Below, one piece after another: positions 1 through 64,000 of a DNA stretch of 64,000 nt (positions are counted from its first letter, which is position 1; every line of letters starts with the position of its first letter). The notes below the pieces were generated by a model. The model saw only the letters and a program-made list of their open reading frames with translations. It was not told the origin of the DNA and did no database searches. This DNA is from Candidatus Iainarchaeum sp. (GTDB lineage Archaea; B1Sed10-29; WALL01). Location of the stretch: contig JAGMCR010000015.1 in assembly GCA_023129115.1 (NCBI GenBank), positions 1 to 64,000 of the forward strand, written 5' to 3'. Made by a program: the position numbers and the translations under genes.

Positions 1-2
1 AG

Positions 3-3000
3 GCAGGTGCAGCCGAGCCAGAGGCTCCGGCAGAAGCCCCCGAAGAGGTTCGTCTCACCGAAGACTCGCTCGCCGAGGCGACGGAGAAGCAGTTGCGTGG
101 CGAGGACATTCAGCTGTTCCGCGACAAGGTTCATAAAGTGGCGGAGGATGCGCTTGTAGGCAGCGAGGAAGCGATGCTGCAGATTTATGATGTCTTCAAC
201 GACCCGAGCAAGTACGCGTGGATGAATGACGTCGAAAAGCAAGCGATTGTGAAAATCCGCACGGACGCTTCAATCGTCAAGAAGGTTGGCGACGCGCTCG
301 AGCCGAAGGGCTTGGCACGCGAGAAAGTCGGTGCGGCGATTGAGCACCTCGAGTCCTTGAGGGGGGGATGGATTATCCGGAGGAAGCCGGAGTACCGCGA
401 CATCACTGACGTCGCTAATGCGGTGTACGGAGAGCTTGACAAGCCCGTGCCAATGAAGATTAAGGCTGATGACCTCAAGGACGCATACGACTTGATTAGG
501 GAGGGTACTGCAGAAGACCTTCTCGGGGAAATGGCCGAGAAGGCTGACGCGAAGGAGAAGAGAGATAAGACTGCCGCGGAAAAGAGGGACATAGCGGCTA
601 CCGCGGCTGCCACGGTTGCCAGGCTTACGGCGAGAAAGGCGCAGATGGAGGCCGAGGCAAACAGGCTTGCCGGGGAAGTGGCTGACGCCAAGCTGGCGGA
701 CGAGCAGCTCAGCAAGGACTACTTTGAAGAAGCTGTTGCCCAGATGGAGGCGGGCGACCCCACCAACGAAGCGTTCTTCTTTGATTTCCTCAACAAGGCC
801 AGGGAGAAGCTTGAGGCGCTCGGCGTCGGCGAAACAGCCATTGACAACTACATTTCGGTAGTGAGGGAGAATACGCTTCCGGTTGATACCAGGAAGACCG
901 CGCTCGAAGGCCTGCGCAACCTTCTCGTTTCGGAAGTAACGAAAAACGTTCGGGACGCCGAGAGAGTGAAGGCGGAAGAGGCGGAGCAGCTCCGCATTGA
1001 GCAGGAAGCGCAGAAGAAGATTGAGGAAGAGCAGAAGAAGCGCGACGAAGAACAGAAGAAGATTGAGGAAAAGGAAAAGAAGAAGCGCGAGGAAAAGGAA
1101 AAGAAGAAACTCGAGAAAGAAGAGAAGAAGCGGCTCAAGGACGAGTACAGCCGCTCCAGCGAGTCGTTCATGCAATTGATGTTTGTCGGCGACAAAGTCA
1201 AGGACAGGGCCCTTGCAGAAGTGGAAAAGAAGAAGAAAGGCATTGAGACGCGCGGCATGGATATGGGACTGTTTGGGAGGACAATGAAGAAGGGCAAGCC
1301 GAAGAACCAGGACAAGCAGTCGGTCGTGTATGCGAACCGGCTATACCAATTGATTGGCGAGGAAGTCCCACGGTGGCTTACCCCCGATAAGCTGGAGAGC
1401 GCGCACGACAAGCTGATTGATATGGAGGAGAAGAAGGCCAAGAAAAACCTGCCCGCCTACTCCGACCTTGTCGCGGGGAGGGCTAACAACGTAAGGAGCA
1501 TCGTGGCTGATGCAGCAGGCAAGGCCCTCACCTCAGGAGACACTGCCTCGAAGAATCGGCTTATCGGGCTGCTCAGGGATGGCGTGCTGGACAGCGAGGA
1601 GCTGGCTGACTCCCGCCTGGCCGCGGCCAAGGCGCTCATGGAAAGGGGCGCACTGGTCAACAGGGAGTGGTTCACTGACGAGGACATGGAGAAGCTTGCG
1701 CCCGACATCCGCGCGATTTCGAATCACTTCATAAGCACAATTGTGGCAGCGCGAGAGCCTGTGGAGCCTCCTGAAGAAGGCGCTGGGCCGAAGGGCCTGA
1801 CCACGAAAGAAGCCGAAGAGCTGGACTTCGAGAACTACAGGGAGACGGGCAAGCTCTTCAGGCTGTTCAACAGTGGCATGCTTGCCGGCGACGAACTCGC
1901 CGACGAGCGCGTCAAGGCCGCGAAAGAGCTTGGCACCAGGCACTGGTTCGTCAGCCGCAAGCGGCTTACCGAAGAGGACAAGAAAAAGATGACCGAGTAC
2001 GTCGAGACAATGTCCAAGCTTGATGACACGACCGAGGTCATCATGCTGAACATGGAGAACCTCATCAGTTCGCGGGCGCTTTCCCCGGAAGACAAGAAAA
2101 AAGGCGAGGCCACGCTCACGAAGTGGAGGAAGGCCAAGGTGGAAAAGGAAGAGAAGGAGCGGAAGCGCATCAAGCGCGAGGCGCGCCAGCCGATACTTGC
2201 TAATACCCTGATGTCTAACCTAACTCCCAAGCCCGAGCGCGACGAGGTCGAGGCCAAGCTCACGAAGATGTTCAACAACAAGTCCCTTGTGGGGAGCGCG
2301 CGCGGCAACTTCATTTATTACGAGCTGTCGCACGGCAAAAAGTTGGACAAGGGCAAGTTTGGCGCTGGCGAAGTCGGTGCCAACGACAAGGCAAAGCTCT
2401 TCGAGAGGGTCGAGGACTTGCTTACCCGGGACTATACCGAGGAAATGGAGGACAGCCTCTCGAACATCCTGGACGCGGACGTCCTGACGGCCGACCAAAT
2501 TGGCAAGGTCCGCAACTTCCTCGAGGCGGGCAAGGCCGAAAAGGAGCGGCTGGCCGAAGAAGAGAGGCTCCGGCAGGAAAAGGAAAAGCAGGAGCAGGAG
2601 GCAGAGGCGGAGCGCCAGAAGCAGGCCGAAGAAGAGCGCAAGAGGCAGGAGGCCGAGGCAGAGGCCGAGCGCAAGAAACAGGCGGAACTCCAGAAGGCCG
2701 AAGCGGAAGAGCAGCAGGTCAAGGACGAGATTGCGTCGTTGAAGCTGGAAGACCTCGAAAACGCCCTTAAGGAAGGCGATGACTACAAGACCTACTTGAT
2801 GACGCGGAAGGGCTTCAACGATACACAGGCGGACTCGTTCATGTCCAAGCTCGAGACCACGATAGAGCTCAAGGCGGGGCAGATGAAGGCGGCTGCCGAG
2901 AGCCAGTACAAGGACAAGATTCTCACGGCGCAGCGCTTCAAGGGCCGTGAGTTCACTGACCTTATTGCCTTGATTAACGCTGCCAAAGCGGGTACAGTGT

Positions 3001-4817
3001 CTGCGTATCGTGGGCTTGGGATAAACGCGGGCAGGACGGTTTCCGACAGGCGGATGGAGATGGAGCTCAACCTGCTCATAGGCGACCGTCGTGAGATGGA
3101 GGACGAGATTAAGGCCCAGCAAAAAAAGAAGGCGGACGCCATCAAGCTGGGGGACACCCATGTTGCGCTTCACCCAGTAGAAAAAATGGAACTCCCTGAG
3201 CTGAAGAAGCTCTCGCGGCAGGTGGAGGAGACAAAGGCTGCTGACTCGAAGAAGGACTTCGATTACGTTATTGAGCGCGGCAGGGGAATCTCGACGGAGC
3301 AGGCCGAGCACGAGCTTGGGCGGTACAGGGCCGAGAAGGATAAGATAGCCCTGCGGATAAGCGTGGAGAAGGCCAAGCTGGAGAAGGAGCGCCTCGAGAA
3401 GCAAAAGGCTGAGGCCGAGAAGCAGGGGCGCGAGGACAAGAGGACAGAGGCCGAGAAAAAGAAGGCCGACGAGGAGAGGGCCAAGCGCATGGCAGCCATC
3501 ATGCCTGCGGGCTGGGAGGCAAAGAAGGGCGCTGACTTCGACGCATTTTACGCAGACGCCATAAGCAAAATAGGCCCCCTTACTGTTCCAGGCATGGACC
3601 CAAAAGAAAAAGAAGCCCTTGAAAATACCAAGGAAGAGCTCCAGGCAGAAGTCTACAGAAGGGCGCTGCGGACTGCCGTGGACCGCCTCACCGGCTTGTC
3701 CGACAATGACTTCGGGAGGGCGAGGCTGCTCTCCCAGGACCTAAGGGCCTATGGAAACGAGATTTTGACTGGCATCAGGAAGGAAGACGTGGACGAGCTG
3801 AACAGGGGCCGGATGGACCGTGAGCTGAAGCAAATCAACTTCGAGGCCGCGCTTTTGCAGGGCAAGGAGGCGGGGGGGGAGTCCGCGTACTTCTTGAAGG
3901 AGCAGGGCAGCATCACGCTTCCGGCGGACCAGGTCGCGCTGCTGAAGGAGCGCAACGTAAGCCTAGAGAAGCTTGGCGTCAAGGTAGAGGCAGAGCCCAA
4001 GGTCGTCACGGTGAAGAGGAAGGGTAAGAAAGTACCAAAGAAGGAAGAAAAAAAGAAGCCCAAGAAAGAAGAAAAGCCCAAGGAGCCAGCCAAGGTCAAG
4101 GGAAAGAAGGCGACAGAAAAGGAAACAGCAGCGCCTGAAGAGATTGCCGCGGACGTCACTTCCGAAGAGAAAGAAAAGAAAACAGTCACGCCGATGAAAG
4201 TGAAAATGCCCAAGGGCGCAAAGAAGCCGACCAAGAAAAAGCCTGCGACGCCTGACGAGATAGTCGATGACATCAAGGGTGAGGGCACTGGCAAGGAAGA
4301 GCCGAAGTCAGAAAGAGAGGAGCAGCGAAAAGAGGCGAATGAGCTTATCGAGGACCTTTCTGCGCTTATGGGGGGCTTTTTTGAGAGTAGGTTTGAGGTA
4401 GAAGGATATCGTAAAACCTTTAAAAAGATGTTCGAAGAAGAGCCGTATCATGTTTTCCTTGAACAGATAGATAAGTTTAGGGATAACGTGGCAGACACTA
4501 AACAACAGAAGGCCGACAAGGAGTTCATGGCAAGGCAGAAAAAAGAGCAGGACGCCCGGGAAAGAAGGAAAAAAGCCGAAGAACAAATGGAGGCAGACCG
4601 AAAACTAAGAAACACGCGGAGGAAAGTGACCATTACAAAAAGCGAGCTTTTGAAAATTGGGGGCGAGCCCGAGAAAAAGAAGCCCGCGCCGAAGGAAGAG
4701 CCCAAGGAAAAGAAGCCAAAGAAAAAGAAGAAGCCTGAGGAAGAAGGCGAAAGCGCCGAGGACAAGAAACTCGCGGAGATGCTGGCCAAGCAGGAACAAA
4801 AAAAGACGGAAGAGTGA
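3..4817 (+). CDS. Very long charged coiled-coil protein, 5' end truncated by window start
   Basis: Frame stays open to base 3 (AGAAEPEAPAEAPEEVRLTEDSLAEATEKQLRGED...); K/E-rich heptad-like stretches; the TTG at 93 is probably not the true start. Confidence 0.85.
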   Translation, partial: AGAAEPEAPAEAPEEVRLTEDSLAEATEKQLRGEDIQLFRDKVHKVAEDALVGSEEAMLQIYDVFNDPSKYAWMNDVEKQAIVKIRTDASIVKKVGDALEPKGLAREKVGAAIEHLESLRGGWIIRRKPEYRDITDVANAVYGELDKPVPMKIKADDLKDAYDLIREGTAEDLLGEMAEKADAKEKRDKTAAEKRDIAATAAATVARLTARKAQMEAEANRLAGEVADAKLADEQLSKDYFEEAVAQMEAGDPTNEAFFFDFLNKAREKLEALGVGETAIDNYISVVRENTLPVDTRKTALEGLRNLLVSEVTKNVRDAERVKAEEAEQLRIEQEAQKKIEEEQKKRDEEQKKIEEKEKKKREEKEKKKLEKEEKKRLKDEYSRSSESFMQLMFVGDKVKDRALAEVEKKKKGIETRGMDMGLFGRTMKKGKPKNQDKQSVVYANRLYQLIGEEVPRWLTPDKLESAHDKLIDMEEKKAKKNLPAYSDLVAGRANNVRSIVADAAGKALTSGDTASKNRLIGLLRDGVLDSEELADSRLAAAKALMERGALVNREWFTDEDMEKLAPDIRAISNHFISTIVAAREPVEPPEEGAGPKGLTTKEAEELDFENYRETGKLFRLFNSGMLAGDELADERVKAAKELGTRHWFVSRKRLTEEDKKKMTEYVETMSKLDDTTEVIMLNMENLISSRALSPEDKKKGEATLTKWRKAKVEKEEKERKRIKREARQPILANTLMSNLTPKPERDEVEAKLTKMFNNKSLVGSARGNFIYYELSHGKKLDKGKFGAGEVGANDKAKLFERVEDLLTRDYTEEMEDSLSNILDADVLTADQIGKVRNFLEAGKAEKERLAEEERLRQEKEKQEQEAEAERQKQAEEERKRQEAEAEAERKKQAELQKAEAEEQQVKDEIASLKLEDLENALKEGDDYKTYLMTRKGFNDTQADSFMSKLETTIELKAGQMKAAAESQYKDKILTAQRFKGREFTDLIALINAAKAGTVSAYRGLGINAGRTVSDRRMEMELNLLIGDRREMEDEIKAQQKKKADAIKLGDTHVALHPVEKMELPELKKLSRQVEETKAADSKKDFDYVIERGRGISTEQAEHELGRYRAEKDKIALRISVEKAKLEKERLEKQKAEAEKQGREDKRTEAEKKKADEERAKRMAAIMPAGWEAKKGADFDAFYADAISKIGPLTVPGMDPKEKEALENTKEELQAEVYRRALRTAVDRLTGLSDNDFGRARLLSQDLRAYGNEILTGIRKEDVDELNRGRMDRELKQINFEAALLQGKEAGGESAYFLKEQGSITLPADQVALLKERNVSLEKLGVKVEAEPKVVTVKRKGKKVPKKEEKKKPKKEEKPKEPAKVKGKKATEKETAAPEEIAADVTSEEKEKKTVTPMKVKMPKGAKKPTKKKPATPDEIVDDIKGEGTGKEEPKSEREEQRKEANELIEDLSALMGGFFESRFEVEGYRKTFKKMFEEEPYHVFLEQIDKFRDNVADTKQQKADKEFMARQKKEQDARERRKKAEEQMEADRKLRNTRRKVTITKSELLKIGGEPEKKKPAPKEEPKEKKPKKKKKPEEEGESAEDKKLAEMLAKQEQKKTEE

Positions 4818-4855
4818 ATAATCATTAACCCCACCCACGCGCAAAAAGTGAGCCA

Positions 4856-7639
4856 ATGCGTTACGATTTTAGTGCAGCAGAAAAAAAGTGGCCCGAGAAA
4901 TGGGAGGGACTAGGCGCCTCGATGCAGGCCGACGCTGACGCCAAGTCAGCGTCCCCGCCACGCGACAAAAAGTTCTTCATGCACTTCGCCTACCCCGGGA
5001 TTTCCGGGTACCAGCACGTGGGCCACATGCGCGGCTTCTCGTATACTGACATCATTTGCCGGTACAAGCGAATGACCGGCCACTCAGTGTTCTTCCCGAT
5101 TGGCACGCACGCCACGGGCAACCAGGCCCTCGGGTTCGCCAGCAAGGTAAAGAAAAAAGACAAGACCTGGCTCGACTACCTCGAGGCCAACGGCTACCCC
5201 ATGAACGAAATCAAGAAAATGGAGAGCGTCGACACCGTCGTCGACTACTTCAACAAAAACTACCAGGAAAACTGGAGGCTCTTCGGCTTCCTCGCAGACT
5301 TCAATTCATTCACCTGCACGACTTACCCCGAGTACCAAAAATTCATCCAATGGCAGTTCCGCAAGCTCAACGGGCTCGGCCTCCTCGTGCAAAAGCCGTA
5401 CTACGCCACGTTCTGCCCCAACTGCGGCCCGGTGGCAGTCGACCCCAGCGAGACCGACATCTCCAGGGGCGGCACCGCGGAAAAGCACGAGTACACCCTC
5501 CTGAAATTCAAGCTCGGCAGCGACTACATAGTCGCGGCCACGCTCCGGCCCGAGACCGTGTTCGGCCAGACCAACCTCTGGGCAGACCCGTGCCAGGAAT
5601 ACGTCAAAGTAAAAGTCGGCAATGAAACGTGGATTTGCTCGCCCCAGTGCGCCGAAAAATTGTCGTTCCAGAAAGAAGGCGTCAAGACCATCGCGAAAAC
5701 AAGCGGCAGCGAGCTAATCGGCCTCAAAGCGCTCGCGCCCGGGGTCGACCGCGAAATCCCAATCCTGCCCTCCAAATTCGTTGACCCGAACGTCGGGACC
5801 GGGCTCGTGACAAGCGTTCCCAGCGACGCGCCGTACGACTGGATGGCTCTCCACGACCTGCAGAAAGAGGGCAAGCACAAGGACATAAAGGTAATCCCAA
5901 TCATCAAGTCCAGGGGATGGGGCGACACCGCCGCGCTCAGGATTTGCGGGCAAATGAAAATCAAGGACCAGAACGACCCCCGGCTCGAGGACGCCACAAA
6001 AGAAATCTACAAGAGCGGCTTCCACACCGGCGTCATGAACGAGAACTGCGGCGAGTACGCGGGCATGCCGGTCGAGCGGGCCAAGGACCAGGTCAAGGAA
6101 TGGCTCATCTCGGAAAACAAGGCCGACATAATGTACGACCTCAGCGAAGAAGTCGTGTGCCGCTGCGGCGGGCACGTCGTGGTGAAGCTAATCCCGGACG
6201 CGTGGTTCATCAACTACGCGGACGAAGAGCTCACGCTCAAGTCCAAGGGCCACGCAGAGGGCATGGACATAATGCCCGGCCAGTACAAGGAAAACATTGA
6301 GGGCGTCCTCGACTGGTTCCAGGAGCGCGCGTGCGCTCGGCTCGGCAACTGGCTCGGCACGCCCCTTCCGTTCGACGAGAAGTGGACCATCGAGCCCATT
6401 TCCGACTCCACTCTTTATCCGGCGTTCTACGTGGTGTCGCGCTTCGTCAATAATGGAGAGCTGAAAACAGAGGACCTCACCGAAGAGTTTTTCGACTACG
6501 TCTTCCTCGCCAAAGGAAAAGGAAGGCCCGCGTGGGACAAGGTCCGCAAAGAGTTCGACTACTGGTACCCAGTCGACATCAACCTCGGCGGCAAAGAGCA
6601 CCAGACAGTGCACTTCCCGGTCTACATAATGAACCACGTTGCCATACTGCCCGCGGACAAGTGGCCGCGCGGCATTTTCGTGAACTACTGGATAGTCGGC
6701 AAGGGCGGGAAAATCTCCAAGTCCAAGGGCGGCGCGTCCGCCTCTCCACAGGAGGCGGCCAAGCGCTTTTCCGTGGACGGGCTCCGCCTCTACTACGCGC
6801 ACGTCGGCTCGCCGCACACCGACATCGAGTGGGACGAGGACACCGCGTTCTCGTACAAGTCCCACATTGAGGGCATTTACTCGCTGGTGCACCGGTTCAA
6901 GGGCTTCGACAAGGCTTCTTCGCCGATGGACGCCTGGCTCGTCTCGCGCTTCAACACGCGCCTGAAGCAATACACCAAAGCGATGGAAAAATACGACTTG
7001 CGCACCGCGGTTGGTTCCATGCTATTCGACTTCCAGCGCGAGCTCGCGTGGTACGAGAAGCGCGGCGGCAACAGCAAGGCCGCCAAGGCAATAGTCATGG
7101 ACTGGCTGAAATGCCTCACCCCGTTCATTCCCTTCGTCGCGGAAGAGTGCTGGGAAATGCTGGGGTGCAAGGGATTGGTTTCCACGCAGGAAATCCCGGC
7201 GGCGGACGAAACAAAAATCGACGCCCGCGCAGAGCTCGCAGAAGAAATCACGCGCTCTGTCGAGCAGGACATTCTGCACGTAATCCGCCTCGCCAAAATC
7301 CAGCCGAAGAAAATAACTCTCTTCGTCGCCCCTGCGTGGAAGCGCACTGCGTGGGAAAAGGCGCGCTCGCTCGGCCGCAAGACATTGATGCCCGAATTAA
7401 TGAAGCTGCCCGAGCTAAAGTCCAAAGAAGGCGCCGCGTTCGCGGGCTTTCTCCAGAAAAAGTTCCACGAGCTGCGCGACATTCCTGGTGAGGCAGAAGA
7501 AAAAGAGGCGCTGGAGACAGCGGCGGGCTATCTGTCAGGGAAGTTCAATTCAAAAGTTGAAGTAGTACTGGCGTCAGCGTCCAAGCCGCCAAAATCAAAG
7601 AACGCGGTTCCCGGCAAGCCGGCTATTCTAGTTGAGTGA
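4856..7639 (+). CDS. leuS: Leucyl-tRNA synthetase, archaeal type
   Basis: FAYPGISGYQHVGHMRGFSYTDII, editing domain, KISKSKGG (KMSKS-like) motif, 927 aa. Confidence 0.95.
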   Translation: MRYDFSAAEKKWPEKWEGLGASMQADADAKSASPPRDKKFFMHFAYPGISGYQHVGHMRGFSYTDIICRYKRMTGHSVFFPIGTHATGNQALGFASKVKKKDKTWLDYLEANGYPMNEIKKMESVDTVVDYFNKNYQENWRLFGFLADFNSFTCTTYPEYQKFIQWQFRKLNGLGLLVQKPYYATFCPNCGPVAVDPSETDISRGGTAEKHEYTLLKFKLGSDYIVAATLRPETVFGQTNLWADPCQEYVKVKVGNETWICSPQCAEKLSFQKEGVKTIAKTSGSELIGLKALAPGVDREIPILPSKFVDPNVGTGLVTSVPSDAPYDWMALHDLQKEGKHKDIKVIPIIKSRGWGDTAALRICGQMKIKDQNDPRLEDATKEIYKSGFHTGVMNENCGEYAGMPVERAKDQVKEWLISENKADIMYDLSEEVVCRCGGHVVVKLIPDAWFINYADEELTLKSKGHAEGMDIMPGQYKENIEGVLDWFQERACARLGNWLGTPLPFDEKWTIEPISDSTLYPAFYVVSRFVNNGELKTEDLTEEFFDYVFLAKGKGRPAWDKVRKEFDYWYPVDINLGGKEHQTVHFPVYIMNHVAILPADKWPRGIFVNYWIVGKGGKISKSKGGASASPQEAAKRFSVDGLRLYYAHVGSPHTDIEWDEDTAFSYKSHIEGIYSLVHRFKGFDKASSPMDAWLVSRFNTRLKQYTKAMEKYDLRTAVGSMLFDFQRELAWYEKRGGNSKAAKAIVMDWLKCLTPFIPFVAEECWEMLGCKGLVSTQEIPAADETKIDARAELAEEITRSVEQDILHVIRLAKIQPKKITLFVAPAWKRTAWEKARSLGRKTLMPELMKLPELKSKEGAAFAGFLQKKFHELRDIPGEAEEKEALETAAGYLSGKFNSKVEVVLASASKPPKSKNAVPGKPAILVE

Positions 7640-7760
7640 TGAGCGCGTCCAGCTTGTTGCTCTCGTCAAGCAAGTTCCTGACTACCTTCGGGACGTCGCT
7701 CACCGGCACGCCGAGTATTTCCGCGACCTGCTTCAGCAGTGCCTCGCTCTCCCTCGTCAT
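7623..7760 (-). CDS. 45-aa helical microprotein coupled to alaS (not in supplied ORF list)
   Basis: MTRESEALLKQVAEILGVPVSDVPKVVRNLLDESNKLDALITQLE*; its ATG overlaps the alaS TGA (ATGA); 3' end overlaps the leuS 3' end. Confidence 0.6.
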   Translation of the reverse strand: MTRESEALLKQVAEILGVPVSDVPKVVRNLLDESNKLDALITQLE

Positions 7761-10474
7761 TTCAGCGTCGCCTCCACGCGCCTGTTCACGTCTTCCATGA
7801 GCTTGTCAATCGCGGCCTTTTGCGACAGCGGAATCACGCCCTCGCCCTTCGTTGGCGGGCCGCCGCCCCCACCGCCGAGCTTCTTGCACAGCTCCTGGAC
7901 TATCTTGCCCGAGCTGATCCCCTCCTTGAGGAACTCTTCGCCAGTGGAAGAGAACACGTACACCTGGTCCTTGATGCCGACCAGGAAAAGGAACGTCCTC
8001 GGGCCGCTCAGCTGCCTCGAAATCTCGCGCAGGTAGTCCATGTTCGCGTTGTCCACTTTGGTAATCAGCACGCGGTACTTCTTGAGCGCGCGCATCTGCA
8101 TCTGCTTTATCTTGCCCTTCGCATTTTTCCTGCGGAGCTCGTCCACTTTTTTGCGCTTGGCCTTCCAGTCCGCCATGAGCTTTTCCACTGCCCTGGGAAC
8201 TCCCTCGTCGCCCACCATCAGCAGGCCCGCGGCCTCGCCCAGCAGCCGGTCCATCTCGCCCAGGTAATTGTCCGCCGCCCTGCCCGCGCGGAACCAGACG
8301 CGCACGATGCCGTCCTGGATTTTTTCGGTGGAAGTAATCACGACTTTCTCGACTTCGCCCGTATTGTCCGCGTGCGTCCCGCCGCACGCCTCTGTGTCCC
8401 AGTCCGGGATGCTGACTATCCGCAATTCCCTTTCGGGGACCGCGCCGCCCTGGTAAAGCCTGAACCCGTACTCCCTCTCGGCCTCGGCGCGCGGCATCAC
8501 TGCCTTGTGCACAGTGCGGCCCTCGGCGACTACCTTGTTCGCGAGGCCCTCGATTTCCTGTACCTGTTCCGCACCCGGGTTTTCGTAATGCGTAATGTCA
8601 AGGTGCGCCTTGGAAACGCCTTTCTGCGCGCCGGCCTGCCACACGTGCTCGCCGAGCACCCTCCTCGCCGCGCCGTTGACCAGGTGCGCCGCAGTATGGT
8701 GCTGCGTCAGCTGCTTCCTCCGCTCGGCGTCGACCTCGCCCTGCACGTCGCCGCTCAGGCGCTTGTCCACCTGGTGCAGTATGACGCCGCTGACAATCTG
8801 CACGTTGTTCACGCGCTCCTTGTTCAAGTACCCGGTGTCGTGGTCCTGCCCGCCGGACTCTGCGTAGAACGCGCTCCTGTCGAGCACGGCCCAGTCCTTG
8901 CCGCCAATCCTCTTGTTGCCCAGGACTTTTGCCTTGAACTTCAGCGGCTTGCCGTAAAACAATTTCTTTGTCTGCGGCAAATCGCCCACGTCAATTACTT
9001 CGGCTTCTTTGTCTTCCTTCGTCATGTGCCTCTCGGTCATTTTCGAGTAAAAGTCCGCGGGCACCTCGAACTTTTTGCCGCTCTTTTCGGCGACTTCCTT
9101 GATTAGTTCGGGCGTGATGCCCTGTGACTCGTAAAGCTCCTGCATCTTGTCCGCGCCAATCGGCTTCTTCGACGCGATGAGGCTCGTGACCACCCTCCGC
9201 GCGCGGTGCATGGTCTGCTTGTACTTTTTCTTCTCCACGCCAAGGATTTCTTTGTACTGCTCCTTGTGCTCCGCGAGCTCGGGGAACAGCGGCTTCAGGT
9301 AGTCCGCGTGCCATGCGCTCACCTCGGCGAGGTCCAGCCCGAAGTTGAACTTTTCGTTTAATCCCATCGCCCTGCGCGCGATTACGCGGAGGTTGTACCC
9401 GCCGCCCACGTTGCTCGGCAGGCCCGAGTCGCTGATTGCGAACGCGAGCGCCCGCGCGTGGTCCGCAATCGCGTAAAGCGCCTCCATTGGCGCGATTTGG
9501 GCGGACAATTCCCTTGCGCCGAGGCCCATTTTCTTGGCAACGCCCGCCCGCGACTTCTCGAGGTCGCGCTCGTCCGCGTTGATTGACCCAGCGAGCTTCG
9601 AGTACTCCAAAAACAATTTCTCGTCGTACTTGACCCCGCTCTCTTTCTTTAGCCTGCCCATCACGGGCCCGAACACCGCGTCGTACGCCGTCGGGGTGCC
9701 CTGCGTAATCCACGTGAACCGCTCGTGGCCCGCGCCCATGTCGATTACTTTCTGGTCCATTACTTTGTAGTTGTCGATTGTCCCGAGGAATTCGGTGAAC
9801 ACCGCGTTGCCGAGCTCGAGCCCGTCCACATAATACTCGAGGCTCGACCCGAACGCGTTTGGCCCCGCCCAGATGTCCTCCGTCCACACGACTTTTTCTT
9901 CTGGAATCCCGAGCGCCTCGGTGAGGAACCGCTGGTCCAGGTCGACGCACCGGTCCTTCCAGTACCCGCCTTTTTCGCCGCTTATCGCGTGCTGGCCAAT
10001 CATGGTGAAGCACGACATGTGCCTCCCCGACACGCCGATGTTGGGGATGTCGTTGAACCGCAGGCAAACCTGCGGCACAACAAGCGGGTTCGCCGGCAGC
10101 TCGAACACGGTCTTCCCCCCCGCGCTGCGCTGGAAGTCCACAATTGATGCAACAGTAAAGTACAGCCCGGGGAACCACCTGCAAATCACGGGGTACCGCT
10201 TTATGGGCGTGTGCCCTTCCTTGGAAAAGAACTTTTCAATCGCGTCCCACGTCTGGATGTAGTCCAACTTCTTTTTTGTTGGCGGCTTGCCGAGGAACTC
10301 GTACTCTCCGCACGGCGGGTCGCCGCACAACTCCCGGTCGGTGAGGCTCCAGAACCACTTGCCGCAGTTCGGGCACTTTTTCCTTGTCCAGCCCTCGTCG
10401 AAGAGCGATACCCTCCAGTACCTGTCCGGGTCCTTCTGGAATAATTTCATGACTCGGCTCTTGTCGATTCCCAT
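7757..10474 (-). CDS. alaS: Alanyl-tRNA synthetase, archaeal type
   Basis: RYWRVSLFDEGWTRKKCPNCGKWFW N-terminus, HHTAAHLVNGAARRVLGEH, CGGTHADNTGEV motifs. Confidence 0.95.
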   Translation of the reverse strand: MGIDKSRVMKLFQKDPDRYWRVSLFDEGWTRKKCPNCGKWFWSLTDRELCGDPPCGEYEFLGKPPTKKKLDYIQTWDAIEKFFSKEGHTPIKRYPVICRWFPGLYFTVASIVDFQRSAGGKTVFELPANPLVVPQVCLRFNDIPNIGVSGRHMSCFTMIGQHAISGEKGGYWKDRCVDLDQRFLTEALGIPEEKVVWTEDIWAGPNAFGSSLEYYVDGLELGNAVFTEFLGTIDNYKVMDQKVIDMGAGHERFTWITQGTPTAYDAVFGPVMGRLKKESGVKYDEKLFLEYSKLAGSINADERDLEKSRAGVAKKMGLGARELSAQIAPMEALYAIADHARALAFAISDSGLPSNVGGGYNLRVIARRAMGLNEKFNFGLDLAEVSAWHADYLKPLFPELAEHKEQYKEILGVEKKKYKQTMHRARRVVTSLIASKKPIGADKMQELYESQGITPELIKEVAEKSGKKFEVPADFYSKMTERHMTKEDKEAEVIDVGDLPQTKKLFYGKPLKFKAKVLGNKRIGGKDWAVLDRSAFYAESGGQDHDTGYLNKERVNNVQIVSGVILHQVDKRLSGDVQGEVDAERRKQLTQHHTAAHLVNGAARRVLGEHVWQAGAQKGVSKAHLDITHYENPGAEQVQEIEGLANKVVAEGRTVHKAVMPRAEAEREYGFRLYQGGAVPERELRIVSIPDWDTEACGGTHADNTGEVEKVVITSTEKIQDGIVRVWFRAGRAADNYLGEMDRLLGEAAGLLMVGDEGVPRAVEKLMADWKAKRKKVDELRRKNAKGKIKQMQMRALKKYRVLITKVDNANMDYLREISRQLSGPRTFLFLVGIKDQVYVFSSTGEEFLKEGISSGKIVQELCKKLGGGGGGPPTKGEGVIPLSQKAAIDKLMEDVNRRVEATLK

Positions 10475-10486
10475 AACCAGCCCTTA

Positions 10487-11674
10487 TTGACATGGGCAGG
10501 CTTTAAAAAGATTGTCCAATTATCCTATTGCGTGTATATAGACCCTTCCTTCCTGATTCAGCTTGGCGTGGTCCTGATTTCCGCCAAAGCCATGGGCGAG
10601 CTCTTCACGAAGTTCCGCCAGCCCTCGATGCTCGGCGAGATACTGGCCGGCGTAATCCTGGGCCCGTTCGCCCTCGGCTGGGTGGCTGCCACGCCCGGGC
10701 TCGAGACCCTTGCCGCGATTGGCATATTGTCTATGATTTTCCTGATTGGCCTAGAGTTCAACATCCGCTCCATCTTCAGGATGGGCGCCACCACGTTCCT
10801 CGTGGCCGCGGGCGGCATAACCCTGCCCATTGTAATGGCAGTCGTGCTCCTGCCGGGCGAGGGCGCGCTCTTCATTGGCGCGGCAATGGCCGCGACCTCA
10901 ATCGGCGTCGCGGCGCGCGTATTGGCTGACATGGGTCGCCTCAAGTCCGAGGAGGGCCGGCTGGTGACCACCGCCGCCGTGGTTGACGACATCGTGGGCG
11001 TGATTATCCTGGCGGTAATCACTGTCGCCACCACTGCGTGGGCAGTGGCCCAGATGGTCCTGCAGACCGTGGCCTTTTTGGCCCTCATTGTCTTCGCAGC
11101 TATTTCTTTCTCGTATTTCTGGGGCTACAAGGCCCTCTCAATCAAGCGCAGCATCCACGAGTCCTCGCTCCTGCCCCTGTTCCTGGGGGGGTGTTTCCTC
11201 CTGGCGTGGCTTTCGACACAGATACAGCTCGCTGCCGTCGTGGGCGCCTTCACAGCTGGCGTGTTTTTCTCTGAAATCCACGACAAGAAGCACGTTATGC
11301 AGGAGCTGAAGCCTTTTTACGAGGTATTTGTGCCCATTTTCTTCTTCTATATCGGCATGCACGTCAACCTCGGCGCGGCCCTGGGCGCCGGGCTGGCCGT
11401 TGTGTCCCTGTTGGCAATCGCTTTCCTCGGAAAGCTCGTGGGCAGCGGCCTGCCGGCGCTTTTGTCGCTCCCGCCGCGCAAGTCCCTCGTGGTCGGCCTC
11501 GCCATGGTTCCCCGGATGGAGCTCGCGCTCGCCATTGTTTCTGCGGGCCTGCTGGTGGGCAAGGTCGACGCCGCCCTGTATTCCTCGTTCGTGATTGTCG
11601 TGCTCGTGACGCTTGCGGCGTCGCCGTGGCTAATCGAGAAAGCGTATTCTTTCGAGATAAAGAAGCACCTTTAG
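10487..11674 (+). CDS. Cation:proton antiporter (CPA2/Kef-type membrane domain)
   Basis: LGEILAGVILGPFALGW, VVDDIVGVIILAV, VGAFTAGVFFSE; multiple TM helices; start uncertain. Confidence 0.85.
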   Translation: MTWAGFKKIVQLSYCVYIDPSFLIQLGVVLISAKAMGELFTKFRQPSMLGEILAGVILGPFALGWVAATPGLETLAAIGILSMIFLIGLEFNIRSIFRMGATTFLVAAGGITLPIVMAVVLLPGEGALFIGAAMAATSIGVAARVLADMGRLKSEEGRLVTTAAVVDDIVGVIILAVITVATTAWAVAQMVLQTVAFLALIVFAAISFSYFWGYKALSIKRSIHESSLLPLFLGGCFLLAWLSTQIQLAAVVGAFTAGVFFSEIHDKKHVMQELKPFYEVFVPIFFFYIGMHVNLGAALGAGLAVVSLLAIAFLGKLVGSGLPALLSLPPRKSLVVGLAMVPRMELALAIVSAGLLVGKVDAALYSSFVIVVLVTLAASPWLIEKAYSFEIKKHL

Positions 11675-12210
11675 CCGTCCCACTTTTTCCTTAGCTCTGG
11701 CATTTCCTTGTAGAGCCACTGCGCCCACTCGAGGAACGCCTCGGCCTCTGCCTTTATGTAGTCTTCAATCCGCCAGTGCTCTTTTTCCTTGTACCAAAAG
11801 GGAATGCCTTTGCCGCTGAACGGCTTCTTCGTTATTTTATCTAATCCCGACCCGAGGAACTCGCCCTTGTTCATCAACACCCCGATTGTCTGCAGGTCAA
11901 TGAACGGCTTGTCGAGTATGTCGACGCGCGGCAGCCCGTACGCCGCGAGCCTCTCGCGCAAAAAGTTGTGCTCGAACACTAGGTTGTACCCCATGGGCAC
12001 GAACGCGAATGGGTACGGGTCCGTGATTCTTGTCGAGCCGAGAAAGTCCTGGAGCATGTCGCGCTCGCTGGACTCCCACTCCTTGTGGATCACGAGGTCG
12101 CCAATCGGCTTGGCTGTGTTACGGTCGACTTCCTGGTACTGGACAGTGATTATCTTGTCCTGCTCGGGCTTGACGCCGGTGGTCTCGATGTCGAAGTAGT
12201 AAGTGGGCAT
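11671..12210 (-). CDS. Predicted 3'-5' exonuclease (RNase H fold, DnaQ/PolB-exo-like)
   Basis: MPTYYFDIETTGVKPEQDKIITVQYQE (DxE motif) with later YNLVFEHNFLRERL; start moved to the internal ATG. Confidence 0.65.
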   Translation of the reverse strand: MPTYYFDIETTGVKPEQDKIITVQYQEVDRNTAKPIGDLVIHKEWESSERDMLQDFLGSTRITDPYPFAFVPMGYNLVFEHNFLRERLAAYGLPRVDILDKPFIDLQTIGVLMNKGEFLGSGLDKITKKPFSGKGIPFWYKEKEHWRIEDYIKAEAEAFLEWAQWLYKEMPELRKKWDG

Positions 12211-12264
12211 TGCTAGCCTTATGGCGGGGAATTGATTTAAAGGTTGGGGGGCATAACTATACCC

Positions 12265-13029
12265 ATGCCAAAAGGATTGGAGAGGGCCAAGACGTTCGTC
12301 CGCAGCAAGTTTTTCCGGCCGAAGAAGGAAAAGAAGCCGGAGAAGCCTCTTGAGGAGCGGAAGAAGAGCATAACAGGCCATCACGAAAAGATACTCGATG
12401 GCATGAAGGCAATCGCTAAAAAGGCCGGGGTGGGTCCAGCCGCCCGGGAAAAGGTGTGGGGGGAAAAGTGGGCGGAGCTAATCGAGAAAAAAGGGGAGTA
12501 TACCCCGGGCCTTACGACTGAAGAGTCCATGAAGGAAATAAATGCAAAAGTAGCTGAGGACTCTAAGGAGGTCGAGCGCACCGTAAGGGCAGCGGAGGCC
12601 GAGATGAACGCGGAAATCCAGAAAGTCTCCAAGGTAATCCTAACTTCTGCGCCGGAGTACTTCAAGGAGTCTGGCGCCTACCTCCAGCAGGTAATGGCGG
12701 AGGTGAAGGCCGGCGGCGACAGGGGGGAGTACGAGGCGGCGGTCAAGCACCTGATGAAGATTAACACTGAGCTGCTGTTGCAGATGGGTGATACCAGCGC
12801 GTCCATGTGGGGCTACAGGAAAAAGATCAGCTCTGAAGGCACGGAATTTGTCAAGCGCAACATGGACAAGATGGAGGACCAACTCCGGGAACAGGACGCG
12901 GCCCTTAAAAGCGCACTCGAGCAAAAGCCAAACGTCTTCACGCGATTCAAGAAGGCCGCCGCGGCAAAGAACCCGTTCAGGGCGATGGTGAAGAAGCCAA
13001 CGCCCAAAGGAAAGCCCACAAAGGCGTAA
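12265..13029 (+). CDS. Lysine-rich helical protein of unknown function
   Basis: Open frame with promoter-like AT-rich upstream; MPKGLERAKTFVRSKFFRPKKEK. Confidence 0.7.
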   Translation: MPKGLERAKTFVRSKFFRPKKEKKPEKPLEERKKSITGHHEKILDGMKAIAKKAGVGPAAREKVWGEKWAELIEKKGEYTPGLTTEESMKEINAKVAEDSKEVERTVRAAEAEMNAEIQKVSKVILTSAPEYFKESGAYLQQVMAEVKAGGDRGEYEAAVKHLMKINTELLLQMGDTSASMWGYRKKISSEGTEFVKRNMDKMEDQLREQDAALKSALEQKPNVFTRFKKAAAAKNPFRAMVKKPTPKGKPTKA

Positions 13030-13060
13030 CACTCTTTTATATTGCGGCTGCGTAAACTAA

Positions 13061-13747
13061 TTGATGAAGAAGATTTTTGCGAGAACACTCATGCGTGGCG
13101 GCAGGAAAAAGGGCAAGAGCAAGAAAGAGGCCCAGCCCACCAAAGCCAAGCCGGAAAAGAAAGAGTCGGCCCACGTGGACACTATACTCGGCCGGGGCAC
13201 GGCGGTGCAGGCGCGGCTTGCGCCGGCAAAGGCGCCCAAAGAAAACATTTTTCGGGACAAGAACCTGTCTGCCTTCGGGGACTTGAAGAGCGCGGCCAAG
13301 CACGTGGAGGGGATGAAAAAAACCATTAACGCGGGCCACAGCTATTTGAAGGAATACACCGGCCTTGTCCGGGAGCACAAGAAGAACTTCACCGAGGCCG
13401 ACGTCAAGAGAGTGGTCGAGAAGAACGTCGCAATCAAGCAGAGCATGGAAGAGGCCCATAACGAAGTGGACAAGTCTTTGGGCGAGCTGGACCTGTTTTT
13501 CAAGGAGAGGAAGGGGCTCATGCTCAAGGCGGACGAATTGAACATGACGCCGGAACAGCGAGAAATACTAGGTGGCGAAATCAGGCAATTGGACTCCCTG
13601 GTGTCGAAGATGGAGCGCGTCAAGGCCAATTCCCTGAACACCGCCAACTTGTTCGAGAGGCAGCACGAAGGCCTCGCGGTGCCAGAGAGATACATGGAAG
13701 CACTCTACAAACAGTTCCCCAAAATGAAAGAAGCAGAAGCGGCTTGA
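13061..13747 (+). CDS. Lysine-rich helical protein of unknown function
   Basis: MMKKIFARTLMRGGRKKGKSKKEAQPTK...; TATA-like ctcttttatatt upstream. Confidence 0.7.
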   Translation: MMKKIFARTLMRGGRKKGKSKKEAQPTKAKPEKKESAHVDTILGRGTAVQARLAPAKAPKENIFRDKNLSAFGDLKSAAKHVEGMKKTINAGHSYLKEYTGLVREHKKNFTEADVKRVVEKNVAIKQSMEEAHNEVDKSLGELDLFFKERKGLMLKADELNMTPEQREILGGEIRQLDSLVSKMERVKANSLNTANLFERQHEGLAVPERYMEALYKQFPKMKEAEAA

Positions 13748-13760
13748 TTGGTGATGCCTA

Positions 13761-13916
13761 TTGATTAAAGAGCCGAGAAAACAAAGGGAAAAGCAACTGG
13801 GAGACAAAGTGCACGACATGCTTAGGAAAGAAAAGCCCCCCGAGGAAACCCCCCCGCAGCAGAGATTTATCCTACACGAAGTAATCCTCCGGTGGCTCCG
13901 CAAGAAAAAAGACTAG
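13761..13916 (+). CDS. Possible 51-aa basic protein (TTG start)
   Basis: LIKEPRKQREKQLGDKVHDMLRKEKPPEETPPQQRFILHEVILRWLRKKKD*. Confidence 0.35.
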   Translation: MIKEPRKQREKQLGDKVHDMLRKEKPPEETPPQQRFILHEVILRWLRKKKD

Positions 13917-14049
13917 TTTTTCCACAGCTGAAACCCAGCTGGCACGTTAGGCTTGGGAGCCTAACGGCTCCCAGAGACAATTTACTGAGGGGGGTGCGGC
14001 TTCCCAGGGTAGCCAGGGGGGAGCTGCGCTCCCCCCTAAGGACGCTGAT

Positions 14050-14319
14050 GGGCAGGGAGACATAGTCTGCCTTCTGTTTCACAGGGAAGCTAGGTTCCCA
14101 AGTGGCATTCGACTTAGCGGGGCAATCCCCTTGCACGCCTTTGGACCGTGGGCCGTTTCATCCGCTGCATTCTCCACTCATGCATAGCAATCATCGCTTA
14201 ACGGTGAACCGCGGTATCGTTTCTGCTCCCGCGGGAAGCCTCTCGACTTCGTGTTTGTCTGAACGGCGTGGGCAGAACTTCCTCAGCACATAAGTGCCGC
14301 AGCCACTCGCTCCCTACCC
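14050..14319 (-). ncRNA. rnpB: RNase P RNA
   Basis: On minus strand: P1 arms GGGTAGGGAG / CTCCCTGCCC; GCTGAGGAAGTTCTGCCCAC (CR-I-like); GGGAGCAGAAACGATACCGCGG; AACAGAAGGCAGACTATG 3' core; TATA-like ctttataa about 45 nt upstream. Confidence 0.85.
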
Positions 14320-14423
14320 GACGACGCAAGCGCCGCCGCCTCCAGTTACGGAAGCACAAAAATTACATTTATTGCACTTTATAAAGGTAACCCTTAAAAG
14401 CACTCACCGAGAATCATTCCCCG

Positions 14424-14963
14424 ATGAAGGCCACACTCAAGCTCGCGCGGTTCTGGTTCACCTCGCTCTGGGAGCCAAAGAAGCTATTGAAGGAGCTCAA
14501 GCGCCCGAGCTACGCCATCACTCTCCTGAACGTGCTCGTGCCCTCCATTGCCGCGTCCTTGTTCGCCATATTCGTGCTCGCTGGCGGGCTCCACAGGGTC
14601 GACACGTGGGCGTACGGCAAGACCATCCTCTTCTCCACAGTGAAGTACTTCGCGCTCGCCGTAATCTACGGCCTCGGCGTGGCCTCCGGCCGCAAGGCCT
14701 CGCTGCGGCGCATGGCCTGCCTCGTCTCGTTCCCAATCACGGGCTACCTCTTGCTCGTGGACGCCGCGCTTATCATGGGCAACCCAATCGCCGGCGTCCC
14801 CATCTCAATCGTGCTCAAGACCCTGCTCGTGCTCTTCGCCCTGGCGGCCGCGGGCATCGCGCACGCCGAAGCAAAGATGGAGTGGTGGAAGGCAGGGGCA
14901 TGGCTCGCGGCCGTGCTCGCCATCGTCGACTTCATTTCGCCTTTCCTCAGCGCGATGCTCTAG
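14424..14963 (+). CDS. Membrane protein, Yip1-like
   Basis: FWFTSLWEPKKLLKEL then five TM segments. Confidence 0.55.
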   Translation: MKATLKLARFWFTSLWEPKKLLKELKRPSYAITLLNVLVPSIAASLFAIFVLAGGLHRVDTWAYGKTILFSTVKYFALAVIYGLGVASGRKASLRRMACLVSFPITGYLLLVDAALIMGNPIAGVPISIVLKTLLVLFALAAAGIAHAEAKMEWWKAGAWLAAVLAIVDFISPFLSAML

Positions 14964-15556
14964 CGCTTGGAGTAAAGCCCAATGTAAAAAGTCCCCTCGG
15001 AGTGCAGCTCTTCTACTTCTTGGGGTAGGGGCACGGGCTCAAACTGGTTTTCTCTCGCGATTTTGTCGTAATGCTTCCTGTTGTTCTCGACGCCCACGCC
15101 GAATGGCTCTGCCGCCAGCGCGAAAAACTTGCCGGGCTTCAGGTGCTTTGCCGCCGCGCTGAACACGTCTTCCTCGTCGAACGGGTAGCTGCACACCACG
15201 AGATCCGCGTCGTCCGTCGCCTCCGCATGGAAGTCGCCGCGGTACTCTACGGGCAGGCCCTTCCTGATGTTCTTTTTCAGGAGTTTCGTATACCCTGGGT
15301 TGTGCTCGTACATGACGTACTTGCCTCGGGCAAACACTTTGGACACTGCCTTGTGCACGCCTGCGTCGCCGGCTGGCCCCAGCTCGTGCACGGTTGGCTT
15401 CTTGAGCTTTAGGCCCCCAGCCAGCTTGCCGAACACCGCGGCCAAGAACTTTCGCCGCGCTTTTCCCGCCTTCTCAAGGTCGCCTCGGGTGTTTGACTTG
15501 CCCGGCCACCACCTGGTCAGCGAATGCCACTCCTCTTTCATCTCGTGCAAGCCCAT
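14960..15556 (-). CDS. SAM-dependent methyltransferase-like protein
   Basis: VHELGPAGDAGVHKAV...YVMYEHNPGYTKLLKKNI...DADLVVCSYPFDEEDVFSAAAKHLKPGKFFAL. Confidence 0.55.
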   Translation of the reverse strand: MGLHEMKEEWHSLTRWWPGKSNTRGDLEKAGKARRKFLAAVFGKLAGGLKLKKPTVHELGPAGDAGVHKAVSKVFARGKYVMYEHNPGYTKLLKKNIRKGLPVEYRGDFHAEATDDADLVVCSYPFDEEDVFSAAAKHLKPGKFFALAAEPFGVGVENNRKHYDKIARENQFEPVPLPQEVEELHSEGTFYIGLYSKR

Positions 15557-15610
15557 GCTATTGATAAGAAAAAAGTAAGTTAATAAACCCCCACTGGCTA
15601 TCTCTTTTTC

Positions 15611-16912
15611 GTGGTTAGGAAGTCCGTCAAGAAAAGCGTCGGCAGTTACGTTAAGCGCAGCGTGCGCAAGGTCGGCGAAGAACGGGAAGAAAAAAAGGAC
15701 TTGCTGGAGAGCATTCCCGTCGACAAAATCAAGAATGAGTGGGAGAGGCAGAAGCGCGAGCGCGCGGCGGCAGCAAAGAAGCAGCGCGAGGCCAGGGCCG
15801 CCGCGGCAAGGAAAATGAAGAGGCGCAGGGAAGAGGCGGCGAAGAAGGCCCGGGCAATGGCGGCCAAGATAAAGAAGCCGAAGCCCCTCGTCGAGCTGCC
15901 CAAGCTGCCCTGGGTGGCGATTGCCCGCGTGGTTATCGGGCTGTTCGTGGTTGCCATAGTGGCCTCCATGATTGTGAGCCTCGTCTTCGCGGTACATCTT
16001 TGCGAAGACGGCACGCCCTACGGCCAGTGCTCGGACACACACCCCTACGTCTGCACGGACGGGAGGCTGGTCCTCGCGGTGTCCAAGTGCGGCTGCGGCG
16101 AAGGCGAGAGGGAGTACAAGGGCAGCTGCATTCTGTCAGTGCAGTGCTTCGACGGCACGCTCGAGCCAGAGTGCTCGCTGACCAAGCCGCTGCAGTGCGT
16201 CGGCGGCGAGCTCGTGGAGAACGCGGGCATGTGCGGATGCCCCAGCGATTACGAGGTCGTGGGAGACTTCTGCGAAAAAATCGAGAAGTGCGTCGACGGC
16301 ACGAGGGAGGGCTTCTGCTCCAAGACGAAGCCATACCTTTGCTCCGGCGGAGAGCTTTCTCCGAAGGCAAGCGTGTGCGGCTGCCCCCTGGGCGAGATTG
16401 GGTACGGGGACCTGTGCGTGCCCCAGAGCGAGGCCTCGGTGCGCGAGGCGTTCGACCACATCAACTCCCTCCGCGCGGAGTACGGGCGGAATGAAATTTT
16501 GTGGGACAGCCGCGCGAGCGACCTCGCACTCGACCGCTCGCGGGACATGTTCGTCCGCGGCTACACAGACCACGTCACTCCGGAGGGCGAGTGCGCCAAG
16601 ACCATGAAATCCGACTACGGGCTCTCGAGCAAAGAGATAGTCGCGGAGAACATCCTGCGCATCTGGTACGCGAGCGGCCTGCCCGCGCCGACGCTGGACC
16701 CCATGTTTGCTGTGGACGAGTGGATGACGAGCCGCGCGCACCGCTACAACCTCCTGTACGAGTTCCACGAGCGCGGCGGCCTTGGGTGCTACAAAAACTA
16801 CTGCGTATTCCTGGGGGTGCACACGAAGAAGGGCGGGTTCGGGGACGGCCCGTGCTCGGCGTGGAACGAGACCTATTGGGAGACTGCCCCGCCGCTCCCG
16901 GGCGAGGCCTAG
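15611..16912 (+). CDS. CAP/SCP-domain protein with basic N-terminus, TM anchor and three Cys-rich repeats
   Basis: EAFDHINSLRAEYGRNEILWDSRASDLALDRSRDMFVRGYTDHVTPEGE; repeats CxDGTxxxxCSxTKPxxCxxGxL...CGC. Confidence 0.75.
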   Translation: MVRKSVKKSVGSYVKRSVRKVGEEREEKKDLLESIPVDKIKNEWERQKRERAAAAKKQREARAAAARKMKRRREEAAKKARAMAAKIKKPKPLVELPKLPWVAIARVVIGLFVVAIVASMIVSLVFAVHLCEDGTPYGQCSDTHPYVCTDGRLVLAVSKCGCGEGEREYKGSCILSVQCFDGTLEPECSLTKPLQCVGGELVENAGMCGCPSDYEVVGDFCEKIEKCVDGTREGFCSKTKPYLCSGGELSPKASVCGCPLGEIGYGDLCVPQSEASVREAFDHINSLRAEYGRNEILWDSRASDLALDRSRDMFVRGYTDHVTPEGECAKTMKSDYGLSSKEIVAENILRIWYASGLPAPTLDPMFAVDEWMTSRAHRYNLLYEFHERGGLGCYKNYCVFLGVHTKKGGFGDGPCSAWNETYWETAPPLPGEA

Positions 16913-17229
16913 AGCGCGGTGCCAATCATCAGGTATATCAGTACCGCGAACACAGAGGCCGCCAGGATTATTCCCGTGACCATGAGGAGGAACATTGTGA
17001 TTATGGCGTACCCCGAGATGTCCCAGATTGCCGTTTCGACTCCTTCCTTGACAGCGTCGCGCCAGAGCTCTTCCTTGAGCGACTCGCCGCGGATTACTTT
17101 TCTGACTATGTCGGAGACCTCGTGTGCGCTCACGGGGTTCGGGTTTTCCTCACGTATTACCCGGCGGACTGTCTGTGCGACGTCCTGGGAGGTGAGAGGG
17201 CCGGAGTTTTTCTTTTTGGGAACAGGCAT
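16909..17229 (-). CDS. Small membrane protein of unknown function
   Basis: RTVRRVIREENPNPVSAHEVSDIVRKVIRGES internal repeat plus C-terminal TM helices. Confidence 0.6.
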   Translation of the reverse strand: MPVPKKKNSGPLTSQDVAQTVRRVIREENPNPVSAHEVSDIVRKVIRGESLKEELWRDAVKEGVETAIWDISGYAIITMFLLMVTGIILAASVFAVLIYLMIGTAL

Positions 17230-17320
17230 TTTGAATCACCGCAGCCAATTACTTCGAGGAACTAAAAAAACTTTTCGGACGCAAGCCATTAAATAGTGCA
17301 AATGGATTAACCAATCCGGA

Positions 17321-17626
17321 GTGTTTTGGTTGGAAGAGGTCAAGAAAGAGAAGACCCGAAGGTCTCCGTTCGTGAATCCCACGGAGTACAAGCCCGTGGA
17401 CGAAAAGGAAAGGGAGATTAAGCAGATAGCGGACAAGTTGAGATTGGACGATGCGACGAAAGCAGTTTCCGACAAGGATTTCCATGAGGCGCTTGAGCTG
17501 GTGCAGAAAAATCAGCCCATTAGAGAAGTAACCGAGAAATTGCACAACATTACGGACGGGGCGCTGCTGCTCCAGGTCTACAAGGACCTGAAAAAGATTG
17601 CAGGCCTCCGGAAACCAGAAGAGTAA
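17321..17626 (+). CDS. Hypothetical protein, 101 aa
   Basis: Open frame; ends inside a tandem repeat. Confidence 0.55.
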   Translation: MFWLEEVKKEKTRRSPFVNPTEYKPVDEKEREIKQIADKLRLDDATKAVSDKDFHEALELVQKNQPIREVTEKLHNITDGALLLQVYKDLKKIAGLRKPEE

Positions 17627-17667
17627 AACCAGAAGAGTAAAACCAGAAGAGTAAAACCAGAAGAGTG
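17612..17667. repeat. Tandem repeat, 4 x 14 bp (aaaccagaagagta)
   Basis: Directly read; contains the stop codon of the preceding ORF and abuts the next ORF. Confidence 0.95.
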
Positions 17668-17673
17668 ATTGTT

Positions 17674-19788
17674 ATGTCAAGGAAGAAAAACGTGATAGAC
17701 CAGGTTGCGGGCTTAGGGCTTTTGCTCGTCGCGGTCGTGATAATGGTGTCGGCCGTCGTGATGATTGACATGCCCGACGTGACAGTGATTTCGGCAGGGA
17801 TTCTCGCGCCGCCAGTGGTCCTGCCGACGGGCGAATACACTGCGGCCGCCTTTAACCCACTGGAGGAATTGGCCGCCCGGAGCTTCGCGAGCGACGAAGA
17901 GTTCGCCGCGTTCGCGAGGGACTACGAGGACGCCTACTACGGCTACCGCGGCTTTGAAATGACTGACGCAGTAATCGGCGCGCCCATGCCCGGGATGGCA
18001 ATGGCAGAAGGCGGGGCCGGGGAAAAGCAGGCAATCGACTTCTCCGAGACAAATGTCCAGGTCGCGGGCATCGACGAGGGCGACCTAATCAAGACGGACG
18101 GCGACTACATCTACACAGTCTCCGGCGACACTGTATATATAATCAAGGCCTATCCCGGCGAGGACGCGGAAATCGTTTCCAAGATTGAGTACGACTACGA
18201 GCCGTCCGAGCTATTCATCCACGGCGACAGGCTCGCCGTGTTCGGCAACTACTACGGCGACGTCGCGGGAATCGACTTCGTGCCCCAGAACGGCATGTCA
18301 TTCTTCGACGTCTATGACGTGAGCGACCGCTCGAGCCCCAAGCCAGTGAAGGAATACCTCTTCGAGGGGCGTTTCTTCCGCGCGCGGATGTACGGCGACT
18401 ACGCCTACTTCGTGGCCACGAACGGGTTCGACTACCGCCCGATTTATCCCACGCCGCTCATCATCGAGGACGGAGAAGTGCGGGCCATGCCCGCCCCGGA
18501 CATCCATTACTTCCCAATCCCGTACCACTACCCCGACTTGCTCACGGTGCACGCCATCGACCTGGCCAACCTGGGCGAGGAGAGCTCGAAGGCCATTGCG
18601 GTCGAGGGCGGCCAGAGCCTCTACATGTCGGCCGAGAACATGTACATTACATATACCGAATATGTAAACGAGTACGACCTCCGGAACGACATCACGAAGT
18701 CGCTCCTCGAGGACGAGCTGACGCGGACGGACCGGGGGCTCATCGAGCTGATTGTGGGCTTGCCCGCAGAAATCCTGACGCACCACGAGAAGGAAGCCAA
18801 AATCCTGGGCATCTACACCAACCACTTGAACTACATGACGCAGAAGGAGCGGGACGAGCTCGAGGACGAGATTGAGGTGCAGCTCAAGAAAAAGCTCAAG
18901 GAATACGAGTACTTCGAGTTCACGGTAATCAGCCAGCTCGGCATCAAGGGCGGCGAGATAACCATCGGCAGCACGGGCAAGGTCCCGGGCCACGTCGTCA
19001 ACCAGTTCTCGATGGACGAGCACGGGGGAGTGTTCCGCATCGCGACCACGGTGAGCCCGCGCTGGTCGTGGAGGTGGAAGGACCGCAGCGAGTCCGTGAA
19101 CAACGTCTTTGCGCTGGACTCTTCGCTCAAGGTAATCGGCGAGCTCGGCGAGGTCGCGGAGGGCGAGCAAATCTATTCGACCCGCTTCATGGGCGACAAA
19201 TTGTACATGGTGACATTCCGCCAGGTCGACCCGTTCTTTGTGATTGACTTGTCGGACCCCACGGACATAAAGTCGCTCGGCGAACTGAAGATTCCAGGCT
19301 TCTCGCGCTATTTGCACCCCTATGACGAGACAACCATTATCGGCATCGGGCAGGAGACCACCGAGACCGGGCGCGTCATGGGCCTCAAGGTCTCCTTGTT
19401 CGACGTGACTGACGTGTCGGACCCGCAAGAAGTAGCGAAGTTCGTGACCGAGGAGCGCTACGCCCAGTCCACCGCGCTGACCGAGCACCACGCGTTCCTG
19501 TTCTCGAAAGAAAAGGAGTTGATGGTGATTCCGGTGTACAGCGGGTGGGGCGCTGACGGGGACTATGACGGCGCGTTCGTGTTCCGCATCAGCAAGGACG
19601 CGATTGAGCTGCGTGGCCTCGTGGACCACTCGTCGGGCGGCCGGTACGGCCCGTCTGTGCAGCGAAGCCTCTACATCGAGGAATTATTGTACACGAAGTC
19701 GCCGAGCTTACTTCGCATCAACGAGATTGAGGACTTGTCGCCGGTGAAGGACATCAAGCTCGGGGCGACGGACTTCCCGGTGTTCTAG
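17674..19788 (+). CDS. Membrane-anchored secreted beta-propeller domain protein
   Basis: N-terminal TM; ETNVQVAGIDEGDLIKTDGDYIYTVSGDTVYIIKAYP...; matches the COG4880-type beta-propeller family from memory. Confidence 0.8.
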   Translation: MSRKKNVIDQVAGLGLLLVAVVIMVSAVVMIDMPDVTVISAGILAPPVVLPTGEYTAAAFNPLEELAARSFASDEEFAAFARDYEDAYYGYRGFEMTDAVIGAPMPGMAMAEGGAGEKQAIDFSETNVQVAGIDEGDLIKTDGDYIYTVSGDTVYIIKAYPGEDAEIVSKIEYDYEPSELFIHGDRLAVFGNYYGDVAGIDFVPQNGMSFFDVYDVSDRSSPKPVKEYLFEGRFFRARMYGDYAYFVATNGFDYRPIYPTPLIIEDGEVRAMPAPDIHYFPIPYHYPDLLTVHAIDLANLGEESSKAIAVEGGQSLYMSAENMYITYTEYVNEYDLRNDITKSLLEDELTRTDRGLIELIVGLPAEILTHHEKEAKILGIYTNHLNYMTQKERDELEDEIEVQLKKKLKEYEYFEFTVISQLGIKGGEITIGSTGKVPGHVVNQFSMDEHGGVFRIATTVSPRWSWRWKDRSESVNNVFALDSSLKVIGELGEVAEGEQIYSTRFMGDKLYMVTFRQVDPFFVIDLSDPTDIKSLGELKIPGFSRYLHPYDETTIIGIGQETTETGRVMGLKVSLFDVTDVSDPQEVAKFVTEERYAQSTALTEHHAFLFSKEKELMVIPVYSGWGADGDYDGAFVFRISKDAIELRGLVDHSSGGRYGPSVQRSLYIEELLYTKSPSLLRINEIEDLSPVKDIKLGATDFPVF

Positions 19789-20294
19789 AGCAGCCGCTCA
19801 AGCACTTCGATGAGGCTGCCGCCGCCGTAGACGTGGGGGATTGCTTCTTCGAGAATCGGCTCTATGTCTTGCTTCTGGTCTTCCGGCAGGGTGTTCTCGA
19901 GGTACATCCTTAGGTAGTGCCTGCCGTCTGCCTTGTCCTGCCGGATGAGGCCTTCGGCCTCGGCGAGCATGCCTTTGCCAATCGCGTAGTTGTTGTAGTG
20001 CTTTTCGAAGGCCTTGTCGAACCCTTCTTTTCCTGCGTCGTCCAGGGTTCCTTCGATAATGAATTTTGAGAGCACGCCGGCGTATTCGGGCGTGGCAGAG
20101 CCACCGATTTTTTCGTCTACGTGCTTCTGGAGCGCGTTCCTGACCTTGGTTTTTGTCTGGAAGACGAGGTCGTCCAGTTTCTTGCGGCGGGCGGTGAAGG
20201 CGATTCCTTTTGGCATTTCGTCCCGGTTTTTCTCGTGGCTCACTAGCTCGCCGAAGTGCTTCTTGGCCTTTTGGTAGTGCTCTTCTGCCATCAT
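19785..20294 (-). CDS. Charged helical protein, tandem paralogue of upstream gene
   Basis: Shares NALQKHxxxK...GFDxAxxxHYNxYxxxK pattern with 20291..20626; ATGA coupling. Confidence 0.6.
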   Translation of the reverse strand: MMAEEHYQKAKKHFGELVSHEKNRDEMPKGIAFTARRKKLDDLVFQTKTKVRNALQKHVDEKIGGSATPEYAGVLSKFIIEGTLDDAGKEGFDKAFEKHYNNYAIGKGMLAEAEGLIRQDKADGRHYLRMYLENTLPEDQKQDIEPILEEAIPHVYGGGSLIEVLERLL

Positions 20295-20626
20295 TCCAAT
20301 CCCGCTTTTTTCAATGTATAGTAATTGTAGTGCTCGAAGTACGCGTTGTCGAACCCCTTGACCTTGGCGTCCGCCAATACCTTTTTGGCAATCACTTCCG
20401 CCACTACATCTGGGTCTGCCGCTATGTCCCTCAGCTCCAATTGTTTCTTGATGTGCTTCTGCAAAGCATTCAGCGATTGGGCTATTTCGCCCTCAATCTT
20501 GTTGGAGAGGCTTTGCTGCCGCCTCTGCTCGGAAGGGGGCCATTTTTTCCCGCCGGTCCAAATCTCGCGCTCCAGCTTCAAGGCGTTGTTGTAATGTTCC
20601 TTCGCCTTCTCGTACTTGAGGGCCAT
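20291..20626 (-). CDS. Charged helical protein, tandem paralogue of downstream gene
   Basis: See 19785..20294. Confidence 0.6.
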   Translation of the reverse strand: MALKYEKAKEHYNNALKLEREIWTGGKKWPPSEQRRQQSLSNKIEGEIAQSLNALQKHIKKQLELRDIAADPDVVAEVIAKKVLADAKVKGFDNAYFEHYNYYTLKKAGLE

Positions 20627-20694
20627 GCACTAACTATCGATTTCCTGCTTTAAAGCCTTAAGCATAAATACTCATTTTTGGATAATTTAGTGCA

Positions 20695-21999
20695 ATGAAG
20701 AAAAGGCCCTCAAAGCCGGGCAAAAGGGCGCCCGAAAAATATTCGCTCGCCGAGAACGGCGTCTTGACGCCAAAGCGCCGCAAGCGCGTCGACAGTTCCC
20801 TGAAGCGCCTGGACAACCGCTGGATAGTCCGCAGTGTCCGCGGGCTTGGCATCAAGATGCACGTTAGGTCCATGCGCTTCGACCTGGACGGGAAGGTCGT
20901 GCGGGCCCGGCTCGCCGGGCTCACCGGGGGCGTTGCCGGAAAGATTTTCCCGCCGCACATGGACGCCACGCGCGCCGTGCTCACGGCCTTCGGCGGCAAA
21001 AAGGGCCGTGCCGAGGCCAAAGAAATAAAAGAGTCCCAGGTCGAGCGCAAGGAAAAAAAGATATTGAAGCACCTCGACGACCAGGTCAAGCACATCGTGG
21101 AAAAGAACGGGTGGCACCTTTCCTCCGAAGAGATAATCAAGCTCAAGAGGGTCAAGAACAAAATGGGGGACAGGCGCGCCAGGGCCGCTTGGTTCATGGA
21201 CCACCCCGCGTACTGGATTAGCCTGGCCACCATGCTGGTCCCCGTGGGAAAAGCCGGCAAGGGAGTGGCAATCAAGGCCGCGGAGGCGGGAGTGGCCGAG
21301 CTGCTCGAGGAGGGCATGGGAGTGCTCGGCCGGGAAGCAGTCGATGGCATTGAAGACGTTACGCTGGACACTGTTCTTGAGGACGGGTCAATCCGGTTCA
21401 CCGAGGCAGGCCTTAAGGACGCGCCGCACACCAAGCTCGCGAGGATTAGGCACGCGGCCGAGACCCATTACCTCGAGCACAAGCTGAACGTGGCGCTTGG
21501 CCATACCCCTTCTCTGGCGAGCCGCGTCAAGGGTTTCCCAGAGTGGTACCAAAAGCAAAGGATTGCCCACCGCCTGACGGACGGCGAGCTCACGGAAATC
21601 CAGGCGGAGACCAAAGAAAAGCGCGACACTGGCTTTGTGTTTTGCTATAACCACCAGCTGGACTCGCCAACTGTTTCGTTTTATTCCCTCGTGAAGAGGG
21701 GGCACAACTATGAGGTCATTGGCAAAGACGTTCGGGTAAGGGGGACGAGGGTGAAAATCCGCCTCGGGCCAATGGGGAACTTGCATGCCGACGGCCCCAA
21801 AGAAGTAACCAGGACCTTTCCTGCGACGCACGGCACAGTGCAGTACCTGCCGCAGGACGCGGAGCACTTCGAGCAATACGTCGTGAGGCAGCTGAGCTAC
21901 ATCGAGGGCAACAAGAAAAAGCGGGAGAGGCTGACGAGGCGGGTCATGGAAAAGCTGGGCAAGCACCTTGCCTTTGCCAAGGAGCATGGCTCACCCTAG
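20695..21999 (+). CDS. Conserved-looking basic protein of unknown function, 434 aa
   Basis: Long open frame with TATA-like sequence upstream. Confidence 0.7.
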   Translation: MKKRPSKPGKRAPEKYSLAENGVLTPKRRKRVDSSLKRLDNRWIVRSVRGLGIKMHVRSMRFDLDGKVVRARLAGLTGGVAGKIFPPHMDATRAVLTAFGGKKGRAEAKEIKESQVERKEKKILKHLDDQVKHIVEKNGWHLSSEEIIKLKRVKNKMGDRRARAAWFMDHPAYWISLATMLVPVGKAGKGVAIKAAEAGVAELLEEGMGVLGREAVDGIEDVTLDTVLEDGSIRFTEAGLKDAPHTKLARIRHAAETHYLEHKLNVALGHTPSLASRVKGFPEWYQKQRIAHRLTDGELTEIQAETKEKRDTGFVFCYNHQLDSPTVSFYSLVKRGHNYEVIGKDVRVRGTRVKIRLGPMGNLHADGPKEVTRTFPATHGTVQYLPQDAEHFEQYVVRQLSYIEGNKKKRERLTRRVMEKLGKHLAFAKEHGSP

Positions 22000-22029
22000 C
22001 CTTCTTAACCCTCCAAAAACCGTGGGGCC

Positions 22030-22227
22030 TTAAGTTGATAACTTCTGGACTTTGGTGGCCTTGGGCCCCTTGTCGCTCTCGGCAACCTCGAACTCGACTT
22101 CATCGCCCTCGTTCAGCCGCATGTCCTCGGGGAGGTCACTGACGTGAACGAAGATGTCTGTCCCGTCTTCCTTTTCGATGAATCCAAATCCCTTCATGGG
22201 GTTGAACCACTTTACTTTGCCTTTCAT
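22030..22227 (-). CDS. Cold-shock domain protein
   Basis: MKGKVKWFNPMKGFGFIEKEDGTDIFVHVSDL (RNP1/RNP2). Confidence 0.93.
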   Translation of the reverse strand: MKGKVKWFNPMKGFGFIEKEDGTDIFVHVSDLPEDMRLNEGDEVEFEVAESDKGPKATKVQKLST

Positions 22228-22314
22228 AAAGAAAAACTCCTATTGGGGCTTGGTTAAGCCGTCCCTCCTTTATAAAACAGCATGATTTTATACCTCCACG
22301 CCAAAAACAAACCC

Positions 22315-23166
22315 ATGAAGCGCGCTATACTTTCCCTACTGCTCATGCTGTCCCTCGTGGCCGCAGAATCCGCGGGCATGCAACTAATGCGGTTCGCCGG
22401 CGACAGCGAAATCGACACGACAATCGACCAAATGGACGCCGCGTACGGACTCGACCTCTCGCCCATGGAGAAAAAAGTAGTCCGCTACTGCATCCGCCGC
22501 GACTGCCCGTACATGAAAAACCCCACTGTCCGCGAAAAAACGGGGGCCATCATGGACAAGTACCTCGAGTACCAGCTCGCCAGCGACGAGGACAGGCCCC
22601 GCATCGAGCGGGAAATGGCTGCAATGGGCGAAGAGCTCAAGGCCATTCTCCCACGCCTCCGCCAAAAGCTCGCCCAGGACATAGTAATCCGCACCCAATC
22701 AATGACCGCCGAGCAGCGCCAGCGCATCCGCGAGCGCCACCCCCGCATCGGCAACATAATCGACAACGCCAAACAAGTCCAGGTCACCCGCCGCGTCAAC
22801 GTCTACCAGTCCGAAGACCCCGCAACGGGCGCGACAGACGAATGGACCTTCGTCACCCTGGAGGCAACCGGCGGGAACTCCCTCGTCGAAATCATTCCCA
22901 AAGAAGTCGCCGCGTCGGCCTCGCTCGTGTCAAGCGACCAGGAATTCACCGTGCTTGAGGACGACCCCATACTCGAGTGGGACATCTCGGCCAGGAGTGA
23001 AGTGACTTATTCCGTGCCCGGCGACAAGAGCGCCCTCGTGACCGACGGGCCGGCAATCGTCTACGACAAAAGCGGCAGCCCGTTCCTGATTATTGGTGTC
23101 GTGCTGCTCCTCGTGCTGGTGGCGGGGGGCGCGTTCTTCCTGAGCAAGAAGAAAAAAGGAAAGTAA
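22315..23166 (+). CDS. Secreted/anchored protein of unknown function
   Basis: Signal peptide MKRAILSLLLMLSLVAAESAG and C-terminal TM + KKKK. Confidence 0.6.
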   Translation: MKRAILSLLLMLSLVAAESAGMQLMRFAGDSEIDTTIDQMDAAYGLDLSPMEKKVVRYCIRRDCPYMKNPTVREKTGAIMDKYLEYQLASDEDRPRIEREMAAMGEELKAILPRLRQKLAQDIVIRTQSMTAEQRQRIRERHPRIGNIIDNAKQVQVTRRVNVYQSEDPATGATDEWTFVTLEATGGNSLVEIIPKEVAASASLVSSDQEFTVLEDDPILEWDISARSEVTYSVPGDKSALVTDGPAIVYDKSGSPFLIIGVVLLLVLVAGGAFFLSKKKKGK

Positions 23167-23167
23167 T

Positions 23168-25186
23168 ATGCGGCGGCTCATTGCATACGCATTCCTGCTC
23201 CTCGGCGTACTCGACACGCTCGGCCTCCTCACCGGCGCGCTTGACGTCGGGGAGCGCGTGCTTTCCTCGGTGCTGCTCCTCCTCCTTTGGTACGGCACAG
23301 ACCTCCCAAAGCACTTGTTCGGCGAGAGCAACCGCTTCGAGAACATAGCTTTCCTCGCCATCCTGTACACGCTTTCCCTGAAAAACCTCTTGTACCACTT
23401 TGGCGGCTTCCTCCCCCCCGCAGCCCTGTCGATGCTCAGTTACGGGTCGCTCCTAATCGGCTTCGCCGCACTCAATATATTTTTGGTCTACATCGCGCTG
23501 AAGAAGCGCTTCCGCAAAAAGTCCATTGTACATCGCGCCGTCCTCTCCGCCAAAAAATACTTGCCACTGCAGTTCAAGAGCGACGCCCTCCAGTTCGTTG
23601 CACTGAACTTCGTGTGCGTCACTTTCTTCTTGTTCGTGTTCGACCCGATTTCGCAGTGGCTCATCGCCAGCCTCGACAAGTCCCTCCTGATTATCGCACT
23701 CGCCTACCTGGCCCTGAACCGGGGCGGGGTCAAGAAGGCGGTTGACGCCGAAGAGTCGCTAATCAATACTCTCCTGCGCACGTTCAAGGCGCGTGCCCCC
23801 CTCGCGCTATCGCTTGTCGTGCTGGTCTTCTTCCTCAGCGAAATCGGCTTCTTCCTCGTGCCCCTGTTCACGGGCGCGTTCGACCCCCAGCTCGAGGGCG
23901 CCTATGCGTCCCTCCCGGGGCTAATCGCGCAGTCCGGGGCCCCCTCAATCCCCGTCTACTTCCTCTCCATAACTGCATTCCTTCTCTTCGTGGCCGTGCC
24001 CGGCTACCTGCTCGCCAGCCAGGCAATCAACCGCCGCGTCGACGGCCGGCTAATCGCCCGCATTTCGCCGCTCGCGCTCGCGTCGTTCTTCGCGTACTTT
24101 GCCTCGGGGGTGTTCCACGTCGAGTCCCTCGCGTCCAAGGCCATGATTGGCGTCGCCATCTGGCTCTCGCCGTTTCCCGGCGGCTGGCTAATCACGTTCG
24201 CTGCGCTGGCAGTCCTCGCCGCCTCCGCCATTGGCGTCTGGGCGTCGCGGCGCTTCCGCGAGGCTGCGTCGGTCGCGACGGTCCTGGTCTCGCTCGTGTT
24301 CTTCGGCGACTACTTCGCCAAGTTCTTTGTGTCGTCGTTCCAGTACTTTTCGTCCGGCCTCTCGGGCGCCATTGGCATAGTCTTCGCGAACTACCTGCTC
24401 GTCACAATCGTTTTCTTTGCCGCCACCGCCGCCGCGTTCATGCGCTACTGCTCCAAGGCGGCGGCAAAGTTCGCGGGCGAGAGAGTGGTCCTCTTCACGC
24501 TGTGCGCCGGCTACCTCATCGCGTTCGCCTCTTACAGCTCCACCCCGGCCGCTGGCGTGCTTGGCGTGCTGGCCAACCCCGTGCTGATTGCGTTCGCCGC
24601 GCTGGCCGCCGTGGCATACGCAAAAAAGGCCCTGAGGCCCCTCGCCATGTTCTTCGCGGCCAGCGCAGCAATGTTCGTCGTGGCCTACGCTGGCGCCTTC
24701 GCCGGGCTGCCCGCGGCTGCGAGGCTTTTGCTGCCGGGCGGCGTGATGCTCGCGTTCGCGTGGAAAAAGCTGGGACTGCCGCGCCTGTCCTCGCGCGGCC
24801 TGGTGCTCTCCGGTGCCGCCGGAATCGCAATCGGCCTGCTGAGCTTTGCCTCGGGGGAGTCGGCGACCCTCGTGTTCGCCAACAGCCCGTGGCCGTGGAT
24901 ACTGTTTTTTTCGGCGTTCACTGCCGTGAGCGAGGAAGCGTTTTTCCGGGGCATGCTGTTCTCGTCGCTGCGGCGCGGCTACGGGTTCATGGGTGCCGCG
25001 GTCCTGTCGTCGGCGTTGTTCGCCGCGGCGCACCTCGCGAAATTCGCCGGGCTTGAAGTACTTGCCGTGCTCTTCGCCGCGGGCCTTGCGTTCGCGTGGC
25101 TCTGCGAGAGGCATTCCATTGGCTACGCCGTGCTGGCGCACTTCGCGTCCAACGTGGTGCTGCTCTCGCTGCTCTATTTCGTGTAA
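23168..25186 (+). CDS. Multi-TM protein with C-terminal CPBP (CAAX-like) intramembrane protease domain
   Basis: SEEAFFRGMLFSSLRR...SALFAAAHL...HFASNVV motifs. Confidence 0.85.
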   Translation: MRRLIAYAFLLLGVLDTLGLLTGALDVGERVLSSVLLLLLWYGTDLPKHLFGESNRFENIAFLAILYTLSLKNLLYHFGGFLPPAALSMLSYGSLLIGFAALNIFLVYIALKKRFRKKSIVHRAVLSAKKYLPLQFKSDALQFVALNFVCVTFFLFVFDPISQWLIASLDKSLLIIALAYLALNRGGVKKAVDAEESLINTLLRTFKARAPLALSLVVLVFFLSEIGFFLVPLFTGAFDPQLEGAYASLPGLIAQSGAPSIPVYFLSITAFLLFVAVPGYLLASQAINRRVDGRLIARISPLALASFFAYFASGVFHVESLASKAMIGVAIWLSPFPGGWLITFAALAVLAASAIGVWASRRFREAASVATVLVSLVFFGDYFAKFFVSSFQYFSSGLSGAIGIVFANYLLVTIVFFAATAAAFMRYCSKAAAKFAGERVVLFTLCAGYLIAFASYSSTPAAGVLGVLANPVLIAFAALAAVAYAKKALRPLAMFFAASAAMFVVAYAGAFAGLPAAARLLLPGGVMLAFAWKKLGLPRLSSRGLVLSGAAGIAIGLLSFASGESATLVFANSPWPWILFFSAFTAVSEEAFFRGMLFSSLRRGYGFMGAAVLSSALFAAAHLAKFAGLEVLAVLFAAGLAFAWLCERHSIGYAVLAHFASNVVLLSLLYFV

Positions 25187-25195
25187 GGCTTTTAT

Positions 25196-25477
25196 ATGAA
25201 TGCGGGCTTATTGAGTGGCATGAAGAAAAAGCACGTGCCTGTCCTGTTTTTGATGGCGCTTGTCGCCCTGATGTTCTCCGCGGTATTCGTGAACATGGAC
25301 GTGCTGGCGTGCGTGGCCGGCGAGCCCGCTGATGCCATACCCTGCATCCAGTCGCTGTGGAAGGCTCCGCTCGACTACCAGTGGCAGATTGCGATGACTT
25401 CGGTGCTGGTGCTGGCTGCGCTGGTGGCTCTTGTTCTTGTGCTGCGGCAGTCGCTGTCCTCGCGCCTATGCAAGTGA
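25196..25477 (+). CDS. Small membrane protein
   Basis: Two TM segments. Confidence 0.55.
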   Translation: MNAGLLSGMKKKHVPVLFLMALVALMFSAVFVNMDVLACVAGEPADAIPCIQSLWKAPLDYQWQIAMTSVLVLAALVALVLVLRQSLSSRLCK

Positions 25478-25981
25478 GACAAGCCCGCCCAGGAGAATTA
25501 TTCCCACGGCTATTGCCGCCGCAATCATCACGAGGAACGAGTAGAACGCGTGCTTGAGCTCGGTCTTGTAGTAGGCCTGGAACGCGAGCACCCACAGGAT
25601 TCCGCCGAACACCATGTTTATCGAGTCCCAAATGGGCAGGTCAATCACGCCAATCATCTGGCTGCCGAAGGTGAACACGAACCCGATTGCGTTCAGGCTG
25701 CCGACGATGCCGGCCCAGCCCTGCCAGCGCTGCTTCTTGCCCCAGCGCCCGCCCGCCCACTTGCCGACGGCCGTGCCGAGCACTGCGGACACCAGCGCGA
25801 AGCCGCCAATCATCGTGATTGACACGAGCGCCATTTCCATCAGCTCTGCGTCGGCGTACGTGAGCACCATGGCCGACACAATGGCCGCGCCCACGATTAT
25901 GATGATGGCCGTGCCAAGCTCCATTTTCCGGTATGGCTTTATCCACTTTTCAGGCACTGTCTGCTGCATTTCATACACCAC
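25466..25981 (-). CDS. Four-TM membrane protein, paralogue of 51877..52401
   Basis: VPEKWIKPYRKMEL... VGKWAGGRWGKKQRWQGW shared with LPEKWVKPLRELD... VGNLLGNKWGKKAPWQGF. Confidence 0.65.
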   Translation of the reverse strand: MVYEMQQTVPEKWIKPYRKMELGTAIIIIVGAAIVSAMVLTYADAELMEMALVSITMIGGFALVSAVLGTAVGKWAGGRWGKKQRWQGWAGIVGSLNAIGFVFTFGSQMIGVIDLPIWDSINMVFGGILWVLAFQAYYKTELKHAFYSFLVMIAAAIAVGIILLGGLVSLA

Positions 25982-26807
25982 ACTCGAATTCTATCGAGTT
26001 GAACAGCACGTCTCCAGAGATGGGCACGAGCCTGTACTTGCCCGTGGTGTAGTCGCACTCGTCCACGCCGTACTTGCTGTTCTTGATGGTGATTTCCACT
26101 TTGCTGTTCTTGGGTATGTTGGACGGCAATTCGAACTCGAGGCACGTCTTGGTTATTTCGCCGCTGGCGTCGAGCTCGTATACGCGGACCATTGGCTTGC
26201 CTGTGGGGTACCCCCCGGTGTTCCACAGGTTGAACACGAGGTTGGTTGCGCCGCACCACTTTTCTATGACTGTGAGATAGGTGTACACGCCCTCGGGCGT
26301 GGGGACTGGCGTGGGCTTCACGCACTCCTCGTCCTTTATGCACTTGTTCATGGGCTCGCACCACTCGTAGCCCCTGCCGGTGTCGCAGCCGTGCTCGTCG
26401 ATGCCGCCCCCGGCCTGCCCGCCGGGGGGCTCGTCAGTGATTTCCCAGTTGTCGAGGTATACCTGTATTTGCTCTCCCGCGAGCGCGAAATGGACTGTGA
26501 AGCAGCCCGTGCAGCCCGCTGTGTCTACCCTCGTGAGCGTCAGGCCGTCCTGGCTGCCCAGGTGCTCGACCGCTGTTTTGGCGGCTGCCCTGTCGTCGTC
26601 TCCTGTTATCTCCCACGTGCGCAGGCACACGCCTAGTTCGCTGTCCCACGAATAGCCCGCGGGCCCGAGGCACCCGTGCTCGTCGGTCTCTCCCCCAATT
26701 GGCTGTTCTCCGCCGCCGGGCTGTCCGTTGCCGGCCGGCGCCTCCTGCACGCAGCCAACGGCGAGTATAAGCATGATTAGCAAAGCAATCTTTTTCAACA
26801 AAAACAC
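25971..26807 (-). CDS. Lipoprotein, Cys-rich
   Basis: LLKKIALLIMLILAVGC lipobox, two DEHGC modules. Confidence 0.7.
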   Translation of the reverse strand: MFLLKKIALLIMLILAVGCVQEAPAGNGQPGGGEQPIGGETDEHGCLGPAGYSWDSELGVCLRTWEITGDDDRAAAKTAVEHLGSQDGLTLTRVDTAGCTGCFTVHFALAGEQIQVYLDNWEITDEPPGGQAGGGIDEHGCDTGRGYEWCEPMNKCIKDEECVKPTPVPTPEGVYTYLTVIEKWCGATNLVFNLWNTGGYPTGKPMVRVYELDASGEITKTCLEFELPSNIPKNSKVEITIKNSKYGVDECDYTTGKYRLVPISGDVLFNSIEFECGV

Positions 26808-26836
26808 CTCATCCCTTATTGTTTGCGTACGGGTTT

Positions 26837-27457
26837 TTATTGGTTTTCGTCTTCTGCGCGGCTTTGCTTCCATTCCTCGACCGCGTTTCTCCACACGCGC
26901 CACTCTCGTTTGTTCTTGGCCATGGGGTACATGGTGCCGAGGTTGCCCGGCTCGCCTTTCTTGCGGAGTGCTTTGTCGATAGTGTTGAGTGCTTTTGGCT
27001 TGCCTTTTTCGTCGTAGAGCCCGACTAATTTGTTTGCCTCGTCGAGGCGCTGGAACAGTATTTCGACGCGGTCGCCGTTGAGGCGCCTCGGCGCCGGCTT
27101 TTTCTTGAGGTGGTGGCCGTAGTGGAGCTGCAGGGCTTTGCCGAGGTGCGGGTCCTGGATTAATTCCCTGAACTGGGTGTAGAGCCACGAGTCGCTTCTC
27201 TTGAACTTTTTCAGGAGCTTCCATTCGAGTGACGCCCATGTTGGACGCTTGGTGGGGTGGCTCATTTCGCTGTACAGCACGGTGCCGGCCTCGTGCGCGA
27301 TTTTCTTGACGTCGCCGATTCTGATGAGGCCCTTGTGTGCCTTGAGCTTTTTGAGCGCGGCCTTGAGCTTTTTTTCTGTGTGCCCGGCAGCTGCTTGCTT
27401 GTGGGTGCAGTACTTGCTGTTGCGCAGGCTCTTGACGCGGCCCTGTATTTTTTCCAT
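26837..27457 (-). CDS. Basic protein of unknown function
   Basis: MEKIQGRVKSLRNSKYC...; preceded by shared promoter-leader module. Confidence 0.65.
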   Translation of the reverse strand: MEKIQGRVKSLRNSKYCTHKQAAAGHTEKKLKAALKKLKAHKGLIRIGDVKKIAHEAGTVLYSEMSHPTKRPTWASLEWKLLKKFKRSDSWLYTQFRELIQDPHLGKALQLHYGHHLKKKPAPRRLNGDRVEILFQRLDEANKLVGLYDEKGKPKALNTIDKALRKKGEPGNLGTMYPMAKNKREWRVWRNAVEEWKQSRAEDENQ

Positions 27458-27490
27458 TAGCAATAATTACACTTCCACGGAATAAAAACC

Positions 27491-27907
27491 CTAGGCTTCC
27501 TCTGCTTCTGATGCGCTTGGCTTGAACGCTTCTGTGTCCTGCTGGACCGGCTCTTCTTTTGCCTCTGGCTCGCCTTCCCCTAGCCCCGGCTCCTTTTTTT
27601 GTAGCTCGAACCGGCCTATCTCGAACAAGTGGCTTTTGTGCCATAGGCTGGCGCTGAAGAGCACAGTCGCGAGCACGATGGCGCCGAGGGCGTACCCGAG
27701 GAGCATGGCGATGTCGGAGTGCATTTGGCTGCCTGCCATGAACAAGACAATGACTACGACGCCCAGAATGGTTGCGGCCCTGAAGAAGCCGAGTGCTTCG
27801 TCGCCGAGCCTCTCGGCTTCTGCGCCGGGTATCACTACCCGCCCGTCGGCCAGCGTAACAACTTCTTTTTGCCCGGCCATGGTCTTTGTTACCGGAACTA
27901 TGGGCAT
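27491..27907 (-). CDS. Small membrane protein
   Basis: Two TM segments and acidic tail. Confidence 0.55.
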   Translation of the reverse strand: MPIVPVTKTMAGQKEVVTLADGRVVIPGAEAERLGDEALGFFRAATILGVVVIVLFMAGSQMHSDIAMLLGYALGAIVLATVLFSASLWHKSHLFEIGRFELQKKEPGLGEGEPEAKEEPVQQDTEAFKPSASEAEEA

Positions 27908-27941
27908 AGCCCTGCCTAATGCGCCCGTGGAATAAAAACCC

Positions 27942-28340
27942 TTACATGCAGACGCAGTCCATGCGCGTAGTCATTTCGTCGCACATGAGCGAGCCCAGGC
28001 TCTTGCCCTGGGCCTCACAGTAATTTGCGCAGGCGGCGTGGACCTCGCTTTTTTGTTCCATGGTCCCCATTTCATAGTACGAGCAGTGCTGGGGGATGTC
28101 TTCCCACGCGCGTGGCTCCGGCGTTGGCTCTGGGGTTGCTGTTGGCGTTGCGGTTGGCTCTGGCGTTGCGGTTGGGGTTGCCTCTGGCGTCGGCGTGGGG
28201 GTTGGCGTTGGCGTCGCGGCTGGCGTCGCAGCGGGAGTGGATATTATTTCGGCACCGGGCTCGCCCATTTTAGGGGTTTCCTTCACGCATCCCACGAGCA
28301 CTACCAGCACAACAACAATGAGCAGCGTGGGCCTTCTCAT
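27942..28340 (-). CDS. Lipoprotein with TP-rich linker
   Basis: LIVVVLVVLVGC lipobox; (TPTP)n; Cys-rich C-terminus. Confidence 0.65.
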   Translation of the reverse strand: MRRPTLLIVVVLVVLVGCVKETPKMGEPGAEIISTPAATPAATPTPTPTPTPEATPTATPEPTATPTATPEPTPEPRAWEDIPQHCSYYEMGTMEQKSEVHAACANYCEAQGKSLGSLMCDEMTTRMDCVCM

Positions 28341-28373
28341 GCTTTTTTCAACTCGCTTGTGGAATAAAAGCCC

Positions 28374-28877
28374 TTATGCGCGGACTGGCTTTGCCTCGCG
28401 CACGTGCTTTTTCACGCCTATTTTTTTGGCGTATTCTTCGCGCTTTTCAAAAAATTTGTTTCTTTCCTGGGACAAGCTGTTTTTTTGGTGCCACTTGGGC
28501 GTGTATTCCACAAGGGCGTCGTAGAATTCGTCGAGCCTCGCGCGCTCTTTTTTGTTGAGCTTGCTGTCTGCCGCTGTCTGGTGCATGTCGTGGAGTGCGT
28601 TTACATGGATTAGTTGCTTGAGGCCGCCGGGGGTCCTGAATGACTCGACAGCCCTCTTGAACAGCGCCGTTTTTTCGCCTCCGGGCTGGGCTTGGATTGC
28701 TTGCTTGTACACGAAGTCGATGTGGTCTTTCAGGACGTTTACGGGCTCGTACAGCTCGTTGCTTATTCCTTTTTGCTCTTGGTCGTAGTATTCCTCGTAG
28801 TCGTTGACGTCTCGCTCGCTGGGGTGTACCCCAAGGAATCCGAGGAGCTTGTGGTGCCTGACTTTCCACGCCGCCAT
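28374..28877 (-). CDS. Hypothetical protein
   Basis: MAAWKVRHHKLLGFLGVHPSERDV...; promoter-leader upstream. Confidence 0.6.
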   Translation of the reverse strand: MAAWKVRHHKLLGFLGVHPSERDVNDYEEYYDQEQKGISNELYEPVNVLKDHIDFVYKQAIQAQPGGEKTALFKRAVESFRTPGGLKQLIHVNALHDMHQTAADSKLNKKERARLDEFYDALVEYTPKWHQKNSLSQERNKFFEKREEYAKKIGVKKHVREAKPVRA

Positions 28878-28897
28878 GCAGTAATTACTGCTTTTCT

Positions 28898-28918
28898 GGA
28901 ATAAAAACCCTTTTATCC
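28898..28918. promoter_or_regulatory. Divergent promoter palindrome (type example)
   Basis: ggaataaaaacccttttatcc; related copies near 29494, 30094, 31428, 33406, 35996, 39215. Confidence 0.65.
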
Positions 28919-28975
28919 AGCTGAAACTCAGCTGGCACGTTGTCCGTAGCCGCTTACGCGGCCAGCGGACTAACC
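28916..28975. repeat. Hairpin element copy B
   Basis: CCAGCTGA aac TCAGCTGG then GTTGTCCG...CGGACTAAC stem. Confidence 0.6.
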
Positions 28976-29002
28976 TTCTTTTATAGTTACGTCGAGAACC
29001 CA
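28976..29002 (+). pseudogene. Possible internal fragment of PD-(D/E)XK anchor gene (FFYSYVENP ~ KFYYTYVEKP)
   Basis: ttttat---agttacgtcgagaaccc vs ttttattacacttacgtcgagaagcc in the intact gene. Confidence 0.45.
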
Positions 29003-29052
29003 TGGTGTGGGGGGGCCATGCTTATAAATATGTGTTTTGATAATGTGTTTGT

Positions 29053-29253
29053 ATGAAGTTTAGTGTTGTTCTTGAGAAAGAGGACAAGGGTTATTCTGTT
29101 AGTTGTCCTGCTCTTCCGGGGTGCCACTCACAAGGCGAGACGAAGAAGGGGGCGCTTAAGAACATTAAAGAGGCTATTGAGCTGTATGTGGAAACCCTTA
29201 ACACGCGGGTCAGGCCGCACGGAGCCGTGTCCGTTGCCAAAGTAATGGTTTGA
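29053..29253 (+). CDS. hicB: HicB-family antitoxin
   Basis: MKFSVVLEKEDKGYSVSCPALPGCHSQGETKKGALKNIKEAIELYVE. Confidence 0.88.
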   Translation: MKFSVVLEKEDKGYSVSCPALPGCHSQGETKKGALKNIKEAIELYVETLNTRVRPHGAVSVAKVMV

Positions 29254-29256
29254 GCC

Positions 29257-29475
29257 ATGAAGCTGCCGGTTGTTTCGGGGAGAGATGCTGTCAAAGCATT
29301 TTCTAGGGTTGGGTGGAAGCCGACCCGGCAGAGGGGGAGCCATGTTGTCCTGGAAAAAGCTGGCGAGGAAATAGTCCTGACAATCCCTCTTCACAACGAG
29401 CTAAAGAAAGGGCTGCTGCACGGCCTAATCAAAGACGCAGGCCTAAGCGTTGCGGCGTTCACACGGCTGCTATGA
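29257..29475 (+). CDS. hicA: HicA-family toxin
   Basis: LPVVSGRDAVKAFSRVGWKPTRQRGSHVVLEK...IPLHNELKKGLLHGLIKDAGLS. Confidence 0.9.
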   Translation: MKLPVVSGRDAVKAFSRVGWKPTRQRGSHVVLEKAGEEIVLTIPLHNELKKGLLHGLIKDAGLSVAAFTRLL

Positions 29476-29586
29476 CGCTTGAGCCACCCACGCGGAATAA
29501 GAAACTCTTTTATCCCTCTTTAAATCTTGTAACTCCTACAAAATTACCGAAAGCTTTATATTTTGTAGCTTCTACAAAATTGGGTA

Positions 29587-29952
29587 ATGGTCGAGGTGGA
29601 AGCGCTTGGCAAAGAAGCCCTTTTGCGGATTAATGAGGCGATTCCGTACAAGTCTGGCGAGGGAGTGGTTTCGGACGCGAACCTGGATTTTGTGGTTTAC
29701 CGGACTGGGGCCACGCGTGGCGTCAACCGGAAGGCGGCTGTGTTGATGAAGTCGCTTGTCGAGAGCCATGCGTTCAGGGACGGGAACAAGCGGACTGCGT
29801 TTGTCGCGGCCAAGGCTTTGCTGGAGGCGAACGGCAAGAGGCTGGACAGGATTCACGAGTACACGAAGATTGAGTTCACTCTTGCTGTGGCTGGGGGGAA
29901 AGTGCCCGTCAACAAAATGGCGATGTGGTTCGCCAACCACTCGAGGAAGTGA
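29587..29952 (+). CDS. doc: Doc/Fic-family toxin (death-on-curing)
   Basis: ESHAFRDGNKRTAFVAAKALLEANG (Fic motif HxFxxGNKR). Confidence 0.85.
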   Translation: MVEVEALGKEALLRINEAIPYKSGEGVVSDANLDFVVYRTGATRGVNRKAAVLMKSLVESHAFRDGNKRTAFVAAKALLEANGKRLDRIHEYTKIEFTLAVAGGKVPVNKMAMWFANHSRK

Positions 29953-29958
29953 GTTGCA

Positions 29959-30087
29959 GTGAAGGAGATTAAGGTGACCGGGAAGAAGCGGCCGGTGAAG
30001 GCGGCCGAGTGGAAGGACGTCAGCAAGATAGTGAAGCGCATCATCAAGGAAGAGCGGCGTTTCCTGTCGGCAATGGCGCACCTCTAG
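29959..30087 (+). CDS. Possible 42-aa partner of Doc (GTG start)
   Basis: VKEIKVTGKKRPVKAAEWKDVSKIVKRIIKEERRFLSAMAHL*; 6 bp after doc; not in supplied ORF list. Confidence 0.4.
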   Translation: MKEIKVTGKKRPVKAAEWKDVSKIVKRIIKEERRFLSAMAHL

Positions 30088-30121
30088 CCACGCGGGATAA
30101 GAAACGCTTTAAATCCGTGGG

Positions 30122-31405
30122 TTACTCGTTGCTGGTGAAGCTGAACCCAAATTTGGCGTTTGTTTTGCGGGATTGCCTGTTGGTGTACCCCTTGATCTCG
30201 CTTTGCAATGTTTTTGCCGTGTTTTCTAGGGATTCCGCGAATTCCCGGCCTTGCGGCGAGTCTCTCTCTTCTATGTGCTTGTGGGCGTGCTTTTCGACGC
30301 TTATGCCTATTTCCATTGCTTTTTGGGCGGCTTTTTCTTCGAAGTGGGGGCTTGAGTTGAGCAGGGAAACAATTTCTTCTGCTTCTTTGAGCTTGAGCAT
30401 GCAGTATGCCCCACGGTAGCGGTGAGAGACAATAAACTCCATTATTTCTCTTTCTCTTGGTGTCCCAAGGCTTTTTTGGAGTTCTTGGTTGAGGTATCCG
30501 ACTGCTTCGTCGAAGTCTTTTGCCATTGGGGGCGGCCAGTTTTTTTGTTTGGGCTTGTTTTTTGCCAGTTCGTTGTCTACGTGTCCCATTATTTCGCCGA
30601 AGTCGTTGAATTCTTTTGTCGCCAGTGAGTACACGATTTCTCTGGCGTGTCTTTTTGACTTGGATTCTGCAAGTATGCGGAGCATGACCGCGTCGGCTTT
30701 TATGTGGTGGGGGTTTCCGCTTACTTCGTTTTTGTGCTTTGATGGTTTTTTGCCGTGGAGGAATTGGAACCACTGGTCGAATACTTCGTGTACTGTGTGG
30801 TTCGCTTTTATTCCCCTGTGGTCACATGCGACTTGGTATACTGCGTGGCCGGTTTCTGATGCTACCGTGCTTTCGTCTTGCTTGCTTTTGTCCCAGTATG
30901 GGATTAAGAGGCCCACCGCTTTTTCTCGTGGGAAGAGGACTTTGGCGTGGGTGGCGCCTTCGATGGCCCGCAGCCCGAGGGTTATTTGCCCTTGGTCGAG
31001 CCCCTCGGTTTTTGCGTATTCGACCCAGATGAACGGGTGGGTGTAAAACCCGTGGAAGCCTTGGCCGTGCCTCCGCCGGGTTTTCATCAAGTTTCCGGTG
31101 ACTATCATGACGTAGGGGTTGTTTTTGTTGTGTTTTAGTTCGTGTTTGTGCCCGGGTTTTCCTGTTTTGTTGTACCATTCCATGAGGGTTTTGTGGGTTT
31201 GCTTTATTTTTTTGAGTTTTTTTGGGTTGGTTTCGCCTTCTTCGGCGTTTTGCATTACCCTGGCCACCTCGCGCTTGAAGGCTTGGCCTCGGCTGAGTAG
31301 CTTGAGCTTCCACTTGGTCTTGATGCCCATTTCCGCGAGTGTTTGGTTGACTTCTTTTTTGATGCGGGTGTGGATTGCTTTTTTTGCCTCAAGGAGTCTC
31401 GCCAT
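30122..31405 (-). CDS. Basic protein of unknown function, 427 aa
   Basis: Start set at MARLLEAKKAIHTRIKKEV; N-terminal extension in the ORF track is antisense to 31470..32618. Confidence 0.65.
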   Translation of the reverse strand: MARLLEAKKAIHTRIKKEVNQTLAEMGIKTKWKLKLLSRGQAFKREVARVMQNAEEGETNPKKLKKIKQTHKTLMEWYNKTGKPGHKHELKHNKNNPYVMIVTGNLMKTRRRHGQGFHGFYTHPFIWVEYAKTEGLDQGQITLGLRAIEGATHAKVLFPREKAVGLLIPYWDKSKQDESTVASETGHAVYQVACDHRGIKANHTVHEVFDQWFQFLHGKKPSKHKNEVSGNPHHIKADAVMLRILAESKSKRHAREIVYSLATKEFNDFGEIMGHVDNELAKNKPKQKNWPPPMAKDFDEAVGYLNQELQKSLGTPREREIMEFIVSHRYRGAYCMLKLKEAEEIVSLLNSSPHFEEKAAQKAMEIGISVEKHAHKHIEERDSPQGREFAESLENTAKTLQSEIKGYTNRQSRKTNAKFGFSFTSNE

Positions 31406-31469
31406 TAGCCAATAATTACTCGCCCACGGAATAAAAACCCTTTTATCCTTGTTTCGCCTTAATCCGGTT

Positions 31470-32618
31470 GTGGCAAAAAGAAAGTCCAAGGGTTCTTGGT
31501 TGGGTGGCCTAAGGCGAGAAATGGCTGAGGACGCGGAAAGAAAAGATGCTGTTGAGCGGAGAGAGCTATCAGAGGCTCTTGCGCGAGAGCGAGCGAAAGA
31601 GCGTGAGCAAGAAGACAAAACGCATAATGAGGAAATGGAGAAGCTAAGAGCTGAATTGGACGAGAAACGGGCCGAGAGAGAAAGAAAGGATACCGAGTTT
31701 GAGGAGAAGGTGAAGTCCTTTGGTGAAGTGAGGGGGTCTGATGATGAATTCCGGAAACTTATGCGGCATGACCCATTCGCAATGGAAGAGCTTTTTGAGC
31801 AAATGAAAAAAGACGAAGGATTAACGGAGTTACACAGAGTAGTCACCGAAATAGAGGAAAATAAAGACGTTGAGCGGGCCGAGGAGTACTTCAACGCAAA
31901 GACCAGAATCCACGAGGAATTGAGGTCCAAAATCGCCAAGAAGATGGAGCCCGTTGATTCAGAAGCCCGGGCAAAAGAATTCCAAGCGCTATTGGCGAAG
32001 AAACTCGAGGGGGACTTGGAGTTCAGAAGCCTGCACGAAGCGATAAAAACAGAGGCCGACAAAACCGGGGCAACGGTCCTTGAGTATATGCATAAGAAAG
32101 TCAGTAGTGAGCGATGGCTACAAAAACAAGCAGAGGTGGGCGGGGAGCGGGAAAGGGACACAAAAGAGCTGGCTTACGCAGTAAACCAATGGAAACTGCT
32201 GTTTGAAGACGAGGGTTTCCAGCGGCCCGAACTGGTTGACTCTTTTGCTGGTTCCATGAAGCGCGTCTATGAGAGATTTACTTCCCTGTTCGACATAACG
32301 GTTTCGAGCCCAAACGACGATGTTGTTGAACGAGTCCTAAGGCTGGCAAATGACGATTATAACCACCAGCTGTATAACGAGGTTCACAAAGACTTGCCTA
32401 AAGAAGTGGAAAAAGCGCACGCTGGACTCAAAGACGAGTTGAAGGAGCAATACCTAATCCGTTCCACGTTAAGGGGCTTAACTGACGGACAGCTTAGGGA
32501 CAAAATAAAAGAGAACCCCCAAATCGTCGGTGCGATGAGAAAAATAGGCAAGCGAGTCCGTGGAAAAGTCAATCAAACTCACGTGAAAAAAGAGGGCAAG
32601 TGGACACCAAGAAAATGA
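31470..32618 (+). CDS. Charged coiled-coil protein
   Basis: GTG start after cttttatcctt promoter; E/K/R-rich. Confidence 0.6.
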   Translation: MAKRKSKGSWLGGLRREMAEDAERKDAVERRELSEALARERAKEREQEDKTHNEEMEKLRAELDEKRAERERKDTEFEEKVKSFGEVRGSDDEFRKLMRHDPFAMEELFEQMKKDEGLTELHRVVTEIEENKDVERAEEYFNAKTRIHEELRSKIAKKMEPVDSEARAKEFQALLAKKLEGDLEFRSLHEAIKTEADKTGATVLEYMHKKVSSERWLQKQAEVGGERERDTKELAYAVNQWKLLFEDEGFQRPELVDSFAGSMKRVYERFTSLFDITVSSPNDDVVERVLRLANDDYNHQLYNEVHKDLPKEVEKAHAGLKDELKEQYLIRSTLRGLTDGQLRDKIKENPQIVGAMRKIGKRVRGKVNQTHVKKEGKWTPRK

Positions 32619-32662
32619 GGCTCGCAAAGCCTTTTATCCCTCCACCGCATTACCTGTACTCG

Positions 32663-32725
32663 ATGCCAACCTGGTCCCACTCCCGCATTTCGGCGAGTGA
32701 GTCCCTGCCCCCCGTAATTTTGTAA
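32663..32725 (+). pseudogene. 5' fragment F1 of PD-(D/E)XK anchor gene
   Basis: atgccaacctggtcccactcccgcatttcg = MPTWSHSRIS, as in the intact protein MPTWSHSRISTYENCPL; then frameshifted. Confidence 0.8.
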
Positions 32726-32736
32726 CTCCCACAAAA

Positions 32737-33009
32737 TTACGTTTTGTATGCCTTGTCGTGGTGCTCAAAGTCGTAGAACTTTACCAAGTCTTTTGTTTGG
32801 TCGTACTTGAACACTAACACGAAGCTTTTTTGTATGTGTACTCTTTTGAAGTCCTGGAGTGGCTTCCGCAGGTTTTTGTAACGAGTTATTTTTGGGCTAG
32901 AAACAATCTCGGCTATTTTTGCCATTACTGCCGTGTATGTCTTCCCGTCTTTTTTGTGGAGCTTTTTGAGCTTTGTTTCGAGGCGCTTTTCTATGGCAAA
33001 GTCATGCAT
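32737..33009 (-). CDS. RelE/YafQ-like toxin
   Basis: LETKLKKLHKKDGKTYTAVMAKIAEI...YKNLRKPLQDFKRVHIQKSFVLVFKYD. Confidence 0.75.
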   Translation of the reverse strand: MHDFAIEKRLETKLKKLHKKDGKTYTAVMAKIAEIVSSPKITRYKNLRKPLQDFKRVHIQKSFVLVFKYDQTKDLVKFYDFEHHDKAYKT

Positions 33010-33247
33010 GCTCTATCTCGTCCATTAGCTTCTTGACGGACGCGTATTCCTTGAACTTCCCGGTTTTTTCGATGCCCCTAAGCTTTTTCACGAACTCAGG
33101 CCTCAACTCTTTTTCCATTATTTCGTGGCCCATTTCGTCAATAATTAGCTGGATTGCCTTGTCCTTGGACGGCAGGCTGTACACGCTTTTCACCACGCCT
33201 ACGACGCGGTCAAGGTCCTTGCTCAGGGTTACTGTGACTTGAGTCAT
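33002..33247 (-). CDS. Antitoxin partner, DUF2683-like
   Basis: MTQVTVTLSKDLDRVVGVVKSVYSLPSKDKAIQLIIDEMG; overlaps toxin start. Confidence 0.7.
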   Translation of the reverse strand: MTQVTVTLSKDLDRVVGVVKSVYSLPSKDKAIQLIIDEMGHEIMEKELRPEFVKKLRGIEKTGKFKEYASVKKLMDEIEHA

Positions 33248-33427
33248 TCACAACACCTACTACATTTTGTAGTAAAATGTAGTATAAATGCTTTTTGGTC
33301 CGCCTTTGCTTTCTTCATACCCAACGGCTTAAAAACGGCTTTGCATACGCCTTGCCGAGACCCTCCACGTGCCTTGGAATGGGTGACCACGGCGTGGTCA
33401 CCCACGAGAATAAGAGAACCCTTTTAT

Positions 33428-33575
33428 CCAGCTTAAACTAAGCCCAGACGAGAATCCCTGCGGGGATTCACGTCATGCCCCGGCAATCCTTTGGGATTCG
33501 CCAGGTGGCACGACAATCCTTTGGGATTCGCCAGGTGGCACGTTGTCCGTGCCTCCGCAGGGCCAGCGGACTAAC
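33428..33575. repeat. Hairpin element copy C with 2 x 30-bp direct repeat (33484..33543)
   Basis: GCTTA aac TAAGC; caatcctttgggattcgccaggtggcacga x2; GTTGTCCG...CGGACTAAC. Confidence 0.75.
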
Positions 33576-33579
33576 GCCG

Positions 33580-35079
33580 TCACCTCGGAAAGGGGTACCG
33601 AGGGTCTTCTTCTTCTCGGGCGTGTTGGCGCCTCACGGCAATTACTCTCAAGAGAAAATCTTTTTCTGACTCGCCGGGCGCAGGCCTCATGCCTGCGGCT
33701 GGGTCATCGATTGACTCGTCCATGTACTGGTTGCCGAGGCTCTCGCGGTAAGTACTTCGCGTGGGGCTTCGTTCATAAAGCTGGTCGGCTTCCAGGCGAA
33801 GCAGCCCCAGCTCACGGTTGCCGCTGGATGGCCCGATGGAAACGCAGCCGTTGAGGATGCTGGTGGTGTTGATTTTTTCTTGGACTGTTTTTTTGACTTC
33901 TTCTTTCTTGATTTTGTCGCCGAGTTTTTTTGCGACCGAGTCGCTTATGTCTTCGACGAGTTTTTTGCGTTCAGCTTCGCGCTGGGCTCGTTCGTTGTTG
34001 CGACGCAGTTCCTCGAGCATGCTTTTGGAAAGTGCTTGTTTCGCTTCCTTGATTTTTGTGGTGGCTCCGGGGTGCTCTGGGACGAGTTGGAGGGCTCGGT
34101 TGTATAGGTCAATGGCCTTGTTGTAGTCGGGGATTGCAAATGGGTTGCCTTCGCCCATGGAGTTGGCTTTTTTGTGGGTTTCGTGTGCGTCTTGGAACAA
34201 CTGTGCCGCCTTTTGTTTGTTGAGGCGCTTTTGTTCGGCGAGGGCTTTTTGCTTGACGGCTTCCATGTTTTTTTGGGCGAGCGCGATTCCTTTTTTTGCT
34301 TCTGTGGAGGTGGTGTGGTACTCGAGGGCTTGGCGGTAGAGTGAGATGGCTTCTTCGTAGTTCTGGAGTTTTTGATTGGCTTGCCGGATGGGGAATTTTC
34401 GGGCGGCTGTTTGGAGGTCGTGGCCTTGCTGGGTGAGGGCTGCCGCGTGTCTCTTTTTTTGGTTGTGGATGTATACTTGCTCGTTGTGCTTGGCCAAGGC
34501 CATGTTTTTTTTGCTTGTTTGCGCGTGGCGTTTGGAGTAGTCGTTGGCTGGATCCACTTCAATGGTTCTGTTGAAGTGCTTGATTGCTTCTTGATATTCT
34601 TCTTGGGCGTTTTTTGCGCCTTGGATGGTGTACTGGTCGAAGTAGTCATTGGCATTGGTGAAGTGGTAGTAGCCCCGGAGTTGGTGCAGGCGGCGGGTTT
34701 CTTTGCCGGTGAGCCAGTAGTCATGTTCTGCCTTGATTGCGGCGTATAGGCCGCCGTAATTTGCTTTGGCGTGGGCGAGGACTGCGTTGATTTTTTGGTT
34801 GAAGCGGTTTGCTTCTTGCTGGAGCAAGTCGTTGTCGGGGCATTCCGAAAAGTGCTTTATGTATGACTCAATGCTTTTTTTGGATTGGTGGAACGCGGCG
34901 AGCAATGGGAGGGTGTCGGCTTTGTGGAGCTTGCGGACGCCGTTGGGGCGGACGTCGTTCTCGTGGCGCGTCTTGGCTTGGCGAGTGTGTCTGGTCAAGC
35001 GGCTGTGGAGTTCGCCGTAGCTCTTGTCCACGTTCAAAAAGTAGTACTTCTTGCGCTTGATTTCCCTCAACAAGCCCAT
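33580..35079 (-). CDS. TPR-repeat protein
   Basis: YEEAISLYRQALEYHTTSTEAKKGIALAQ, YNKAIDLYNRALQLVPEHPGATTKIKEA. Confidence 0.8.
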   Translation of the reverse strand: MGLLREIKRKKYYFLNVDKSYGELHSRLTRHTRQAKTRHENDVRPNGVRKLHKADTLPLLAAFHQSKKSIESYIKHFSECPDNDLLQQEANRFNQKINAVLAHAKANYGGLYAAIKAEHDYWLTGKETRRLHQLRGYYHFTNANDYFDQYTIQGAKNAQEEYQEAIKHFNRTIEVDPANDYSKRHAQTSKKNMALAKHNEQVYIHNQKKRHAAALTQQGHDLQTAARKFPIRQANQKLQNYEEAISLYRQALEYHTTSTEAKKGIALAQKNMEAVKQKALAEQKRLNKQKAAQLFQDAHETHKKANSMGEGNPFAIPDYNKAIDLYNRALQLVPEHPGATTKIKEAKQALSKSMLEELRRNNERAQREAERKKLVEDISDSVAKKLGDKIKKEEVKKTVQEKINTTSILNGCVSIGPSSGNRELGLLRLEADQLYERSPTRSTYRESLGNQYMDESIDDPAAGMRPAPGESEKDFLLRVIAVRRQHAREEEDPRYPFPR

Positions 35080-35173
35080 ACACCTAATAATTGTTGCCAC
35101 GGAATAAAAAAAGATGCCTCGATGACCCCCCACCAGTAACGCTTTTATCCCTCTACCGCATTACTTGTACTCG

Positions 35174-35212
35174 ATGCCAACCTGGTCCCGCTCCCGCGTT
35201 TCGGCGCACGAG
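35174..35212 (+). pseudogene. 5' fragment F2 of PD-(D/E)XK anchor gene
   Basis: atgccaacctggtcccgctcccgcgtttcggcgcacgagtcc; flanks near-identical to F1 upstream (ttttatccctcYaccgcattacYtgtactcg). Confidence 0.8.
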
Positions 35213-35229
35213 TCCCTGCCCAAATAAAA

Positions 35230-35550
35230 CTACGCGACTGCCTCAACAGTTTTCTTCCCGGCAGCCTGATTAGCATGTTGAACGCTGATGTCCGTGTCCA
35301 GCTTCAAAAGAGTCTGTACAACCGGGCTTTCCTTGTTTAGCTGGTACAGCTGTGCCTTTCCCACTTTTCTGGTCGGAACAAGCAGCTTATCCCCCACCAT
35401 ATCCTCAAAAACGCGCTTTATTGTGACCCTGGCCATTCCTATGCCCTTGGAAACATCTGCCATGGAATAATCAAATAAATCGTTTTCTATAAAGAAGTCC
35501 AGCGCCCTTAGCTCAGGGGTCTCGCCCAGGAATTCCAGCAACAACGACAT
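35230..35550 (-). CDS. Winged-helix regulator-like protein
   Basis: MSLLLEFLGETPELRALDFFIENDLFDYSMADVSKGIGMARVTIKRVFEDMV. Confidence 0.65.
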   Translation of the reverse strand: MSLLLEFLGETPELRALDFFIENDLFDYSMADVSKGIGMARVTIKRVFEDMVGDKLLVPTRKVGKAQLYQLNKESPVVQTLLKLDTDISVQHANQAAGKKTVEAVA

Positions 35551-35621
35551 ACACCCCCCTATAACAAAAGAACTATTAATAGCTAACTGTTGTACGTTGA
35601 GCAACTAAACGTTGTATTTAT

Positions 35622-35954
35622 GTGGGCTCTCGGCAGGGCGTATCCCCCTGTGTTTTAAACCCCTCCCACACTTGGTCTTCTGTGGCGCGTTCTTTTGGTG
35701 AACTGGGTGCTTGGCTGCTCCGGAAATTGATGCGCAGCAGGCCTGCTTGTTGGGGCGGTGCTTACCAAAGCAAAGACGATATATTCCGTAACCTAAGGCG
35801 TTTTCCACTGGACAAAAAAACCCTGGAAAAACAAGTCATCCCAGGTTTATTGAACCGGGGCTGGCTCATTCCCCACAAGAAAGGGAACTGCCTGTCGCTG
35901 AACGCGCACCACAAAAACGAAATAATCGGTTTCGTCAAGAAGTACTACCCTTGA
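35622..35954 (+). CDS. Possible small HTH-like ORF
   Basis: DDIFRNLRRFPLDKKTLEKQVIPGLLNRGWLIPHKKGN; start unclear, may be a remnant. Confidence 0.35.
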   Translation: MGSRQGVSPCVLNPSHTWSSVARSFGELGAWLLRKLMRSRPACWGGAYQSKDDIFRNLRRFPLDKKTLEKQVIPGLLNRGWLIPHKKGNCLSLNAHHKNEIIGFVKKYYP

Positions 35955-36016
35955 TCGGGCGACCACTTCCCACAGTTTTGTGGTCACCCAACGGGGGATA
36001 AGAAACGCTTTTATCC

Positions 36017-36045
36017 CTCTCCCGCATTTCGTGCGAGTCCTGCCC
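36017..36045 (+). pseudogene. 5' fragment F3 (truncated) of PD-(D/E)XK anchor gene
   Basis: ctcccgcatttcgtgcgagtcctgccc directly joined to the promoter ttttatccct. Confidence 0.6.
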
Positions 36046-36047
36046 TT

Positions 36048-36210
36048 GTTTTTGATATTTAAACCCCTCCAATAACTTTAAAAAGGGTGTTTTTGTGAAC
36101 CTGTTCTTAGTGCTCGAGGCGTTTGCGTATCGGCCCTTGGGTTTTACGCGCACGCGCTTGCGACGGCGCTCGCCCCGGGCTTCTGGCCCGGGCCTTTCAC
36201 TCTATTTTTT
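36048..36210. repeat. ~160-bp repeat R, copy 1 (candidate structured ncRNA)
   Basis: Near-identical to 47121..47281. Confidence 0.85.
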
Positions 36211-36238
36211 TGGTGGTTAGTCGGTCTATTGCCTGGCT

Positions 36239-37873
36239 TTACCCCGTGGCCGCGAACCGGTCCCCGGCTTTTCTTATCCTGCCTTTCTTTTCCAGTCTTT
36301 TCAGGGCGCTGCGTATCCTATAGCGGGGGAAGCCCACCAGCCCATCCAGCTCCCCCAAGGTTTTTGGCTCCCGGAGGGCGAGCACGAGCATGCCCTCGAG
36401 GCAGTGGGAAACCAGCTTTCTCTTCAGCGGGATTTTTATCCCAAGGCGCCCCTCGAGGACCTCCACTGTGTCGAGGACCAAGACGGAAAACATTTTCCCG
36501 GTTTCCTCTTCCTGCCGCAACATTTCATCAAAGACGGCACCCCAGTCGAGCCTGACCTTCCTCACTATTGCCGCAGCATCCTCCAAGTCGCCCTCCCGCT
36601 CGGTAATGCTCTTGAACAGAAAAATGTGCTCCAGGGAAACCAACCCCACAGCCAATTTTCCATAATTAACTGTTCTTGAGTCTTCCTTCATATGCCCAGT
36701 TAGGACCATTGCCTTGCAGATGACCCTCGTGAATACATCGACCCGCGGGAAACCCTGTTTCTCGAAGATGGCGTTCGGGTGCATTTTCTTGTACGCTAGG
36801 GAAAACTTTGTTGTTTTCCTGAACCCAAGCTTTTCCAGTGCCCTTGACAGGGCTTCAAACTCCGGTCCAGTGGCGACGACGACGTCAATGTCCTTGGTGC
36901 TCGTCTTGAGGCCCCGGAGAATAAGGTTCTGCCCGCCAATGAGGTAGACCGCCAGCGGCTCCTCAAGAGCATTCCCGAGCTGTCCCAAGACTCCAGCGGT
37001 TTCTTCGCCCGAATAGTAGACAGGTATGCCGACATTGTAGAGCGCTGCCTTTTCCAGGAACTCGCCCCACGGCAAAAACTTTCCCCGGTCGTCGTGGTCC
37101 CGGATGTAGGACAGCATGTCCGCGAAGTCGGTTCCCCCTGCTTCGTCGTAGGCCTTGCGCAATTCAAAGCCGTTCTGGTTTTTCAGGAAGAACAGCGCGC
37201 AAAGCGAGCGCTCGGCCTTTGTTTCTGAACAGGCAAGTGCGTGGACCAGGACTTCTTCCATGCCGGGCTTTTTGTCGGAATAAAAGTCGTAAACGGCCGA
37301 GACGGGGATGCCGTGGCTCGGGAACATCGAGAACGCCGTCAAAAACCCCTTTGCCTCTTTTGCTTTGGGGACTTTTTTCAGCCTATTCCCGTCCGAGTGG
37401 ACGAGCACGGCGTACTCCTCCAGCCCCTCTGCCGCTTTTTCCTCTTTGAGGATTGAGAAATATTTTTTGATGAGTGGCTCGTCGCTGAGGAAGTAGTCTT
37501 CTGCTTCTTTCCTCGCCGCGCCGACTTCCCCCAGTTCCTGTAACGCGTCGTAAACAGCAGTTTTTTTTAGTCCGGTCGCCTCCATTATTTCTCTGGCTGT
37601 CTTGGGCGAGAGCAATTGGAGTGCCACTTCTTCGTTTGGCTTGGAAAGCAGTTTTTCGAGCGAGTATTTTGCCATTAGTGCAAGCAATGCCCGGGTCTTC
37701 GCGGCCTCGGCCAGCCTGATTTTCTTGTTTTTTGTCACGAGTCCCTTCTTTTCTAGGCTGGACACGAGTTCTGAAACGTATGAGGTGCTCAGCCCCAGGG
37801 CCCTGCCCAGCTGGCTGACACTAGCCTCTTTTTCCGTTAGTGCCTTGAGCAGGTTTACCTCGGAACTCAACAT
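36239..37873 (-). CDS. HTH-nucleotidyltransferase fusion, AbiEi/AbiEii-like
   Basis: N-terminal wHTH (SQLGRALGLSTSYVSELVSSLEKKGL); VYLIGGQNLILRGLKTSTKDIDVVVA nucleotidyltransferase motif. Confidence 0.7.
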   Translation of the reverse strand: MLSSEVNLLKALTEKEASVSQLGRALGLSTSYVSELVSSLEKKGLVTKNKKIRLAEAAKTRALLALMAKYSLEKLLSKPNEEVALQLLSPKTAREIMEATGLKKTAVYDALQELGEVGAARKEAEDYFLSDEPLIKKYFSILKEEKAAEGLEEYAVLVHSDGNRLKKVPKAKEAKGFLTAFSMFPSHGIPVSAVYDFYSDKKPGMEEVLVHALACSETKAERSLCALFFLKNQNGFELRKAYDEAGGTDFADMLSYIRDHDDRGKFLPWGEFLEKAALYNVGIPVYYSGEETAGVLGQLGNALEEPLAVYLIGGQNLILRGLKTSTKDIDVVVATGPEFEALSRALEKLGFRKTTKFSLAYKKMHPNAIFEKQGFPRVDVFTRVICKAMVLTGHMKEDSRTVNYGKLAVGLVSLEHIFLFKSITEREGDLEDAAAIVRKVRLDWGAVFDEMLRQEEETGKMFSVLVLDTVEVLEGRLGIKIPLKRKLVSHCLEGMLVLALREPKTLGELDGLVGFPRYRIRSALKRLEKKGRIRKAGDRFAATG

Positions 37874-37986
37874 GATTCCGTTATTAGCGAAAACATATAT
37901 AAACATTTCGCCCTAAACGGAATCTTTCGCACTGCCGAAACAATGGGCGGGAAAAAGCGTGTTTCGGCTGGAAAATATTCAGTATT

Positions 37987-38015
37987 TATATGTTTCGGAA
38001 AAACCGAAACATATA
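37987..38015. promoter_or_regulatory. Operator palindrome between divergent AbiE-like units
   Basis: TATATGTTTCGG-aaaaa-CCGAAACATATA, 12-bp perfect arms overlapping TATA-like sequence. Confidence 0.8.
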
Positions 38016-38042
38016 TAAACAAAGAGCCACTTAAACCGAAAC

Positions 38043-38591
38043 ATGCGGAAGCGCGTGCTCGTGTGCGTTTGGCTCATGGAGAACAGGGAGACGACGCAGA
38101 AGGCGGCGGCCGAGGCACTGGGCGTGTCGCTCAGCACGGTGAACGCTACTGTGAAGGCGCTCGAGAGGATTGGGGCTGTGGACGTGCGGCAGAGGGGCCT
38201 TCGCGTGGTTGACCCCGAAAAGGCGCTGATGTGGCTCGCGAACATGCGGGACGTGTACCGGGACGTGGTGTACAGCACGAGGGCGGTGGCGGCGGTGGGG
38301 GAGATTGAGAAGGGCATGCCGCCGGGCACGGAGTTCACTGCCTTCACTGCGTACAAGTTCAAGTACAACGACGTGCCGGCGGATTACTCGGAGGTATACG
38401 TGTACGCGGACGAGGAGGCGTTGGGGGAGATAAAGAAGAGGTTCCCGCCGCGGAAGGGGCCCGCGAATTTGTTCGTGCTGGAGAAGGATGGGGAAGTGAC
38501 GGACGCGCTGGTGTTCGCGGACCTGTGGAACCTGCGGGAGTGGTACGCAAAAGAGTTTGTGGGGGCGTTGCGTGACAGAATTCTGGAATGA
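38043..38591 (+). CDS. HTH antitoxin, AbiEi-like
   Basis: MENRETTQKAAAEALGVSLSTVNATVKALERIGAVDVR. Confidence 0.65.
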   Translation: MRKRVLVCVWLMENRETTQKAAAEALGVSLSTVNATVKALERIGAVDVRQRGLRVVDPEKALMWLANMRDVYRDVVYSTRAVAAVGEIEKGMPPGTEFTAFTAYKFKYNDVPADYSEVYVYADEEALGEIKKRFPPRKGPANLFVLEKDGEVTDALVFADLWNLREWYAKEFVGALRDRILE

Positions 38592-39186
38592 GCAATTGAC
38601 TGCTGCGAGCTGGGAAAAGCTGCAGGAAATGGCGAAAAAGTATGACTTCGTGTTGATTGGGGGTTGGGCGGCGTTTTTGTGGACCGGGATGCACAGGTCG
38701 AAGGACATTGATATCGTGGTCGGCTACAAGGCACTGGAGCGGCTTAGGCAGGACTACGCGCTCACGAAAAACGACCGCCTCAAGAAGTACGAGGCAAAGC
38801 TTGACAAGTTCGATATTGATATCTACGTGCCGTTTTACTCTGTGCTGTCGCTGCCGCTGGAGTCGCTGGAGTCGACGAGGATTCAGGGGATAACCACGGT
38901 GACGGCCGAGGGATTATTGGTCTTGAAGCAGGGCGCGGAAATCGACAGGCGGGGGAGCGTGAAGGGGAGGAAGGACGCGATAGACATTGTGACGCTGCTT
39001 GTGCACGGCGGCGTGGACCTGGAGAAGTACGCGGGGCTGGTTGAAGAGCACGGGCTGGAGTACAAGAAAGAGCTGGAGCGCGTGGTCAAGGAGTTCGACG
39101 TCAAGGACCTCAAGTTCCTGGGCATGAACCTGAAGCAGTTCAGGGACTGGCAGAAAACGGTTTTGGGGCAACTCAAGCCGCTTTGA
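38572..39186 (+). CDS. Nucleotidyltransferase, AbiEii-like toxin
   Basis: FVLIGGWAAFLWTGMHRSKDIDIVVGYKALERL; overlaps AbiEi-like stop. Confidence 0.75.
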   Translation: MTEFWNEQLTAASWEKLQEMAKKYDFVLIGGWAAFLWTGMHRSKDIDIVVGYKALERLRQDYALTKNDRLKKYEAKLDKFDIDIYVPFYSVLSLPLESLESTRIQGITTVTAEGLLVLKQGAEIDRRGSVKGRKDAIDIVTLLVHGGVDLEKYAGLVEEHGLEYKKELERVVKEFDVKDLKFLGMNLKQFRDWQKTVLGQLKPL

Positions 39187-39229
39187 GGGACAATGCTTTC
39201 GGTTGCCACTTTGTGGATAAGAAACGCTT

Positions 39230-41437
39230 TTATCCCTTTTTTCTTCTGTGGTAGCCGTCGCGCTTCCACGCCTTGAACACTTTTTCCCGGGTGCGTTGCT
39301 TCACGCCCATTGCCTCTGCCAGCACGCTTGCCGTGAACGGGTCAACGCCGTGTTCCGCATGAATCCTGAGCAGCGCGTCACGCTCTTGCTGCTCTGTCCG
39401 GCTCTGCGAAAGGGCGTCACTAATTGTCCGCAATACCCTCTGCGCTTCTGTCCTATCCTTCTTGCCAAACTTCTCCACTCCCTCAACCGCTTTTTCCCTG
39501 GCGGCGATTTCCGTGCTGGGGAAGTGGTCTTCCACGATGCACACCGGTTCGCACTTCGCTTTTAGTTGTGTGAATTGAACCAGTTCGCCCGGCGTGATAA
39601 CCAGTTTGCCGAACGAGTCCCTGAACACCTTGTCGCCGATGAACTCGCCGACGTACTTCAGCATGGTCTTCTGGCTTTTTATGCCGAGGTAGTCCATGTA
39701 GTGCTGCACAGTGTTTTTTTCGCGCGCCGGGTTTTGGCTTGGAATGGTCCGCGTGACATGGTCGTAAAACTTTTTCTTCCTCGCCTCCATGGAGCGCGGC
39801 GGCCTCCGCTCCGTGGTTTCGCGCCTGTCGCCCCACTTTCGTGTACTCGGAACCCCCAGTTTGAGCCTATGCCTGAGCATGCTAAAGTTTATTTTTTCAA
39901 CGCTGTTCTGGAATCCCCAGCGCTTCCAGTTGTCGAGCATACTGGTCTTGGTTCGCTGGGGCAGGTCCAGTGCACTGGCGAGCACTGTCGCCATCAATGG
40001 CGTGACCCCGTGGTCGAGGTACACGTCATAAATCCTCTCCCTTTCTTCTTCCGCTGACCTGCTCTCCTGGACTGACCTCGCGATGTGCTTGAGGACGTGC
40101 TTGGCTTTTCTGAGGCCGAAGGACTGCAACAGCTTGAAGCTATTGGCGAACCTCCTCTTCGGTATCTTGGCTTTTTTGCCCTTCCTGCCGCCGTAATAGG
40201 GGCAGTACTCCACAGTAAGAGAGTGGGGGTCGGTCATCATCCTCTTGGCGACTACCCCGATGTTGTTGCTGACTGTGGGCTCAAACAATTGGCTGTACTT
40301 GTCCCTGAAGTCCTTGTGCCTGAACAATTCCACGACATAGTCCTGGACAGTGTCCACCCAGTCCACCCCAAGCATTTGCCGGTAGTACTCGAGCACGTCG
40401 CCTCCTGCCGCCTCGTGTTCTTTGGCGTCTGTCTGCATGACGTGCTCGAACAGCATTTGCTTGCGCTTTTGCCTGGAATAGCTGGACTCGTGCTTGACCC
40501 TGGCCTTGATGATGAAAGCGTGGCCCTGATTTTTCTTGAGCTCCTTCAGGTCCCCGCGCAGCGTGTTTTTTTGGATGCCCAGTTTTTTGGCGAGGCGGGG
40601 GATTGTCGTCGGCCCTTCCTGCAGGGCCTCGATTATTCGCCTGTGCCGCATCTCCTGCTCCGGCTCTGTCAGTTCCCCGTGCTTTTCCCTGAATTTTTTG
40701 TCCTTGAGCAATTCATTTAGGTCGAGGTAGTACGGCCCGCCAGTGACCCCTGCTTCGGCGAGCTTGTTTTGCACGTGTTCTTTGAGGCCGTGGCCCATCC
40801 ACTCCTCGGTCTCCATAATGATTTTGCGCATGAGCTTTTGCCGGGCGTATTTAGTGGTGTATTGTGACTTGTACAGCGCGAGCTTCTTGGGCTTGGCCCA
40901 CAGGTTGTCGTCGTCGATTACTTCGCGTATCTGCCGTTCTGTCGCGCCTTGCGACAGCCCGAACTCTTCTGCCAATTCCTCTGCAGTAAACGCTTTTCCT
41001 GACCCGAACGATTCTTTTATTCGTGCCTCGCGCTCTTCTTTCGTCAGCTCGACTGCCGCGGCAAAGTCTTTTTTGAAGTCTTGTTCTTGTGCCAGTTCTG
41101 CTCTATAGACATCTATTCTTCGTGTGGTAAGGCCGAATTTTTTCTTGAGTTGTTTTTTGGTGGTGACCCATGACTTTCGCTTGCCCTTGGCCGCGGCTTT
41201 TTTCATGTACTTGCGCATCAAGTGCTTGGCCATGGTCTTCCTGAACCCGAGCGAGGGCTCCCACTGGATTTCCTCAAGCTTTTTCTGTACCACGGGGTCT
41301 TCCTTGAGCGCCTTGAAGTCCAGCTTTATCATGCCGTGGGTCACCCCAAACTCGCTGGCGAGCTCCCGGGGCGTGAAAAGCTCTTCCTTAAGCAGCTTCT
41401 TCTTTATCGATTTCCTGCGCTTCTTCTGGATATTCAC
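39230..41437 (-). CDS. Large protein with multiple HTH-like repeats
   Basis: LFTPRELASEFGVTHGMIKLDFKAL; AFTAEELAEEFGLSQGATERQIREV; TTIPRLAKKLGIQKNTLRGDLKEL; MATVLASALDLPQRTKTSMLDNWKRWGF / FTASVLAEAMGVKQRTREKVFKAWKRDGY. Confidence 0.7.
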   Translation of the reverse strand: MNIQKKRRKSIKKKLLKEELFTPRELASEFGVTHGMIKLDFKALKEDPVVQKKLEEIQWEPSLGFRKTMAKHLMRKYMKKAAAKGKRKSWVTTKKQLKKKFGLTTRRIDVYRAELAQEQDFKKDFAAAVELTKEEREARIKESFGSGKAFTAEELAEEFGLSQGATERQIREVIDDDNLWAKPKKLALYKSQYTTKYARQKLMRKIIMETEEWMGHGLKEHVQNKLAEAGVTGGPYYLDLNELLKDKKFREKHGELTEPEQEMRHRRIIEALQEGPTTIPRLAKKLGIQKNTLRGDLKELKKNQGHAFIIKARVKHESSYSRQKRKQMLFEHVMQTDAKEHEAAGGDVLEYYRQMLGVDWVDTVQDYVVELFRHKDFRDKYSQLFEPTVSNNIGVVAKRMMTDPHSLTVEYCPYYGGRKGKKAKIPKRRFANSFKLLQSFGLRKAKHVLKHIARSVQESRSAEEERERIYDVYLDHGVTPLMATVLASALDLPQRTKTSMLDNWKRWGFQNSVEKINFSMLRHRLKLGVPSTRKWGDRRETTERRPPRSMEARKKKFYDHVTRTIPSQNPAREKNTVQHYMDYLGIKSQKTMLKYVGEFIGDKVFRDSFGKLVITPGELVQFTQLKAKCEPVCIVEDHFPSTEIAAREKAVEGVEKFGKKDRTEAQRVLRTISDALSQSRTEQQERDALLRIHAEHGVDPFTASVLAEAMGVKQRTREKVFKAWKRDGYHRRKKG

Positions 41438-41543
41438 ACTAGACAGTAAGAGTTTCTACTAGATAAAGGTTTTGGTCTAATAACCCCTTTAAACTGGGTT
41501 TTTCGGGAAACCCTTTTATCTCTCCAGTGCATTAATTGTTGTT

Positions 41544-42929
41544 ATGGCCAGGAAAGCGGGGCCTTTGCCTAGACGCGTGATGGAGCTTTGGAACGCGAAG
41601 GCGCGGATTCCCGGGAAAATAAAGGATGTCGTTGTTTCTACTGCTGGAAAGCTTCGGACCAAAAAAGTAATTAAGCGGCTTAACAAGAGCAAGAACCCGG
41701 AGCACCGGAAACTGGCCAAGTGGCTGAAGAAAAACAATTATCACGTGCTTGACGTGAACGAAGAGTTTTTTTCGAGTGGTTTCAAGGACTCGTTTCTGTT
41801 GTATGGTGAGTCTCACCGCAACGAAGAGATGGCGCGTGACCAGGCAGGCCTTGTGCGGAGCATGAAGATTCGGCGCGTTATGCGTGAGGGGTTTGGTCCC
41901 AAGGAGAACTACGATTTTTCGGAGAATCCATTCCCGGCGCCTTATACGCTGCGGGGGATTGTTGAGGGTGCGCCTGAAATGTTGCCGGAAGAGGATTTGA
42001 ATCGCTTGAAGAAAGACTTCAAAAAGACGTTTAGTCGGGACGTGCTTCTCATGGATCGGTTCGAGAACACGTACGAGTCAACTTTGGGCATGTTCCGAGA
42101 GGGAATGAGTCCCGGAGGGCCTCCACACCCACGGTTTCCGGGGCTGGAAAAAGAGGTGAGGGCGGAGTACAAAAAAGCTGGTTGGAAGCACACTGGTGAC
42201 ATTGCAATGGACTTTCTGAAGCGCCTGGAGAATGGAAAAGGCGGGAAAGTTTTGAAGTCTCTTTTCAAGAAGTATGTGCACGATGGCAAGGGAGTAGAGT
42301 CGCATGTTCAGGAACACGTGCTTGGCTTGAACACGTTGCCTGGGTCTTTTGATGAGTTGATGGACACGCCGTTTTATGCGTGGCACCCGGCGATTTATGA
42401 TGCTTTGAAGAAGGGGAAGTACGTGCCGTCGGTTTTGCTGTCGCGGGAGACTGGTTTTGGTGAGTTGGTTCCTACTCGTACGGTGACGGGCCTTAGTGCG
42501 TACTTGGATGGTGCGGAGAACCAGAACGAACGGCTTGATCACGCGATGCAGGACATGCGTGCAGCTAATTTGGGGGTTGAGGATTTGGGGCTGCACAAAA
42601 AGTGTTTAATGGTGTTGGGTCGGCTTCAGGACGTGAGTGGTGAAAAGAAGAAAGAGAAAAAGTACCAGGCAAAATTGGATAAGGTCTTGGCAGATAGGGA
42701 GACAGCGTTTTTCAAGAATGCTATGATGCAGGTCAAGACGACTCCTCACTTGCCTGGCTTAAGCATAATACTTATGGGGGTTGAGCACGCAAAGAAGTCG
42801 TCGAACGTGAACAAACGGCTCAAAAGGCGTGGGGTGGGGTTCATTTCAATAAGGAAGCAAGTCCCACGAGAGCGGGGTGGAGACTTTCTGTACCACCTGG
42901 TTGTCGCAAAGGAAATAATGAAGAAGTAA
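41544..42929 (+). CDS. TraB/TIKI/ChaN-superfamily-like protein
   Basis: SFLLYGESHRNEEMARDQAGLVRSMKIRRVMREGF ... LSIILMGVEHAKK (GExH...E and C-terminal GxxH patterns). Confidence 0.5.
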   Translation: MARKAGPLPRRVMELWNAKARIPGKIKDVVVSTAGKLRTKKVIKRLNKSKNPEHRKLAKWLKKNNYHVLDVNEEFFSSGFKDSFLLYGESHRNEEMARDQAGLVRSMKIRRVMREGFGPKENYDFSENPFPAPYTLRGIVEGAPEMLPEEDLNRLKKDFKKTFSRDVLLMDRFENTYESTLGMFREGMSPGGPPHPRFPGLEKEVRAEYKKAGWKHTGDIAMDFLKRLENGKGGKVLKSLFKKYVHDGKGVESHVQEHVLGLNTLPGSFDELMDTPFYAWHPAIYDALKKGKYVPSVLLSRETGFGELVPTRTVTGLSAYLDGAENQNERLDHAMQDMRAANLGVEDLGLHKKCLMVLGRLQDVSGEKKKEKKYQAKLDKVLADRETAFFKNAMMQVKTTPHLPGLSIILMGVEHAKKSSNVNKRLKRRGVGFISIRKQVPRERGGDFLYHLVVAKEIMKK

Positions 42930-42957
42930 AAGCTTTTATCCCTCCATTTCCTATTCT

Positions 42958-44214
42958 TTGTTAATGTCTATTGACACTCGCTTGGAAGCGCTTCTTGTTG
43001 GTGAGCTGCGGGGCGAGAACAAGAAGGTCCAGAAGCTGTGCATGGACTGGCTTAAGAAGGCCTCGAAAAAGCACAATATTTGGAACGGGCACGCCGAGGC
43101 AGTCATGATTCTTCTGGGGCACCCGCTCGTCAAGACTGATAAAGAAAACATGATGAAGGTCTTGTTGAGGGACACGGCTGACGTGGACCTCAATTTCTTG
43201 TTGAACGTGGGCCCGGCGTTAGCGACGCAGATGAGGCCCCGGGACGTCCCACGGGCGCTGAAGATGGGCTCACAGCTCTACGCGAAGAGGGGCAGCCCTG
43301 AGCACGACCCTGATTTTTTGAGGGGGATTAGGGATATGGCTCGTTCAGAGGGCGGGCTGGTGAAGCTCGAGAACGCCAACAGGATTGGAAACCACATCAT
43401 GAGCCTGGCACCCCAGCATGAGCCAAACATGATTCCTTATATCCAGAGCCTTGGCCAGGAAATGCCCGAGCAACTGGGATTTATCGCGAGCCTGCAGCAC
43501 GTGAAGACGCCTTCGTCGTACTTGTGGCAGCACAACCAGTTACTGAAGACGTTGTCGCGGTACGTGGTTGAGGGTAGGATTGGCGCGGGTGAAATGAAGA
43601 AGTTGGGCGGCCGGTTGATTGATTTGCCGCCGCCGATGGCGTTGACTGCGTTGGCGACGCGGGTGCTTCCTGCGGTGGAGAGTGGTAGTGACTTGAAGCC
43701 TGTGTTGCACGAGCTTGGGCTGAAGCGCGAGAAGAAGCGGCTTGCTGAGGAAACGGTTGCGGAGAACGAGAGGTTCGAGGAGGCGATGCGCAGCATTTGG
43801 CGGGGGAAGCAGGTGAAGCGCGAGGAGTTCGTGAAGGCAGTGAACCACGTTATTGACCATTGCGTTAAGGAATTGAAAATCATTAACGCGGAGTTCAGTG
43901 GCTTGAATTTTGTGTTGGCTCCTGTGGCTGCTCACGAGGCGGATGTTCGTGCGGGCCAGATTTACTCTATTTTGTATGGTTGTGACTTGCGTGGGTTGCT
44001 TGAGAAAGAGGACGTAAAAAAATTCACTAAGCGGATTTTGCGTGAGGTGCATCCGGGTGGCAAGCACGAGGGGTTGAAGCCCGTGTACAAAAAGTGGTTT
44101 CCGATGCTCAGCTACCGGCTTGAGGAAGGCGTGCGTGCTGACAGGGAAGTGTACTTAATCCCGAAGCACCCCGAGTCAATCAAGCGCAAAAAAACAAAGC
44201 GATTAAAGAAATAA
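42958..44214 (+). CDS. Hypothetical helical protein
   Basis: Long open frame after aaagcttttatccctcc promoter. Confidence 0.6.
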   Translation: MLMSIDTRLEALLVGELRGENKKVQKLCMDWLKKASKKHNIWNGHAEAVMILLGHPLVKTDKENMMKVLLRDTADVDLNFLLNVGPALATQMRPRDVPRALKMGSQLYAKRGSPEHDPDFLRGIRDMARSEGGLVKLENANRIGNHIMSLAPQHEPNMIPYIQSLGQEMPEQLGFIASLQHVKTPSSYLWQHNQLLKTLSRYVVEGRIGAGEMKKLGGRLIDLPPPMALTALATRVLPAVESGSDLKPVLHELGLKREKKRLAEETVAENERFEEAMRSIWRGKQVKREEFVKAVNHVIDHCVKELKIINAEFSGLNFVLAPVAAHEADVRAGQIYSILYGCDLRGLLEKEDVKKFTKRILREVHPGGKHEGLKPVYKKWFPMLSYRLEEGVRADREVYLIPKHPESIKRKKTKRLKK

Positions 44215-44276
44215 TGCCCACTTGGTCCCACAGCAGAATCAGCATTTACGAGTCCTGCCCCCTCAACTTCAGCTGA
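44214..44276 (+). pseudogene. 5' fragment F4 of PD-(D/E)XK anchor gene (MPTWSHSRISIYESCPLNFS*)
   Basis: 17 of 20 residues align with MPTWSHSRISTYENCPLKFY; ATG overlaps the preceding TAA. Confidence 0.88.
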
Positions 44277-44377
44277 AACTCAGCCCAGACGAGAATGCCC
44301 CGGCGTTTTCCTTTGGGAAATTCGCCAGGTACCCCGGCAATCCGTTGGGATTCGCCAGGTGGCTCGTTAGACGAGGG
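44271..44377. repeat. Hairpin element copy D
   Basis: GCTGA aac TCAGC; CAATCCgttGGGATTcgccaggtggc; starts exactly where the F4 homology ends. Confidence 0.7.
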
Positions 44378-44615
44378 CGGCACAAGTTTATGGGTAGATT
44401 GTGGCAGTATTGAGACACATTTGGGTTAAGCGAGAAAACAAATGTCATTCTGGATGAGCTCTAAACGGAATTGAAAGCTTAAATATTAGAAAGATTAAGA
44501 TTTATGCAGAGCTGGAGTCTTTGTGGAATCCCCTGGTGGGTAACCTAAAAGGCGTCGAAGGCTTACCACCCACCCGTTGAGGGTGGGGCCATTTTTATTG
44601 CCATTAGCCCTAACT

Positions 44616-45149
44616 TTATATCGTGTGTTCTTCAACAAAGGAGCAAGCACTCTTTTGGCGGGTATACATGCCCAGCATGACATCACTAAGCTGGACTGCC
44701 CTAGAATAAGAATCAACCTCATGCCCATACACGCTAAGGGTTTGGTCCAACTTATTCTTAATCGTAATCTGGATTTCATTTGATTTGTGGCGGATTGGGA
44801 CTGTTTTTCCTGTTATCTCTATAGCCAGTTCTTTCAACAATCGTTCCAGGAAACAATACGTGCTATCTTTCACTTTTTTAACTGCATAGTCCCCCCGGTG
44901 AACATCTATGCTGATAGCCCCATGACGCTCTTCAAAGAGGGGAATCAAAATTTTGCCCATCTCGTGAGGCACAGTCTTCAAATAGTAATATTTTGCAGGC
45001 GTGTCCGGGGGTTTGACGTGATAAAACACAAAACATCTAACGGGAGACGCATCAAAAATGGGGGGAGCATCCTTGAGGATTACTTGCTTCGCTTGACTTG
45101 GCCCGGGGGCCGTGGAAGGCTGTTGGATGGGTTTGTGAGGGACTCTCAA
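44616..45149 (-). CDS. DUF3800-like protein, probably truncated
   Basis: AVQLSDVMLGMYTRQKS and KYYYLKTVPHEMG match QAADIMLGMYSLARSK and NYYLKECPAAIA of 47272..47958. Confidence 0.5.
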   Translation of the reverse strand: MRVPHKPIQQPSTAPGPSQAKQVILKDAPPIFDASPVRCFVFYHVKPPDTPAKYYYLKTVPHEMGKILIPLFEERHGAISIDVHRGDYAVKKVKDSTYCFLERLLKELAIEITGKTVPIRHKSNEIQITIKNKLDQTLSVYGHEVDSYSRAVQLSDVMLGMYTRQKSACSFVEEHTI

Positions 45150-45236
45150 TCCTCTTCCATTATTCTCGCCGATTTAATTTTGGGGATGAACAAAGATTAC
45201 GGGAAGATGGATGGGGTGATAACAAAAAGCATTTAA
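45020..45236 (+). pseudogene. DUF3800-like C-terminal remnant, opposite strand
   Basis: SNGRRIKNGGSI...SSIILADLILGMNKDYG resembles KNGRRIKLSGSI...VQAADIMLGMYSLA. Confidence 0.5.
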
Positions 45237-45472
45237 GGGCGATGGATGCGGGGAATTATGGCCCCCCGCAGGCCACAAACCTTCGACGGTTCAGTGGGTG
45301 AAGCCCTCTGGGGCAATCCCATGAACCTCCAGTTCCGCTGTTTACTTTCGAAACCCTATTTATATGCCTAACCGTTAGGTTTAAAAAGGGGTCGTGGGGG
45401 CAAAACCAGGAAGAGGTGGCCACGCCGCTGCTTTTTGCGGTCACCCAAGAACCACAAAATCTAGCGAAAGGC

Positions 45473-45682
45473 TTAATCCAAAATATTCTTGATGTCACTC
45501 AAACTGTTTTCCAAATCAGTGATATTCTGGGTTATGTCCTGTTCTACATCGGCAACATCTGGTTCGATTGTTGGCTCAGGTGTCGGGGTTGGCGTTGAGG
45601 CCTCTTCTGTGCCACTTATACATCCCATCATAAAAACCATGCAAATAATGGTTGAAACAGCAAATAATTTCCGCATATTCAT
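45473..45682 (-). CDS. Small lipoprotein
   Basis: MRKLFAVSTIICMVFMMGC lipobox, TP linker. Confidence 0.65.
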   Translation of the reverse strand: MNMRKLFAVSTIICMVFMMGCISGTEEASTPTPTPEPTIEPDVADVEQDITQNITDLENSLSDIKNILD

Positions 45683-46983
45683 TCCCCCGTTATCTTGTTG
45701 AACACGTTCTCAAGCTTACGTTCCAAACGGCTCGCATAGTTCTTCAGCTTTAGTTTGTTGCCTTTGGTGTCATTCGGGCCAAGGCCCTTGGTTATGGAAA
45801 GCATTTCGTCGACTTCCAATTGTGTGTCATCTATTGCCCCCATTACCCTTTGCCATTTCATTGCTTTGTTCTCTTCGCCTTTGTTTTGGTAATGTTCGTG
45901 AATGAATTGGACTTTTCCTTCAATAGTATCAAGAAGGATTTTTATCTCCTCGAGCTTGAGGACTATCAACGCCAACTCAGACGAAGGAACGACTTCGTCT
46001 GCCTTGCATTCCCCCAAATAACCCCCCTGAGCCAAGTGTGCGTCAACTGCTGCTTCTGCGACACACATGGTCATATTGGAGTTCGATTGGGTGTGGCATA
46101 GTTGCACCTGGCCGTTTGGACAAGGGTTTGGGGTTGGCCCGGGCGTTGGGCTTGGGGTCGCGGTCGGTGAGGGGCTTGCTGTGGGCGAAGGTGTGGCTGT
46201 TGGGCTCGGCGTGGGGGTGGGCGAGGGTGTGGCTGTTGGTGTCGCGGTCGGAGTGGGTGTTGGGCTCGGGGTTGCTGTAGGTGAGGGGGTTGGAGTAGGT
46301 GTTGCCGTTGGAGTTGGAGTCGCTGTAGGCGTTGGAGTCGCTGTAGGCGTTGGAGTCGCTGTAGGCGTTGGAGTCGGAGTGGGAGTTGGAGTTGGCGTGG
46401 GAGTCGGTGTTGGCGTGGGGGTTGGGCTCGGGTCCTCGTAAACCAATCGAATGAAATCTATCGAGGCTGCGTTATGTTTCGTTAGTTCGGAGTCTTCCAC
46501 GTATACATGAAACTCGGAAGAATTTGGGGTTATCTCGCCATAGTATGTTTCATAGGTATAAGCCACTCCGGTTAATGGCTTGATGGCGTGCACCGGCGTG
46601 CTATTCGCCTCGGTATATACCTTGGTCCCAAAATGCCAGGTGTTCGGCCCGATGTAGGTAGTAAAGTACATGTCATATGTTTGTTCTGCAGTCAAACCTG
46701 TAAGCTTAATATCAAATACTGGCCCACCTGTCCCAAGTGGATCGGTGTATAAACAATCTCCTTCTCTGCAGTTGTCATTATAATTAAGAGCAGCAGCATG
46801 ATATTCTCCCAGAGTACTGGGGACATATTGCCACATATTGTAAGAGCCACCCGGATTGGATTGGAGTGGGATACTCCAATAAGCAGTAACTGCATAATCC
46901 TCTGCCTCGAAATACGCCTCTCCCGCCAGAACTCCAGTAAATAAAACTAAAAGAGCCACTGAAAATAACGCCAATCGATTCAT
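45679..46983 (-). CDS. Secreted protein with long (TP)n stalk
   Basis: Signal peptide MNRLALFSVALLVLFTGVLA; FEAEDYAVTAYWSIPLQSN; about 100 residues of T/P/S/A repeats. Confidence 0.75.
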   Translation of the reverse strand: MNRLALFSVALLVLFTGVLAGEAYFEAEDYAVTAYWSIPLQSNPGGSYNMWQYVPSTLGEYHAAALNYNDNCREGDCLYTDPLGTGGPVFDIKLTGLTAEQTYDMYFTTYIGPNTWHFGTKVYTEANSTPVHAIKPLTGVAYTYETYYGEITPNSSEFHVYVEDSELTKHNAASIDFIRLVYEDPSPTPTPTPTPTPTPTPTPTPTPTATPTPTATPTPTATPTPTATPTPTPSPTATPSPTPTPTATPTATPSPTPTPSPTATPSPTASPSPTATPSPTPGPTPNPCPNGQVQLCHTQSNSNMTMCVAEAAVDAHLAQGGYLGECKADEVVPSSELALIVLKLEEIKILLDTIEGKVQFIHEHYQNKGEENKAMKWQRVMGAIDDTQLEVDEMLSITKGLGPNDTKGNKLKLKNYASRLERKLENVFNKITGE

Positions 46984-47069
46984 AGAAACACCCGGGTTTA
47001 AGGGAGGGCTTTTCTGGTATTTACGGGTTTTGGTAACCATTAAATTCCCCCTCCACCTATCCCTATCCA

Positions 47070-47120
47070 ATGCCTATCTGGCTCCACTCCCGCATTTCGG
47101 CGAGTGAGTCCCTGCCCCCC
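47070..47120 (+). pseudogene. 5' fragment F5 of PD-(D/E)XK anchor gene
   Basis: atgcctatctggctccactcccgcatttcggcgagtgagtccctgcccccc (MPIWLHSRIS...). Confidence 0.75.
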
Positions 47121-47281
47121 TGTTTTTGATATTTAAACCCCTCCAATAACTTTAAAAAGGGTGTTTTTGTGAACCTGTTCTTAGTGCTCGAGGCGTTTGC
47201 GTATCGGCCCTTGGGTTTTACGCGCACGCGCTTGCGACGGCACTCGCCCGGGGCTTTGGGTCCCGGGCTTTTCACTTTATT
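47121..47281. repeat. ~160-bp repeat R, copy 2
   Basis: Near-identical to 36048..36210. Confidence 0.85.
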
Positions 47282-47958
47282 TCTCTTAGCGCTACGCGGT
47301 TGAGCCGCTGGTTTTTGGAGCGGGCGAGAGAGTACATGCCCAGCATTATGTCGGCGGCCTGGACTTCGGGCGATGACTGTGAGCCAATCGAGCCGGACAG
47401 CTTGATCCTTCTGCCGTTTTTGCGGTAAGCGGATAGTGAAGTGCTGTGTTTTTTACGGATTGGCGCAATGTAGGCACCCACCACAGCAAATGAGAGGTTG
47501 GACAAGAGTTCGCTTAGGAATATGTTGGATGGGCGTTGTGAGGAGGGGCTGGGGCTTGGAACCAATGCGTCAAAGTCCGTGTCCGGCACGACTGTAATAC
47601 TGTCAGTGCGTTCGTTGATTAAGTAGCCAATGTCTGCAGCGATGGCGGCGGGGCATTCTTTGAGGTAGTAGTTTCTTCTTGATTTTTCGCCTCTTGTTGC
47701 CAAGAATATGATTGCCCTGAGCCCGAGTGCCTCAAGGGCGTTGTGGTGTTCGGCCAGTATGCGCTCCCTCAGTGGCGCTTTTATGTGTTTCCAGTGGATG
47801 CTGCCGGTGTAGCCGTTCAAGCGAGCGGTGGATTCAATGCTGGAAACAAAGCGGTTGATTGCTTCCGGGCTTCCGACTACTGCACAGATGAGTCTCCGCC
47901 CTTTGCTGTGCCTGCCCTTGTCTTTTGACGTGTCGATGCCGACAGCAATGTTTCCCAC
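47272..47958 (-). CDS. DUF3800-like (RNase H-like fold) protein
   Basis: N-terminal AVGIDTSKDKGRH; QAADIMLGMYSLARSK. Confidence 0.55.
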   Translation of the reverse strand: MGNIAVGIDTSKDKGRHSKGRRLICAVVGSPEAINRFVSSIESTARLNGYTGSIHWKHIKAPLRERILAEHHNALEALGLRAIIFLATRGEKSRRNYYLKECPAAIAADIGYLINERTDSITVVPDTDFDALVPSPSPSSQRPSNIFLSELLSNLSFAVVGAYIAPIRKKHSTSLSAYRKNGRRIKLSGSIGSQSSPEVQAADIMLGMYSLARSKNQRLNRVALREIK

Positions 47959-48051
47959 TGGCCTTAAACACGATTGGACGCCTTAAAAACGGCTTTGCAT
48001 TTGCCTTGCCGAGGCCCCGCAGAGGCAGGAAAAGGTTTTTATCCCGCTTCG

Positions 48052-49077
48052 TCAGGTTTCGTCCGCGCCGCCACCCCACCCGTATGTGGGACCCTCATCA
48101 TCAACTTCTGCAGTGTCTGCTGAGCCCTCGAGGAACCCCGCGCCCCTAGATTTTTTTGGCTTGTCTGGCATGTTTGTGCCGTCAATGTTTCCACCCGAAA
48201 TGGGGTGTATCATCCTTCCGCCTTTGCGTATCTCCATGCCATCAATGTTTCCACCAGAAATCGGGTGAGGGCTGTCTTTTGGCTCACCAGGGTATACCGT
48301 TTCGCTGCGCGTCCCCCCTATGCTGCTGCCCCACTGGATTTTTTCTTTGGGCTTGCTCGGCTTGGCCGGGGCTTTGGTTGCCGGCAGCGTGGAAGCGCTA
48401 CTGTATCTCGAGGGCCTGTCGTCGAGTGCATCCCGCCGTGGCTTTTCCCAGTCCTTTGTCTGGGGGTATGTGGCTGGCCGGGGGAGTGGTGGAGGAGGCA
48501 TATCTACTTTTATGCCGTGGAAGGCGAGGACTGCAAGTAGTTCTCTTTGCATTTCAGGAGAAAGTTTTCGTATTCTGAGGACGAGGTCTTTTTTGTCGAG
48601 GTTTTTGAGGTCTTCGAAGGTCGCTTGTTTGGCGGATTGTTGGCGCTGGGCTTGGGCTGCTTGTTGGCGCGCGACTAGGTATTCGCGCAGTCGGTCGGCG
48701 TTTCTTATGTACACTGGGTTGGGGTGGACTTTGGCTGCTTCTTCGTATTTGGCGAGTGCTTCTTTGTATCGCCCGGCGTCGTGGAGATTGATTCCTTCGT
48801 TGTGGATGCGGCGGGCGAGTTGCTTGGCAGTGGGCGGACCGTACCCCAGTACTTTCCGGATTCTGCTGTCGTATTCTTGGCGTAGTGTTTTGAGTACGGG
48901 GCTGTCCGGATACATTCTTTCTACTCGTATGAGCAGCCGGATCGCGTCAGTCTCCATCCCCTTCTTGAACAAGCGCTTGAAGTCACCTTCACACTTTTCC
49001 GGTGAATAGGTGCCCCTCTTCATCTGTGATTTTCGGACCACGCCCCGAATGCCTTCCCCAATCTCCTTCAGCACCAT
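48052..49077 (-). CDS. TPR-like protein with Pro-rich tail
   Basis: GINLHDAGRYKEALAKYEEAAKVHPNPVYIRNADRLREYL; HPISGGNIDG x2. Confidence 0.65.
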   Translation of the reverse strand: MVLKEIGEGIRGVVRKSQMKRGTYSPEKCEGDFKRLFKKGMETDAIRLLIRVERMYPDSPVLKTLRQEYDSRIRKVLGYGPPTAKQLARRIHNEGINLHDAGRYKEALAKYEEAAKVHPNPVYIRNADRLREYLVARQQAAQAQRQQSAKQATFEDLKNLDKKDLVLRIRKLSPEMQRELLAVLAFHGIKVDMPPPPLPRPATYPQTKDWEKPRRDALDDRPSRYSSASTLPATKAPAKPSKPKEKIQWGSSIGGTRSETVYPGEPKDSPHPISGGNIDGMEIRKGGRMIHPISGGNIDGTNMPDKPKKSRGAGFLEGSADTAEVDDEGPTYGWGGGADET

Positions 49078-49135
49078 TCAACCACAACTAACGCACCCAA
49101 AACACTTAAAACTAACGCCCACCTTTAGCTATCCA

Positions 49136-50284
49136 ATGCCCACCTGGAGCCATAGTAGAATCTCGACGTACGAGAATTGCCCCCTGAAATTTTATTACAC
49201 TTACGTCGAGAAGCCGGACGTGGAGGAGGTATTGGGTGACAATATCGCTCTTGTGCTGGGCAAGAGCTGTCACGAGGCGCTCGAGTGGCTGTACAAAGAG
49301 CTGTCCTTCGGCCGGGAGCCGTCCCTGGACGACGCCATCGACTATTATACCCAATCCTGGGGCAAGATGTGGACTCCGGACGTGATTATCCCCCGTTTTG
49401 ACGAAAAAACGTGGAAAAAGCTTGGCATCCGGTACCTCGGCGACTTTTACAACCGGCACTCGCCGTTTATCGAGGACCGTACCGTGGCCCTCGAGAGAAT
49501 GGTTCGCCTTAAAATCGGCAAGTACTCGTTAATCGGGTATATTGACCGTGTTGCCGAGGCTTCTCCGGGCCACTACAAAATCATTGATTACAAGACGACT
49601 AAGAGGCTTCAGGGGCAGGACTGGTTTGACAGTGACCGCCAGCTCGCTCTCTACGAAATTGGCTTGCGCCAGATGTTCAGGGACGTGGAGGAGGTGGACC
49701 TCGTGTGGCACATGCTTCACTTCAACAAGGAGATTGTTTCTCGCCGGACTCCGGGGCAGCTGGAGCAGTTGAAGAGTGACACGATTGAATTGATTAGTAC
49801 TATTGAGGCTGCTGAAGAGTATCCCGCCAAAGTGTGTGGGCTTTGCCCGTGGTGCAGCTTCCAAGAAATCTGTCCCAAAAAAAAGCACGAGCGCGCCACC
49901 ACGCGCATGACCGTCCGCGAGTTCCGCAGGGACGAGGGCGTTCGCGTGGCGAACAAGTTTGTGCAGACGAAGCTGAAGCTGGACGAGTGGGGGATAAAGA
50001 ACGCGGACGCGCGGAAGGACGTGCTGGCGTATTCGAAGCAGCACGACACCAGCAAAGTCATTGGGTCGAAGGCGGCTGTGGCCGTCTCGACGATGAAGAG
50101 GGTATCGTTCGACCCCAAAGTGGAGAAATTGTTGAAGAAAGAGGGGTTGTGGGAGAAGTACTCGAAGTTGGATTCTGCTGCTCTTGTGCGTGAGCTTGAG
50201 GGCCTTGACCCGAAAATCAGGGGAAAGCTTGTCAAGCTTGAGGAGACTAAAGAGTCTAAAGCTGTGCGTGTTGTGAAGAAGTGA
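49136..50284 (+). CDS. PD-(D/E)XK nuclease, RecB/Cas4-like, intact anchor gene
   Basis: MPTWSHSRISTYENCPLKFYYTYVEKP; LGKSCHEALE; IGYIDRVAEASPGHYKIIDYKTTK; CGLCPWCSFQEICP (possible Fe-S cysteines). Confidence 0.85.
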   Translation: MPTWSHSRISTYENCPLKFYYTYVEKPDVEEVLGDNIALVLGKSCHEALEWLYKELSFGREPSLDDAIDYYTQSWGKMWTPDVIIPRFDEKTWKKLGIRYLGDFYNRHSPFIEDRTVALERMVRLKIGKYSLIGYIDRVAEASPGHYKIIDYKTTKRLQGQDWFDSDRQLALYEIGLRQMFRDVEEVDLVWHMLHFNKEIVSRRTPGQLEQLKSDTIELISTIEAAEEYPAKVCGLCPWCSFQEICPKKKHERATTRMTVREFRRDEGVRVANKFVQTKLKLDEWGIKNADARKDVLAYSKQHDTSKVIGSKAAVAVSTMKRVSFDPKVEKLLKKEGLWEKYSKLDSAALVRELEGLDPKIRGKLVKLEETKESKAVRVVKK

Positions 50285-50333
50285 AACGCTTTTATTCTTT
50301 GTCTTCGTTTTGTTTTGTGTGGAGTTGAGGTGA

Positions 50334-51833
50334 ATGCCTAGGAAGAAACACACGGCCGTGCGCCACCCGGACATTGAGTTGGGGGTCAAGAGGGTTACTG
50401 ACGGGAGCATCGAAAAGCTCACTGATGCGAGGGGGGAGCCTTTCACTAGGTCCGAACGCATCAAATTGATGGCGGGCGACCGCAAGGTCTTCGGGAAGGG
50501 CATTGAGGAATTGTTTGACAAGGCAATCAGGGAACTGAAAAAGATTCCTAAGGAAAAGATGGAGCGGCGGAAGCTGATTTACGAGGGCTTGCTCGGCGAG
50601 GTGGAGTCCAAGCTCAAGATTGGTGACTCCGACCGGTTTTTGGCGCACGAAATGATGGTCCAGACTGATTTGGGCAGCATGGTCAAGGCGATTGCGCAGG
50701 GGTCGGACATTAATTTGGACACTGTTGACACCCAAGCAGTGGACAAGGCGGTTGGTACCGCGAGGGACATGTATTACGGCACGAATAAGACAAAGGACGA
50801 GGCCTTGACGAAGAGCCTTGAGGTCTTGATGGCGGACGAGGGCGTCTCGAAGCAGTTCGATGGGGAGTGGGAGGTGGCCGCGCACTTGTCGCCCAAGGAC
50901 CGGGCAAGGTTTTTGATGGCTGTGATGCACAAGGACGATTACTTGATACACCAATTAATCCAGCAGAGGGACGAGAACAAGGAAATGACCAAGGACCAGC
51001 TCCAAAGCATGCTGGATAATTTTGGTTTAACTGAAAAAGATTTTTCGAAGAAAGAGTTGGAGGAGTTGGGGGTTACTATTCACATGGGCAAGAACAAAGA
51101 GATTTTGTTGGACATGGCCAAGATTCTTATCATGGCTGACCTGGACCCCCACAAGCTTTTGGAGTTGCCCAAAGAAGAGAAGCGCACTGCTGTGCTCAGC
51201 ATTTTTTCTCATGAAGCCCTTGACCCCTTGAAGGTGCTGCAGAAGCTTCCTTCTGTCGCGAGGGGCTTGGCGTTGAGGTCTCTTGAGGGCATAAGCAAAA
51301 ATGCTAAGGAGGGGGACAAGGAGGCCAAAGACATGCATAGGTCCAGCCTTATGCTGCACAGCCTTAACATACACAACCCGAGGGAGCGGGAGGCCTTGGC
51401 CGAGATTGTGGCGCTTGCTGACGATAGTGCTGAGTGGGACAAAGAGCTGTCCGCCAGCATAATCAAGAGGCATGGGCTGGAGAAAGAAGCCGAGTTCAAC
51501 AGGTACATGGTGAACCTACGGGACATTGTCGACCAGCCGGCCCACTTCAACCGCTTTTTGGAGCTGGCGTGGGACTTGGATGACAAGGACAAAGTTGGGG
51601 AGATTGGCTTTGACGCGTCGAACCCTGACCACAAAAAGGCGTTCATGAAGATTAGGGGCGAGCTCTTGAAGATAAAGCTTGGCAGTGGGGGCCTCAAGGA
51701 CAATAACGCCGAGGCCGTGGAAAAGCGGGTGCTGACGGAAATGGGCTTGCTCGAAGAAGTCACGAAAAGGCGCAAAAAGAAAGAAAAAAGCGAGAAACGC
51801 GTCAAAGAGCGGTGGAAAAACATTTACGCTTGA
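50334..51833 (+). CDS. Hypothetical helical protein, 499 aa
   Basis: Open frame; stop codon lies in the adjoining nuclease 3' fragment. Confidence 0.65.
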   Translation: MPRKKHTAVRHPDIELGVKRVTDGSIEKLTDARGEPFTRSERIKLMAGDRKVFGKGIEELFDKAIRELKKIPKEKMERRKLIYEGLLGEVESKLKIGDSDRFLAHEMMVQTDLGSMVKAIAQGSDINLDTVDTQAVDKAVGTARDMYYGTNKTKDEALTKSLEVLMADEGVSKQFDGEWEVAAHLSPKDRARFLMAVMHKDDYLIHQLIQQRDENKEMTKDQLQSMLDNFGLTEKDFSKKELEELGVTIHMGKNKEILLDMAKILIMADLDPHKLLELPKEEKRTAVLSIFSHEALDPLKVLQKLPSVARGLALRSLEGISKNAKEGDKEAKDMHRSSLMLHSLNIHNPREREALAEIVALADDSAEWDKELSASIIKRHGLEKEAEFNRYMVNLRDIVDQPAHFNRFLELAWDLDDKDKVGEIGFDASNPDHKKAFMKIRGELLKIKLGSGGLKDNNAEAVEKRVLTEMGLLEEVTKRRKKKEKSEKRVKERWKNIYA

Positions 51834-51876
51834 GGAGACTAAGGAGTCTAAAGCTGTGCGTGTTGTGAAGAAGTAG
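51829..51876 (+). pseudogene. 3' fragment T1 of PD-(D/E)XK anchor gene (LEETKESKAVRVVKK*)
   Basis: Almost identical nucleotides to 50238..50284. Confidence 0.92.
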
Positions 51877-52401
51877 GTGATGTTAATGGCGGGTAAAAAA
51901 AAGAAAAAGGGAAAAGCTTTTCAGGCTCTGCCTGAGAAATGGGTGAAGCCGTTGAGGGAGCTTGACGTGTACAGTGCCTTGGTCAAGGTGCTGGGGTTGA
52001 CGTTGTTGGGGGTTTTCCTCTATTCCTGGTTGTGGGCACCAGACGAGAGGTGGATTGTAGTGCTGCCCCTCGCGTTCGCTTCGATTTCACTGGGTAATTT
52101 GCTCCCGATAGCCGTTGGCAATTTGTTGGGGAACAAGTGGGGGAAGAAAGCGCCGTGGCAGGGCTTCGCTGTTTTAGTGACTGCGTATTCGGTGGTGTGG
52201 TCCGTGGTTGTGTGGCTCTTTAGCCGGTTGAACGCCGGTTTAATCGCGACTGTTTTGGGCCTAATCCTGTTCTACTCCATCTTCCAGTCTTATTACCAGA
52301 CGAGCCACAAGCACGCGGTATACGCGGCACTCTTGTTTGGCCTGCTATTGCCGGCTTTGGTGCTCGGGATGCTGATGGGCATGATAGGGGCGTTGCCGTA
52401 A
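51877..52401 (+). CDS. Four-TM membrane protein, paralogue of 25466..25981
   Basis: LPEKWVKPLRELD; GNKWGKKAPWQGF. Confidence 0.65.
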   Translation: MMLMAGKKKKKGKAFQALPEKWVKPLRELDVYSALVKVLGLTLLGVFLYSWLWAPDERWIVVLPLAFASISLGNLLPIAVGNLLGNKWGKKAPWQGFAVLVTAYSVVWSVVVWLFSRLNAGLIATVLGLILFYSIFQSYYQTSHKHAVYAALLFGLLLPALVLGMLMGMIGALP

Positions 52402-52403
52402 CC

Positions 52404-52490
52404 CGGGAACTTGTGGGCTGTAATCCGGGGCTGAAGAAGAAGCTTGAGGAAACAAAAGAGTCTTTGTCTGTGCGTGTTGTGAGGAAGTGA
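52404..52490 (+). pseudogene. 3' fragment T2 (RELVGCNPGLKKKLEETKESLSVRVVRK*)
   Basis: Aligned to RELEGLDPKIRGKLVKLEETKESKAVRVVKK*; followed by the same gaaacgcttttattct promoter. Confidence 0.9.
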
Positions 52491-52526
52491 AACGCTTTTA
52501 TTCTGCTGCCTGCTTATCCATTAGTG

Positions 52527-53255
52527 ATGGCAGTGAGTAAGTTTGATTGGAGTTCAGTGGATTTGGAGGGCCCGGAGGCAGTGGGCCGCATTGCTGAGAA
52601 CGTTTCGTTAAGGGAAATTGACAAGCACTTGGAGGCGGGCAACGAGGCGCTTAGGAATAGTGAGGGTGCTGGCGTCCAGGCCGTGTTGGCGGCGGCTTTC
52701 GGTGGCGTGGACGAGGTGAATGCCGCCAATCTCCCGAAGGCGGTGGAGGGTGTTGCTGAGGGCCGGGCTAAGCTGAAGAGGATTATGGGTGTTCTTTCCG
52801 AGGCCAGGGAGAGGCGGGAGGAAGTGGTGGCAAGCGATGCGCGGAGGTATGCGCGCGAGAACGACTTGTTCAGTGTCCACAAGAAGCTGAACAGTGTTGA
52901 GGAAGCGCTTTTGGGCACGCGTGGGGGCCAGGCCGCTGATGCGGAGGTCATCCAGCGGAGTAATATGCACAGGGTTTTCATGCAGCGGCTTGCCGAAGAA
53001 AAAGCGGTGCCTGTTGCTGGTGGAGTGGCTCTTGCTCGCCTGAGGGAGATGGATGCGGCGCTTGAGAGGGACGTCAAGCGCTTTCGGAGGGGTCGGCTGG
53101 ACAAGGCGTTGGAGCGTGCGGCCGGGTTCCAGGGCCTTGTGCGGCAGCGCATCGAGCTCACTGAGAAGGCTTCGGTGCTCAAGTCCCCCAAACGCTCCAC
53201 GGGGAAGAAGCGCGGGTTCGTAATGGCGCAGCCAAAAGAAAAGCCAAGAAAGTAA
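52527..53255 (+). CDS. Hypothetical helical protein
   Basis: Open frame; stop lies in T3. Confidence 0.6.
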   Translation: MAVSKFDWSSVDLEGPEAVGRIAENVSLREIDKHLEAGNEALRNSEGAGVQAVLAAAFGGVDEVNAANLPKAVEGVAEGRAKLKRIMGVLSEARERREEVVASDARRYARENDLFSVHKKLNSVEEALLGTRGGQAADAEVIQRSNMHRVFMQRLAEEKAVPVAGGVALARLREMDAALERDVKRFRRGRLDKALERAAGFQGLVRQRIELTEKASVLKSPKRSTGKKRGFVMAQPKEKPRK

Positions 53256-53280
53256 GGCTGTTAGGGTGGTTAAGAAATAA
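53248..53280 (+). pseudogene. 3' fragment T3 (ESKAVRVVKK*)
   Basis: gaaagtaaggctgttagggtggttaagaaataa, same allele type as T4. Confidence 0.85.
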
Positions 53281-53301
53281 ACTTCTTTCTAGTGACTAAC
53301 T

Positions 53302-53895
53302 TTACAAAAGAAAAAGCTCGCGGAATGTGAACGATAAATCCATCATCAAAAAATAGAAGTAATACTGCAGTACAGTATGATACAATTTTTTACGTTTGTT
53401 TGTCCCTCTCACCTTCTTAATTTTTGCGAACATCTTTTTCAAAGAGGGGTTAGGAATCTTTTCTAGATCTTCCATAGTATAGTCTAATCTGTGGGCGTAT
53501 TGGTTTCTAAGATAATTCACGAACTTAAGCTCCCGATAGAGCTCATTATCCAGAATACCCAAAGCGGAAATTATCTCTAGCTTTAGGTAATACCTTTCAT
53601 CTAGTAGCCTTTTTGGGTTTTTTAATCTTTTAGTTATGATTGCATCTAAAAAACGTTCAAAATACAGGTGCATAACCAAAACTAGATGCAACGTGTTTTG
53701 TATCTCTAAAACATCTTTAAAAAATTTCCTTCCCAAAACCCTAGTCTTTTTTGGAAGACGAGAACGAATAATATCCTGCGTGGCCTCACTAGTTAGTATA
53801 AACTTTTTTGTCCAAGGCATATCTGTCTCGATAGTCCTAGCCATCGCCTTTAATATGCCTAGTGACCTATCTGGGACAGGGTACCATTTTGTCAT
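53302..53895 (-). CDS. HEPN-like protein
   Basis: ELKFVNYLRNQYAHRLDY contains RNQYAH (Rx4H-type HEPN motif). Confidence 0.6.
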   Translation of the reverse strand: MTKWYPVPDRSLGILKAMARTIETDMPWTKKFILTSEATQDIIRSRLPKKTRVLGRKFFKDVLEIQNTLHLVLVMHLYFERFLDAIITKRLKNPKRLLDERYYLKLEIISALGILDNELYRELKFVNYLRNQYAHRLDYTMEDLEKIPNPSLKKMFAKIKKVRGTNKRKKLYHTVLQYYFYFLMMDLSFTFRELFLL

Positions 53896-53938
53896 AATTT
53901 GTTAATTCATATTGGCTATAAAAGGTTTTTGCCAAGAA

Positions 53939-54217
53939 CTAGCTCTTGGCTTTCATCCTCGCCCTAACCACCTTCTTCAGCGGCTCGACCCCATAGTCAT
54001 AGATATCGGGGATGTCCAGGTTCACGACTTTGCCATAGAACCGGAAGAAATGCTCCATTATGTACGTCTCGTGCTTTTTCTCGAACACGTACACCTTGTC
54101 GGCCCACTTCAGCGCCGCGTCCGTTAAGTCGTACATGCCGCAGTACTTGCCGCCGTACATCTCGGCCGCCGTGCGGCTCCGGTTCTCGCCGGCCGTGCAG
54201 ACGAAGAGGAGGTTCAT
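53939..54217 (-). CDS. Low-MW protein tyrosine phosphatase-like protein
   Basis: MNLLFVCTAGENRSRTAAEMY (Cx5R P-loop). Confidence 0.75.
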   Translation of the reverse strand: MNLLFVCTAGENRSRTAAEMYGGKYCGMYDLTDAALKWADKVYVFEKKHETYIMEHFFRFYGKVVNLDIPDIYDYGVEPLKKVVRARMKAKS

Positions 54218-54804
54218 TTTTTCCTCTGGGACAGGGTAAATTTTACATAGTTGTATTCATCTATAACTTTAGCTAGTGGTGTTTGTTTACTCCGCCATAG
54301 CACGCCACCAAACTCCTCTTGCATTTCTTTGAGAAATCCCAAGTAATCATTTGCTGTGGGTTGTGATTTTTTTATTCCATAGTGTCGCCTGATATTGGTG
54401 TCCCACATTACGAAGAGGGCGGGGTTGAATATACTCATAACTTTGGAAGAGCCAGTGTATTTTACTCCCGGAACCTTGGAAAGCTCTGCATAAATCTTCT
54501 TGATATCGGAGCCCAAACCATCATTCTCATCGAGGTTAGCTGTTTGTAATGTTTCTTTTTTGAGTTTCTTGAAAATAGGAAGACATGTCTTGATAGCATT
54601 TTCGAGTTGACCGAGAGTCTCTTTTTCAGAAGAGAGGTAATGGAACCGCGCTTTATTCCATGTGGCAAGTATCACTATGGCTGCTTGTAGGGGATAGTCC
54701 TCAACTGCCTCACAGGCAACGCAGTAAAAATTGACTCGTCCTTCTCTCTTAGTAAATTTTTTGTGGGCACTTTTTAAGGAACCGCTAGTGTGTGGCATAG
54801 CCAT
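54214..54804 (-). CDS. Hypothetical protein
   Basis: VKYTGSSKVMSIFNPALFVMWDTNIRRHYG; ATGA-type overlap with the phosphatase-like gene. Confidence 0.6.
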   Translation of the reverse strand: MAMPHTSGSLKSAHKKFTKREGRVNFYCVACEAVEDYPLQAAIVILATWNKARFHYLSSEKETLGQLENAIKTCLPIFKKLKKETLQTANLDENDGLGSDIKKIYAELSKVPGVKYTGSSKVMSIFNPALFVMWDTNIRRHYGIKKSQPTANDYLGFLKEMQEEFGGVLWRSKQTPLAKVIDEYNYVKFTLSQRKK

Positions 54805-54872
54805 CCAATACACGTCCAAAACACTTAAATATAGCCCCGGGGTAGTTGATATCCACCTAGCTAAACGCGGGG

Positions 54873-54977
54873 GCGTTGGCGAGGGAGCTTGATGGGCTTG
54901 ACGAGGGGCTGAGGAAGAAGCTGGAAAAACTTGAGGAGACTAAGGAGAGTAAGGCTGTTAGGGTGGTTAGAAAATGA
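54873..54977 (+). pseudogene. 3' fragment T4 (ALARELDGLDEGLRKKLEKLEETKESKAVRVVRK*)
   Basis: 35 codons in frame, aligned to the end of 49136..50284; stop overlaps the ATG of the RM gene. Confidence 0.95.
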
Positions 54978-57900
54978 CTGAGAAAGAACAACTGGCCGGG
55001 GAGCCCTTATTTAACAAGTTAGTTGTTGAATTTCAATTGCGGAGTTTTGATAGACCTCTACATTCCTTTGGAAAAGAGCAAAAAACTGAATATGAATTAT
55101 TTAAATCGACGGTTCTTGATGATTTGCCAGAAGTTCTGATGGGAGATATTGGGAAAGAGAACCCAACCGTCATAGCCCAGTATCTGTCTGGGACAGAGGA
55201 GAATGTTAAGAATAAAGTGATAGAACCTTTACTATGCCAGTTTTTAGGGTTTAAGAAAAAACAATTTCAGTATGAACCTGCAGTTAGAATGGAAGATGGA
55301 ACAGGCCATATAGATATCGTAATCAACGTAGATCCAAAATACAAGATATTAGTAGAAACAAAGAGTTGGAGGACTGATCTCAATAAACGGGTGGGAAAAT
55401 ACAAGAAAAGTGCCATCGTCCAAGCATTTGAGTATGCTGAAGCACACGGGATCAATTGGGTAGTTGTGACAAATGGCTATGAACTGCGGCTATATAATCG
55501 TAAAGAAGGTAGTACAAAATATGAGAAGTTCCTTTTAGATGATCTAAACAACCCTCTGGCAGTTGGTAGAACATCGGCTTTCCATCCTAAGAGAGTTTAT
55601 ACCCTATTATCCAATGAGTCTTTTGTTAGCCGAATCCAAGATAAGATATTGGAGCAAAGTGAGGAACACCTAAATGATTTAGGGGAATACATCTATGAAG
55701 TGATAAAGGAACTACGGAATGAATTGGCTAATAACATACTCCGTAAAGACAAACAAATAATCCAGAGGTATATGGAATCTTCAGGACTAACTGAAAAGCA
55801 GAGTAATCAGCTTGTTTTGGATATAATACAAACGTTCATAGATAGATTAATCTTCATTCGCTTTGCAGAGGGCAGGGGGCTTCTACCTGAACCCTATGAC
55901 GCAAACTTTACAGCTCACTTAAAGGAGCTCTGGCAGACAGCAAGAGCGGATATACCAGATTTAACGTTTTTTGATTACCTAAGAAAACTATTTAGAAAGA
56001 TTGATGAAGGCAACTTCAAAGACCCAAACCGGCGATTCTTTGGCTATAATGGTGGACTTTTTGCCCCTAACACCATTCTAGACAATCCCCACTTCCAGAT
56101 AGACGACCACGTAGTTTGGGATGTCATATTGAGATTAAATAAATATGCGCCGAAAAAAAAGACAAAAAAGATTAAACATTTGATGTTAGAAAAAAATGAG
56201 AAGATCAACTTCTCTGAAGTTCCAGTGGAGGTTCTTGGACATATTTATGAAAAGTACTTAGGTCTATCCATTGACCTAGATTGGAAGAGTATCCACCCCA
56301 AAGTCATAATCGACGAGACTAAAGAAAAAAGAAAGGAAGCTGGAGTGTATTACACGCCCAAACATATCACAGAGTACATAGTTAAAAATACTGTTGGAAG
56401 CTTTTTGAAAGAAAATCTAGATAGGTTAGATAACATAAACGTGGTCGATCCAGCTTGTGGTTCTGGGACCTTTTTGCTAAGCGCTTACGAATATTTGTTT
56501 GATAACCAGATTGAAACAACCGCTCTTTCAGATAAGTCACTTAAAAGTTACGTTGTCAGAATCAAAAAACTAATCAAGATACTCAGTCAAAGAGATACCG
56601 CCATCAAAGACAAGGAAAAACTTGCGGAAAAGGTTGGCCTTTCTTTGTTCGAAATAAACAATACTATCCAAGACCTGCTCGGAAAGAACATTCTTCTTAT
56701 AAGCCCAGACGGGTATTATCGACTATCCCCCAAAATGTATGATAAAGAGATGATAAACGAGGACTTACTAACGCAGTATTTGAAAAGTAAGTTACGTTTC
56801 CTTGCTTTAGATATGGTTACAAACAAAAAAAAGGTGCACATAAACGAACATATACTGAAAACTAATCTTCATGGGGTGGATCTCCAATCTCGTGCTGTTG
56901 AAATAACAAAACTGAGCTTATGGCTTAAAACGGCGATCAAGAACGCAAAACTCATAAATCTTGGCACGCAGATTCTAGAAGGTAACTCTCTGATAACGGG
57001 TGTTGAAGGCCCAGAGGAACTGAAGCAGTTCAAAACGGAACTAAATGAAATAATTAAATTAGAAGAACATCTTGAAAGCTTAGATGAAACAAAAGAGTCT
57101 CACCAAAAAATACGCAAACTAGTCAATGAAATAAAATCTGATAAGAAAGAACTTGTTGAGTTATTGGATAAAAACCTTGTTAAAGAGGATGACGAAGGTT
57201 ATTTTGACAATATAAAAAACATAAAACCGTTTGACTGGGAAGTTGAGTTTCCGACCGTATTTGATGATGGGAATAATCCCGGATTTGATGTTGTTATTGG
57301 TAACCCACCATATAGCGCTAAGTTGTCTAAAGCGGAAAGAGGCTATATACGGGATACTTACCCCGCAACAAAAGGAAACACGGATACAGCTATAGCATTT
57401 ATCAACCATGCGTATACCTTATTAAAAAAAGGTGGTTATCTCGGTTTTATTGTGCCAAAATCGCTTTTGTACAGTGATACGTGGGTGGCATGTCGAGAGT
57501 TTATTTTACCGGATCTAGTGAAACTGGTCGATGTTAGCAAGGCTTTTGAGGGTGTCCGGCTTGAACAAGTTATTATAATCCTAAAGAAAGGCAGTGCTTC
57601 AAAGACTTACGCAATTGAATTTTTGGGTTCCACAAAACATCACGAAATAAAAAAGAGCAACTTGAAGAAATTCGGTATAATCCTTAATGAGATTGGACAA
57701 GACGAATTAAAACTCGGCCTGAATCTTTCGGGTAAAGCTAGACTCTCTGACGTTGCTGATTTAGAACGCGGACTGGGCCTACAAGATGAGCTCTCTCAGA
57801 CAGGATCTAAACGGATTTATGGTGGTTCCAGTGTTGGGAGATTCTTACTAAAACCTACGGATAGGTTCATAAGCAGCACTACCTACGCAAAACATGCGAA

Positions 57901-58387
57901 TAAACTACGTGTACAAGAAACTCCTAAGGTTATAATGCAGAACATCGTTGCCCACGTAACCAAACCGAAGGACCACTTGCTGTTTATCTCAACATTTGAT
58001 TATGAGGGGATCTTAACTTTAGATACGGTTGTGAACATCAGTCCCAAAGCGGATTTCGACCCGTTTGTTTTAGTGGGAATACTCAATTCTAAACTATTTT
58101 CTTGGTATGCGTACCGATTCATTTACGCCAAAGCAATAAGAAATATGCATTTTGACAAATGCCATCTGAATAAATCGCCTTTGTGTAAGCTCCCAATCAA
58201 CAAAAGAGTTTATAACCGATTGAGATCTTTGGTTGATGAATGCTGCACTATAGGGAAAAATGGTCAAATCCCCAAAAATCTTGAAGAAGAATGGTCTACA
58301 AAAGAAAAGGAAATAAACGAATTAGTTTATGAGGCGTATGGGCTTGGTAGAGAGGACAGCAAAATTATAGAGCGTAGTTTCCGTTAA
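54974..58387 (+). CDS. Type IIG restriction-modification enzyme (Eco57I-like, fused nuclease + N6-adenine methyltransferase)
   Basis: GHIDIVINVDPKYKILVETKSW nuclease motif; VDPACGSGTFLLSAYEYL; DVVIGNPPYSAKL. Confidence 0.9.
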   Translation: MTEKEQLAGEPLFNKLVVEFQLRSFDRPLHSFGKEQKTEYELFKSTVLDDLPEVLMGDIGKENPTVIAQYLSGTEENVKNKVIEPLLCQFLGFKKKQFQYEPAVRMEDGTGHIDIVINVDPKYKILVETKSWRTDLNKRVGKYKKSAIVQAFEYAEAHGINWVVVTNGYELRLYNRKEGSTKYEKFLLDDLNNPLAVGRTSAFHPKRVYTLLSNESFVSRIQDKILEQSEEHLNDLGEYIYEVIKELRNELANNILRKDKQIIQRYMESSGLTEKQSNQLVLDIIQTFIDRLIFIRFAEGRGLLPEPYDANFTAHLKELWQTARADIPDLTFFDYLRKLFRKIDEGNFKDPNRRFFGYNGGLFAPNTILDNPHFQIDDHVVWDVILRLNKYAPKKKTKKIKHLMLEKNEKINFSEVPVEVLGHIYEKYLGLSIDLDWKSIHPKVIIDETKEKRKEAGVYYTPKHITEYIVKNTVGSFLKENLDRLDNINVVDPACGSGTFLLSAYEYLFDNQIETTALSDKSLKSYVVRIKKLIKILSQRDTAIKDKEKLAEKVGLSLFEINNTIQDLLGKNILLISPDGYYRLSPKMYDKEMINEDLLTQYLKSKLRFLALDMVTNKKKVHINEHILKTNLHGVDLQSRAVEITKLSLWLKTAIKNAKLINLGTQILEGNSLITGVEGPEELKQFKTELNEIIKLEEHLESLDETKESHQKIRKLVNEIKSDKKELVELLDKNLVKEDDEGYFDNIKNIKPFDWEVEFPTVFDDGNNPGFDVVIGNPPYSAKLSKAERGYIRDTYPATKGNTDTAIAFINHAYTLLKKGGYLGFIVPKSLLYSDTWVACREFILPDLVKLVDVSKAFEGVRLEQVIIILKKGSASKTYAIEFLGSTKHHEIKKSNLKKFGIILNEIGQDELKLGLNLSGKARLSDVADLERGLGLQDELSQTGSKRIYGGSSVGRFLLKPTDRFISSTTYAKHANKLRVQETPKVIMQNIVAHVTKPKDHLLFISTFDYEGILTLDTVVNISPKADFDPFVLVGILNSKLFSWYAYRFIYAKAIRNMHFDKCHLNKSPLCKLPINKRVYNRLRSLVDECCTIGKNGQIPKNLEEEWSTKEKEINELVYEAYGLGREDSKIIERSFR

Positions 58388-58466
58388 GTATCCAGAGCTG
58401 GCACTCTATAATGAGCAGTTTGTATAAATGAGATTGCCGATATTTTTCGCCTTTTTGCATAGAGCT

Positions 58467-58757
58467 TCACAATATACCTTTTTTCATTGCTTTCTTAACT
58501 AACTGCTTTGCTATCCGCTTATCACAAGACAAGGGCCTCTGGCCGTAGATCCAGTGGTTTTTTCCTTCTGGTTTAACCCAATAAGTAAATCGGACTCCAG
58601 TTTCTCCTTCATCCCATTTTATTAGCTGTATCTTACGCTTAAACGTTCCTTCGCCGGGATAGGACGTTGTATGCTCTACTTCATCCAACACGGTGCCTTG
58701 AACTAATTCACCACTGAGAGCAGTATACTCCGTACGGTCACCAATAGTTTGCACCAT
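58467..58757 (-). CDS. Hypothetical protein, 96 aa
   Basis: Open frame, AT-rich upstream. Confidence 0.5.
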   Translation of the reverse strand: MVQTIGDRTEYTALSGELVQGTVLDEVEHTTSYPGEGTFKRKIQLIKWDEGETGVRFTYWVKPEGKNHWIYGQRPLSCDKRIAKQLVKKAMKKGIL

Positions 58758-58799
58758 AAAACTAATTAAAGCGAACAGAGTTATATTCCTATCGGTAGC

Positions 58800-58869
58800 C
58801 TAGCAATACGCCGCCCGCCTATACCCCTTATACCCCCTATCCCGCCCTCTCGAAGCAAAGCTGGTTTTC
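58800..58869 (-). pseudogene. 3' fragment of Ada-type Zn-domain gene, copy c (degenerate)
   Basis: ENQLCFERA ... frameshift ... GYRRAAYC* vs ENRIYFDNTVEAEDAGYRKALVC*. Confidence 0.65.
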
Positions 58870-58938
58870 CTGCTTTAGCCTTGGGAGAAATCTTGGGTTT
58901 GAACATAGGAATAAAAAGTAGTTTGGGGTGGATAACTT

Positions 58939-59712
58939 GTGTTAAATGAACTGGAAGAGTACTATAAGGGCCAAGGCATATACTCTATTGGTTTCCATTG
59001 TAAACATCTTGAGTCATGCCTCTCAAAAGTAGATAACCCCCATGAGTTCACTAAAGGTAAAGCTGCTTATGTAGGCCAAAAATATGAAGAGGGGCTCGTG
59101 CCCCGGCTGCTCTTCTTATCACTAGATGCAGGCGCACAGAACGAAGATCCTGTCAAACGAACACTTATTGGGGTTAGGGGAGAAACTGAAAAAAACCCCT
59201 TAACTGATGGCAAACACAAACACTGGTATAAAACACATGAATTTGCTTGTAGTGTGTTTAATGAGCTTTGTGGTGAAAAACGGTTTGGTGTACACCAAAT
59301 AAAACCGTATTTTGCTCATACTAATAGTGCCAAATGTTGTATGAATAACCCCCATAATGCGGAAGCAAACTCTACTTTGTTCCACAATTGTAGGGAGTAT
59401 ATCCTGCCTGAAATTGAAATCTTGGCACCAGAAGTGGTTGTAACACAAGGGAATCGCGCGTGGGACGTCATTGCCACAGAATTAAACAAGAAAATAACTC
59501 CATTATCAAAAGAGATGAACCTATCCCACAACCCAGACTACGATTTAAGAGAGATTGAGTACCCAAAAAATAAAAGAGTTATGTGGGTTCATCACTACCA
59601 CCCCCGCAGTGGGAGGTACTTTGCTAAAAATCTTGAGAAGTATGAAGTATATGCAAAAGAAATCGCTACTTTTTTAAGAAAACATTATCCAAAAAAAGTT
59701 AAGAATGTGTAG
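58939..59712 (+). CDS. Uracil-DNA glycosylase superfamily-like protein
   Basis: RLLFLSLDAGAQNEDP; FHNCREYILPEIEILAPEVVVTQGNRAWDVI; HHYHPRSG. Confidence 0.6.
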   Translation: MLNELEEYYKGQGIYSIGFHCKHLESCLSKVDNPHEFTKGKAAYVGQKYEEGLVPRLLFLSLDAGAQNEDPVKRTLIGVRGETEKNPLTDGKHKHWYKTHEFACSVFNELCGEKRFGVHQIKPYFAHTNSAKCCMNNPHNAEANSTLFHNCREYILPEIEILAPEVVVTQGNRAWDVIATELNKKITPLSKEMNLSHNPDYDLREIEYPKNKRVMWVHHYHPRSGRYFAKNLEKYEVYAKEIATFLRKHYPKKVKNV

Positions 59713-59734
59713 AACGAAACGGCTCAATGATGGC

Positions 59735-59761
59735 CTAAGACCACGCCGCCTTCCTATAGCC
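59735..59761 (-). pseudogene. 3' fragment of Ada-type gene, copy b (GYRKAAWS*)
   Basis: Same C-terminal signature and in-frame stop. Confidence 0.55.
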
Positions 59762-59777
59762 CTGAAGCGATTTTGTT

Positions 59778-59915
59778 TCATGCTTCATTGAGGGCGTCTT
59801 TTAATTGTTTCAGGCAGCCATCACAAAGGAGTATGTTACCTACTTTATGACCCATAGTCCCCTCATCATCTAGTTCATCCATAACTACATCATCACAAAA
59901 CGCACATTTGGACAT
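59778..59915 (-). CDS. 45-aa zinc-ribbon-like protein (not in supplied ORF list)
   Basis: MSKCAFCDDVVMDELDDEGTMGHKVGNILLCDGCLKQLKDALNEA*; CxxC...CxxC. Confidence 0.65.
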   Translation of the reverse strand: MSKCAFCDDVVMDELDDEGTMGHKVGNILLCDGCLKQLKDALNEA

Positions 59916-59954
59916 GAACAGACTTTACACTAAAGTATATTTAAAGTTGACTGT

Positions 59955-60038
59955 TCAACACCACACCGCCTTCCTATACCCCTCACCCTCCGCTTGTTGA
60001 GCCGTCTCGAACCAAACCCTGTTCTCCGGCTTAATCCT
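59955..60038 (-). pseudogene. 3' fragment of Ada-type gene, copy a (RIKPENRVWFETAQQAEGEGYRKAVWC*)
   Basis: 28 in-frame codons aligned to RIKPENRIYFDNTVEAEDAGYRKALVC*. Confidence 0.9.
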
Positions 60039-61887
60039 TAACCCTTTGATTTAAGTTTTTTACAAACTCGACATAAAGTGGGTATCTTTCTTTTACTTGG
60101 GAGATACTTTTATTTTTGATGTCCAAAATAACCGCTCTCACGATTTGTTTCTTTAACTCTTCAAGACGCCCATCTGTATGGATTTTTTCTCGTTTTTTTA
60201 TCGTTTTTATGTGACTAAGAATCGCTGCATCACCCGGAGAATTAAACGTATATCCGTACAGTTTATTTGCAAGGGATAGGACAATCTCCTCAGGTAATAA
60301 GTCCTCTGTAGTAGCTTTAGGTTTAGGTACGTCAACGAGGTCCTTTAATTCAAAAGTCTTGTTTTTGAAGGCTGTGTCGGTAGTGACAATAGTTCTTTTG
60401 ACACCTTGACCGTCTTTATCTGAGTCAACTACTACAAACCCTTTCACTAATTTTTGATCAAAGAACTTGGCGTATCTAGGTATTTGTTTTACTCCCGTTG
60501 CAAAGATTGTTTTTATTCGAGAGGGTTTAATCTTAGTTTTAAATTTCCGGGTGAATGTATCAAATAAGTCTTTATCAATTCTTCCTTCAAATATGATGAC
60601 ATTTGGCTCAATGAGTTCATAAATCGTTGTACCGAGTGCTTCGTATATTACCTCTTCTTGGAGGGGGTCGTCTCTACTAACTCTCTGGATTTTGGTTTCG
60701 CCGTTTTCCTTAATCACGTTATAATGGCGGTCTATGTCTTTTTTATCTACCATAAATATTGAATGTGATGCGCAAAATACTATGTTATTTTTCGCTATAT
60801 TCAGTAGTTCATCTCTAAGGTATCTCACGCTACTAGGATGTAAACTTCTTTCAGGTTCGTCAAGAAGGATGACTTTATTTCTCAGTTGGTTTATTTTGTT
60901 CTCAACTGAAAGAGTAAGTAGTATAGATATAAAATGCTGGAAACCATCACTCCGCTGTTTCATAGTAAACTTTGGCGTGACGTTATCTTTATCTTCTACA
61001 AAGACAATACATTGATTATTCGCTTCGAACCTTAGGGATATGTTAATCTTGTGTTCTGGCCATAACTCGTTTAAGTGTTTGGTTATCGCTTTTGATAATA
61101 TCCCTTCCATTTCAGCTCTATCTCCAGGACTTTTTTGTATCCGGTCTAGATTAGTGATTAAGGCCTCCCCCTCAAAACCCGCTAAGTGGAAAATATTCCT
61201 CAGAGGGATAGAAGTGTCTAGATTCTGTCTAAATTGCTCTAGATTAATTGGTTCATTTATTAAGTGTTTGGGGTCTGGTTTCCATAGAATCACTTCAGGC
61301 AGTAGGGCATCTAACTGTCCGCCTATTTGGGGTCCAACATTCTTACTTAAAATAGCTTCATCAAGCTTAGTATACCTATCATCTAAAGGGTCATTTAAAC
61401 GGTTTAAAATCTCCTTAGACTCATCGGACTTATCCAACGAAACTTCAAGCGAGATCTTATTCTTTTCGCTATCGTAAATAAAGTGGTCGTATTTGATTCC
61501 TCCAAAATGGAGGTTGTAACTGTCTTCCTTTTTCGAATTTTTATCAAATGAAACTAGTTTTTCAACTCCAGTTATCTTAATTTGCCGACGTAGCGAAGGA
61601 GGCCCATCAATCTTTTCAACAATCTTGGGGAGATCACCATCTTCTAATCCGAAAAGATAGTTTAGTTCAACCTTTTCGTTTTGAGAACGGGCTTTTTTGT
61701 TGCAGTCAACATCGTATTGGAAGTCTAATCCGCTCTGTAGGAGGCTTATGGCTCGCAGAATATTGCTTTTACCTGTTCCATTTATACCAAAAAACATGAA
61801 GCACTTTTTGTCAGCTATTTCTTCGATACTCACCTCTAAATCCTTTACACAACGATAATTAGATATCGTAATTTTCTTAAGTAACAT
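60031..61887 (-). CDS. OLD-family ATPase with TOPRIM domain
   Basis: ISNYRCVKDLEVSI...FFGINGTGKSNIL; VILLDEPERSLHP; IIFEGRIDKDLF...VVVDSDKDGQG. Confidence 0.88.
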   Translation of the reverse strand: MLLKKITISNYRCVKDLEVSIEEIADKKCFMFFGINGTGKSNILRAISLLQSGLDFQYDVDCNKKARSQNEKVELNYLFGLEDGDLPKIVEKIDGPPSLRRQIKITGVEKLVSFDKNSKKEDSYNLHFGGIKYDHFIYDSEKNKISLEVSLDKSDESKEILNRLNDPLDDRYTKLDEAILSKNVGPQIGGQLDALLPEVILWKPDPKHLINEPINLEQFRQNLDTSIPLRNIFHLAGFEGEALITNLDRIQKSPGDRAEMEGILSKAITKHLNELWPEHKINISLRFEANNQCIVFVEDKDNVTPKFTMKQRSDGFQHFISILLTLSVENKINQLRNKVILLDEPERSLHPSSVRYLRDELLNIAKNNIVFCASHSIFMVDKKDIDRHYNVIKENGETKIQRVSRDDPLQEEVIYEALGTTIYELIEPNVIIFEGRIDKDLFDTFTRKFKTKIKPSRIKTIFATGVKQIPRYAKFFDQKLVKGFVVVDSDKDGQGVKRTIVTTDTAFKNKTFELKDLVDVPKPKATTEDLLPEEIVLSLANKLYGYTFNSPGDAAILSHIKTIKKREKIHTDGRLEELKKQIVRAVILDIKNKSISQVKERYPLYVEFVKNLNQRVKD

Positions 61888-61967
61888 GCCCTACACCCTG
61901 CCTTCAAACGTTAGCATTCTTTCTAAAAAAGCGTATTTATAATTGTTTGTTACTCCTTGCCGAGGGT

Positions 61968-62186
61968 TTAACAAACCAAAGCTTTCCTATACCCCGCATC
62001 TTCTGCCTCAACAGTGTTATCAAAATAGATTCGATTCTCCGGCTTAATCCTATTAGCATACATGCACCCCGGCCGGTGATAAACGTCCGAGTTCTTGCTG
62101 CCCACGAACGGGCCTTCGTAGGTCAAGTCATCCCACTGCAGGGCGAGGACGAGGAGCACAACGACAAAGACAAGCCACAGCTTCAT
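61968..62186 (-). CDS. Membrane-anchored Ada-type Zn-binding domain protein, intact second anchor gene
   Basis: TM then FVGSKNSDVYHRPGCMYANRIKPENRIYFDNTVEAEDAGYRKALVC. Confidence 0.75.
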   Translation of the reverse strand: MKLWLVFVVVLLVLALQWDDLTYEGPFVGSKNSDVYHRPGCMYANRIKPENRIYFDNTVEAEDAGYRKALVC

Positions 62187-62281
62187 TCCTTGACCCCCGC
62201 GATTTTCTCGAGCGCCACGGCTATGCGCTCAAGCAGAGAAAGGGCTTTTTTGGCGAAGGAGAGGCGGTTGGGGTCTGTCAT
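62183..62281 (-). CDS. Possible 32-aa ORF coupled to the Ada-type gene
   Basis: MTDPNRLSFAKKALSLLERIAVALEKIAGVKE*; ATGA overlap. Confidence 0.4.
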   Translation of the reverse strand: MTDPNRLSFAKKALSLLERIAVALEKIAGVKE

Positions 62282-62355
62282 GGCACCACTATTGCACTAT
62301 ACAGTACAATATTATACAATACACTATATTTAATGATTTCGGTTAAGCCTTTCCG

Positions 62356-62601
62356 ATGAGAAAAAAGCGTAGCAGCATGGAGATAAAGAGGGTAATCCTA
62401 GAGACGCTCAGTAAGCAGAATGAGCTCTCGTTTTATGCCTTGGCGAAGGCAGCAAAAACCGGCTTCAGGAGCATCAAAAATAACTGTGAAGAGCTCCAAG
62501 CAACAGGAGACATAAACATAACCAAAATTGGGGCAAGGCCGTTCTATTTTGTCTCTATAACAAAGAAGGGAAAAACTACGTTGAAACACTTGAAGAAATA
62601 A
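62356..62601 (+). CDS. Winged-helix DNA-binding protein
   Basis: IKRVILETLSKQNELSFYALAKAAKTGFRSIKNNCEELQATGDI. Confidence 0.65.
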   Translation: MRKKRSSMEIKRVILETLSKQNELSFYALAKAAKTGFRSIKNNCEELQATGDINITKIGARPFYFVSITKKGKTTLKHLKK

Positions 62602-62602
62602 A

Positions 62603-63139
62603 ATGTTTAAACTCGATTTTTTATACTACAGAACTCCAATAAGGACTATGCCCTGCAAACCGGATTTAACCCTCTTGATTGGATTGGTGGCTATTGTTTT
62701 AGCAATCAGCATTTATCTGAATACTCTTGCCTTTAACGATTTTGAGTCAGCAAACCACAAATGCCAGGACACTAAAGTCACAGATTGCTTTAAGACTCAT
62801 AATCTGACAAAGATTGCTAATGGAGTATTGGGTTTGCAGAGGGTATTTCATACTCTTTTCTTCATTGGTGTTATAGCCTTGGTCTTGAAAGTCAGTGACA
62901 GACCAAGGGAAGGACATGATGCCAGTTTGGCAAAAAGTTCAGAAGACTGTTACATTCGCTTGGTGTTCTGTGCCATGGCCTTATGGGCTTGTTTCCTGTT
63001 CCTACAAGAACTATTGCAACAAAATCTGTATCCCTCACTAGCAATACTTGACGGATTATCTTCGTCAATTGTATTAGTCTCCGCTTACAGTGCTATTTCT
63101 CTTTTTCTGCTGTGCGGGGATGTAAAAAAAGATTGTTGA
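62603..63139 (+). CDS. Multi-TM protein of unknown function
   Basis: Four predicted hydrophobic segments. Confidence 0.55.
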   Translation: MFKLDFLYYRTPIRTMPCKPDLTLLIGLVAIVLAISIYLNTLAFNDFESANHKCQDTKVTDCFKTHNLTKIANGVLGLQRVFHTLFFIGVIALVLKVSDRPREGHDASLAKSSEDCYIRLVFCAMALWACFLFLQELLQQNLYPSLAILDGLSSSIVLVSAYSAISLFLLCGDVKKDC

Positions 63140-63227
63140 ACGGACCACTCAGAAGACTAAGTCGTTTAAGGGGATGAGTGAGTGTGTGGCTGAGGCGTTG
63201 GGGGAGTGGTTGGATAGGAACAAGTAA
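63132..63227 (+). pseudogene. Orphan 3' gene fragment (IVERTTQKTKSFKGMSECVAEALGEWLDRNK*)
   Basis: 32-codon open stretch starting inside the upstream CDS stop; no start; full-length parent not in window. Confidence 0.5.
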
Positions 63228-63284
63228 GCCTCAGACAGTAAAAACGAAGAGGATATTAAGCATGCCCTCGTAAGTAATACACCC

Positions 63285-63962
63285 ATGTTCAATATAGAAG
63301 AAGAAAACATAAAACTAACGCGACACGGAATGCCAGATTTAATTGAAACTACAAAAGGCACAACCCGTTACCTCAAAAAAACGTATGGGGACGCAAAGAA
63401 GAAAATGCGGATAGACGATCCTTTTTTTATTGCTTTTAGTTACTTTCTCCTTGTACCTATGTATGCCCGATCAGCATATGAACAAGCACTTTTAGGGCGT
63501 TATGCTGTTTCTCTCAATAACACCCGTTTCATTTTTGAAACAGCGTGTATGATGCGGCATTACCGAATCCGCCCAACTACTTTTAAAAGATGGTTAAAAG
63601 AAGAAAAGAGATATGGGCAAGTATACCAAGGCCTGATTGGTGATGCAGAGGTTGACGCTAATTATCGAGAGTTTTACGTCTTCTTATGTGATCATTGTCA
63701 TCCTACCCGCCAAACCCTAGCCCCATTCTTCAGAAAAGATTCCAAAACTAGAAAGATTATCTACGAACCATTCCACAGATTTGACGAAAAAAAGGCGATT
63801 GTGTCTTTGATTAGCTTACTAAAAAGCTGTGTCTATGTCATTAAAGAGTGTAGATATGTATTATTCCAAGAAAGTGACGAGGGGTTTGACACAACGACAA
63901 AGGAGATACTTAAGGATATAAAAGAAAAGGGAGAGATATATAAATATGCATACAAAAATTAG
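63285..63962 (+). CDS. Hypothetical protein, 225 aa
   Basis: Long AT-rich open frame. Confidence 0.55.
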   Translation: MFNIEEENIKLTRHGMPDLIETTKGTTRYLKKTYGDAKKKMRIDDPFFIAFSYFLLVPMYARSAYEQALLGRYAVSLNNTRFIFETACMMRHYRIRPTTFKRWLKEEKRYGQVYQGLIGDAEVDANYREFYVFLCDHCHPTRQTLAPFFRKDSKTRKIIYEPFHRFDEKKAIVSLISLLKSCVYVIKECRYVLFQESDEGFDTTTKEILKDIKEKGEIYKYAYKN

Positions 63963-64000
63963 GTTATCAACCACATGGACCAAAAACTCGTGGACTGGAT

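Follow-up and report, generated by a model that had tools for sequence, protein, structure and literature searches.

Gene-end fragments and small cargo genes stacked at an Ada-type Zn-domain gene, and comparable arrangements at other protein and tRNA genes, in Candidatus Iainarchaeum sp.

Prophage e14 of E. coli K-12, a 15-kb element with its own integrase and one target, supplies a new 3′ end to the icd gene, while the displaced old end (icdC) lies beyond the insert. The arrays described here share this arrangement, but they consist of small cargo without an integrase, occur at many targets and are stacked. The integrated elements of thaumarchaea (multigene proviruses, casposons, conjugative and cryptic elements) are inserted by tyrosine recombinases or casposases, and most of their att sites are shorter than 26 bp (PMC6563490). 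Like the arrays of the archaeon studied here, they have 3′-distal targets, replace the stop codon, re-use their sites and mix tRNA and protein-coding genes as targets; unlike these arrays, they are multigene and enzyme-integrated (PMC6563490). In the T6SS orphan-immunity arrays of V. cholerae, for which homology-facilitated illegitimate recombination has been proposed, the newest module lies beside the conserved gene and older pieces and 3′ ends are shifted downstream, without an integrase (PMC5361080). The present arrays appear to follow the same order; however, in V. cholerae the variable gene end and its immunity partner constitute the cargo, whereas here the cargo is unrelated to the anchor gene and there are many anchors.

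Two further groups of elements invite comparison. Integron cassette arrays likewise line up small gene cassettes in order, the most recent one closest to the anchor, but the arrays analyzed here have neither attC sites nor an integron integrase, and their repeat is a piece of a host gene. Short paired-hairpin repeats dispersed at gene ends recall the IS200/605-derived PATEs and REP elements; in contrast to these, no Y1 transposase was detected (three genomes), and copies of gene 3′ ends come after the hairpins. Since tandem integration at gene 3′ ends is already known in archaea (PMC6563490) and in bacteria, the insertion process does not form a category of its own but is a variant. It stands out by how many and how varied its anchors are, by small cargo that lacks recombinases, by affecting tRNA genes and 5′ ends as well, and by the near absence, in the enzyme classes searched, of candidates that could carry it out.

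The window (the whole stretch of DNA that was analyzed, 64,000 nt) comprises bases 1–64,000 of a 74,155-base contig (C7) of an assembly of 1.247 Mb (19 contigs, 88.6% complete). Its relevant features are listed in Table 1.

Table 1. Features of the nuclease and Ada-type arrays, in window positions.
Feature	Position	Strand	Evidence
Nuclease 5′-end fragment	32663..32713	+	Sequence match
Nuclease 5′-end fragment	35174..35221	+	91% to copy at 32631
Nuclease 5′-end fragment	44214..44276	+	76% aa over residues 1-21, E 8.2e-5
Nuclease 5′-end fragment, upstream of gene	47070..47120	+	92% to 32663-32713; reads MPxWxHSRIS
Second anchor: PD-(D/E)XK nuclease (Cas4/RecB-like)	49136..50284	+	PDDEXK_1 102 bits
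Nuclease 3′ fragment 1	51828..51876	+	47 nt at 98%
Nuclease 3′ fragment 2	52392..52504	+	65 nt at 89%; protein match longer
Nuclease 3′ fragment 3	53248..53280	+	ESKAVRVVKK*, score 49, fourth best after gene itself
Nuclease 3′ fragment 4, overlaps type IIG R-M start (ATGA)	54858..54977	+	39 codons, 69% aa, E 1.8e-8
Type IIG-like restriction-modification gene, between the two converging arrays	54974..58387	+	Eco57I 112 bits; PADLOC REase_MTase_IIG 171 bits
96-aa ORF downstream of fragment c	58467..58757	-	ORF call
Ada 3′ fragment c, about 70 nt, degenerate, frame lost	about 58800..58870	-	GYRRAAYC* end, score 31
Cargo 3: UDG-superfamily protein, inverted	58939..59712	+	PF03167 28.3 bits, above cut-off
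Ada 3′ fragment b, 27 nt	about 59735..59763	-	23/27 to fragment a
Cargo 2: 45-aa CxxC/CxxC microprotein (zinc-ribbon ORF)	59778..59915	-	ORF; Pfam match sub-threshold only
Ada 3′ fragment a, 84 nt, reads RIKPENRVWFETAQQAEGEGYRKAVWC*	59955..60038	-	C-terminal match score 91
Cargo 1: OLD-family ATPase/TOPRIM nuclease	60031..61887	-	AAA_15 63 bits, OLD-like_TOPRIM 27 bits, PADLOC Old 91 bits
Anchor: intact 72-aa secreted/membrane-tethered Ada-type Zn-domain gene ("sunset"-like)	61968..62186	-	PF02805 match

The first-pass annotation had described an array in which an intact Ada-type gene is followed by OLD, fragment a, the zinc-ribbon ORF, fragment b, an inverted UDG-like gene, fragment c and a 96-aa ORF, and all of these features were found where it had placed them. 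In profile searches the anchor scored 29.7 bits with Ada_Zn_binding (PF02805; cut-off 23) and 24.1 bits with the NCBIfam model sunset, slightly below its cut-off of 27. Only one weak match to it was found among four related genomes of the family. The OLD stop codon (TAA) falls within fragment a. The UDG-superfamily protein scores far under the cut-offs for family-4/archaeal UDGs, and the 96-aa ORF gave no Pfam or PADLOC match. Searches of viral contigs with OLD and with the nuclease of the second array revealed no relatives.

The last 30 residues of the Ada-type protein, anchored at the stop codon, were compared with the 30 codons upstream of all 68,358 stop codons of the genome. Apart from the gene itself, fragment a was the top match; fragment c came directly after these two, at rank 3, and fragment b was 12th (score 22). 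Fragment a has 64% DNA identity to the intact gene and retains the key residues. A 27-nt probe taken from fragment a (threshold at least 20/27; 2.5 Mb, both strands) matched five places, four of which (a, b, the intact gene end and c) lie on one strand within 3.2 kb; fragment b was the second best 27-mer genome-wide, after fragment a itself. The fragments of the array are beyond chance. Fragments a and c can be taken as secure; fragment b has the support of its position and DNA sequence, but is weak if taken alone. The proposal that each insertion at this locus is followed by a copy of the anchor's 3′ end was borne out by C-terminal matches for a and c, and by DNA and position for b. Since cargo sequence abuts each fragment, no full-length Ada gene with a misread start can be hidden upstream of them.

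The nuclease array, to which the Ada array had been compared, is real as well. Its anchor scores under the curated cut-off with Cas4 models and is absent in ten related genomes. The identity of its four 3′ fragments to the gene drops with distance (96, 85, 67 and 63%), which matches expectation if new insertions land beside the gene. Copies of the 5′ end of the nuclease gene are present upstream (Table 1), so the process is not strictly a 3′ one.

The distribution of such copies among protein-coding genes was examined in a scan that matched the C-termini of 1,414 ORFs against all in-frame stops up to 20 kb away (cut-off score at least 44). The scan was repeated on 733 kb of a same-genus genome, and a 100-kb stretch of E. 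coli K-12, which served as both positive and negative control, yielded icd/icdC alone, i.e. the known e14 prophage site. This analysis revealed 19 same-strand copies downstream of the gene, compared to 2 upstream and 0 on the opposite strand. Some of the 19 are short-range repeats or paralogues, and the majority are C-terminal copies of Pfam-identified genes. The anchors are single-copy, mutually unrelated genes, with housekeeping genes among them, and encode enolase (end copy of 85 nt, 95% identical, 1.3 kb downstream; cargo, a TPR protein), ATP-dependent DNA ligase (105 nt, 93%; two small ORFs), MscS (85 nt, 82%; an AAA_14-DUF4143 ATPase), PCNA (59 and 57 nt; ParE/RHH and MNT-HEPN modules), Hef (66 nt), aldehyde dehydrogenase and the nuclease. 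End copies were also found in the same-genus genome, for uppS (cargo, an AAA_14-DUF4143 ATPase related to that at MscS), flavin reductase (cargo, a HicB-like gene) and TFB.

Overall, the cargo (ParE/RHH, MNT-HEPN, HicB-like, AAA_14-DUF4143, OLD and type IIG R-M) is typical mobile or defence content. The search for orphan C-terminal fragments in the genome and its relatives, which the first-pass annotation had suggested for the Ada-type end, located copies at many genes when widened to all ORFs, and the cargo beside them includes toxin-antitoxin (TA), defence and other genes. Its claim of a general process, not peculiar to one nuclease, holds more broadly than first proposed, extending to protein and tRNA genes and to related genomes. 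The process is not confined to 3′ ends, however, and the "capture" it invoked is a mechanism that we infer.

Copies of tRNA 3′ ends were sought with the last 18 nt of each gene (at least 15 matches, within 400 nt downstream); a strict 24-nt probe had matched tRNA-Thr alone, and the 18-nt test was adopted since the copies are shorter. Such copies were found at 10 of 47 tRNA genes of the window's genome, 8 of 30 in the same-genus genome and 2 of 12 in a family-level relative. For the 47 tRNA genes, none was found upstream, and the ends of other tRNAs were not found downstream. The usual insert between a tRNA gene and the copy of its end is a two-hairpin element of about 60–150 nt, whose sequence differs among the three genomes and whose plan is alike. 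The window's genome contains 38 detectable copies of this element, and in 20 of them the right edge directly abuts a copy of the upstream DNA (expected, 5%). No Rfam family match was obtained in the stretches searched. In some small cases the insert is the two-hairpin repeat alone, without cargo. On another contig, copies of the tRNA-Thr end are spread over about 25 kb around the sole tyrosine recombinase gene of the genome.

Comparison with relatives revealed empty sites at enolase and MscS, as expected of integrative elements. The extra enolase end is present in the window's genome only, each of the 11 relatives with a match having a single copy. In the same-genus genome a pyrF-like gene directly follows MscS, whereas in the window's genome an ATPase, the fragment and another gene intervene. 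The genes downstream of PCNA differ in each relative, one of which again has a nucleotidyltransferase-HEPN pair. At PCNA and MscS the stop codon of the fragment is that of the same-genus relative; the end sequences of enolase, PCNA and MscS did not separate native from new.

In 15 aligned events, gene and copy share 79% identity over their final 30 nt (stop codon counted) and 34% over the 30 nt beyond. In 13 of these events the homology extends no further than the stop codon, and the stop codons often differ. This argues against a long target-site duplication, in which homology would continue to the insertion point irrespective of gene boundaries, and that explanation was rejected. Fragments start about 27–120 nt before the stop and are never longer than about 120 nt. 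They start at nearly the same base in PCNA fragments 1 and 2 and in Ada fragments a and c, while lengths and starts vary in the nuclease array. Direct repeats restoring the gene end are present at these insertions. An assembly error was judged unlikely, since the copies have diverged, the cargo ends and anchors have no common joining sequence, and the pattern recurs in assemblies made independently.

Synonymous and nonsynonymous differences between gene and copy were counted for enolase (4:0), ligase (6:1), PCNA (3:0) and two hairpin-insert loci (6:0 and 5:0, counted by eye from alignments); the aldehyde dehydrogenase pair, whose alignment is off by one codon, was excluded. The pooled ratio of 24:1 has P ≤ 8e-7 under decay after local duplication. 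Since the differences are almost all synonymous, the most similar copies diverged as parts of working genes and not as decayed duplicates. One allele's end was joined to the rest of another, either because the insertion brought a new end or because the gene allele was replaced later. The former is favoured, since the edge is exact at the stop codon and different DNA lies behind each stop, although a local duplication followed by replacement of the allele might leave the same synonymous pattern. In older copies, those of the Ada array among them, many nonsynonymous changes accompany the synonymous ones, and for these, fragment a included, import is unproven.

Searches with Pfam, PADLOC and curated models identified no recombinase among the ORFs of the arrays. 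The window's genome encodes one Pfam tyrosine recombinase, of the XerA type, located inside the tRNA-Thr array; it scores 46.8 bits as an integron integrase (cut-off 265), and the repeats are gene ends, not attC sites. No serine recombinase was found in this genome, and no Cas1 (casposon integrase), RVT_1 (reverse transcriptase) or Y1_Tnp (Y1 HUH transposase) match in three genomes. A tyrosine recombinase is missing in 8 of the 11 genomes of the order, one of which, 98% complete, still has tRNA-end copies. Element-encoded integrases fit the tRNA-Thr region well and the other loci poorly, since recombinases are nearly absent and end copies occur in a 98% complete genome without a tyrosine recombinase.

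We consider recurrent insertion at gene 3′ ends, in which the incoming DNA supplies the new end and the old end is left behind, to be the best explanation (probability roughly 55%). The Ada locus would then be a stack of insertions at the 3′ end of one gene. The incoming DNA would carry a copy of the gene end, taken either from a relative (strain or species) or from a previous insertion, with cargo directly behind it. Recombination with the resident gene would leave a full reading frame whose end is the incoming copy, the resident's own last 25–120 nt remaining on the far side of the cargo; with each further event, earlier cargo and earlier ends would move outward. In this archaeal family many unrelated protein genes, and tRNA genes as well, would undergo this process. 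Most probably it is driven by short-homology, one-sided (homology-facilitated) recombination with imported DNA. The anatomy of the loci, their generality, the exact edge at the stop codon, the synonymous-type divergence of the most similar copies and the lack of recombinase genes in the cargo are observations, from which the import of a new end together with the cargo, the polarity and the recombination pathway are inferred. Functionally, this would resemble tandem integration at an attB gene end, but without an element-encoded recombinase. Homology-facilitated illegitimate recombination would need no such enzyme and could explain an imported end joined to unrelated cargo; the synonymous-type divergence of the most similar copies fits a donor allele joined to foreign DNA. 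Some features accord less well with recurrent insertion of this kind. The upper limit of about 120 nt on copy length is not predicted by free homologous recombination; it is a guess that longer direct repeats recombine and lose their cargo, so that short ones persist. The precise right edge of the hairpin elements is left unexplained, and the shared fragment starts in the PCNA and Ada arrays, such as a fixed crossover site would give, speak against this explanation. A more ambitious formulation, namely a general gene-3′-end process at tRNA and protein genes of this archaeal family that needs no known recombinase, uses the gene end as recombination site, stacks TA and defence cassettes and has the two-hairpin element as its smallest mobile unit, is tentative, and we doubt that it holds as a whole.

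Those shared start points would be expected if the arrays were relics of integrative elements, the anchor 3′ end having served as attB for an integrase-bearing plasmid or virus, which rebuilt the end of the gene and later lost its integrase gene. Exact restoration of functional gene ends is classical attB logic, the scan detects the same signal at icd/e14, the 25 kb of tRNA-Thr end copies surround the sole tyrosine recombinase, and thaumarchaeal elements occupy the 3′-distal parts of protein genes, introduce new stop codons and build arrays (PMC6563490). We nevertheless regard this origin as unlikely, although it deserves serious consideration: more than 20 unrelated anchors would require as many specificities, yet the genome has a single tyrosine recombinase and most genomes of the order have none, the 98% complete one with end copies among them. 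Moreover, cargo may amount to no more than a 60-nt hairpin, and the fragments of the nuclease array differ in length.

Gene ends might instead have been duplicated in tandem together with adjacent DNA, by hairpin slippage or unequal exchange, with the cargo arriving independently. Some hairpin cases are indeed plain tandem repeats of the 3′ end plus hairpin (C9:44389/44502; tRNA-Cys in the same-genus genome), and the Hef-anchored unit is a diverged tandem duplication. As a general account local duplication seems improbable, given that the cargo segments of the Ada, nuclease and PCNA arrays are mutually unrelated, that synonymous-only divergence of the most similar copies is not decay, and that homology stops at the stop codon in nearly all events. 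Very improbable, in our view, is an unrecognised transposition system with the two-hairpin element as its minimal unit and larger cargo riding along. The abutment of element right edges and gene-end copies far above expectation, and the recurrence of one two-hairpin plan with different sequences in three genomes, are what it would predict, but no such hairpin borders the right edge of the cargo events, those of the Ada array included, and a candidate enzyme was not found.

Recurrent insertion at gene ends bears on how small archaeal genomes that are poor in mobile elements gain defence and toxin-antitoxin genes. The old gene end behind each newcomer is a readable footprint, which allows the number, order and age of events to be derived from sequence alone, and looking for gene-end copies is a simple way to locate cargo boundaries in other streamlined genomes. 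Should the process work without a recombinase, gene ends would themselves be universal landing sites.

Upstream of the nuclease gene (PD-(D/E)XK, Cas4/RecB-like), and on the same strand, 5'-end copies of this gene (MPTWSHSRIS...) were identified at four places in the window, mirroring the 3' copies located downstream. A repeat of approximately 200 nt, whose two copies (window 36016-36207 and 47084-47282) share 91% identity, adjoins nuclease 5' fragments, and one more 5'-end piece of the nuclease gene may be present near position 36016.

A dCTP-deaminase-like gene elsewhere in this genome (C13:42494-43164; stretch L067, C13:40001-60000) has its own 5'-end copy approximately 100 nt upstream. The two are separated by a hairpin repeat (CCCCGGCAATCC...) and differ by numerous synonymous changes.

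A structured repeat of approximately 60 nt, composed of a hairpin, AAGCCTAACGTGCC and a second hairpin, occupies 38 genomic places. Changes in its stems compensate each other, and a tRNA-end or gene-end copy often follows. No match to Rfam was found in the stretches searched.

Coordinates of nuclease 5'-end copies and examples of the structured repeat (C7, contig containing the window; L010, a stretch of this genome)
Feature	Position	Strand
Nuclease 5'-end copy	window 32663-32713	same as nuclease
Nuclease 5'-end copy	window 35174-35221	same as nuclease
Nuclease 5'-end copy	window 44214-44276	same as nuclease
Nuclease 5'-end copy	window 47070-47120	same as nuclease
Structured ~60-nt repeat	window near 13954	(-)
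Structured ~60-nt repeat	C7:67306 (L010)	
Structured ~60-nt repeat	C7:68608 (L010)	
Structured ~60-nt repeat	C7:72021 (L010)	

On contig C12, several tRNA-Thr 3'-end copies are spread over approximately 25 kb downstream of tRNA-Thr (C12:74872-99214; stretch L012, C12:76001-96000). The sole tyrosine recombinase of the genome (C12:78360-79529) is encoded directly behind one of them.

A nucleotidyltransferase-HEPN pair is again located behind PCNA in another species (L150, JAUVIW010000024.1, 6537-8664); therefore, the 3' side of PCNA is a landing place that has been used repeatedly.
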